The translations under genes and the position numbers were made by a program. The notes under the pieces were generated by a model. It had not been told where the DNA came from. It ran no database searches and worked only from the letters and a program-made list of their open reading frames with translations. A stretch of 41,243 bases of DNA from Dehalococcoidia bacterium. GTDB lineage: Bacteria; Chloroflexota; Dehalococcoidia; GIF9; AB-539-J10. This document shows positions 1 to 41,243 of the stretch, piece after piece. The stretch covers positions 1-41,243 of the forward strand of contig PUON01000158.1 in NCBI GenBank assembly GCA_003552125.1, in the 5' to 3' direction. Position 1 is the first letter of the stretch. The number at the start of each line of letters is the position of its first letter.

Positions 1-6
1 GGATAG

Positions 7-996
7 ATGCCAACGGTTATCGTGTGTGGCTCAGTGAACTGGGATACCACGTGTTTCGTGGATCACCTGCCCTCACCTGGTGAAGAGGTGGTGTGCAACT
101 CCGTCAGTGAGGTCTCCGGGGGGACCGGAGCCAACACTGCCGTCGCCGCATCACGCATTCTGGGGCCGGGACAGGTGGCACTTCTTGGCGCACTGGGCCG
201 CGACCGCATCGCAAAGATGCAGGTCTCTATCCTGCAATCGGAGGGAATTCTGACCGAAGCCATCGTGAGACTTCGTCACCACGGATCCGGTCACGCGTAC
301 ATATTCGTCGACCGCACGGGGCAGAATGTCATCGCCAGCGACCTCGGCGCAAACGCCGCACTGAGCACGAGACACGTCAGTCTGTCTCGCCTCGAACCTC
401 TGCTGAATGAATGTCGCTGCGTAGTACTCACCGACCCGCCCCTCCCTGTTGCAAAGGCGATTCTGCGTGCGGCCGCCGCGACACACGTTCCGGTACTCTG
501 GGACCCGGGCGTCATTGCACAGCAGGGCTGGGACGCCCTCGCGCCGCTCACCTCCAATGTCGATTCTCTTATATTGAACGAGACAGAGGCCAGACAGCTC
601 TTCAATGCCGAGGAGCCCGAGGAGATACTGCGTGGTCTTGACTTGAGGGGGGCGCCGCCCTGCATGGTTCTGAAGAGGGGGCCGCGAGGCAGCGTTCTGC
701 TGCAATGCGCAACCGGGACAATAATCCGCATTCCTCCTCTGCCAATGGACAAACTCAGACTCAGCGTGATGAGTACGGTAGGATGCGGCGACGTCTTCCT
801 TGGGGCGTATGCTGCCGGTCTTGTTCGCGGACTGGAACGATCGGAGGCCCTCGCGTCTGCATCAGCCGCCGCGGGGCTGAACGCCACGAGCCCCGAAACA
901 CGTGGCGGGCCAACGCGCTCTGCCCTTGAAGAAATTATGCACAAGGCCGCGCAACTGGGATTCGGGACGACAACATGGGATGGTGCCTTGCCATGA
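7..996 (+). CDS. PfkB/ribokinase-family carbohydrate or nucleoside kinase
   Basis: N-terminal VCGSVNWDTTCFVDHLPSPGEEV, GGTGANTAVAASRLG-like motif and C-terminal VGCGDVFLGAYAAGL (PfkB signature with catalytic GxGD-like motif). Confidence 0.85.
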   Translation: MPTVIVCGSVNWDTTCFVDHLPSPGEEVVCNSVSEVSGGTGANTAVAASRILGPGQVALLGALGRDRIAKMQVSILQSEGILTEAIVRLRHHGSGHAYIFVDRTGQNVIASDLGANAALSTRHVSLSRLEPLLNECRCVVLTDPPLPVAKAILRAAAATHVPVLWDPGVIAQQGWDALAPLTSNVDSLILNETEARQLFNAEEPEEILRGLDLRGAPPCMVLKRGPRGSVLLQCATGTIIRIPPLPMDKLRLSVMSTVGCGDVFLGAYAAGLVRGLERSEALASASAAAGLNATSPETRGGPTRSALEEIMHKAAQLGFGTTTWDGALP

Positions 997-1997
997 GCCA
1001 CTCACCGGGAACGGGCTACAGTCCGCCCTCACCCAGCCCGTCTCCCGGATTCAAGGATAGGGTCAGGCAAGGCGTCCGCAGAGGAATCCCCCGTGGCCTT
1101 CACGGGTTCCTGTGGATTGTCAGGATACTTGTGCCGGTCTCACTGGCAGTTGCACTTCTCGACTGGAGCGGATGGCTCTACGCGCTGGATCCGGTGTTCA
1201 GCCCCATCATGTCCCTCGTCAACCTGCCACCACAGGCAGCCCTGCCCATACTGTCGGCACTCTTCTCCAACTTCTACGCAGCCGTGGCGATGATGGTGGT
1301 CATACCTTTCAGCAACGCTCAACTGGTTCTGATGGCTGTGTTCATCTCAATCGCCCACATGCTGGTGGTGGAGGGAATAATCCAACATAAGGCAGGAATC
1401 AACGGCCTGGTGATCAGCGTGGTTCGACTCGCCGCAGGCTGTGCCGCAGTCCTGATAGTATCCCAGTTCTTTCCGGGCACCGCCGCACCGGTCGCAATGC
1501 CGCACGGCATCGGCGAGCCGATCGCCCTGGCCGCCGCCATGCAGGAGTGGGTTCTCGACACGCTGAGCCTGTCGCTGCGCATCTTCGCCATTATCGTCTC
1601 TGTCATGATCGTGCTGGAAACACTGAAGGAACTGGGGCTTACTGAGCGCATCGCTTCGGTCTTCCGGCCGTTCATGGTGTTCTTCGGACTCACACCCAAT
1701 GTGGCCACAATGTGGGTTACAGGGGTATTTTTCGGGATCGTCTACGGCAGCGCGGTGATCGTCGAGGAGTCCGGCAGCGGAAGGTTCACACCGGACGAAC
1801 TCAAGCGCCTGCACCTGTCACTGGGAATGTGCCACTCCATGGTCGAAGATCCCGCCCTCTTTCTCGCCATTGGCATCGGCCTGCAGTGGACGGTGATTCC
1901 GCGGCTCCTGGCAGCCGCTCTCGCCGTGCAGATCTACAGGCTGGTCAACGTCATCGCAGAACGCAGGAGCACCTCATCCGACCGGCTGCTATCGTAG
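993..1997 (+). CDS. Nucleoside-recognition (Gate) domain membrane protein
   Basis: Multi-TM protein with SpmA/YjiH-like Gate-domain character; ATG at 993 overlaps the upstream stop (ATGA), so this start is preferred over 975. Confidence 0.65.
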   Translation: MSHSPGTGYSPPSPSPSPGFKDRVRQGVRRGIPRGLHGFLWIVRILVPVSLAVALLDWSGWLYALDPVFSPIMSLVNLPPQAALPILSALFSNFYAAVAMMVVIPFSNAQLVLMAVFISIAHMLVVEGIIQHKAGINGLVISVVRLAAGCAAVLIVSQFFPGTAAPVAMPHGIGEPIALAAAMQEWVLDTLSLSLRIFAIIVSVMIVLETLKELGLTERIASVFRPFMVFFGLTPNVATMWVTGVFFGIVYGSAVIVEESGSGRFTPDELKRLHLSLGMCHSMVEDPALFLAIGIGLQWTVIPRLLAAALAVQIYRLVNVIAERRSTSSDRLLS

Positions 1998-1998
1998 G

Positions 1999-2220
1999 TT
2001 ACCTGTCCGGCACTTCGACTGTCTTATGTCGCCCTGACACTCCAGAGATGAGCCGCACGTCGCCTGGAGCGACCCTGAAATACTCCGCAACGGCACGAAG
2101 CACGGCTGCATTCGCCCTGCCCTCGCGCGGAGGTTCCTTTACACGCACGACAAGGTGATTCTCAACGGGTTCAATACCGGGCACCTTCGAGTTCGGCTTC
2201 ACATCGACCCGTATCCTCAT
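1999..2220 (-). CDS. DUF167/YggU-family protein
   Basis: Short ORF with RIRVDVKPNSK...VRVKEPPREGRANAAVLRAVAEYF...ISGVSGRHKTVEV, typical of DUF167. Confidence 0.85.
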   Translation of the reverse strand: MRIRVDVKPNSKVPGIEPVENHLVVRVKEPPREGRANAAVLRAVAEYFRVAPGDVRLISGVSGRHKTVEVPDR

Positions 2221-3502
2221 CGACCCTCCTGACCCACAGGCCCTCTACCGAAGAGCACACAATCGTGGCCCTCTCCAGCTTATTGTGCAGATTCAACCGG
2301 CCGCGACACAAGACCCTCAGGTAGTTATCGGTCGTTCCTTCCCAAACGCCGCTTCCCGGAAATGTCTCGCCCTCCCACACCACTGACACGTCATGACCAA
2401 GCCACGAGCGTATATACGCTCTCCTGCATTCTTCACCCACGTACTCCATCTGTCTGCCTCGCTGCCTTATTAAGAGGGGCGAAACCTGGTCGGACATGTG
2501 CGCTGCCCTGGTTCCCGGTCGGCTGGAGTACGGAAATACATGCATTCGCGCAAAGCCAATATCCTCGCAGCGCCTGACCGTCACTTCAAACTCCTGGTCG
2601 GTCTCTCCGGGGAAGCCGACGATCACATCTGTTGTAATCGCAGCCCCGGGAACTCTGGCCCGTATCCTCGTTACGGCGTCGAGGTACGTCTCAACAGAAT
2701 AGCCTCGTCCCATGCGCTCAAGTACGGTATCGCTGCCGCTCTGCAAAGACAGGTGGAAGTGACGACACATTCGGCTATCTTCCCACAGGCTAAGTAACTC
2801 CTCAGATAGCTCCTGCGGCTGCAGAGATGAGAGGCGCAACTGCACGTTGCCTGACATGGCGAGCACGCTGCGAACGAGTCGAAGAAGACCAGTATTACCG
2901 TCACGGTACGCACCGATCCTGGTGCCGGTCAGGACGATTTCCTTGCTGCCGCTCACCACACGGTCGCGCACAGTATCAAGGACCTGTTCCGCGGGCACCG
3001 ACACCTCGCGACCGCGCACGAGAGGCACGACGCAGTACGCGCATGGAGTCTCACAGCCCTCCTGTACCTTCACCAGGCTCCGGGTCCGTCCTAGATTCCG
3101 TGATGCCGGATCCCTAGCAGACAACGTATTCAGCGACATGACGCCGCGCTCACGGAGTGCCTCCGCAACGCGGGTCACCATGTAGGCCTTCTCCCGGTTA
3201 TGGATCAACACGTCAGCGAGCGGCTGGAGCATATTCCGCGCGCGTTCTGCGCCGCAGCCTGCCGCCACCACGAGACTGTCGGGGTTCCTGCGACGCACCG
3301 ACCGCAGCCATTGCCTGGCCTTGCGGTCTGCCTCGGACGTAACGGTACACGTGTTAATGACGAAGACATCAGCAGGTTCACGAGGGCCCACCACCATGAA
3401 CCCCGCGGCGGCGAAGGCACCAGCCATCTCCTGCTGTTCAGCCTGATTCAGTTTGCAGCCCAGGGAGTGAAGTGCAATCCGAGCATTACCGTGATCATTC
3501 AC
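2171..3502 (-). CDS. mtaB: tRNA threonylcarbamoyladenosine methylthiotransferase MtaB (radical SAM)
   Basis: N-terminal LGCKLNQAE...NTCTVTSEADRKARQ, radical SAM CETPCAYCVVPLVRG, MiaB/MtaB C-terminal architecture. Confidence 0.9.
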   Translation of the reverse strand: MNDHGNARIALHSLGCKLNQAEQQEMAGAFAAAGFMVVGPREPADVFVINTCTVTSEADRKARQWLRSVRRRNPDSLVVAAGCGAERARNMLQPLADVLIHNREKAYMVTRVAEALRERGVMSLNTLSARDPASRNLGRTRSLVKVQEGCETPCAYCVVPLVRGREVSVPAEQVLDTVRDRVVSGSKEIVLTGTRIGAYRDGNTGLLRLVRSVLAMSGNVQLRLSSLQPQELSEELLSLWEDSRMCRHFHLSLQSGSDTVLERMGRGYSVETYLDAVTRIRARVPGAAITTDVIVGFPGETDQEFEVTVRRCEDIGFARMHVFPYSSRPGTRAAHMSDQVSPLLIRQRGRQMEYVGEECRRAYIRSWLGHDVSVVWEGETFPGSGVWEGTTDNYLRVLCRGRLNLHNKLERATIVCSSVEGLWVRRVDEDTGRCEAELEGARY

Positions 3503-3613
3503 TCTGAGCGATTATAGCCACTGGTCAAAGCGGGCTTCAAACCATGAAGCCCGTCGCACGCTGAAGAAGCGCGGCTACACCGGACCTGAATTGGTATGGT
3601 ATAGTACGGACGT

Positions 3614-5332
3614 TTGAACAGGTCTAATGCTGACTCCGCACGCCAAGCGCCACCGATGATACGCTGGCACATAAAGGCACCGGCGCCCCGCACGTACGTC
3701 GACGCAGTAGACTACTCTCCTCTCGTTGCACAGCTGCTCTACAGTCGTGGCATCGATCTCAACGATGTGCCGTCGTTTGTCAATCCCGATCTCGCGGTGG
3801 AACAGGACCTGTTTGGACTCGCCGACGCAGATAAAGCAGTGCAACGGATCAACGAAGCATTGCTCCGAGGTGAGACCATCGGCATCTTCGGAGATTTCGA
3901 CGTCGATGGAGTCACCGCCGCCCTCGTAATACGTGAGGCACTTACTGGGCTCGGAGCTAAGACAACCGTCCACATCCCGAACCGGTTCACCACGGGGCAT
4001 GGCCTCCACGCATCAGGCGTGCAGTCGCTGCGGGATGAGGGCGCCACTCTCGTCATCACCTGCGATTGCGGCATCTCGGACCTCGGAGAGGCAGATAAGG
4101 TTGCTGCGATGGGAATCGATCTCATCGTCACCGACCATCACGTCCCGCTGGCACGTCTCCCGGTGGCAGTTGCCGTGATTAACGCGAAGCGTGCGGACAA
4201 CCGGTACCGGTACACCGAGTTCGCCGGAGTTGGAATCGCCTTCAAGCTGATGCAGGCACTGTATCATGGGCGAAATGACGCCTCGCGGCTGAACGACCTG
4301 CTCGAACTCGTAGCACTAGGCACCGTTGCCGACATGGTTGCGTTGACCGGAGAAAACAGGCGGTTCGTCCAGCGGGGCCTGCAGATCCTCAACAAGACGC
4401 AGCGGCCCGGCTTACAGGCACTTATGAGAGTGTCCGGACTGACTCCGGGCAATATCACTTCGGGCGATATCTCCTGGGCACTGGGACCCCGTATCAATTC
4501 ATCCGGACGTATTGATGATGCGGCGATGAGTCTCCGCCTTCTCCAGACCACTTCACTTGAGGAAGGCGAACGCGTCGCAGCAGAGCTCGACGCCATTAAC
4601 AGTCAACGACAGCAGCTCACGGCAGAGGTCTACGAGCACGTCGCCGGGAAACTTGCATCTCAGTCTGACCGTCCACTCCTGTTCGCCTCAGATGCATCAT
4701 ACCCCGAAGGCGTAATCGGCCTGGTTGCCGGCAAAGTGTCCAAGGAGTACTACCGGCCAACCGTGGTCGTTACCGAGGACACAGACATTTGCCGAGGAAG
4801 CTCCCGCAGCATTCCTGAGTTCGACCTCGCCAAAGCATTGGAGAGGTGCAGCGACCTTCTCGAGGGTTTTGGTGGACATCCCATGGCGGCTGGGTTTGCC
4901 GTCAAGCCTGAGAACTTGCCCGCGCTCGAGCAGCGACTGGCCCATCTGGCAGCGCGGGAACTGGAGGGGTTGGAGCTGAATCCCCGGCTGGATATCGATG
5001 CGGAGGTCCGACTGAAGTCACTGGGCGGCACGACTTACCAGGCGCTTCGCGTGCTTGAGCCATTCGGGCAGCAGAATCCTGAGCCGGTGTTTCTGAGCCG
5101 CGGCGTGGAGGTTGTGGAGTGTCGCAGCTTCCGTAACCACGAGCGGTGGACGAGCCTGCGACTGCGCCAGGATGGAGTGATCTACGACGCGGTGGATTTC
5201 CGGACCCTTCGCGGGCCGGACGACATCCCCCCTCTCATAGACGTCGCCTACAACCTCCGGCTTCGCCGCTGGAACGGGGAGGAGGTACTCCAGGCTCATA
5301 TCCTGGATCTCGCTCCATCAGGCATCGAGTGA
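3614..5332 (+). CDS. recJ: Single-stranded-DNA-specific exonuclease RecJ
   Basis: DHH phosphoesterase motifs GDFDVDGVTAALV, DCGI, VTDHHVP; C-terminal GGHPMAAGF and OB-fold. Start may be 3656 (MIRWHIKAPAP). Confidence 0.93.
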   Translation: MNRSNADSARQAPPMIRWHIKAPAPRTYVDAVDYSPLVAQLLYSRGIDLNDVPSFVNPDLAVEQDLFGLADADKAVQRINEALLRGETIGIFGDFDVDGVTAALVIREALTGLGAKTTVHIPNRFTTGHGLHASGVQSLRDEGATLVITCDCGISDLGEADKVAAMGIDLIVTDHHVPLARLPVAVAVINAKRADNRYRYTEFAGVGIAFKLMQALYHGRNDASRLNDLLELVALGTVADMVALTGENRRFVQRGLQILNKTQRPGLQALMRVSGLTPGNITSGDISWALGPRINSSGRIDDAAMSLRLLQTTSLEEGERVAAELDAINSQRQQLTAEVYEHVAGKLASQSDRPLLFASDASYPEGVIGLVAGKVSKEYYRPTVVVTEDTDICRGSSRSIPEFDLAKALERCSDLLEGFGGHPMAAGFAVKPENLPALEQRLAHLAARELEGLELNPRLDIDAEVRLKSLGGTTYQALRVLEPFGQQNPEPVFLSRGVEVVECRSFRNHERWTSLRLRQDGVIYDAVDFRTLRGPDDIPPLIDVAYNLRLRRWNGEEVLQAHILDLAPSGIE

Positions 5333-6184
5333 CGGGGCTTCTGCACTGCGTTGCTCCGCCCGAAACCGACGCCACTTCATGATGAGTATCGGCACACAAA
5401 CCAGGACGATCAGCAGCCCGATAACCTGTGCCTGTTGCAGACCGGCAGCATACGACTCGTTTATCCTCACATACCTCACTGCGAAGTCTCCGACAGCGTA
5501 GAGGATGAGGTAGGTCAGGAACGATGATCCTGCCGGCTTGCTGCGCTTTCTCGTGAAGAAAATCACACCGAACACCACCAGGTTCCACAACACGAGGTAA
5601 AGCTGCGCAGGATGAACCGGCACGCCCTGCAATTCAGCGAAGCTGTGTGGGTGCTGGAACACCACCGCCCACGGAAGCGTCGTCGGGCCCCCGTGGCAAC
5701 AGCCGTTGATAAAGCAGCCGATCCGTCCAACAGCCTGTCCCAGCGGTGCCGCCACGGCCACTGCATCGCCCACTCGCGCCATGCTTGACCATTGAATACC
5801 AACAATTCGTGTGTACACGAACACGGCCAGGGGAACTCCGAGTATGGCGCCATATAACCCCAGGCCGTCAAACCCAATCCAGTCGATGGGCTGTCCCGGA
5901 CTGGTCACCATCTGATCGACTACGTGCACCACCCTCGACATCACCAGCCCACCTATCAATCCCCACAGAAAGAGATTGAACAGCAACTCTTCAGAGATGC
6001 CCAGTCGACGTGATTCACGATGCGTGACCAAAAAGATCGTGAGAACAGCGAGCGACACCATAATGCCGTACCAGCGTACGGTGAAGTCGCCAACGGTAAA
6101 CGCGATGGGATTCCAATCAGCGATTATCATGTGAGCAAGCGGGTCCACCTGTAATTCAAGTGCGGGAGCGGACCAGATCTCCAT
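5318..6184 (-). CDS. lgt: Prolipoprotein diacylglyceryl transferase
   Basis: WYGIMVSLAVL, QAVGRIGCFINGCCHGGPT, HPAQLY and C-terminal membrane segments match Lgt. Confidence 0.9.
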   Translation of the reverse strand: MEIWSAPALELQVDPLAHMIIADWNPIAFTVGDFTVRWYGIMVSLAVLTIFLVTHRESRRLGISEELLFNLFLWGLIGGLVMSRVVHVVDQMVTSPGQPIDWIGFDGLGLYGAILGVPLAVFVYTRIVGIQWSSMARVGDAVAVAAPLGQAVGRIGCFINGCCHGGPTTLPWAVVFQHPHSFAELQGVPVHPAQLYLVLWNLVVFGVIFFTRKRSKPAGSSFLTYLILYAVGDFAVRYVRINESYAAGLQQAQVIGLLIVLVCVPILIMKWRRFRAEQRSAEAPSLDA

Positions 6185-6262
6185 AATCCTAGCACAACTT
6201 CGCTCGTTCGCCGATTCAGAATCGACCCGACGTCTGTGGTGAGGTTAAGATGAGGCGCAGCA

Positions 6263-8560
6263 CTATTTCGAATCGCCACTACGATCGACATCACCAGCGA
6301 GCGAGCCGAGGATGGCAATCGCACCCTGCTTGTCCAGCGGCTCATTGTTGTTGCCACACTTCGGAGACTGAATACAACTCGGACATCCATCGCTGCAAGG
6401 ACAATCCCGAACCAGGGAAAGGGTTGCACGCCAGAGTTGCTCGATCATCGAGTAGCCCATATCGGCGATCCCGATTCCTCCCGGATAGGCGTCGTATACA
6501 TAGACATGAGGAACGCCAGTACTGAAATCGTGAGGTGTCGACACTCCACCGATATCGCTGCGGTCGCACAGGGCATACAGCGGAAGCACTCCTATGGTTG
6601 CGTGTTCACACGCGTGAAGTCCACCGTCCAAGCCAACGCCATTCGCAGCAACGCGCTCTATGGCTCCTCCGGGGACATCGAACCAGAACGCTTTGGTATC
6701 GAACGTCGTTTCCGGCAGATCAAGCGGTTCCTCTCCCAGAGATTCCTCTGTGTATTGGCGGCGTTTTCGAAATGCAACCACATGCGTGGTAACCCGAACA
6801 CTTCCAAGCCGCACCGTGGCATGACTGCAGCGTTTCTCACTATCAACTGACATGACGCGTATGTCACTGAGCTCACGCGCAACCGTATAGTAGTCAACGT
6901 CTCGCGCCTCAGCCCACGCCGTTCTGCCCTGGATATCAAGTTCCCGCACAAGATACGTGTCTCCCTGGTGCAGATACACTGCTCCGGGGTGCAACTGCGA
7001 CATGGCTACCGCGCCATCGACCGTCTCCAGCAACGTACCACGCGACACATCAATCACCCGATAGGAGGAACCCGCTGAGCGAATGTTCACCTGCTGGGCG
7101 GGGTATTTCAAGCTGATGTCGGGATAGAGGCGCCCACGTCGCTCGCGCAGCACACCCCTCGTTAACAGTCGCTCAATCACGCCGGGCGCCATCTGATCGA
7201 TGGCTTGCACTTCCTGCAACGCAAGAGGTTTCTCCCACGCGGCACACAGGACGTGTGGCTCCAGGACATGAGGATTCGCGGGGTTGATAAGCGCCTGTTC
7301 GTACCTCCGCGCAAAGAAGAAGGACGGGTTCCGCATGAGGTACTGGTCCAGGGGATTGTCCTGCGCCACCAGGATGCTGAGCGATGGAGTCCCTCCCCGT
7401 CCGCTTCTTCCGGCCTGTTGCCACGCGCTGGCCATATTGCCCGGATAACCTGCCAGCACGGTCGCGTCGAGATCACCCACGTCCACCCCGAGTTCCATGG
7501 CACTGGTCGACACCAGCCCATCCAATTCGCCCACAGAGAAGCGCTGCTCAATTTCTCTTCTATCCTGTGCCAGGTACCCCGCGCGGTAGGGCCGGATACG
7601 TGCAGCCAGCTCTGCAGACAGGCGCTGGCGCGCGTACACGTAGATCAGTTCGGCGAGGCGGCGCGTGCGCGCGAAGACAAGCGTTCTCACACCACGAGAC
7701 ACCAGCGTACAGAGGAACGAGCTTGCTTCGCTGTTATGGCTTCGTCGCAGACCTCGCGCCGGATCCGTCAGAGCAGGATTCCATAACGCGAAATGCTTCT
7801 CTCCGTGAGGGCCATCCCCGCCCTCAACGATCTCAAACCCAACGCCGCAGAGCCGTGTCGCATGTTCCGGTGCATTAGCAATCGTGGCAGAGCAGCAGAT
7901 AAACGTCGGAGCACTCCCATAGAGCAGGCACATCCTGCGCAACCGACGGATTATGTTTGCAACGTGCGAGCCGAGTATGCCGCGGTACACGTGAGATTCA
8001 TCGAGAACCACGTACTTGAGACCGCGGAGATAGCGGGACCACAACGAGTGGTTCGGCAGAATGCCAAGGTGAAGCATATCCGGGTTGGTAAGAACGATGC
8101 GCGCACGTTTGCGAATAGCAGAGCGTGATTCAACGATCGTGTCGCCATCGAACGTCTCGATGGCCGATGCAGGCAGGGGTCGTGGACATGCCAGGGAACG
8201 AAGGCTACGCAGCTGATCCTGCGCAAGCGCCTTGGTGGGAAACAGGTACAGAGACGTGGCATTCCTGTCCTTCTCCAACGCATGCAGCGTGGCCAACTGA
8301 TAGCAAAGGCTCTTGCCGCTGGCACTGGGCGCGTTGACTACAACGTTGGCACCATCGAGCAGGAGGTCTATCGCCCTCGCCTGATGCCGGTACAGTTGCC
8401 TGATGCCGACTGCGCGGAGTCTTCTCGAGAGTGCAGGCGCGAGATCATGCCCAAGCGAGGCGTACACAGGCTCAGAGGCGGGGATCCGTTCCACGTGGAC
8501 CAGTTCACCCTGATAGTCGGGAGAGCTGATGAGATGATGCAGAAATGCGGATGGCAGCAT
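6263..8560 (-). CDS. DEAD/DEAH-box helicase with C-terminal Zn-binding (DUF1998/MrfA-YprA-like) domain
   Basis: YRHQARAIDLLL, APSASGKSLCYQL, DESHVYRG, QQAGRSGRGG and Cys cluster CPCSDGCPSCIQSPKCGNNNEPLDK. Confidence 0.9.
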   Translation of the reverse strand: MLPSAFLHHLISSPDYQGELVHVERIPASEPVYASLGHDLAPALSRRLRAVGIRQLYRHQARAIDLLLDGANVVVNAPSASGKSLCYQLATLHALEKDRNATSLYLFPTKALAQDQLRSLRSLACPRPLPASAIETFDGDTIVESRSAIRKRARIVLTNPDMLHLGILPNHSLWSRYLRGLKYVVLDESHVYRGILGSHVANIIRRLRRMCLLYGSAPTFICCSATIANAPEHATRLCGVGFEIVEGGDGPHGEKHFALWNPALTDPARGLRRSHNSEASSFLCTLVSRGVRTLVFARTRRLAELIYVYARQRLSAELAARIRPYRAGYLAQDRREIEQRFSVGELDGLVSTSAMELGVDVGDLDATVLAGYPGNMASAWQQAGRSGRGGTPSLSILVAQDNPLDQYLMRNPSFFFARRYEQALINPANPHVLEPHVLCAAWEKPLALQEVQAIDQMAPGVIERLLTRGVLRERRGRLYPDISLKYPAQQVNIRSAGSSYRVIDVSRGTLLETVDGAVAMSQLHPGAVYLHQGDTYLVRELDIQGRTAWAEARDVDYYTVARELSDIRVMSVDSEKRCSHATVRLGSVRVTTHVVAFRKRRQYTEESLGEEPLDLPETTFDTKAFWFDVPGGAIERVAANGVGLDGGLHACEHATIGVLPLYALCDRSDIGGVSTPHDFSTGVPHVYVYDAYPGGIGIADMGYSMIEQLWRATLSLVRDCPCSDGCPSCIQSPKCGNNNEPLDKQGAIAILGSLAGDVDRSGDSK

Positions 8561-8862
8561 CAGTCGCGCTCCAGCGCGGGTATCACCTCCACATCGACAC
8601 CGAGAATCTCGATATCGGGATAGCTCTCAAGCACGAACGTAACCGCACGTTCGATAGTCTCACGTGCGTGGTCTGCACGATTGCTCACATATGCGAGCCC
8701 TATAGTGGATACCTGCCAGAGCCCCTGCCCTTCAACCTCAGCGGCTGTCACGTGAAACCGATTCTGCAGGCGGCCGGTTATCGAATGGATGATCTGACGC
8801 TTACCCTTCAGCGAGTGGTTTTCAGGCAATCGTAACGAGAGCGCACAAACAGCGATGTTCAT
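8560..8862 (-). CDS. DUF503 (YlxP-like) protein
   Basis: MNIAVCALSLRLPENHSLKGKRQIIHSITGRLQNRFHVTAAEVEGQGLWQ... matches the DUF503 pattern. Confidence 0.85.
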   Translation of the reverse strand: MNIAVCALSLRLPENHSLKGKRQIIHSITGRLQNRFHVTAAEVEGQGLWQVSTIGLAYVSNRADHARETIERAVTFVLESYPDIEILGVDVEVIPALERD

Positions 8863-8885
8863 TGCGGGGTACCCCTGTATCAGCG

Positions 8886-9461
8886 CTACGACGAACGCTC
8901 GTCGGACAAACCCTCCACGTTCGCACCAAACGGACGTCGCGCCACCTCTTCCCTATCGTCAAGAACCAGTTCGGCAGCGATGCCTGCGGCGTCGGTGATA
9001 ATCTCGCGACAGTTTAACGCGTGCTCACGGCAAAGCCAGTCCTGCTGCCACTTCGCCGTCAGGTTCCGACAGAGTGTCGATCCATAACGTTCCGCAATCC
9101 GATGGGGCACCTGATTGAAGATGCGATAGAGACCGGGGCATCCATAGAATTGCTCCTTCGACTTCGCCGCTGCCTCGCGCGCCTCGCCCTCAGGAAGTGT
9201 GCGGCGGCCATGTGCGGCGCTAACGGCAAGCACGGCTCCCGTGACCGCGCCACAGGTGTCACCGAACAATCCAACACCGCCGCCAAATCCAGTGGCAAGA
9301 CGCACTGCATTCGGGGGCAGGTCGAGGTCAAGTTCGCTCAGCAGTGCCTCGAACACCGCCTCTGAACAATTGTACCCGAGCGAGAAGTTACGCCTCGCAC
9401 GCTGTCGCACACGTTCCACCATTTCTTCAGCGTTCATCGCATACTCACTATTACTGTCCAA
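8886..9461 (-). CDS. C_GCAxxG_C_C family (putative redox-active) protein
   Basis: NCSEAVFEALL, GGGVGLFGDTCGAVTGAVLAV and later conserved Cys residues, with the GCAxxG-like core as DTCGAVTGA. Confidence 0.8.
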   Translation of the reverse strand: MDSNSEYAMNAEEMVERVRQRARRNFSLGYNCSEAVFEALLSELDLDLPPNAVRLATGFGGGVGLFGDTCGAVTGAVLAVSAAHGRRTLPEGEAREAAAKSKEQFYGCPGLYRIFNQVPHRIAERYGSTLCRNLTAKWQQDWLCREHALNCREIITDAAGIAAELVLDDREEVARRPFGANVEGLSDERSS

Positions 9462-9471
9462 AGTATAATAG

Positions 9472-10533
9472 GTGACACAGACAATGAGTTCAAATATGAA
9501 GTATTCAGTAGATTGGATCGACGATCACGTGCGGATGCTGGACCAGCGGTTGCTGCCGCACGAAGAACAATACCTGGATCTCACCACAAGTGATGAGGTT
9601 GCGGAGGCTATCTGCAATATGACGGTGCGTGGCGCTCCTGCCATCGGCGTTGCGGCCGCATACGGTGTGGTACTGGCAGCGCAGGGTGCGCCTGAGACGG
9701 AGAGAGAGACAGCGGTGAGGCGTGCACTGGACGTGCTCGGTCAGACCCGTCCCACTGCGGTCAACCTGTTCGCCTCATTGAGGCGTATGAACCGTGTTCT
9801 GGATGAGTGTCCAGGAGAAGGACTCCTCGATGCCTTGACCCGTGAGGCCCTGAGCATACACCAGGAGGAGATCGAAGCATCACAACACATCAGCAAGGCC
9901 GGGGCATCGCTGATACCGCACGGCGCCACCGTGCTGACGCATTGTAACGCCGGTATGATTGCGACTGCGGCACATGGCACCGCCATTGGCATTATCCTGG
10001 AGGCGCACCGCCAGGGCAAGATCAGGCTCATCATCGTCAGCGAGACACGGCCCCTCCTCCAGGGCGCACGGCTGACGGCATGGGAACTTGTGCGTGCAGG
10101 TGCACCTGCAACGCTCATTTGTGATTCGATGGTGGGACATGTTATGAGCAGGGGGCATATCGACTGTGTAGTGGTAGGTGCCGACCGGATAGCATCCAAT
10201 GGAGACGTCGCGAACAAGATAGGCACCTACAGTATCGCTGTACTGGCAAGAGCGCACCACATACCTTTCTATGTGGCCGCACCGTACAGTACCATCGACA
10301 CGTCAATCCGTGACGGCGACAGCATTGAAATTGAGCAGCGAAATGCGACAGAGGTCGTGGAGCTCTCAGGGCAGCGAGTTGCAGCAGACGGTGTGCAGGT
10401 TTACAATCCTGCCTTCGATGTGACGCCACACCATCTGGTCACGGCCATCATATCCGAGCGGGGTATACTTAAAGCACCATTCAGGAGAGGTCTGAAAACG
10501 CTCGCCGGCAATCCCGGCGGAAGGAGGAAGTGA
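9472..10533 (+). CDS. mtnA: S-methyl-5-thioribose-1-phosphate isomerase
   Basis: MTVRGAPAIGVAAAYG, THCNAGMIATAAHGTA, SETRPLLQGARLTAWEL, VVGADRIASNGDVANKIGTY. Confidence 0.93.
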   Translation: MTQTMSSNMKYSVDWIDDHVRMLDQRLLPHEEQYLDLTTSDEVAEAICNMTVRGAPAIGVAAAYGVVLAAQGAPETERETAVRRALDVLGQTRPTAVNLFASLRRMNRVLDECPGEGLLDALTREALSIHQEEIEASQHISKAGASLIPHGATVLTHCNAGMIATAAHGTAIGIILEAHRQGKIRLIIVSETRPLLQGARLTAWELVRAGAPATLICDSMVGHVMSRGHIDCVVVGADRIASNGDVANKIGTYSIAVLARAHHIPFYVAAPYSTIDTSIRDGDSIEIEQRNATEVVELSGQRVAADGVQVYNPAFDVTPHHLVTAIISERGILKAPFRRGLKTLAGNPGGRRK

Positions 10534-10534
10534 A

Positions 10535-10729
10535 TTGGCCTTATACGAATACTACTGTCCCAAATGCAAACAGGTGTTCCAGCTGCAGCGTCCCATGAGT
10601 GAGTACAAACAACCGGCACAGTGCCCTGGCTGCAACGCTGAGGCGGAGCGCCTTGTATCCAGCTTCGCTTCCAAGATCGGCTATAACCTGCAGGTACCAG
10701 CCAAGGAGCCATTCAGAAAATTCGATTGA
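10535..10729 (+). CDS. FmdB-family zinc ribbon protein
   Basis: MALYEYYCPKCKQVFQLQRPMSEY...CPGCNAEAERLVSSF; TTG start with GGAGG just upstream. Confidence 0.85.
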   Translation: MALYEYYCPKCKQVFQLQRPMSEYKQPAQCPGCNAEAERLVSSFASKIGYNLQVPAKEPFRKFD

Positions 10730-11337
10730 CCGACCGATGGAGGAATGACATGGATCTCTCACCCAGAGCACGTGAACGACTGGAACGCATAGGATCCCTG
10801 TCTGAAGCAGAGCAGAAGGCGCTGCAGAGCGAGCGAGAGCTTGAGACTGTCCTTTCGCCCTATTTCACTGGCAATGCGACGACAGAGGAGTTGTGGCAGC
10901 AGATCAAGAACCTTACCGAGACGCATGGCACCATCATCGTCAAGCAGGCACAGGAACGTATCGCCGACACATTGCGACTGCAGATGATTGATGACGATTT
11001 CGAGGCAAGGAAGGATACGATACTCGCGCTCGAGACTCTCAAGGAGTCCGGCAGATATTCAGCACTCGAGAGCCTGCTTGGCTCTATTGTGTCGCTTCGC
11101 CACAGATACAACGACGTTAAGCAGCAGGCGTTACAGCAAGCACGGGCACAGATGGAGGGGCAGGTACAGGCAGCAGCCGAGCAGGCACGACGGCAGGGAA
11201 TGGTTGTTGATACGGCAAGCGCCATTGAGGCAAACATCATGAACAGCCCTGAGTGGCGCGAGTTCATCTCCAGACAGGACGCCGCCGCTCAGCAAACGAT
11301 GGATGACTATCTTTCGAGGCTCAAGGCAATGCTCTGA
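10726..11337 (+). CDS. Hypothetical alpha-helical protein (possibly YlbF-like)
   Basis: Continuous ORF rich in Gln/Ala/Glu helices; likely start at 10750 (MDLSPRARERLE) after GGAGGAATGAC. Confidence 0.6.
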   Translation: MTDRWRNDMDLSPRARERLERIGSLSEAEQKALQSERELETVLSPYFTGNATTEELWQQIKNLTETHGTIIVKQAQERIADTLRLQMIDDDFEARKDTILALETLKESGRYSALESLLGSIVSLRHRYNDVKQQALQQARAQMEGQVQAAAEQARRQGMVVDTASAIEANIMNSPEWREFISRQDAAAQQTMDDYLSRLKAML

Positions 11338-11556
11338 CCTGGAGCACGCCGCCACCGCTTCATAAGTGTTCGCAGGGACCAGGCCGTGCGGCTGTGCCGG
11401 AAAGGCTCCACACGGCGACGTGTCCGATGGCTGCATAGCCGCACATTCGCACAACTCTCCATCATCGGGCTGTACCGTCAATAAGGGACGCAGAAGTGGA
11501 AGGGGGCGTTGCCGTGTGAAACCGGCAGCCTCTTCGCTGCGTCGCGCAATCCCTGG

Positions 11557-11736
11557 ACGGTCGGCTCGATACGCTCGGTCGATCTGATCAATACAGTCGT
11601 CACGCCCATGATATTCCGCATGACCAGCATGAGCCTATTGACTAATCTGATCCTACTGGTTAGTATGACCATACTGGTCATTACGGTCCTACAGGCCACT
11701 AGGCTCATGTCGTCCATGATGACCATACTGCCTGCG
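11557..11736. repeat. Imperfect tandem array of 9-bp units (18-bp higher-order period), putative TA operator array
   Basis: Twenty phased 9-mers, e.g. ATGAGCCTA/TTGACTAAT/CTGATCCTA/CTGGTTAGT/ATGACCATA/CTGGTCATT/ACGGTCCTA/CAGGCCACT/AGGCTCATG/TCGTCCATG/ATGACCATA/CTGCCTGCG. Position 3 is G in 18 of 20 and position 6 is a pyrimidine in 19 of 20 by hand alignment. Confidence 0.7.
11638..11666 (+). promoter_or_regulatory. Candidate sigma70-type promoter for the TA operon, embedded in the repeat array
   Basis: TTGACT (11638-11643), 17 nt spacer, TAGTAT (11661-11666); directly followed by dyad ATGACCA-TAC-TGGTCAT (11665-11681). Confidence 0.45.
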
Positions 11737-11752
11737 AACGAGGAGGAGGCTA

Positions 11753-12016
11753 ATGCTAAAGAAGATCTCGGCGCAGAAGGCCCGGCAGAGCTTCGGAGAA
11801 ATGATGGACGAAGTGCGACTGCGGGGCGACAGGTACATTGTCAACCGGGGAGACAAGCCCGTAGTGGCCGTCATTCCGGTTGAGGAGTACCTCGCCTGGG
11901 AACAGGCACGCGAGCGACTGTACAGCCGGATACTGGAGATGCGAGAGCGCAACCGCATGCAGGATGCTCTGCAACTCGAAGACGAAATCCGGCAGGCGGT
12001 TGCAGCCGTGGGCTGA
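11753..12016 (+). CDS. Phd/YefM-family antitoxin
   Basis: KKISAQKARQSFGEMMDEVRLRGDRYIVNRGDKPVVAVIPVEEYLAWEQ is typical Phd/YefM; strong RBS GAGGAGGAGG. Confidence 0.88.
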   Translation: MLKKISAQKARQSFGEMMDEVRLRGDRYIVNRGDKPVVAVIPVEEYLAWEQARERLYSRILEMRERNRMQDALQLEDEIRQAVAAVG

Positions 12017-12037
12017 CGTCCCCGTATTTCGCACAGA

Positions 12038-12463
12038 ATGTGGAGAGTCGTACTCGATCACGCCGTTCTCACGAGTGCACTGCTCAATCCGCACGGTCCT
12101 CCAGCGCGGCTGTTGGAGCTCGCGTTTCAGGGCTGGCTGCGCTTGTTCGCGACACCGCGAATGATGGCCGCGGAAAGCAGGGCGTTGCGCAGTGACACAC
12201 TTCGCAAGTGGCACGGCTTGACCGACCGTGAGCTATCGCGGTTTATGGCGGATCTCCCGGTCCTGCTCTGTCTTATTCCGAATGTCGAGCGCACGTCGCC
12301 AAAGCACAGCATGGCGGCGGAACTGCTGTTCTGCGCCACACAAAGCAACGCCGACTTCCTCGTCACTTCTCGAGGCATCGAATCAGGCGCAGCAGAACAG
12401 TCCGGAACGCAGATCGTCAGTGCCGACCGGCTTGTCAAGCTGGTCGGCCGCGGCATCATGTGA
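12038..12463 (+). CDS. PIN-domain toxin-like protein (COG1569-like), apparently catalytically degenerate
   Basis: VVLDHAVLTSALLNPHGPPARLLELAFQGW...NADFLVTSRGIES follows the PIN toxin template but lacks several acidic residues; lies just downstream of the antitoxin. Confidence 0.75.
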   Translation: MWRVVLDHAVLTSALLNPHGPPARLLELAFQGWLRLFATPRMMAAESRALRSDTLRKWHGLTDRELSRFMADLPVLLCLIPNVERTSPKHSMAAELLFCATQSNADFLVTSRGIESGAAEQSGTQIVSADRLVKLVGRGIM

Positions 12464-12471
12464 AACGTGCA

Positions 12472-13455
12472 TCACCGACTGATCCGGGTACCTCCGCCCT
12501 TGAGAAGGGCCTCGATCTCCTGAAGTGTGCACCAATTGATATCGCCCGGTATCGAGTGCAGCAGTGCGGCATACGCGTTGCCATAGCATAATCCCTTCTG
12601 GATATCGCCCGTGATGTAGCCGTGGAGGAATCCGGACGCAAAAGAGTCGCCAGCACCAACCCGATCGATTATCTCCACATCGTAAGTCTGATCCTCATAC
12701 ACCTTGCCACCCGAGTACACGATAGCGGTCCACTGATTACGCAGTACCGTGAGATCAGTACGAATGGTGATGCATACGGCGTCGAAGCTGAATTGCTCTG
12801 CAAGTCTGCGGGCAACCTCATCGTAGCTGTCACCGGTGATTTTCAGGACCTTCGCAGTGTCTTCCTCGGTAGAGATGAGTACGTCGACATACTCCATGAG
12901 AGGCACCATACACTGGTGCGCCTCATCCTCAGACCACAGGCGAGCGCGGTAATTGAGGTCGCACGCCACCTTGCAGCCCATCTGCTTGGCAACCTTGAGC
13001 ACTTCCAGTGTAGCTTCAGCCGCTGACTTACTGAGTGCCGGCGTGATCCCGGTCGTGTAAAACCATTTGGTATCCTTGAGAATAGTAGCCCAATCGAAGT
13101 CACCCGGCTTGACCTTGCTCATCGCAGAGTGAGCTCTGTCGTAGACCACCCTGCTCGGACGAGGATTCGCACCAAACTCGACGAAGTAGATGCCGACCCT
13201 GTCTTCCTTTGTCCACAGGATATGTGAGGTATCAACCCCCTGCTCACGCGCTTTGTTGCGAATGTAGTGCCCGAGCGAGTTGTCTGTTAGCCTGGAGACC
13301 CACGCGGTATTGAGCCCCAGTCTGCTGACATTGCACGCAAGACTCATTTCCGCGCCACCCGCATTCACATCGAACGAGTATGCATGCTCAAGTCTGCGGT
13401 AATCCGGCGGGGAAAGCCGCACCATAGTCTCACCAAAACTGACTACATCGTACAT
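12472..13455 (-). CDS. PfkB-family sugar kinase, likely 2-keto-3-deoxygluconate kinase
   Basis: VVSFGETMVRLSPPDYRRLE...NAGGAEMSLACNVSRLG, CDLNYRARLW, DRVGAGDSFASGFLHG; upstream neighbour is KDPG aldolase. Confidence 0.85.
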   Translation of the reverse strand: MYDVVSFGETMVRLSPPDYRRLEHAYSFDVNAGGAEMSLACNVSRLGLNTAWVSRLTDNSLGHYIRNKAREQGVDTSHILWTKEDRVGIYFVEFGANPRPSRVVYDRAHSAMSKVKPGDFDWATILKDTKWFYTTGITPALSKSAAEATLEVLKVAKQMGCKVACDLNYRARLWSEDEAHQCMVPLMEYVDVLISTEEDTAKVLKITGDSYDEVARRLAEQFSFDAVCITIRTDLTVLRNQWTAIVYSGGKVYEDQTYDVEIIDRVGAGDSFASGFLHGYITGDIQKGLCYGNAYAALLHSIPGDINWCTLQEIEALLKGGGTRISR

Positions 13456-13482
13456 CTGTCACACCTCCTGCGAAGCACCGGG

Positions 13483-14136
13483 TTACGAGTTTCGACCAAC
13501 CTGTACGGCCTCGATGAATTGGCGCGCCTTTTCGCTTATCGCATCGAAGTTCCTGTCCGCCAGGGCCTTCTTATCCACAAGCGACGTGGCAACCGACACG
13601 CACGAGGCACCTGCACGAATGAAATCGGGGGTGTTCTCAAGTGTCACGCCGCCGGTCGGCGTCAATCGTATCTGTGGCAGCGGTCCCTTGATATCCCGAA
13701 GGTACTGCGGACCAACCACGCCTGCGGGAAATACCTTGACAATGTCGGCTCCTGCATCCCACGCAGCCAGTATCTCGGTAGGTGTGAACGTCCCCGGCAC
13801 AACAACCTTGCCGTACCTATGCGCCATGCGGATGACCTCGATATTCAGGTTGGGACTGACAATGAAATCGGCGCCGTTCAATATCACCACGCGCGCCGTC
13901 TCGGGATCGAGAACCGTTCCCGCGCCGAGCAATAGATCCTCGTCCTTTGATTGCTGCTTGAACTCCCTGATGGCATCAATGGCACCCGGTACGGTCATCG
14001 TAACCTCGATGGTCTTCACGCCACCGCGCGCCACCGCGCCACACACATCTATCGCGTCGCTCGTACTCGACACTCTCACGATCGCGATTACCCCCGTGTC
14101 GAGTATTCTCTGCAGGTCCGATGTCTTCTTATCCAT
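13483..14136 (-). CDS. 2-dehydro-3-deoxy-6-phosphogluconate / 4-hydroxy-2-oxoglutarate aldolase
   Basis: GVIAIVRVSS, EVTMTVPGAIDAIRE, LGAGTVLDPETA, VPGTFTPTEILAAWDAGADIVKVFPAG, LTPTGGVTLEN. Confidence 0.92.
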   Translation of the reverse strand: MDKKTSDLQRILDTGVIAIVRVSSTSDAIDVCGAVARGGVKTIEVTMTVPGAIDAIREFKQQSKDEDLLLGAGTVLDPETARVVILNGADFIVSPNLNIEVIRMAHRYGKVVVPGTFTPTEILAAWDAGADIVKVFPAGVVGPQYLRDIKGPLPQIRLTPTGGVTLENTPDFIRAGASCVSVATSLVDKKALADRNFDAISEKARQFIEAVQVGRNS

Positions 14137-14536
14137 ACTGTTCCTCCTCGAACTTGCCGGCTCTCATTCGCAGTCCAACCGCCTTTTCAAATCCATTTCA
14201 AACGCCTTGTAATCGCTGTTCACCTGCATCACGAACCTATGTGGGAGCTTCCTCAACATCGCAACGGGCGGCATTAAATATCTCCGCAATCCTGCATGTA
14301 GCGTTGTATCCCGCAGTAGAGGCTGCGCCGGATGTTCAAGCGATGGGCACGGTGCTGGCATCCGGCTTCGTTCCCCGTTCCACAATCCTTCCGTACATAC
14401 CGGACATCACGACATGTCAACCTGACCGGCAACCGCGCCATGTTCCCACTCCACGCACACTCACCTCATATGGCGCATAATCATGCGCCGCGCCCCGGAT
14501 GAGACACGACGCACGCGCTTGCTCGAACCTTACGAC

Positions 14537-14869
14537 TTACTGACTGTGCTTCTCTGCAAGATTCCCCACCCAGGGCACCTTGTACCACACGTTCTGGTAC
14601 GCCTTTATCATCAGAAGAATCCAGAGTATCACCGCGACGACCCACAAGACCATTGATATGATCCAACCGAGAATCGGGATTACGCTCAAGATAATGCTTA
14701 TTACCGTGAGGCCGCCAAATACCATAATGGACTGCATCGCGTGAAAACGCACGAACTTGCTCTCCTTCTCCATAAGGAAGACCACGAGACCGGTGATCCA
14801 GCCGAGCAGGTAGCAGAGCAATCCAGCTACATTCTGCTCCATGCCCATTCCCGTTTTCCCTTCAGCCAT
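14537..14869 (-). CDS. DUF4870-type small membrane protein
   Basis: NVAGLLCYLLGWITGLVVFLMEKESKFVRFHAMQSIMVFG... characteristic DUF4870; paralogue of the next gene. Confidence 0.8.
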   Translation of the reverse strand: MAEGKTGMGMEQNVAGLLCYLLGWITGLVVFLMEKESKFVRFHAMQSIMVFGGLTVISIILSVIPILGWIISMVLWVVAVILWILLMIKAYQNVWYKVPWVGNLAEKHSQ

Positions 14870-15041
14870 TCTCTATACCTCCCTGCCAAAGACTTCAAGT
14901 TCCAACATACCGACTCGGTTATCTGACGTCAACCCTCCGACCTTCTTACTCAGTAGTCAACACTCGCCCGGGAGAAACAGGACGCGCCGCGCCCGAACAG
15001 GCGCAGCGCTTCGCAGTGTCACATCCAGGATGACGCGGCAC

Positions 15042-15416
15042 CTACCGGCTGTATTTCTCCGCGAGATCACCAATCTTCGGAACTTTGAACCGTACGTTCT
15101 GGTATGCCTTCACCATGAGCAAAATCCATAGGACCGTGACAAGAAGCGACCCGAATACCATCAACAGTCCGAACAGAATCGGCCCTACCGTAGGAATCAG
15201 AAGCAGCAGCATCGCGAAGAGCGTCAGTAGCCCTCCGATGATGCTCAGACCACCAAACACGATGATCGACTGCATCGCGTGAAAGCGTACGAACTTGTTC
15301 TCCTTCTCCATGAAGTAGAAGACAAGTCCGGTTACCCATCCGAGTGCATAGCAAAGCAACCCTGCAACGTTCTGTTGCATGCCCGTGGAACCGGCCTTTT
15401 CCTCAGCCATTCTCAA
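15042..15416 (-). CDS. DUF4870-type small membrane protein (paralogue)
   Basis: QQNVAGLLCYALGWVTGLVFYFMEKENKFVRFHAMQSIIVFGG...KAYQNVRFKVPKIGDLAEKYSR. Confidence 0.8.
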   Translation of the reverse strand: MRMAEEKAGSTGMQQNVAGLLCYALGWVTGLVFYFMEKENKFVRFHAMQSIIVFGGLSIIGGLLTLFAMLLLLIPTVGPILFGLLMVFGSLLVTVLWILLMVKAYQNVRFKVPKIGDLAEKYSR

Positions 15417-15608
15417 CTCCTCCGTTTACAAACTCTCGAAGTGCACAGTATCGCTTCAAGCCGTTCAAGTCAATATGAAACGAAGACTTTTCGCCCCCGC
15501 CATGAGTCACACATCACCGGCACTGCCCCACCATGAACGGCGAAATCCATGCCGCCGTAATAGTGAAGTACAGCACGACTGTGCGATACTCGCCCGTCAT
15601 GATAAGGT

Positions 15609-16526
15609 GTGCAAGCACATAAAGGCGCGCACCCGCCAGGAGACACAGCTGTGGAGAAGAGCATTTCAGGCACCGAGCGGCATACACTTACACAGACAAT
15701 ATTTGACTTGGCATCAGATTTGGGGGCGGTGGTGGTTGGCATTGCGCCAGTTGACCGCTTCCACGCAGAGAATAGCCACGGACTCGGATCAGGCAGTTCG
15801 TATACCGCTACGGGATATGCTGCCGAAGATCTGCTTCCGGGAGCTCGAAGCGTCCTGGTGGTCGCCGTGCGGATCCCACATGGAGTGTTTGCATCCAGCC
15901 TCACTCCCCTTGAGACCACATACGTCTTCGGCAACTTCGGTTACGTACACCTTAACAGGCTGCTCAACCACATTACCTACAACGTTGCGTGCCATCTCGA
16001 AGACCAGGGATGGACGTCGCTTCCTATCGGTGCGTGCGGTGCCTCGAGATGCGACTTGCAGTCTTACGAGGAAGGACTGACGATCAGTCCTCTGCACGGC
16101 ATATTCAATCTCAAGCGAGCTGCGGTACTCTCCGGCGTAGGTCGGCGGACGAGAAGTGGACTCATTGCCACGTCGCTCCACGGGACCCGAGTCCGACTGG
16201 GTGCGGTCATTACAGCTGCCGACCTTGTCGCAAGCCCCATGATCGAAGGGACGCCATGTCCATCCCAATGTAGAATCTGTGTCGAATCGTGTCCAATGAA
16301 CGCCATCAATGTTGAAGGACACGTGAACCACGTTGCCTGTTTCTCCGACAACGGCAGGCGCGGGACAACAGAATCCGAAATCCTGAGCGAAATGAGTCGG
16401 GCTTTTCCCATCATAGACACCCAAAGCGGCTATCTTGCACACGAGCATGCGGCTATCGACGGCTCAGGGAACCGGGTGTGCCGGGCCGCCTGTATGGCAG
16501 CATGCCCGCTGTGGAAAGTCGGCTAA
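15609..16526 (+). CDS. 4Fe-4S protein related to epoxyqueuosine reductase / reductive-dehalogenase-like proteins
   Basis: C-terminal ferredoxin-type CPSQCRICVESCPMNAI and later CRAACMAACPLW; N-terminal GARSVLVVAVRIP resembles QueG-like proteins. Start uncertain. Confidence 0.6.
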   Translation: MQAHKGAHPPGDTAVEKSISGTERHTLTQTIFDLASDLGAVVVGIAPVDRFHAENSHGLGSGSSYTATGYAAEDLLPGARSVLVVAVRIPHGVFASSLTPLETTYVFGNFGYVHLNRLLNHITYNVACHLEDQGWTSLPIGACGASRCDLQSYEEGLTISPLHGIFNLKRAAVLSGVGRRTRSGLIATSLHGTRVRLGAVITAADLVASPMIEGTPCPSQCRICVESCPMNAINVEGHVNHVACFSDNGRRGTTESEILSEMSRAFPIIDTQSGYLAHEHAAIDGSGNRVCRAACMAACPLWKVG

Positions 16527-16742
16527 CCTCCGACGAGGGCACTGCCGACCGGAACATACACCTCCGCCAGATACGATCATCATTTACTGACAGTTCATCG
16601 CTGGTCGCTACGTGGATACCGGAGTTGGAGCGAAACAAATGTCAATGCAATTCACCGGTATCCTGACAGTCCCGAGCAGGGCTCAATTGCTCAGAGCAGC
16701 GCGCCCATATAGAATCTGCTCCAGAAAGAATGGGGAGAGAAT

Positions 16743-17621
16743 ATGAGCGACGCAGAGATAGGCATCATAGGAGGAAGTGGCCTTTACCAGATGGCCGATC
16801 TTGCCGACGTGGAGGAGAGGGAGATTGACACGCCCTACGGGCCACCAAGCGATTCAATCGTATTGGGGACCCTTGAGGGACAACGTGTGGCGTTTCTGCC
16901 CCGCCACGGTCGCGGGCACCGCATATCTCCGACCGAGGTGCCCTACCGTGCCAATATCTACGCACTGAAGCTGCTCGGGGTTGAGCGCCTTGTCTCCATC
17001 AATGCGGTGGGCAGCTTCCGGGAAGACATGGCACCGATGGACATCGTGATCCCGGACCAGCTTGTCGATCGCACGGTGCACCGAGTCAACACCTTCTTTC
17101 AGGATGGAATCGTGGCACACATCGGATTCGCCCAGCCTTTCTGCCCCGAGATGCGCGCCCTCGCGTGTGGCGCTGCCATGTCGACGGGCGCAACGGTCCA
17201 TGGCCGCGGAACCCATATAGTCATCGAGGGGCCCCAGTTCTCAACCCTGGCTGAATCGGTCATGTATAGATCCTGGGGCGCGGATATCATCGGCATGACC
17301 TCGCTGCCGGAGGCCAGACTCGCCCGTGAGGCCGAACAGTGCTACGTATCCGTGGCATTCGTGACCGACTATGACTGCTGGCACCCGACCCATGGATCGG
17401 TCACCACGGACATGATTCTTTCATGCCTTCTGAAGGGAGCTGAGACCGCCCGTTCAATCGTTCGCAACCTGCTATGCAATTTGCCGGCAGGACGATCCTG
17501 CGGGTGTGGTTCAGCATTAGGCGACGCCATAGTCACACCGGCACATCTGGTGCCTGAAGCAACCCGGTTGAAGCTGGAACCTATTACTGGCCGCTATCTA
17601 CCCGGGCCACCACAATGGTGA
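16743..17621 (+). CDS. mtnP: S-methyl-5'-thioadenosine phosphorylase
   Basis: IGIIGGSGLYQM, FLPRHGRGHRISPTEVPYRANIYALK, TVHGRGTHIVIEGPQFST, DIIGMTSLPEARLAREAEQCY. Confidence 0.92.
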   Translation: MSDAEIGIIGGSGLYQMADLADVEEREIDTPYGPPSDSIVLGTLEGQRVAFLPRHGRGHRISPTEVPYRANIYALKLLGVERLVSINAVGSFREDMAPMDIVIPDQLVDRTVHRVNTFFQDGIVAHIGFAQPFCPEMRALACGAAMSTGATVHGRGTHIVIEGPQFSTLAESVMYRSWGADIIGMTSLPEARLAREAEQCYVSVAFVTDYDCWHPTHGSVTTDMILSCLLKGAETARSIVRNLLCNLPAGRSCGCGSALGDAIVTPAHLVPEATRLKLEPITGRYLPGPPQW

Positions 17622-17713
17622 TGGAGATCGCATCGGTAGCCCATTCCTTGATCCCGTCGCAAATACTACCCGCGCACATGGCAGTAAGGAAGGCACCCCG
17701 GTAGGCGCACAAA

Positions 17714-18232
17714 ATGCGAATAATCATCAGCCCATTGGACATTGACCGGAAACTCGCGCAGAAGATCATTCGTCGTCTGCAGGACGTACTTCCGTGGGAA
17801 TTCGCGGTTTCGTCTGAGCGTGCCCCCAATACCCCCGCAGGGGGAGCGTTACCCGTGGAACAGGTCTTCGCGATGATGGGCGCGTGTGGCCGGAGCAATG
17901 ACGTTACCGTCGCTGTGACATCACGCGATCTTACCGCGCAAGGATTCGAGTACGTCTACGGCTACGCCGCTCCAAGACAGCGAGCTGCCGTGGTTTCCCT
18001 GTACAGACTCGTCGATGGAATGCACCGCAGTGCCCTCCTTGTGGAACGTGCATCGAAAGAAGTGCTGCACGAGGCTGGTCATGTTCTCGGACTGGGGCAC
18101 TGTGACGACGCAGGATGTGTCATGGCTTACTCGCAGACGCTACAGGACACCGATATCAAGCCCTGCCAGTATTGTGCCAACTGTCTCAGGGAGCTTTCGC
18201 GAATGCCGGAAACCTTGCCTGAGGAGAATTGA
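17714..18232 (+). CDS. Archaemetzincin-family zinc metalloprotease
   Basis: HEAGHVLGLGHCDDAGCVMAYS followed by CQYCANC, the archaemetzincin extended zinc-binding signature. Confidence 0.85.
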   Translation: MRIIISPLDIDRKLAQKIIRRLQDVLPWEFAVSSERAPNTPAGGALPVEQVFAMMGACGRSNDVTVAVTSRDLTAQGFEYVYGYAAPRQRAAVVSLYRLVDGMHRSALLVERASKEVLHEAGHVLGLGHCDDAGCVMAYSQTLQDTDIKPCQYCANCLRELSRMPETLPEEN

Positions 18233-18240
18233 GGGGGGAG

Positions 18241-19383
18241 ATGGACTTCGATCATGATGAACAACAGAGTCTCTTTCGTGCAGCGGTGCGCGAGTTCGTT
18301 AACTCCGAAGTAGTGCCTCATGCGGCGCGCTGGGAAGATGAAGAACGCTTCCCATGGGAGACGTGGCATCAACTGGCTGAACTGGGTCTCTGCAGTCTTG
18401 CGCTTCCGGAGGAATACGGTGGTGGAGGCAGCGGCAAGATGATGCTGTGTATTGCGACCGAGGAACTCGCGCGGGCATCGGGCGGACTCTCTGTCGCGTA
18501 CCTGGTGAGTTGCGGCGTGGCAATGGATGGCATTTGTATGCATGGCACCCCGGAACAGAAAGGAGACTACATTCCCAGGTGCGCACGCGGAGAAGTCGCC
18601 TGTTTCGCTCTCACCGAGCCGGACGGCGGCAGTGATGTCGCCCCGATGCGCATGCGGTATCAAACCACGAACGATGGCTTTGTGCTGAACGGCTCGAAGA
18701 CGTTCATCAGCAACGGAGAAGAGGCATCCTTCGGCGTAGTCTTTGCCACAAAGGATCCAGAGATGGGCCATCGTGGTGTGAGCGCGTTTGTATTCGAGCG
18801 CGACGTGCCAGGATTTACCGTCGGCAAACGGGAACGCAAGACCGGGCAGCACTGCTCATCGACCAATGAACTGATCTTCGATGAGTACAAGGTGCCGCGG
18901 GATGCGCTCATCGGCCAGGAGGGGGAAGGACTGATAATCGCTCTGGAATCCATCGACAAGAGTCGTGTCAGTGTGGCCGCCCAGGCCCTGGGCATCGCCC
19001 GGGCTGCGTACGACGAAATGGTACGCTACGCGACAGAGCGGCGCGCGTTCGGCAAGGCGCTGGGACAGCAGCAGGCTATCCAGTGGATGATTGCGGACTC
19101 AGCAACGGAACTGGAAGCGGCTCGACTGCTCACCTACCGGGCCGCATGGCTTATTGATCAGGGCAACCTTGCCATCAAAGAGTCAGCCATGGCGAAGCTG
19201 TACGCGAGCGAAGCAGCCGGCAGGATCTGCCATCGCGCAGTGCAGGTATTCGGTGGCATCGGCTACACGCGCGATGCCGCGGTAGAGCGTTACGCTCGGG
19301 ATCAACGTGTCACGGAGATATACGAGGGTACGTCCGAAATGCAGCGATGGGCGATCGCACGACAGGTCCTTGGAGTCAAGTGA
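18241..19383 (+). CDS. Acyl-CoA dehydrogenase
   Basis: CFALTEPDGGSDV, LNGSKTFISNGEEA, YATERRAFGKALGQQQAIQWMIAD, QVFGGIGYTRDAAVERYARDQRVTEIYEGTSEMQ. Confidence 0.93.
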   Translation: MDFDHDEQQSLFRAAVREFVNSEVVPHAARWEDEERFPWETWHQLAELGLCSLALPEEYGGGGSGKMMLCIATEELARASGGLSVAYLVSCGVAMDGICMHGTPEQKGDYIPRCARGEVACFALTEPDGGSDVAPMRMRYQTTNDGFVLNGSKTFISNGEEASFGVVFATKDPEMGHRGVSAFVFERDVPGFTVGKRERKTGQHCSSTNELIFDEYKVPRDALIGQEGEGLIIALESIDKSRVSVAAQALGIARAAYDEMVRYATERRAFGKALGQQQAIQWMIADSATELEAARLLTYRAAWLIDQGNLAIKESAMAKLYASEAAGRICHRAVQVFGGIGYTRDAAVERYARDQRVTEIYEGTSEMQRWAIARQVLGVK

Positions 19384-19469
19384 TACAGTCGCAGCCTGTT
19401 CGTGGCTATGGAGACTGAAGATACGCTGATATAATCAGGCTGTCAGCCTGCACAAGGAGGTACAGACAC

Positions 19470-20645
19470 ATGAGAAAGGTAGCAATAGCCGGCGTCGGGC
19501 ATACACCCTTTACGTTCGCGGCAGAGAAGTCCTCGGTTGAGCTCTTCAACGAGGCCGCGATGGACGCCATCATTGAATCGGGCATCTCAGCTAAGGACAT
19601 CCAGGCGCTTTACGTAGGCAATGTCCTTGGTGATTTCTCCGAAGCACAGATCATGATTCAATCCTACATCGCAGACGATCTGGGAGCCACCAACATACCA
19701 GCGACGCGATACGAGGGTGCCTGCGCTTCGGCCAGCCTGGCCATACGCGATGCGTTCATGTGGGTTGCTTCGGGATTCTACGACATTGTACTCGTCGGCG
19801 GTGTGGAGACATCGGCAAAGATGGGTACTCCCCTGGCAACACGCACTTTTGCGATGGCACACGATTCCCATTACGAGTACCCGGCAGGGCTCACCTTCCC
19901 CGGATTGTTCGCCATGCTCGCCCACCTGTACACAGCCAAGTACGACGTTCCGCTCGAGAAGCTTAAGGAGCAGATGGCGATGGTGACTGTGCAATCGCAC
20001 AAGTACGGTGTACACAACAAGTACGCACAGTTCCAAAAGGAAATAACCGTCGAGGATGTGCTCAAGAGCTTCATGGTCTGTAGCCCGTTGCAACTCTACG
20101 ATTGCTGTCCGTTTTCCGATGGGGCAGCCGCAATGGTACTGGCATCGGAGGATGTCGCTAAGAAGCTCACGAAGAAGCCCGTGTACATCGCCGGAGTAGG
20201 ACAGTCCTCATCCGGCAAGCTGAGTGCGCAGAAGGACTACGCTCCCAGGATACGCGCACGCGAGGTATCGGTGAAGCAGGCTTACGACATGGCAGGCATC
20301 GGACCTGATGACGTCGATTTGTGCGAGCTGCACGACTGTTTCAGTATCGCCAGCATCATTGCGGTCGAAAGCCTCGGCTTTGCCGAATTCGGCAAGGGCG
20401 GCGAGATGTGGGAGACGGGACAGGCTGACCGGGGAGGCAAAGTAGCCATCAACATGTCCGGTGGGCTGAAGTCCAAGGGCCACCCCATTGGTGCGACTGG
20501 CGCCTCGCAGGCGGTTGACATCGTCCACCAGATGCGTGGCGAAGCTGAACCAGGTCGACAGGTCGAGGACGTCAAGATTGGACTGACCGACACTCTTGGC
20601 GGTGACGGAGTGCTGTGCAACATGGTGCTCAAGCGGGGCTGGTAG
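19470..20645 (+). CDS. Thiolase-domain protein (SCP-x / acetyl-CoA acetyltransferase-like)
   Basis: VAIAGVGHTPF, ACASASLAIRDAFMWVASG, CELHDCFSIASIIAVESLGF, MSGGLKSKGHPIGATGASQ. Confidence 0.9.
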   Translation: MRKVAIAGVGHTPFTFAAEKSSVELFNEAAMDAIIESGISAKDIQALYVGNVLGDFSEAQIMIQSYIADDLGATNIPATRYEGACASASLAIRDAFMWVASGFYDIVLVGGVETSAKMGTPLATRTFAMAHDSHYEYPAGLTFPGLFAMLAHLYTAKYDVPLEKLKEQMAMVTVQSHKYGVHNKYAQFQKEITVEDVLKSFMVCSPLQLYDCCPFSDGAAAMVLASEDVAKKLTKKPVYIAGVGQSSSGKLSAQKDYAPRIRAREVSVKQAYDMAGIGPDDVDLCELHDCFSIASIIAVESLGFAEFGKGGEMWETGQADRGGKVAINMSGGLKSKGHPIGATGASQAVDIVHQMRGEAEPGRQVEDVKIGLTDTLGGDGVLCNMVLKRGW

Positions 20646-20666
20646 GCTCCAGAGAGGAGACGCACG

Positions 20667-21098
20667 ATGGAATATAAGCTGACGTTCAAGGAGTACAACA
20701 AGTCACTTAAGAAGGGGAAACTCCTCGGGCTCAAGTGCAACGACTGCGGCAACTACACATGTCCACCCAAGATGGCCTGTCAGGAATGCGGATCGACGAA
20801 TATGGATGTCGAGCAGTTGAAGGGTAGCGGCAAGGTAGTCACTTTCACCGTATCGTTCGTGCCCGCGGAGGGCAGGGACGCGGAGGTGCCCTACACCGTA
20901 GTTATGGTCGAACTCGACGAAGGTCCGTGGCTTCTCGGAAACCTTACCGATATCGATCCCAACAAGGTTACCGTGGACCTCATCGGCAAGCCCGTGCAGC
21001 TCGGTTCCAAGATGAAGGCATTGCCTGGCGATGTCTACATGATGGGTGATAAGGAGGCGGAGGGGGCATTTGCCAGACCAACGTTCGTGTTCGCCTAA
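20667..21098 (+). CDS. Zn-ribbon OB-fold (DUF35) protein, thiolase partner
   Basis: LKCNDCGNYTCPPKMACQECGSTNM followed by an OB-fold; directly downstream of the thiolase. Confidence 0.88.
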   Translation: MEYKLTFKEYNKSLKKGKLLGLKCNDCGNYTCPPKMACQECGSTNMDVEQLKGSGKVVTFTVSFVPAEGRDAEVPYTVVMVELDEGPWLLGNLTDIDPNKVTVDLIGKPVQLGSKMKALPGDVYMMGDKEAEGAFARPTFVFA

Positions 21099-22674
21099 GG
21101 AACCGACCGGGCATTCTCCTTCCCCCGCAACTGAAGAACTGGCAGGGGCACTGAGGTCAACGGAGGCGTACCCGCACCAACCGGGTGCTATCGATTTCAC
21201 TCAGACCCAGATGTCCCTGCTCTTCCTTGCGGACGATCTCGTCTACAAAGTCAAGAAGCCGGTCAACCTCGGCTATGTGGACTACTCGACATTCGAAGCG
21301 AGACGCCGGTACTGTGAACACGAGGTCCAGCTCAACCGTCGGCTGTGTCCCAGCGCCTACCTTGGCGTCGTGCCGATCACACGCGAACCCAACGGACGGC
21401 TGCGCGTCGAGGGAGAGGGACAGGTCGTAGAGCACGCAGTGAAGATGCGGCGACTGCCGCAGGAACGGATGCTGGACCACCTGCTGCGTGAGGGTCATGT
21501 CACCGGTGCGATGATGGAGGCCATCGCCGCACGCCTGGCCTCGTTTCACTGTGAGGCGGCTACGTCGCCGGAGATATCTGCATTCGGGACCATCGAAGCT
21601 ATTCGTTTCAACACGGATGAGAACTTCGAACAGACGCTGCCCAACATCGGAACCACAGTTCGGCAATCAGATCATTCCCTGTTGCGCGACCATACGAACG
21701 ACTTCCTCCAGTCTCACGCTGCATTGCTGCAGCGACGAGTGGAGCGGAATCGAATCCGCGACTGCCACGGAGATCTGCATGCAGCTCACGTGTGTATGAC
21801 GGATGACATCTGCATCTACGACTGCATAGAGTTCAATGACCGGTTCAGATACGGGGACATTGCCTCGGAAATAGCGTTTCTCGCAATGGATCTCGACCGA
21901 TACCGGAGACGCGATCTGTCCGATACGTTTTCGAACGCATATGCCAGGATCTCCGCAGACGGCGAGATAGCGGAGTTGATGTCATTCTATAAATGCTACC
22001 GCGCGGTGATACGTGGCAAGGTGGAGGGTTTCAAGCTGGGTGACTCTATGATCCCTGAAGAGGATAGAAATCGGGCCAAGTGGCTCGCGCGTACGTACTT
22101 CGAACTGGCACGCAGCTACATCAGGGGCAAAGGACTCCTCGTCATCATGTCCGGCCTAACGGCCTCAGGGAAGAGCACGGTGGCCGATGGACTCGGCCAA
22201 CTGCTCGCCGGCACGGTGATATCGTCGGATGTCGTACGTAAGGAACTGGCAGGACTCCCAATCGATACCCACCGGTATGAATCATTCGGTGAGGGTATCT
22301 ACTCGCCCGAATGGACGCGGCGCACGTACGACGAGATGCTGCGCCGGTCAAAGCAGGTGCTCGCCTCGGGAGGTCATGCTATCCTTGATGCATCGTTCCT
22401 CAGATCACACCAACGCACACGGGCGATCAAGATGGCGCGGCAAATGGGAGTCAGGGCAGTTCTTATCGAATGCGATGCACCCTACGAGGTGCTGGCACAG
22501 CGACTTCTCGACAGGCCGGCTGAGGAAACCATCTCAGACGCGAGACCGGAGATTCTTGAGGCACAAATCTCAAGCCGCGAGGAAGTTGCCGAATTCTCGG
22601 ACGACGATCACATCCGTATCGACGCAACACAGGACAGCGAAACCATCCTGGAGGGATTATGGACCGGACTCTAG
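21046..22674 (+). CDS. Fusion of aminoglycoside-phosphotransferase-like kinase domain and AAA/P-loop kinase domain
   Basis: RIRDCHGDLHAAHVC and YDCIEFNDRFRYGDIASEIAFLAMDLD (APH-like), then VIMSGLTASGKSTVADGLGQLL (Walker A). Start uncertain: GTG 21046 or TTG 21070. Confidence 0.8.
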   Translation: MIRRRRGHLPDQRSCSPKEPTGHSPSPATEELAGALRSTEAYPHQPGAIDFTQTQMSLLFLADDLVYKVKKPVNLGYVDYSTFEARRRYCEHEVQLNRRLCPSAYLGVVPITREPNGRLRVEGEGQVVEHAVKMRRLPQERMLDHLLREGHVTGAMMEAIAARLASFHCEAATSPEISAFGTIEAIRFNTDENFEQTLPNIGTTVRQSDHSLLRDHTNDFLQSHAALLQRRVERNRIRDCHGDLHAAHVCMTDDICIYDCIEFNDRFRYGDIASEIAFLAMDLDRYRRRDLSDTFSNAYARISADGEIAELMSFYKCYRAVIRGKVEGFKLGDSMIPEEDRNRAKWLARTYFELARSYIRGKGLLVIMSGLTASGKSTVADGLGQLLAGTVISSDVVRKELAGLPIDTHRYESFGEGIYSPEWTRRTYDEMLRRSKQVLASGGHAILDASFLRSHQRTRAIKMARQMGVRAVLIECDAPYEVLAQRLLDRPAEETISDARPEILEAQISSREEVAEFSDDDHIRIDATQDSETILEGLWTGL

Positions 22675-23933
22675 ACACCAGCCACTATGACATCAAGGAT
22701 CTGTCGCTGGCCCCGGAGGGCCAGAAGAGTATCGATTGGGCCTCTCTGAACATGCCGGTGCTGGCACAAATCCGCCAGCGCTTCACGGATGAAAAACCTC
22801 TCCGCGACGTGCGCATCGCAGCATGCCTGCATGTCACCACCGAGACCGCCAATCTCATGCTTACGCTGAAGGATGGAGGTGCTGATGTGGTGCTCTGCGC
22901 CTCCAATCCCCTGAGCACTCAGGACGAGGTGGCCGCGGCACTCGTGACCCGCGGAATTGCCGTTCACGCGATCAGAGCTGAAGACAACGATCAGTATTAT
23001 CGACACATCATCGCCGCAATCCAGCATTCACCTCACATCACTATGGATGATGGTGCTGACGTGGTGTCCACGCTACATCAGAAGTATCCGGAGCTGCTTG
23101 CACAGGTCGTGGGTGGTACTGAAGAGACAACCACAGGTGTGATCCGACTGCGCAACCTCGCCCGCCAGGGGAAGCTGGGCTATCCGGTCATCTCCGTGAA
23201 CGACGCGAAGACCAAACATTTCTTTGACAACCGGTATGGCACGGGGCAGAGCACTCTCGATGGCATCACGCGTGCGACGAATCTGCTGTGGGCCGGGGCT
23301 CGCGTCGTGATATGCGGCTACGGCTGGTGCGGACGTGGCGTTGCGCGAAGGGCACAGGGTATGGGCAGCCGCGTCATCGTTACGGAAGTCGACCCTATTG
23401 CTGCACTTGAGGCTGTAATGGACGGTTATGATGTGATGCCCCTTGCCGATGCCGCTCCGCTGGGAGACGTGTTCATCACAGTTACGGGGAACACCAACGT
23501 CATCGACAGGCAGCACTTCGACCGCATGAAGGATGGAGCCATTATGGCCAACAGCGGTCATTTCGATGTCGAAGTGGCCGTTGGCGGACTGCGAGAGATG
23601 GCAAGCCGCGTTACCGAAGTCCGTCCCATGGTGGAGGAACACCTGATGCCCGATGGCCGCAAACTCTATCTGCTCGCCCAGGGTCGACTGGTCAACCTTG
23701 CAGCGGCCGAAGGACATCCGGCGAGCGTCATGGACATGAGCTTTGCGAACCAGGCACTGTCAGCGGAATACCTCATCAGCAACAGCGGTTCCCTATCGCC
23801 GGATGTTTACGACGTCCCTGCAGTTATCGATGAGGAGATAGGCAGGCTCAAGCTGCAGACCATGGGAATTGAGATCGACACGCTGACCGAAGCCCAGATC
23901 GCCTACCTGGCAAGCTGGGAATCCGGCACGTAG
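22659..23933 (+). CDS. ahcY: Adenosylhomocysteinase
   Basis: [76 protein letters not shown]. Confidence 0.94.
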
Positions 23934-23950
23934 GGTTTGAAGGAGGACAA

Positions 23951-25162
23951 ATGCCCAACAGTTTCTGCTCATCCAGTTCTTACCTCATCACCTCGGAATC
24001 GGTCACCGAAGGACACCCTGACAAGCTGTGCGACCAGATCTCCGATGCCATACTTGACGCAATACTGGACAAGGATCCGCACGCGCATGTGGCATGTGAG
24101 GTTGCAGCTGCCATGGGAGTCATTCTCGTGCTGGGCGAGGTTACATGCGAGGGTTATGTCGAGATACCTGAGATAGTACGCAACGTGATCAAGGACGTTG
24201 GATACACCAAACCAGAGTACGGCTTCGACTATCGAACCTGCGGCATTATGGTGTCGCTTAAGCAGCAATCGGCAGACATCGCAGCGGGCGTCAATCAATC
24301 CATGGAGGTAAGGTCGACCGAGTCTGCAGACGCAGACCTTGACACCACGGGCGCGGGAGACCAGGGGATGATGGTGGGCTACGCCTGCAACGAGACAGCG
24401 GAGCACATGCCGCTTCCAGCCTTGCTGGCGCACAGACTGTGCCGGCGGCTGGCCGAGGTGCGAAAGAATGGCACTATCCCCTACCTTCGTCCCGACGGCA
24501 AGTCGCAGGTCACCATCGAGTATCAGCATGGAATCCCGAAACGCATTGTCTGCCTCGTAATCGGCGCTCACCACGATGACGGCATTGACCGTGCCACGAT
24601 CGAACGGGATATACGGCGGGAAGTGGTAGATGCGGTTGTTCCCCAGGAACTGATGACCGCCGAGACTGCCGTATACGTGAACACCGCGGGACAGTTCGTC
24701 ATAGGGGGTCCGGTCAGCGATACGGGTTTCACAGGCCGCAAGATAATTGTCGATTCGTATGGCTCGGTCTGCCCTCACGGCGGCGGCGCGTTCTCGGGCA
24801 AGGACCCGACTAAGGTCGATCGCTCGGCGGCATACATGGCACGCTACGCTGCGAAGAACGTCGTGGCTGCAGGACTGGCGGATTACGCAGTGCTGCAGGT
24901 GGCCTACACAATAGGTAAGGCCCACCCATTGTCCATCTCCGTTGAGACCCTCGGCACGGGCAAGGTTCCCGACACGGTCATTGAGGACCTCATCACGAAG
25001 CACTTCGACTTTCGGCCGGAAGCTATCATCCGATACCTCGACCTGCGGCGCCCCATCTATCAGCAGGTCGCAGCCTACGGTCACTTTGGCAGGACCGATC
25101 TTGACCTACCCTGGGAGAAAACGGACAAGGTTGAATTGCTACGCAGAGAAGCGGGGGTGTGA
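23951..25162 (+). CDS. metK: S-adenosylmethionine synthase
   Basis: [70 protein letters not shown]. Confidence 0.95.
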
Positions 25163-25163
25163 C

Positions 25164-26606
25164 ATGGCGGGAGTCATCAGGTTCGGCACGGACGGCTGGC
25201 GCGCCGTTATCGCCGAGGACTACACGTTCGACAACGTGAGGATCTGCGCACAGGCCACGGCCAATTACCTCCACAAGAGCACGGGAGCCGGCGCTTCTGT
25301 GGTTGTCGGCTACGATACACGATTCGCCTCTGAGGACTTCGCAGCGGCTACCGCCGAGGTGCTCGGCTCAAATGGCGTACACGTATACCTTACCGAGGCA
25401 ACCGCGCCGACGCCTGTCGTGAGTCACGCGGTGGTCAACCTGAAGGCCCACGGAGGAGTGGTTATCACCGCGAGCCACAACCCTGCAAGGTGGAACGGCT
25501 ACAAGTACAAGGGGCCGGACGGATCCAGCGCACCGACGCATGTCATCGCCCAAATTGAGGAGGAGGTTGCCTCACTACTTTCGGCAACCGATGGGACTCC
25601 GGCAGATAAGGTGCGCCGGCGCAACCTGCAGGAACTGCTCGAAGAAGGCATGGTCGAGTGGCACGATGCAACGTCCGCGTATATGTCGGGCATCAGTACA
25701 CTGGTAGATATTGATGGGATCCGCAGAATGCAGGGGACGGTTGTCGTGGATTCGATGTTTGGAGCCGGTTCCGGCTACTTCACGCACCTTCTAAACGGAG
25801 GAAACCTGGCGATAGACGAAATCAACGCGGAGAGGAATCCCGCTTTTCCAGGTATCCGGCCGGAGCCGATTGCACCCAATCTCGAACGTCTGTGCCAGCG
25901 CGTCCCGGAGACTGGCGCGCTCATGGGTATCGCTACGGACGGCGATGCGGACCGGGTCGGTATCGTCGACGAAAACGGCAACTTCCTCAACCAGCATCAG
26001 GTGTTTGCGTTGCTGTGCTACTACCTCATCGGCATCCGTGGAGAGCGCGGCGAGATCATTCGATCCATAACGACAAGCGAGATGATCTCGCTGCTTGGCA
26101 GGCACTATGACGTGCCGGTGCACGTGACGCAGGTAGGCTTCAAGTACATTGCACCGCTGATGCAGCAATACGACGCACTCATAGGTGGAGAGGAGAGCGG
26201 CGGCTACGCGTTCCAGGGTCATGTGCCAGAGCGCGACGGCATACTCGCCGGCCTCTTCTTTCTCGACATGGTACGGCAGACAGGAAAACCTCCTTCGGTA
26301 CTACTCCAGGAGTTGTACGACCTGGTGGGCCCGCACTACTATGACCGAATCGATCAGGAACTGGAACCCACTGATCGCGATCGCGTGGAGGCGACTCTCG
26401 AAGACTTATCGCCTACCGAAGTCGGTAACGTGCCCGTGACTGATACCAACCGAATGGACGGCGTCATGCTCGCATTGCAGGACGGTTCCTGGATCCTCTA
26501 TCGGCTGTCGGGCACCGAGCCGCTCGTGCGCATCTACGCCGAGGGCAACAGTGCCGAGCGGGTCAGGGAACTGCTGGCTCAGGGAAGGTCGCTACTTGGG
26601 CTATAA
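25164..26606 (+). CDS. Phosphoglucomutase/phosphomannomutase-family protein
   Basis: MAGVIRFGTDGWRAVIAEDYTFDNV, VVITASHNPARWNGYKYKG, GIATDGDADRVGIVDENG, GGEESGGYAFQGHVPERDGI; ATG at 25164 preferred over ORF start 24942. Confidence 0.9.
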   Translation: MAGVIRFGTDGWRAVIAEDYTFDNVRICAQATANYLHKSTGAGASVVVGYDTRFASEDFAAATAEVLGSNGVHVYLTEATAPTPVVSHAVVNLKAHGGVVITASHNPARWNGYKYKGPDGSSAPTHVIAQIEEEVASLLSATDGTPADKVRRRNLQELLEEGMVEWHDATSAYMSGISTLVDIDGIRRMQGTVVVDSMFGAGSGYFTHLLNGGNLAIDEINAERNPAFPGIRPEPIAPNLERLCQRVPETGALMGIATDGDADRVGIVDENGNFLNQHQVFALLCYYLIGIRGERGEIIRSITTSEMISLLGRHYDVPVHVTQVGFKYIAPLMQQYDALIGGEESGGYAFQGHVPERDGILAGLFFLDMVRQTGKPPSVLLQELYDLVGPHYYDRIDQELEPTDRDRVEATLEDLSPTEVGNVPVTDTNRMDGVMLALQDGSWILYRLSGTEPLVRIYAEGNSAERVRELLAQGRSLLGL

Positions 26607-26661
26607 GATGCAGAAAGGGCACCTGGTTACAGACTCAGGTGGCAGGAGAGTGTTAGACTGG

Positions 26662-26750
26662 CGGAGGGAGCGGGATTCGAACCCGCGACCCCGATCGCTC
26701 GGGGTAACCGCTTAGCAGGCGGCCGCACTAGACCTCTATGCGATCCCTCC
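26662..26750 (-). tRNA. tRNA-Ser (anticodon GCU)
   Basis: Minus strand GGAGGGATCGCATAGAGGTCTAGTGCGGCCGCCTGCTAAGCGGTTACCCCGAGCGATCGGGGTCGCGGGTTCGAATCCCGCTCCCTCCG: acceptor GGAGGGA/TCCCTCC, long variable arm, TTCGAAT loop. Confidence 0.93.
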
Positions 26751-26849
26751 GCGAAGAACCGCGCCGCGCGCGAACGTTCGTATTATGCCACAGTGCCTAC
26801 CATCCGACCAAGTGATACGAACGGATCCACTGACACCGCTGCTCCGCTC

Positions 26850-27326
26850 CTAATCAGGATCGTGTCCGTTTTCCCAGCGCTGCAACTCAATGATGTTGTC
26901 CTCGGGATCCCGAGCATAGGCAAACGTGATCCGACCACTGCCTTTGATGTCACGGCACACAATCTCTCCGATTGAAGATCCGCCACAGGCGTGCACCTGA
27001 TCCAAAGTACCCGCGACGTCATCAACACCGAAGGCGATATGGGCGAACCCCTTACGGTTGGCAGCAGGTGGCAGACAGTCCCGAACCACTGAAGGGTACT
27101 GAAACACCTCAAGGGTGGGGCCTCCTTCACCACTACCCGGCAATCGCAGGTGAATCCCTTCCACCTCGGCGTCCGGCACGCCCGTTGCCCGGGACAACCA
27201 GTCTCCCCTCAGATGGCGCTCCGGCGGCACCGGATGACAACCGAACACCTGCTGGTAGAAAGCGGCCAGTCGTCTCCAATCGATAGCAACCAGATTCACG
27301 TGTGCAAAACAAGTGTTCACCGACAT
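26850..27326 (-). CDS. VOC-superfamily (glyoxalase/dioxygenase-like) protein
   Basis: AHVNLVAIDWRRLAAFYQQVFGC...KGFAHIAFGVDDVAGTLDQVHACGG...ITFAYARDPEDNIIELQRWE; start MSVNTCFAHVN at 27326. Confidence 0.85.
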   Translation of the reverse strand: MSVNTCFAHVNLVAIDWRRLAAFYQQVFGCHPVPPERHLRGDWLSRATGVPDAEVEGIHLRLPGSGEGGPTLEVFQYPSVVRDCLPPAANRKGFAHIAFGVDDVAGTLDQVHACGGSSIGEIVCRDIKGSGRITFAYARDPEDNIIELQRWENGHDPD

Positions 27327-27452
27327 CACCTCCATCGTCCGGCACAGTCGATTATTCCTGCCAACAGCGCCGGTCCGGTAGCCCGCCATTTGCAGTCGCG
27401 GTTCTCAGTCGCTACGCTAGCCAACAGTGCGCATAGTAAGGAGGTGCGGGTA

Positions 27453-29078
27453 ATGGATACGCATTCCGGACTCACCGCAATGCTCTACACCGAAAACGGC
27501 GTGCCCGAATCATACCGTCTAGGACAGCCAGTGGTACAGAGAGAATACCTTGTCGACGGAGAGCTGAGAGAGTGGCATGGTGCACTCCAGGAAGTCTTCT
27601 CCCCGGTATACCTCCAGTCAGAAACAGGAGAGGCAGCAAGACTGCTCGGCAGCTACCCACTACTGACAGAGAATGAGGCAGCCAAGGCACTCAACGCTGC
27701 AGTACGTGCATACGGCAACGGGACTGGAGCATGGCCTGCAATGTCGGTCGAGGACAGAATTCGCTGCGTCGAACGGTTCACCCAGTTGATGCTCGCAGAG
27801 AAGGCTGCAGTAGTCAATATGCTCATGTGGGAGATCGGGAAATCGTATCGCGATGCTGAGTTGGAGTTCGATCGAACCGTTGAGTACATCCGAGACACAA
27901 TCGACGCGCTGAAAGAACTGGACCGTGGGTCAGCGCGTTTCACTATCGAAAAGGGAATCATCGGGCAGATAAGGCGCGCCCCGCTCGGAGTCGTGCTCTG
28001 CATGGGGCCGTACAACTACCCCCTCAACGAGACGTTCACCACGCTGATTCCGGCTCTGATCATGGGCAATACTGTGATCTTCAAACCTCCCAGGCTCGGC
28101 GTCCTGCTACACCGTCCACTCCTGAAGGCTTTCCGGGATGCGTTTCCCCACGGCGTGGTGAACACCGTCTACGGAGACGGACAGACTGTCATTGGCCCAC
28201 TCATAAGCTCTGGGGAAGTCAACGTGCTCGCCTTCATTGGCAGCAGCAGGGTGTCAAACATCATCAGGCGGCAGCATCCAAGGCTGAACAGACTGCGTTG
28301 CGTACTGGGACTGGAGGCGAAGAACCCGGGAATCATCACCGAGAGTGCCAACCTCGACGTCGCGGTCCGGGAATGTGTCCTCGGAAGCCTGTCATTTAAC
28401 GGACAAAGATGCACCGCACTCAAGATACTGTTTGTCCACAGGAGCCTGTACGAGCGATTTCTCGAGCGGTTCTGCAACGAGGTGACGCAACTTCGCTCCG
28501 GCATGCCTTGGGAGGAGGACGTGTTTCTAACTCCTCTTCCCGAGCCGGAAAAAACAGACTACCTGTCGGAACTCATAAGAGACGCCGAGAGCCACGGCGC
28601 ACGCGTCATGAACGAAGCGGGTGGGGCCACGTGCCACACTTTCTTCCATCCTGCAGTCCTCGCACCGGTGACACCGGAAATGCGTATCTACGAGGAGGAG
28701 CAGTTCGGCCCGGTGGTTCCGATCGTCCCGTACGATAATATCGCCACTCCGCTGCAGTACGTGGTCAACTCACACTACGGCCAGCAGGTTAGCGTGTTCG
28801 CACAGGACGCGGATGATGTCGCCAGGCTCGTTGATGCCCTTGTGAATCAGGTTTGCCGTGTCAACGTGAACAGCCAGTGTCAACGGGGACCTGATACATT
28901 TCCGTTCACAGGGAGGAAGGACTCGGCTGAGGGCACGCTCTCGGTTTCAGATGCGCTTCGAGTCTTCTCCATACGAACCGTCGTGGCGACGAAGGGCACC
29001 GATGCGAATAAGGAGATTCTGAGGGAGATCGTCAGAGAGAGAAAATCGGCGTTTCTCTCGACTGATTTCATTCTCTAG
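27453..29078 (+). CDS. Aldehyde dehydrogenase, probably non-phosphorylating NADP-dependent glyceraldehyde-3-phosphate dehydrogenase-like (GapN/ALDH11-like)
   Basis: VLCMGPYNYPLNETFTTLIPALIMGNTVIFKPP, LGLEAKNPGIITESANLDVAV, LSFNGQRCTALKILF, EEEQFGPVVPIVPY. Start at 27453 after AAGGAGG. Confidence 0.8.
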   Translation: MDTHSGLTAMLYTENGVPESYRLGQPVVQREYLVDGELREWHGALQEVFSPVYLQSETGEAARLLGSYPLLTENEAAKALNAAVRAYGNGTGAWPAMSVEDRIRCVERFTQLMLAEKAAVVNMLMWEIGKSYRDAELEFDRTVEYIRDTIDALKELDRGSARFTIEKGIIGQIRRAPLGVVLCMGPYNYPLNETFTTLIPALIMGNTVIFKPPRLGVLLHRPLLKAFRDAFPHGVVNTVYGDGQTVIGPLISSGEVNVLAFIGSSRVSNIIRRQHPRLNRLRCVLGLEAKNPGIITESANLDVAVRECVLGSLSFNGQRCTALKILFVHRSLYERFLERFCNEVTQLRSGMPWEEDVFLTPLPEPEKTDYLSELIRDAESHGARVMNEAGGATCHTFFHPAVLAPVTPEMRIYEEEQFGPVVPIVPYDNIATPLQYVVNSHYGQQVSVFAQDADDVARLVDALVNQVCRVNVNSQCQRGPDTFPFTGRKDSAEGTLSVSDALRVFSIRTVVATKGTDANKEILREIVRERKSAFLSTDFIL

Positions 29079-29131
29079 CCAATGACCACAGGCCACCCAG
29101 GCGCGATCACCCACAGGTGGCCCGGAAATGG

Positions 29132-29332
29132 TCAGTCACGATAACGATCGTACCGGTCGATGTGGTCGGACACAACTTCGGGCTCATCAGGAGAAGAAGG
29201 CTCGCTGAATTCGGCATTCGATCGCTTCCGACCAGCTCGCACCCGCAGCACCACTAAGCCAACACCCGCCACCAGTGAGGGCAGGAGTACATCTCCCACA
29301 CCACCACATGTTCCGCCACAGGCTATACACAT
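29132..29332 (-). CDS. Small predicted single-TM protein with N-terminal Cys cluster
   Basis: MCIACGGTCGGVGDVLLPSLVAGVGLVVLRVRAGRK plus acidic tail; ATG preceded by AGGAG at 6 nt spacing. Confidence 0.45.
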   Translation of the reverse strand: MCIACGGTCGGVGDVLLPSLVAGVGLVVLRVRAGRKRSNAEFSEPSSPDEPEVVSDHIDRYDRYRD

Positions 29333-29500
29333 GTATGGCTCCTCTCGCGGGGTCGCCAGACCCCAAATGTACCTGTTTGTACCTCGCTATCGCGCCTCAG
29401 GTCAAATCATGTACGGAATGCGGTGCTGACACGAGCCGCCTCAGCGAAGGAACCTGCCGAGAGAGAAATGACCGATCATGCAGAAGCAGAAGAAAGAATG

Positions 29501-29573
29501 TGGAGCTGAGGGGACTCGAACCCCTGACTTCCTCCGTGCAAGGGAGGCGCTCTCCCAGCTGAGCTACAGCCCC
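29501..29573 (-). tRNA. tRNA-Ala (anticodon UGC)
   Basis: Minus strand GGGGCTGTAGCTCAGCTGGGAGAGCGCCTCCCTTGCACGGAGGAAGTCAGGGGTTCGAGTCCCCTCAGCTCCA. Confidence 0.94.
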
Positions 29574-29649
29574 GAGGATTGGCGTCGTATTATATCATGC
29601 TATCATTCTGTGCAACGGGCCATACTTGGCTGGAAGGGCAGCTGATTCT

Positions 29650-30318
29650 ATGGGAGACGTAGGACTACCACTTGCATTCGGACTTGGAATACTGTCATTC
29701 GCTTCACCCTGCGTGGTGCCGCTCGTGCCGGTGTACCTCGCTAATATCGCCGGCCTGGCTATCCTGAGCGATGCGCCGCCCGACAGGCGACGGATTCTAA
29801 TCAGCACGATCCTGTTCGTAGCGGGATTCGGCGTCGTCTTCCTTCTCATGGGCACCGCGCTCCAAGTGGTTTTCGGAAGCGTACCGATGCCTGTCAAACA
29901 GAGGATTGCAGGCGGACTCCTGATGGCCTTCGGCATACTGCTGTACGCGTCTACCAGGATTCCACAGCTCAATTTCTCCGGCCGCCTCGGGATGGACAAG
30001 GCTAAGGGCACCGGCTACGTGCGCTCCGCCATGCTTGGCTCCGTTTTTGCAATCGGATGGACACCCTGTATCGGCCCCATCATCGGTGGAGTACTCGCCA
30101 TGGCCGCATATGGCGGCGATGTTCTTGCTGCTGTACCTCCGCTGACCGCATACAGCCTTGGCCTCGGCGTCCCGTTCGTCATTATGGGGCTGTTGCTGGG
30201 TACGCCCACCGGTACACGGGCCCTGCAGGCCCTGACAAAACGATCTCATCTCGCAACCATACTGGGGTCCGCAACGTTGATTATTGTGGGAGCGCTTATA
30301 TTCACCGGCACGGTGTGA
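29650..30318 (+). CDS. CcdA-family cytochrome c biogenesis / thiol-disulfide electron transfer membrane protein
   Basis: LAFGLGILSFASPCVVPLVPVYLANIAG and AIGWTPCIGPIIGGVLAMA: the two conserved Cys-Pro/Pro-Cys motifs of CcdA. Confidence 0.9.
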   Translation: MGDVGLPLAFGLGILSFASPCVVPLVPVYLANIAGLAILSDAPPDRRRILISTILFVAGFGVVFLLMGTALQVVFGSVPMPVKQRIAGGLLMAFGILLYASTRIPQLNFSGRLGMDKAKGTGYVRSAMLGSVFAIGWTPCIGPIIGGVLAMAAYGGDVLAAVPPLTAYSLGLGVPFVIMGLLLGTPTGTRALQALTKRSHLATILGSATLIIVGALIFTGTV

Positions 30319-30348
30319 GCGCTTCCAGTCACTTGAAAGGGGTTTGCA

Positions 30349-30921
30349 ATGCACAACGGATCTCGCCATAAAACGCCATTGGCGCTGCTGGTGGCCGCAC
30401 TGCTTATCATCACAACGTCACTTGGTCTGGCAGGATGTTCAAGTGGCAATGGTGTCACGAAGATCACCTCTCCAGCCGATATCGGGCTTTCAGAAGTCGA
30501 GATTGCTGCACCGGACTTCACCCTGCCGATCCTTGGCGGAGGCGATTTAAGGCTGTCTGATCTGCAGGGACAGGTAGTTCTGCTGAACTTCTGGTATCTG
30601 GATTGCCCCCCGTGCAAAGAGGAGATGCCCTACCTGGATGCCGTCGGCAAGGCCTACGAGGGAAGAGCCCATGTGGTCGTGCTGAATATCGGCGATTCTG
30701 AGTCAAGCGTCGAGCGATACTTCGGAGATGCCGAACTGAATATGCGCGTTCCCTTTGATTTCGACGGTCGGATCGCCGCCGAATACAGCATAGGGTTCAC
30801 TCCCACCACCTTCTTCATCGATTCGGATGGGATAATTCGCTTCGCGAAGATAGGCGGCTTCCACAATTACGACGAAGTCGCGGCGGCCATGGAGTTCATT
30901 CTCGCCAAGGACGCGGAATGA
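30349..30921 (+). CDS. TlpA/ResA-like thioredoxin-fold lipoprotein
   Basis: Lipobox LGLAGCSS; APDFTLPILGGGDLRLSDLQGQVVLLNFWYLDCPPCKEEMPYL (CPPC active site). Confidence 0.9.
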   Translation: MHNGSRHKTPLALLVAALLIITTSLGLAGCSSGNGVTKITSPADIGLSEVEIAAPDFTLPILGGGDLRLSDLQGQVVLLNFWYLDCPPCKEEMPYLDAVGKAYEGRAHVVVLNIGDSESSVERYFGDAELNMRVPFDFDGRIAAEYSIGFTPTTFFIDSDGIIRFAKIGGFHNYDEVAAAMEFILAKDAE

Positions 30922-31102
30922 ATGGGGGTACACAGTGTTATTGACAGCGCCGCACGCCTTTGTGCAGACCGCATCCTGAAGACCCGCTGCGGCGCAACGC
31001 CCGGCACCTGCCTCGGTCTAATCACGCTTCGCGTAGCGCTCGTACACGAGTAGCACACAAACAGGATATCTGACACCCAAAATCTCGTTCGAAAGGCACA
31101 CG

Positions 31103-32173
31103 ATGGCTGTCCAAGACGGGCCGCAACACCACAGAGCGGAGGAAGAACCTTTGGCCTCCAACTACCAGGCACCTATGGACCCCGAGCCCATGCGTCACGC
31201 CCTTGAGCGCCTCGGACTGCTACAAGAAGGAGAAACGGCAAACCTGACCCCGCTCACCGGAGGCGTGGCCTCAGACATCTGGAAGGTAGATCTGCCGGAC
31301 CAGACCGTGTGCATTAAGCGTGCGCTGCACAGACTGAAGGTTAAGGCCGACTGGTTCGTACCGATTGAGCGCAATCTTTATGAGTGGCAGTACTACCAGA
31401 TAGCCGATACCGCCGCCCCGGGCGCTGCGCCACGCCTGCTGGCGCAGGACACCGAAACGTTTCTCTTCGTCATGGAGTACCTTGAACCACGGGATTACCC
31501 GCTTTGGAAACACCAGTTGCGCGATGGAGTGACCCATTCCGACTTTGCGGCACAAGTAGGTCATCGACTGGCTACGATTCACTCCTACACTGCGGCGCAT
31601 CGTGAAATCGCCGACCGTTTTCCCACTGATGCAATCTTCTACGCCTCACGCATGGAGTCCTACCTCGAGGCCAGCGCCCGCGCGCATCCCGATCTCGAAC
31701 ATGTTCTGCACACGCTCATCCGCACCACGATGCACACCAAGTATGCGCTGGTCCACGGCGACGTCAGCCCGAAGAACATCCTGAATGGACCGCGGGGGCC
31801 TGTGCTGCTTGACCCTGAGTGCGCCTTCTATGGCGACCCTGCCTTCGACCTTGCCTTCTGTCTGAACCATCTGCTGCTGAAGTGTCTCTGGACTCCGTCA
31901 GCCACGCCAGGCTTCATTGCCTGCTATAAGACGCTTGCCGAGACTTACCTTTCGGGAGTCGATTGGGAACCTGCGGCTGAGATGGAGGCGCGAACGGCGC
32001 GGCTCCTGCCAGGTTTGTGTCTGGCCCGAGTCGACGGCAAGTCTCCGGTCGAGTACATAACCACCGAAGACGACAGGGAACTCGTCAGAACTGCATCACG
32101 CCTTCTGCTGCAACAACCTGTCACAACCCTTGACGGAGTATCCGCAGCCTGGCGCCAGATCCTTGGACGCTGA
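31103..32173 (+). CDS. Aminoglycoside phosphotransferase / choline kinase-like phosphotransferase
   Basis: LVHGDVSPKNILNGPRGPVLLDPECAFYGDPAFDLAFCLNHLLLK matches the APH catalytic loop and DFG-equivalent. Start uncertain. Confidence 0.82.
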   Translation: MAVQDGPQHHRAEEEPLASNYQAPMDPEPMRHALERLGLLQEGETANLTPLTGGVASDIWKVDLPDQTVCIKRALHRLKVKADWFVPIERNLYEWQYYQIADTAAPGAAPRLLAQDTETFLFVMEYLEPRDYPLWKHQLRDGVTHSDFAAQVGHRLATIHSYTAAHREIADRFPTDAIFYASRMESYLEASARAHPDLEHVLHTLIRTTMHTKYALVHGDVSPKNILNGPRGPVLLDPECAFYGDPAFDLAFCLNHLLLKCLWTPSATPGFIACYKTLAETYLSGVDWEPAAEMEARTARLLPGLCLARVDGKSPVEYITTEDDRELVRTASRLLLQQPVTTLDGVSAAWRQILGR

Positions 32174-32200
32174 CGAGCCATTGGTGTAAGGGTACTGAGA

Positions 32201-32242
32201 AAGAAAAGGGGCGGACATCAGGCTGCGCCTGGGGATGTCCGC
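32201..32242 (-). terminator. Rho-independent-type terminator downstream of fabF
   Basis: Minus strand GCGGACATC...GATGTCCGC hairpin (with inner AGGC/GCCT) followed by CCCCTTTTCTTT. Confidence 0.65.
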
Positions 32243-32266
32243 GTCCCTCTCCAAGACTCTGAACCG

Positions 32267-33511
32267 CTACTGGCCTTTGTACTTTCCCATTACTACGACC
32301 GCGTTCGAGCCGCCGAAGCCAAATGAGTTGGACGTGGCGATGTCGATATTCATCGGTCGCGCGACTTTCGGCACGTAATAGAGGTCACACTCTGGATCGG
32401 GCTCATCGAGGTTGACGGTCGGAGGAGCGATCGAGTGCTGGATGGACAGCAATGTGAAGATTGACTCAACAGTGCCCGCTCCGGCGAGAAGATGTCCCAT
32501 CATCGACTTGTTGGAACTGATCGCCAGCTTGTACGCGTGATCACCGAACGCCAGCTTGATTGCGGTCGTCTCCGAGACGTCATTGCTCGGCGTCGAGGTA
32601 CCGTGCGCGTTTACGTAGTCGACCTGTTCCGGCTCAACGCCACCATCAGCCAGGGCAAGACTGACGCAACGCGCCTGGTTCCTGGAATCCGCCTCGGTGA
32701 TGTGGAAACCATCGACGTTGGTCGCATAACCGAGAATCTCTCCATAGATATGCGCGCCCCGTTTCAGCGCGTGCTCGAGTTCTTCAAGAATCAGTGTCCC
32801 TGCTCCCTCACCCAGCACGAAGCCATCTCTATTCTTGTCGAACGGACGGGACGCCTTTGTCGGCTCGTCGTTTCGTGCCGACAGCGCTCCCATGCGGCCC
32901 AGACCAGCAATGCCCAGGGGCAGGATGTAAGCTTCAGACCCACCCGCAATCATCACGTCCGCCTCGCCATGTTGAACGTGCCGAAACGAGTCACCGATCG
33001 CATTAGACCCGGTCGCACATGCGGTAATAACGCATTGTGCCGGTCCCTGTATCCCGTACGCGATGGCGATCTCAGCCAGCGCCATGTTCGGAATGAACCC
33101 AGTGACGAAGAAAGGCGATATCTTATCGGCGCCCCCCGCTTGAAACGCCGCCAGATTCCTTTCGTACGTCGTCATCCCGCCGATGCAGGTGCCGTAGATC
33201 ACGCCTACCCTGTCACAATTGTGCTCATTGACCACAAGGCCGGAATCTTCCATCGCCATGGACGTGGCTGCCAGGGCGTAGTGGATGAAGGGATCCGTCC
33301 TCCGGACACGTTTCTTCTCCATGAAATCTTCGGGAGCGAAGTCTTTCACTTCGGCAGCAATACGCGTGCGAAATCCGGACGCGTCGAACTTGGTGATGGG
33401 ACCAACGCCAGTTTCACCTTTGACAAGTCGCTCCCAGGAGGGTTTCACTCCGGTCGCGAGGGGCGTCACAGCACCGACGCCGGTCACGACGACACGGCGA
33501 CGCGCTGTCAT
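32267..33511 (-). CDS. fabF: 3-oxoacyl-[acyl-carrier-protein] synthase II
   Basis: [95 protein letters not shown]. Confidence 0.95.
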
Positions 33512-33750
33512 CCCAGCTTCCCTGCCACGTAGTCAATCGCATTCTGAACGGTCTGCAACTTGCCTGCATCCTCGTCGGGAATCTCGACCTTAAAGGCCTC
33601 CTCCACTGCGGTCAGAAGCTCGATTATGTCCAGGCTGTCCGCTCCGAAATCATCCATGAACGACGATTCAGGTTTGATCTCAGCCTCATCGACCTCGAGC
33701 AACTCGATGATCAGTTCCTTAACCTTGGAGAAGATCTCGTCTTTGTCCAT
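33508..33750 (-). CDS. acpP: Acyl carrier protein
   Basis: [65 protein letters not shown] phosphopantetheine site; start at 33750. Confidence 0.95.
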
Positions 33751-33912
33751 TCTTCCTTCCTCTCTTAACGAATATATTGGAGAACCCTTCCAGGTGGGTA
33801 GTGCATATGAAGAGCTATGTTCCAGTTCCGAATGATACACAGTCGCGATGTGCCACCGCAACGTTAATGGGCGAACGACTGGCTGATAGTGCGGATAGAC
33901 GGATGCACAGAG

Positions 33913-33948
33913 CTTCGGGTGGGCCGGGTTGACCCGGCCCACCCGAAG
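33913..33948. other. Perfect 17-bp inverted repeat with 2-nt spacer
   Basis: CTTCGGGTGGGCCGGGT-TG-ACCCGGCCCACCCGAAG between trpB2 stop and acpP; no T-tract on either side. Confidence 0.85.
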
Positions 33949-33957
33949 AATCCTTCT

Positions 33958-35325
33958 CTAGCCCACCTTGGGAAGATCGGCCAGTGCTTCCTTGATCAAA
34001 GCATCGGGATACTCATAATCCTGCAGCTTGCCGGACAGATATGCATCATAGGCGTGCATGTCGACATGACCGTGGCCGCTATGGTTGAACAGTATCGTCT
34101 TAGCCTCGCCGCTCTCCTTACAGGCCAATGCCTCGTCTATGACCGCGCGGATAGCGTGCATAGTCTCCGGCGCGCTCAGGATGCCCTCGGTCCGTGCGAA
34201 GGTGATACCCGCCTGGAACGTCTCAAGCTGATGGACCGCCTTCGCCTCCACCAGTCCGAGCTTCAACAAGTGACATGTAAGTGGAGCCATACCATGGTAG
34301 CGCAGACCTCCAGCGTGGATCGGAGGCGGCATGTAGCCATGACCGAGCGTGTACATCTTCACAATCGGGGCCAGTTTTGCGGAATCGCCGTAGTCATATG
34401 CGTAGGGCCCCTTGGTGAGCGTTGGGCAACTGTACGGCTCCACATTGATGACGCGCAGGTCCGGCTTCGTACCGTCGAGCTTGTCCTTCAGGAACGGCAG
34501 GAACAGTCCAGCCGCGTTCGAACCACCGCCGGCACAACCAATTATTATGTCCGGATAGGCATCGGCCTCTTCCATCAGTACCTTCGCCTCGAGACCGTTG
34601 ATTGTATTGTGTAGCAACACGTGGTTCAGCACGCTGCCGAGTGAGTAGTGCGTATCGTCACGAGTCATCGCATCCTCGACCGCCTCGCTGATGGCAAGTC
34701 CCAGGCTGCCGGGACAATCCGGATCGTCGGCCAGCACTCTCCTGCCCACATTCGTATCCGGGCTTGGACTGGGAACACAGTTGGCGCCCCAGGCTTCCAT
34801 CATGATGCGGCGGTAGGGCTTCTGGTCGTAGCTCACCCGCACCATGTACACCTTGATCTCCAGGCCGAAGCATGCACCGGCGAACGACAGCGCACTGCCC
34901 CACTGACCCGCACCGGTCTCGGTGGCGATACGCGTGATGCCTTCTTTCTTGTTGTAGTACGCCTGCGCAACCGAGGTATTCGGTTTGTGGCTTCCAGGCG
35001 GGCTCACACCCTCATATTTGTAGAAGATCTTGGCAGGAGTATCCAGTACCTTTTCCAGTCTCCTTGCACGAAAGAGAGTCGTGGGTCTCCACAGTCGGTA
35101 GACATCGATTATCTCCTCGGGAATCTCTATCCAGCGCTCGGTGCTCACCTCCTGCATGATGAGCTCCATCGGGAACAGCGGAGCGAGGTCCGGTGGAGTC
35201 AATGGCTGCCCGGTCATGGGGTGCAGCGGCGGCGGCAGCGGCTCGGGCAGGTCGGCCTGTACGTTGTACCAGTAACGGGGAATATCTCTCTCATTGAGTG
35301 TGTACTTCACGATCTTGTCAGACAT
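33958..35325 (-). CDS. TrpB2-type tryptophan synthase beta chain
   Basis: KVEYTL-like N-terminus ([40 protein letters not shown]), [51 protein letters not shown]; preceded by a Trp-type T-box. Start MSDK at 35325. Confidence 0.9.
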
Positions 35326-35382
35326 GATCTTCCTCCAGTCGATTCGTTCCGTGAACTGCAAAGCCGGTGCATAACCTCCATT

Positions 35383-35424
35383 TCAGCGGCGCCGGCGGCG
35401 CCATCTGAACCCTGTCTGTCTCAT
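35383..35424 (-). CDS. Putative 13-aa leader peptide MRQTGFRWRRRRR*
   Basis: ATG AGA CAG ACA GGG TTC AGA TGG CGC CGC CGG CGC CGC TGA with GAGGAGGG upstream, between the T-box terminator and trpB2. Confidence 0.5.
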   Translation of the reverse strand: MRQTGFRWRRRRR

Positions 35425-35439
35425 TGTGCCCTCCTCGCG

Positions 35440-35478
35440 AAAAACAAAGAGCCTCTCGCCGAGGGGCGAGAGGCTCTT
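35440..35478 (-). terminator. T-box-associated intrinsic terminator
   Basis: Minus strand AAGAGCCTCTCGCC-CCTC-GGCGAGAGGCTCTT (14-bp stem) then TGTTTTT. Confidence 0.88.
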
Positions 35479-35723
35479 CCTTCGCGGTGCCACCCTCATT
35501 CAGGTCTTGCGACCCTCTCATCGGGTACTGCCTTTGGGGCTATACCCTGGACTTCGATAACGCTGTCCCTGCGCCAAAGCCTACTCGGTACTCACACCTT
35601 TCGGTTTGGGGCTCCCGGGGCCATTCGAGCTCCGCGCTGGTATCGGCTCACACCTTACCCGACTCTCTGAACCTCGCCTTGAGCTGTACTATTCCCGTTC
35701 CACGCCGGTGCACTATTCAATTG
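35440..35723 (-). promoter_or_regulatory. T-box leader (riboswitch), probably tRNA-Trp responsive
   Basis: Minus strand T-box core GAATGAGGGTGGCACCGCGAA (35481-35501) before the terminator; candidate specifier UGG at 35621-35623 in CTCGAATGGCCCC; downstream gene trpB2. Confidence 0.85.
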
Positions 35724-35729
35724 CGCGGC

Positions 35730-35758
35730 ATGGTAGTACGCCGCATGCCGGTTGTCAA
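35730..35758 (-). promoter_or_regulatory. Candidate promoter of the T-box/trpB2 transcript
   Basis: Minus strand TTGACA (35753-35758), 17 nt spacer, TACCAT (35730-35735). Confidence 0.6.
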
Positions 35759-36420
35759 GTCTGCGAGCGGGATTCTCCAATTTCCTCGCCGTCAAGCAGC
35801 GCCGCCAGGTCCAGCAGGCTATGAAGGCAATTATTCCCCGCACCGGATCTGTCAAGGTAGAGCGCCCTGATTCCTGCAGCAGAGGAACTGAGGTAATCGT
35901 GATCCCAGCTGTCTCCTACGTGCAGGACCTCGGCGGGCTCCGCACATAGCTCCCGGCACATCCATCGAAAGAACTCCTCGTCTTTCACCCTGCCAAGAGA
36001 GGAGGTTGCGGAGAAGTACCGTTCGATCCTCCCTTCCACATCCCGCAGCAGGGGCCTGAGAAACTCGAACGGCGTGGACGAGGCAACTACCAGGCGGTAC
36101 CTGCCGCACAAGGCGTCCAGCACAGGCCTCGATTCCGGGTAGAACTCAATCAGGGACCGATACGCCTCTATCACGGGTGCCGACTCACCCAGGCCAAGTC
36201 TGCGGAACCAATAGTCGATGTCGTACCACTCTTTCCTGTTCGGGCCGATGCAGTGATATTGCGAGAATACCTGGCTGGCGGCCTGTTCGAACGGTATCCC
36301 GTGCTTCTGCCCGTACATCCGCGGCACCACCTCCTGCCAGACCGTGCGCGAGAACGCATGACTCGCGAGCGTACCCTCCGCGTCGAAAGAGATCACCTTT
36401 ATCTGCTCCAGTCCTTCAAC
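35755..36420 (-). CDS. HAD-superfamily hydrolase
   Basis: VISFDAEGTLASHAFS (motif I), RLVVASSTPFEFL (motif II), KDEEFFRWM...VLHVGDSWDHDYLSSSAAGIRALYLDR (motifs III-IV). Start uncertain. Confidence 0.85.
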   Translation of the reverse strand, partial: VEGLEQIKVISFDAEGTLASHAFSRTVWQEVVPRMYGQKHGIPFEQAASQVFSQYHCIGPNRKEWYDIDYWFRRLGLGESAPVIEAYRSLIEFYPESRPVLDALCGRYRLVVASSTPFEFLRPLLRDVEGRIERYFSATSSLGRVKDEEFFRWMCRELCAEPAEVLHVGDSWDHDYLSSSAAGIRALYLDRSGAGNNCLHSLLDLAALLDGEEIGESRSQT

Positions 36421-36483
36421 CATAGGGTTCACATCGTACCACACGACAGTCGTGAGTCCGCGGATTTGTCATCGCCGCACGTC

Positions 36484-37665
36484 ATGGCTACAATCTTACG
36501 AATGCAACAGGAAACTGATACTCATGAACGCTACTCGGGCTTCGAGCTCGGACCCATTCGTCCGCCGAGCGAGGCGTACTCGCTGCTGATCCGCGCCACC
36601 AGGAACTGCCCCTGGAACAAGTGCCTGTTCTGTCACCTGTACAAGGACACGGAATTCTCGCTCCGGTCAGTTGAGGATATCGAACGTGACATCGATGCCG
36701 CGGCTGCAGTGCGCGACCACATAGTTGAGGCGTCCCACAAGCTGGGCTACGGCGGCAATGTACAGCTCACCGCAGCAGCCCTGCTGAGCCAGCCGTACGA
36801 CGATGCCTGCATGCGTAACGTCGCTCTGTTCCTCTATGGCGGAGGCGAGTCCGTTTTCCTCCAGGACTCCAACACGCTGATCATGAAGACACCGGATCTC
36901 GTCCGAATCCTGCTCCACCTGCGCGAGGCATTCCCCAATCTCTCAAGGGTGACCACCTACAGCCGGTCGCACACCGCAGCACGCAAGACGCTCGACGAAC
37001 TGAAGCAGATCCGCGAGGCAGGCCTGGTGCGCATTCACATGGGACTCGAGACCGGCTACGATACCCTGCTTGACTACATGCAGAAAGGCGCCACCTCCGA
37101 GCAGCAGATATCCGCCGGACAGAAGCTCAATGAGGCGGGTTTCTCATTGTGTGAATACATCATGCCGGGCCTCGGCGGAAAGGAAATGGCCGAGGGTCAC
37201 GTACGGGAGACCACGCGCGTGCTCAACGCAGTCAATCCCGGGTTCATCCGCCTGCGCAGCCTCCATGTCTCGCCCACAATGCCACTTTGGTCGCGCGTCC
37301 AGGATGGCACTTTCCCGCTGCAAAGCGAGGATGACGTGGTCAGGGAGATCAGGGATATGATTGCGGGACTGGAGGTGACGAGCGAGATCAAGAGCGACCA
37401 CATCGTCAACCTGCTGATGGAAGTCGAAGGCAGGTTTCCTGATGACAAAGAGAGACTACTGGCCATCATCCAGCGGTACCTGGACATGCCGGACGAGGAG
37501 AGATTGAACTTTCAACTGGGGAGGCGCATGGGTCTCTACCAGGCTCTTGCCGACATGACCGAAGAGGGCAGACACCAGCGGGTTGCCGAGACCATCAGCC
37601 GCATTCGCGAACGCGGCGATGACGTCGAAGAGGTCATCCGCAGGCTCAAGGACCGCTTCATCTAA
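36484..37665 (+). CDS. Radical SAM protein
   Basis: RATRNCPWNKCLFCHLYKDTEFSLRSVEDIERDI (CxxxCxxC), LIMKTPDLVRIL, RIHMGLETGYDTLLDYMQKG. Confidence 0.88.
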   Translation: MATILRMQQETDTHERYSGFELGPIRPPSEAYSLLIRATRNCPWNKCLFCHLYKDTEFSLRSVEDIERDIDAAAAVRDHIVEASHKLGYGGNVQLTAAALLSQPYDDACMRNVALFLYGGGESVFLQDSNTLIMKTPDLVRILLHLREAFPNLSRVTTYSRSHTAARKTLDELKQIREAGLVRIHMGLETGYDTLLDYMQKGATSEQQISAGQKLNEAGFSLCEYIMPGLGGKEMAEGHVRETTRVLNAVNPGFIRLRSLHVSPTMPLWSRVQDGTFPLQSEDDVVREIRDMIAGLEVTSEIKSDHIVNLLMEVEGRFPDDKERLLAIIQRYLDMPDEERLNFQLGRRMGLYQALADMTEEGRHQRVAETISRIRERGDDVEEVIRRLKDRFI

Positions 37666-39044
37666 TACGAGGGCTCCGCGAGCGGCTTCACCATGTACGG
37701 CCCCTGGCGCTCATAGCCAAGCTGCCGGTAGTAACCTCGTGCACCAACTCCGCTCAGTACCCGCAGTCGGTCGGCTCCATACTCCGCCACCGCGATCCTC
37801 TCTGCCTCCCTCAGCAGGCTGGCTCCAAGACCCCGATGCTGCGCCGCTGAATCATCGCGCTTGCCCAGCGCAACCTCGGGGCCGTATACGTGCAACTCGC
37901 GCACCGTCGCCATTGGCGCAGTACTTCCTTCGGTTTCCGGCCCGCCAATGGACAGTCGAAGCAGCGCGTACAGAGTCCCCTGCTTGTCCTCATACGAAAG
38001 AAGAACCTCGTCCCCATCGGCCGTCTCGTAACTCAGCCGCCTGAGCACCGGTTGACCGATGACCCAGCCGTCACGCCTGCGATGTCCATACTCCCGGCAC
38101 CGCACACACTGGCATCCTGCCTCAAGCTGTCTCATGCGTTCCCTGACCGTGCTCCGCAACGCCAGGTCATCGCATCCGGCCACTATGAACTTCCGTGGAA
38201 TGTCACGCATCAGACGGGCAATCCGCACGTACGGCGGCACCAGCATCTTCATCCGCGCCAGCAAATCCGTCATCTCCTCGATAGTGCAGGGGTTGAAGCG
38301 TCCCTCGTCATACCATTCCTCCAGCTTCGATCCCTGCACAACGACTGTCGGATACAGCTTCAGTCCATCGGGTCGGAACCGAGGATCGTCGAACAGTCGG
38401 CGCGTCATTTCAAGGTCGTGTCCTGCTGACGAGCCCGGGAGACCGGGCATCCAGTGGTAGTACACCTTGAAACCGTTCCGACGTAATCGCGATGTCGCCT
38501 CGATGATCTCCGCAACGCCATGACCGCGTTGCATCAGCTGGTGAACACTGTCATCCAGTGTCTGCACCCCCAGCTCAACACGCGTCGCCCCGAACTCAAG
38601 CAGCCGCGCCACCTCTTCGTCGCCACAGACGTCTGGGCGCGTCTCCACACAGAGCGCCACGCAACGATGCCGTGCAGTCTCGTTGAGCCTTGTGGCCTCA
38701 TCGAGATCGGCAGACTCCACTTCGTTCAGCGCGTCATAGCACGACTTCACGAACCAGTACTGGTAGTCGACCGGATACGACAGAAAGGTACCACCCATGA
38801 CCAGCAGCTCAACCTTATCCACCGGATGCCCCATGCTTTCCAGAGAGCGGAGCCGCAGCCTCACCTGCTCATAGGGATCGAAATCGCTCCGGATGGCGCG
38901 CAGCACGACGGGTGATTCCTCCGTGTAGCTCTTCGGCGCGACATCAGACGTCGGACAATAGACGCACTGCCCCGGACACGGGTGGGGCCTCGTCATGACG
39001 GCGACGGGCGTCACGCCCGATATGGTTCGCGTAGCCTTCCTCAT
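37662..39044 (-). CDS. Bacterial Elp3: tRNA uridine-34 carboxymethyl-modifying radical SAM / GNAT enzyme
   Basis: TRPHPCPGQCVYCPTSDVAPKSYT, LLVMGGTFLSYPVDYQYWFVKSCYDALN, ALCVETRPDVC, RVELGVQTLDD; C-terminal GNAT segment QHRGLGASLLREAERIA...LSGVGARGYYRQLGYERQGPYMVK. Confidence 0.92.
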   Translation of the reverse strand: MRKATRTISGVTPVAVMTRPHPCPGQCVYCPTSDVAPKSYTEESPVVLRAIRSDFDPYEQVRLRLRSLESMGHPVDKVELLVMGGTFLSYPVDYQYWFVKSCYDALNEVESADLDEATRLNETARHRCVALCVETRPDVCGDEEVARLLEFGATRVELGVQTLDDSVHQLMQRGHGVAEIIEATSRLRRNGFKVYYHWMPGLPGSSAGHDLEMTRRLFDDPRFRPDGLKLYPTVVVQGSKLEEWYDEGRFNPCTIEEMTDLLARMKMLVPPYVRIARLMRDIPRKFIVAGCDDLALRSTVRERMRQLEAGCQCVRCREYGHRRRDGWVIGQPVLRRLSYETADGDEVLLSYEDKQGTLYALLRLSIGGPETEGSTAPMATVRELHVYGPEVALGKRDDSAAQHRGLGASLLREAERIAVAEYGADRLRVLSGVGARGYYRQLGYERQGPYMVKPLAEPSY

Positions 39045-39073
39045 GGTAGGCTTGAGTCTAACAGGAGCCCATC

Positions 39074-39730
39074 ATGGGAACAAACCGCGAAGTGTTCGAT
39101 CGCATGGCGCCGACCTGGTACGGGGTCAGGCACTGGCCGCTGCTGCGCCACGAGCTCGACCTGATGGCTCGCCGGTGGAAGAGTGGCAGACTGGTGAACC
39201 TCGGCTGCGGTCACGGGGCGGATTTCCTGCCGTTTCGCTCTGGGTTCGAACTGGTGGGCCTCGACCATTCACAGGGCATGCTGCGGCAGTCGCGCAGATA
39301 TATGGTGAAGCATGGCTTCGATGCCTCTCTCGTCTGCGGTGACCTGTGCCAGCTTCCTTTGGCCGATCGCTCGTTCGATCACGCGATAGCCATCGCCAGC
39401 TATCACCACATCGAAAGCGCAGAAGCCCGCCAGCAGGCCTTCCATGAACTGCATCGAGTGCTTCGGCCGGGAGGAGAGGCATTTATCAGCGTATGGAACC
39501 ACGACCAGCCCAGGTTCCGTGATGCTCCTCCGGATCAGTGGGTCCCGTGGAGGAATGGAGACCGCACGCTCCTCCGCTTCTACCATCTGTTTACAATGGA
39601 AGAACTGGCCTCCGCCCTGCACCAGTCGGGATTCACCATCCAGCAGATCGGCCCCGGCGCTTCACGTGGCGACGTGTCGAGAGAAGACGCTCGCAACATC
39701 TGCGCACTCGCGCGGAATCCAGAACGGTGA
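39074..39730 (+). CDS. Class I SAM-dependent methyltransferase, Trm9/ALKBH8-MT-like
   Basis: FDRMAPTWYGVRHWPLLRH, LVNLGCGHGADFL, FDHAIAIASYHHI, GGEAFISVWNHDQPRF...DQWVPWRNGDRTLLRFYHLFTMEELASALHQSGF. Confidence 0.78.
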   Translation: MGTNREVFDRMAPTWYGVRHWPLLRHELDLMARRWKSGRLVNLGCGHGADFLPFRSGFELVGLDHSQGMLRQSRRYMVKHGFDASLVCGDLCQLPLADRSFDHAIAIASYHHIESAEARQQAFHELHRVLRPGGEAFISVWNHDQPRFRDAPPDQWVPWRNGDRTLLRFYHLFTMEELASALHQSGFTIQQIGPGASRGDVSREDARNICALARNPER

Positions 39731-39738
39731 ATTCGGTG

Positions 39739-41243
39739 TCAGACGTTCTCAAACGGAGGCACGTGACTGACCCTGTCCTTGCGCGGCAGTCCTGCCTCAA
39801 CCTCACGCACGAACACTTGCACCAGGTCAGGATCGAACTGCGTGCCGGCTGCCTCCTTCAGCTTCTCCAGTACCACTTCATCTACAAGCGCCTCGCGGTA
39901 CGGCCGTGCCGATGCCATCGCCGCAAATGCATCGGCGATGGCGAGGATTCGCGCGCCAATGGGAATGCTCTTACCCCTCAAACCCTCGGGATACCCGCTG
40001 CCATCCCACTTCTCATGGTGATAAAGGATGCTGCCCACGCAGGGAGACAGGTCATGCACATTGCCTACTATGTTCGCGCCCAGACGCGGGTGCGACATGA
40101 TGGACTCCCATTCCTCCTCATCAAGCTCGCCCTTCTTGTTCAGTATGCGGTCGGGAACCCCTATCTTGCCGATATCGTGCAGCAGTGCTGAAGTGCTGAT
40201 GCGGGACACTTCATCAGACGGCAGCCCCAGCGCCTCCGCCAGCACGACGGCGAAGACATTGACTTTGCGCGAGTGACCGTACGTGTAGTGATCCTTTGCG
40301 TCCACCGCCGCCGCCAGCGCATACACCGCACTCAGGCCACTGCCGCGATGATTGTTCTTGGCTTCAACGCCCGCCTCCGCCTCCGCAAATATCTTCGATG
40401 AGATGTAGGTCCGATTGCCGCCGGTGTTCTTCGCGTAGTAAAGCGCCGTATCCGCCGTGGCGATGAGCTCGCCTGCCATTACCCCATCGGTGGGATAGCT
40501 GGCCAGGCCGATGCTGCAGGTCACGCCACTGTGCCGCGACTCCATCTCCTTCGCTACCAGCAATCTGACCCGCTCAGCCACCACGAATGCCTCATCAGGC
40601 AATGTATCCGGCAGTATGATCGCTATCTCATCACCACCGTAGCGAAACGCCTGGTCAGATTCGCGTATCGTGTGAGATACCAGCTCAGCTACAAGTTTGA
40701 GCAGCACATCGCCGGACGGATGTCCGTACATGTCGTTGTAAGCCTTGAACGCATCAAGGTCCCCCATGAGCACTGCGAACACCGCATCGTGACGGGCGTG
40801 ACGTGCAACCTCCTCCCGCAACCGTTCTTCAAAGTGCCTCCGGTTAAAGAGTCCGGTGAGCTCATCGATGCGGCTTCGCTGCTCCGCCCTCGCGTAAAGC
40901 CTCAGATTCTCCAGCGGAGCGGCGATCTGCGACGCGACCTGTTCCAGCAGCTTGACGTCCTCCTCGTGGTACCGCTGCGGCGCGCAACTGGCCACCAGCA
41001 GCGTCCCCACCACCTGGTCACGCACGATGAGAGGAGAGTGAACGAGCGACCGTATGCCCTCCCTTGCGTAGTGCACATCCGGCCAGTACGTCACAGTAGC
41101 CTGCAGGTCCGGCTGGTAGACCGACTTCCGATGTTCCATCACCCACTCGGTTGCGGTTCCCCGGACGGAATGTGACATCCGGGCCATCTGGACGGCATCC
41201 ACTTCGCCAAACACCGCCTCCAGTTTCACCTTATCGCCGTCAA
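39739..41243 (-). CDS. GAF-GGDEF-HD-GYP multidomain signalling protein (5' end truncated by window)
   Basis: GAF-like N-terminal region; RIDELTGLFNRRHFEERL...FRYGGDEIAIILPDT (GGDEF); HDIGKIGVPDRILNKKGEL...HHEKWDGSGYPEGLRG (HD-GYP). Frame stays open to the window edge. Confidence 0.9.
   Translation of the reverse strand, partial: DGDKVKLEAVFGEVDAVQMARMSHSVRGTATEWVMEHRKSVYQPDLQATVTYWPDVHYAREGIRSLVHSPLIVRDQVVGTLLVASCAPQRYHEEDVKLLEQVASQIAAPLENLRLYARAEQRSRIDELTGLFNRRHFEERLREEVARHARHDAVFAVLMGDLDAFKAYNDMYGHPSGDVLLKLVAELVSHTIRESDQAFRYGGDEIAIILPDTLPDEAFVVAERVRLLVAKEMESRHSGVTCSIGLASYPTDGVMAGELIATADTALYYAKNTGGNRTYISSKIFAEAEAGVEAKNNHRGSGLSAVYALAAAVDAKDHYTYGHSRKVNVFAVVLAEALGLPSDEVSRISTSALLHDIGKIGVPDRILNKKGELDEEEWESIMSHPRLGANIVGNVHDLSPCVGSILYHHEKWDGSGYPEGLRGKSIPIGARILAIADAFAAMASARPYREALVDEVVLEKLKEAAGTQFDPDLVQVFVREVEAGLPRKDRVSHVPPFENV

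Follow-up and report, generated by a model that had tools for sequence, protein, structure and literature searches.

A divergent gene pair encoding Elp3 and a Trm9-like methyltransferase in Dehalococcoidia as a candidate bacterial route to mcm5U34

The window considered here, a stretch of 41,243 nucleotides from a Dehalococcoidia bacterium (contig PUON01000158.1), contains two genes transcribed away from each other, one encoding Elp3 and the other an S-adenosylmethionine (SAM)-dependent methyltransferase (Table 1). This divergent arrangement with a very short spacer was described in an earlier note made from the sequence alone; both open reading frames lie where it placed them, and all five methyltransferase motifs that it quoted were found in the frame. 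The start codons are upheld by relatives, as Elp3 of the window can be aligned from residue 1 with Elp3 of D. mccartyi (PDB 5l7j) and the N-terminus of the methyltransferase is common to its orthologues. In 73 loci taken from the best 80 of 182, the two genes lie between 29 bp and about 3 kb apart, with a median of 106 bp. No sigma-70-like promoter sites were found in the spacer of the window, and the suggestion that the pair shares a promoter is neither supported nor refuted by the data.

Table 1. Features of the elp3–methyltransferase locus, numbered from the first nucleotide of the window
Feature	Position	Strand	Description
elp3	37662..39044	-	460 aa (stop codon included), ATG start; radical SAM/GNAT tRNA U34 carboxymethyl transferase
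Divergent spacer between both start codons	39045..39073	.	29 bp, read from sequence
Trm9-like SAM methyltransferase gene	39074..39730	+	218 aa (stop codon included), ATG; predicted cm5U34 carboxyl methyltransferase

The product of elp3 reaches 559.7 bits with the TIGR01211 model (curated cut-off 350), and it is the one gene in the window's genome to exceed this cut-off. Pfam assigns to it the domains Radical_SAM, Radical_SAM_C, and Acetyltransf_1, the radical SAM and GNAT parts spanning its whole length, and the three-cysteine iron-sulphur motif CPGQCVYC (residues 23–30) is aligned with that of 5l7j. The match to 5l7j covers the full length of the protein (E 2.5e-178). The D. mccartyi protein is an orthologue of Elp3 of the window, and a locus encoding a protein identical to it over residues 1–293 has the same divergent methyltransferase. 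In the accessible sections of the papers on D. mccartyi Elp3, no neighbouring methyltransferase is described (PMC6367351, PMC7663514).

For the methyltransferase, Pfam and NCBIfam searches gave only generic class I methyltransferase matches. None of the NCBIfam equivalogs reached its cut-off, the best one (DVU1556) scoring 49.1 bits versus 155 and the demethylmenaquinone methyltransferase (UbiE/MenG) model 39.3 bits versus 327; with every curated score far under its cut-off, the identity of a UbiE or another small-molecule methyltransferase was rejected. When a class-wide profile, made of 22 orthologues from across Dehalococcoidia, was compared with all PDB sequences, Yarrowia Trm9 (5cm2_Z) ranked first (E 7.9e-22). 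The order-level profile placed Trm9 second, 0.7 bits behind 1ve3, a protein of unknown function. With both profiles 1ve3 aligns over the core only, and the Trm9 alignment extends through the C-terminal VPW...RYYHLF. By fold, too, the AF2 model of the methyltransferase (pLDDT 87.6) has Trm9 5cm2_Z as its best PDB match (E 1.8e-15). Numerous class I methyltransferases come close behind in this ranking, so the fold rank by itself is weak evidence; the model also contains a two-stranded element (strands 154–161 and 164–171) where the lid of Trm9 sits. In the reverse search with Trm9 of Y. lipolytica, the family of the window protein was the best match in the pair-bearing genomes of the class, with E of about 1e-10 to 1e-18 (1.6e-8 for one truncated gene copy). 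These matches reach the C-terminal lid, and most paralogues match at about 1e-4 or more weakly, mostly over the core. The phage records searched with Trm9 gave no match.

The residues of the substrate site allow a more specific comparison. It was shown for yeast Trm9 that the substitutions R29A, H115A, R241A, Y243A, and N271A lead to a loss of tRNA affinity and activity, and that R29, H115, R241, and Y243 affect tRNA affinity and kcat (PMC5372719). When the window protein was aligned without guidance to Trm9 of Yarrowia and to a homologue from haloarchaea, its R19, H111, R168, and Y170 came to stand in the columns of the Arg, His, Arg, and Tyr that both of these carry and that correspond to yeast R29, H115, R241, and Y243, the yeast numbers being assigned by motif and not from the yeast sequence. 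Within the family these four residues are invariant or nearly so, and among the paralogues from the sampled genomes the set was not found as a whole. An asparagine, N208, is also invariant and directly precedes the last strand, like DNWW of 5cm2, but it aligns with yeast N271 only if a loop insertion of 8–10 residues is assumed. As judged from the alignment, four of the five residues required in yeast Trm9 for tRNA binding and activity are conserved in the family. Taken with the PDB matches of the class-wide profile and of the fold and with the reciprocal search, this bears out the view of the earlier note that the methyltransferase is closer to Trm9/ALKBH8 than to UbiE. A maximum-likelihood tree that included Trm9 of Yarrowia, a single haloarchaeal homologue, and paralogues did not place the family with Trm9, and in the AU test a constrained clade of the family and Trm9 was neither rejected nor supported (p about 0.2). 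Two trees were made, the second leaving out short paralogue fragments present in the first, and both are poorly resolved owing to long branches.

The association of the two genes was studied in named loci and in whole genomes. Among the best 80 of 182 loci, seven lacked elp3, and three of them were set aside as uninformative because the methyltransferase starts less than 320 bp from the contig end; the divergent pair is thus present in 73 of 77 informative loci. The genome sample comprised 251 Chloroflexota, many of them incomplete metagenome-assembled genomes, including 33 Dehalococcoidia. Of these 33, 23 carry the methyltransferase and Elp3 genes together, in each case adjacent and divergent, and the remaining 10 have neither (p 1e-8, a value that is only indicative, as the genomes are related by descent and not independent). 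The linkage is kept in relatives, and with such retention it is not a matter of chance. Plain synteny was likewise ruled out: at the lowest sequence identities, among the loci listed, Elp3 still adjoins the methyltransferase in 15/15 loci, whereas the other neighbours of the window disappear with distance (radical SAM 0/13, HAD 0/13, GGDEF-HD 1/16). In one genus (g5) both genes are present in the genome and unlinked. As to these neighbours in the window, a radical SAM protein gene (36397–37665) is convergent with elp3, the stop codons of both overlapping; no NCBIfam equivalog fits it, the best (PhpK-like) being far under its cut-off, and its synteny is retained in closer relatives only. A gene for a GAF-GGDEF-HD signalling protein (39739–41241), convergent with the methyltransferase gene and 3' of it, is also kept in nearer relatives only.

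The distribution of the usual bacterial pathway is informative as well. Bacterial MnmE/MnmG (with MnmC) occupy the same niche, i.e., the C5 modification of wobble U34 accompanied by thiolation by MnmA, although the enzymes are unrelated to the Elp3 pair. Elp3 was found in 48 and MnmG in 101 of the 251 genomes, and no genome has both, against 19.3 expected (p 5e-13, again only indicative because of common descent). This mutual exclusion, for which MnmG was the marker searched, suggests that MnmE/MnmG is replaced by the Elp3–methyltransferase pair. In about 100 of the 251 genomes both Elp3 and MnmG are missing, and incomplete assemblies may explain some of them. MnmA is present in 23/23 pair-bearing genomes of the class, from which mcm5s2U34 is predicted where MnmA acts.

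Eukaryotic Trm9 needs Trm112 as a partner. The genome of the window encodes a Trm112 of archaeal type of 60 aa (L031, frame ending at 1674 on the plus strand; G000:C4:2529-2705). Its gene lies beside folate-biosynthesis-like open reading frames, away from elp3. The six further members of its family and order that were sampled from the phylum all have a Trm112 of this type, of about 60 aa. No convincing Trm112 was found in the complete pair-bearing genomes of Dehalococcoides type (family f5, in which genus g31 was recognised by the identity of its Elp3 to that of D. mccartyi and the rest by relatedness), nor in the pair-bearing genomes G118, G203, and G310. It was considered that a weak Pfam model hides the protein, but a rerun with a class-specific profile gave nothing convincing, and the residual weak matches lie inside longer or interrupted frames. 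Trm112 was also dropped as a marker of the pair, as it occurs in 10/23 genomes with the pair and in 7/10 without it (p 0.26). The genome search for a Trm112-like protein proposed in the earlier note thus succeeded in the genome of the window, but several lineages that keep the pair have no detectable one. In these lineages the methyltransferase may be either autonomous or served by a partner that is not recognised.

It is proposed that Elp3 would convert the wobble uridine (U34) of tRNAs to cm5U, and that the Trm9-like enzyme would then methylate the carboxyl group of cm5U with SAM, yielding mcm5U34. Where the bacterial thiolase MnmA acts as well, mcm5s2U34 would be expected in the tRNAs for Lys, Glu, and Gln. 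The 60-aa Trm112 might activate the methyltransferase in the organism of the window; that of Dehalococcoides and of some other lineages would act without a recognisable Trm112. Although the substrate, the product, the use of a partner, and the set of tRNAs are predicted from sequence, we consider it probable that Elp3 and the Trm9-like enzyme make mcm5U34, or mcm5s2U34 with MnmA, in place of MnmE/MnmG. The two-gene route from cm5U to mcm5U suggested in the earlier note is largely supported as far as the pair is concerned, but the genome also has Trm112 and MnmA, so the route need not consist of two genes and its product may be mcm5s2U.

Other explanations were weighed against this one. That a generic small-molecule, UbiE-like methyltransferase came to lie next to elp3 by accident could be argued from the generic Pfam and NCBIfam matches and from 1ve3, which scores nearly as high over the core fold. 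However, the equivalog scores far under cut-off, the presence of the C-terminal Trm9 motifs, a linkage that outlives every other tested neighbour, and a co-occurrence that is perfect in the class sample had already disfavoured this explanation and make it highly improbable. A subtler possibility is that the enzyme serves the Elp3 pathway with no esterification of cm5U, its target being a U34 intermediate that arises later or by another branch, or else a different nucleotide in the same anticodon loop. Linkage and co-occurrence point to a shared process and are silent on the chemistry, the counterpart of yeast N271 is uncertain, and the C-terminal segment differs from that of Trm9. Nevertheless, the retention of the Arg, His, Arg, and Tyr which position the substrate in yeast Trm9, together with the element modelled in the lid position, renders a different substrate unlikely.

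The third matter of debate is whether the methyltransferase is an obligate Trm9–Trm112 holoenzyme, part of a three-gene unit, with the Trm112-less lineages using a diverged or replacement activator. The archaeal-type Trm112 of the window's genome and of six relatives is consistent with such a unit. On the other hand, nothing convincing was found in the complete Dehalococcoides-type genomes and the three others named above, and Trm112 does not track the pair. An obligate holoenzyme is possible, yet we lean against it.

Outside the class, the association reappears in another form. Searches with Trm9 against 25 Elp3-bearing Chloroflexota genomes outside Dehalococcoidia gave weak matches, many of them adjoining Elp3, and in 20 of the 25 a second, distinct methyltransferase family is divergent from elp3 (loci L195–L213 and L219). 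The second family aligns with the first at an hhalign probability of 99.7, and in its PDB profile search Trm9 was the second-best match. Its motifs are ATR/SATR, HH (LHHIP), LLDW, and RY (LRYxH); it has no equivalent of Tyr243 and no clear equivalent of Asn271. Two diverged bacterial families thus show a functional link of a Trm9-like methyltransferase with Elp3. If we consider these data together, a wider proposal can be formulated, namely a bacterial mcm5s2U34 pathway of Chloroflexota that consists of Elp3, a Trm9-like enzyme (in some lineages without Trm112), and MnmA, that has displaced MnmEG, and that includes two highly diverged lineages of Elp3-linked methyltransferases; for this combination the arguments seem to us about evenly balanced. 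If it is true, wobble mcm5 chemistry would be an established bacterial trait and not a eukaryal/archaeal signature.

The methyltransferase domain of eukaryotic Trm9 and ALKBH8 resembles the window protein in its class I fold with lid strands, in the Arg/His/Arg/Tyr site, as its top PDB match, and in its predicted action downstream of Elp3. The window family differs from it in being bacterial, in its shorter lid region, in that Trm112 is not universal, and in that its gene is transcribed divergently from elp3. Also similar are the archaeal Elp3–Trm9 systems of Sulfolobus and Haloferax, in which Elp3 also acts without Elp1/2/4–6 (PMC2584109, PMC5372719); in S. solfataricus the Trm9 homologue is clustered with Elp3 (PMC2584109), and the haloarchaeal homologue aligns with the window methyltransferase at the key residues. 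Here, in contrast, the host is bacterial, bacterial MnmA is present and MnmG absent, and the identity to the haloarchaeal homologue is about 32%. The clustering of archaeal Elp3 and Trm9 was already known, and the occurrence of mcm5s2U in archaea had been proposed (PMC2584109, PMC5372719). For bacteria, genes similar to the methyltransferase partners of Trm112 were not detected according to a review of 2017 (PMC5372719), and according to a 2020 review cm5U derivatives lack direct evidence in bacteria with Elp3 such as Dehalococcoides (PMC7663514). Our literature searches found no bacterial Trm9 beside Elp3; the 2016 paper on D. mccartyi Elp3 and the 2018 paper on Trm112 evolution were outside their scope, and these may mention it. 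The pair is probably a new, bacterial version of the known Elp3–Trm9 pathway and is probably interpreted correctly, the less expected parts being Trm112 independence and the second family.

So far mcm5U has been regarded as a eukaryotic and archaeal modification, and MnmE/MnmG is the usual bacterial route. For D. mccartyi, the source of the crystallised Elp3, the pair supplies a candidate second enzyme, hitherto missing, together with a predicted product, and it suggests how such bacteria cope without MnmG. It could also provide small single-polypeptide models for the chemistry of Elongator and Trm9, as well as natural test cases for Trm112 independence.

Two further genes of the window may be mentioned. 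One (2174–3502) encodes a MiaB/MtaB-like methylthiotransferase (UPF0004 and radical SAM domains) and may be a further gene for tRNA modification. In the product of the other (21046–22671), an aminoglycoside-phosphotransferase-like domain is fused to an AAA_33 kinase domain. The latter also gives a weak Pfam match (E 2.9e-6) to KTI12, which regulates Elongator in yeast, but this match probably reflects a generic P-loop kinase.
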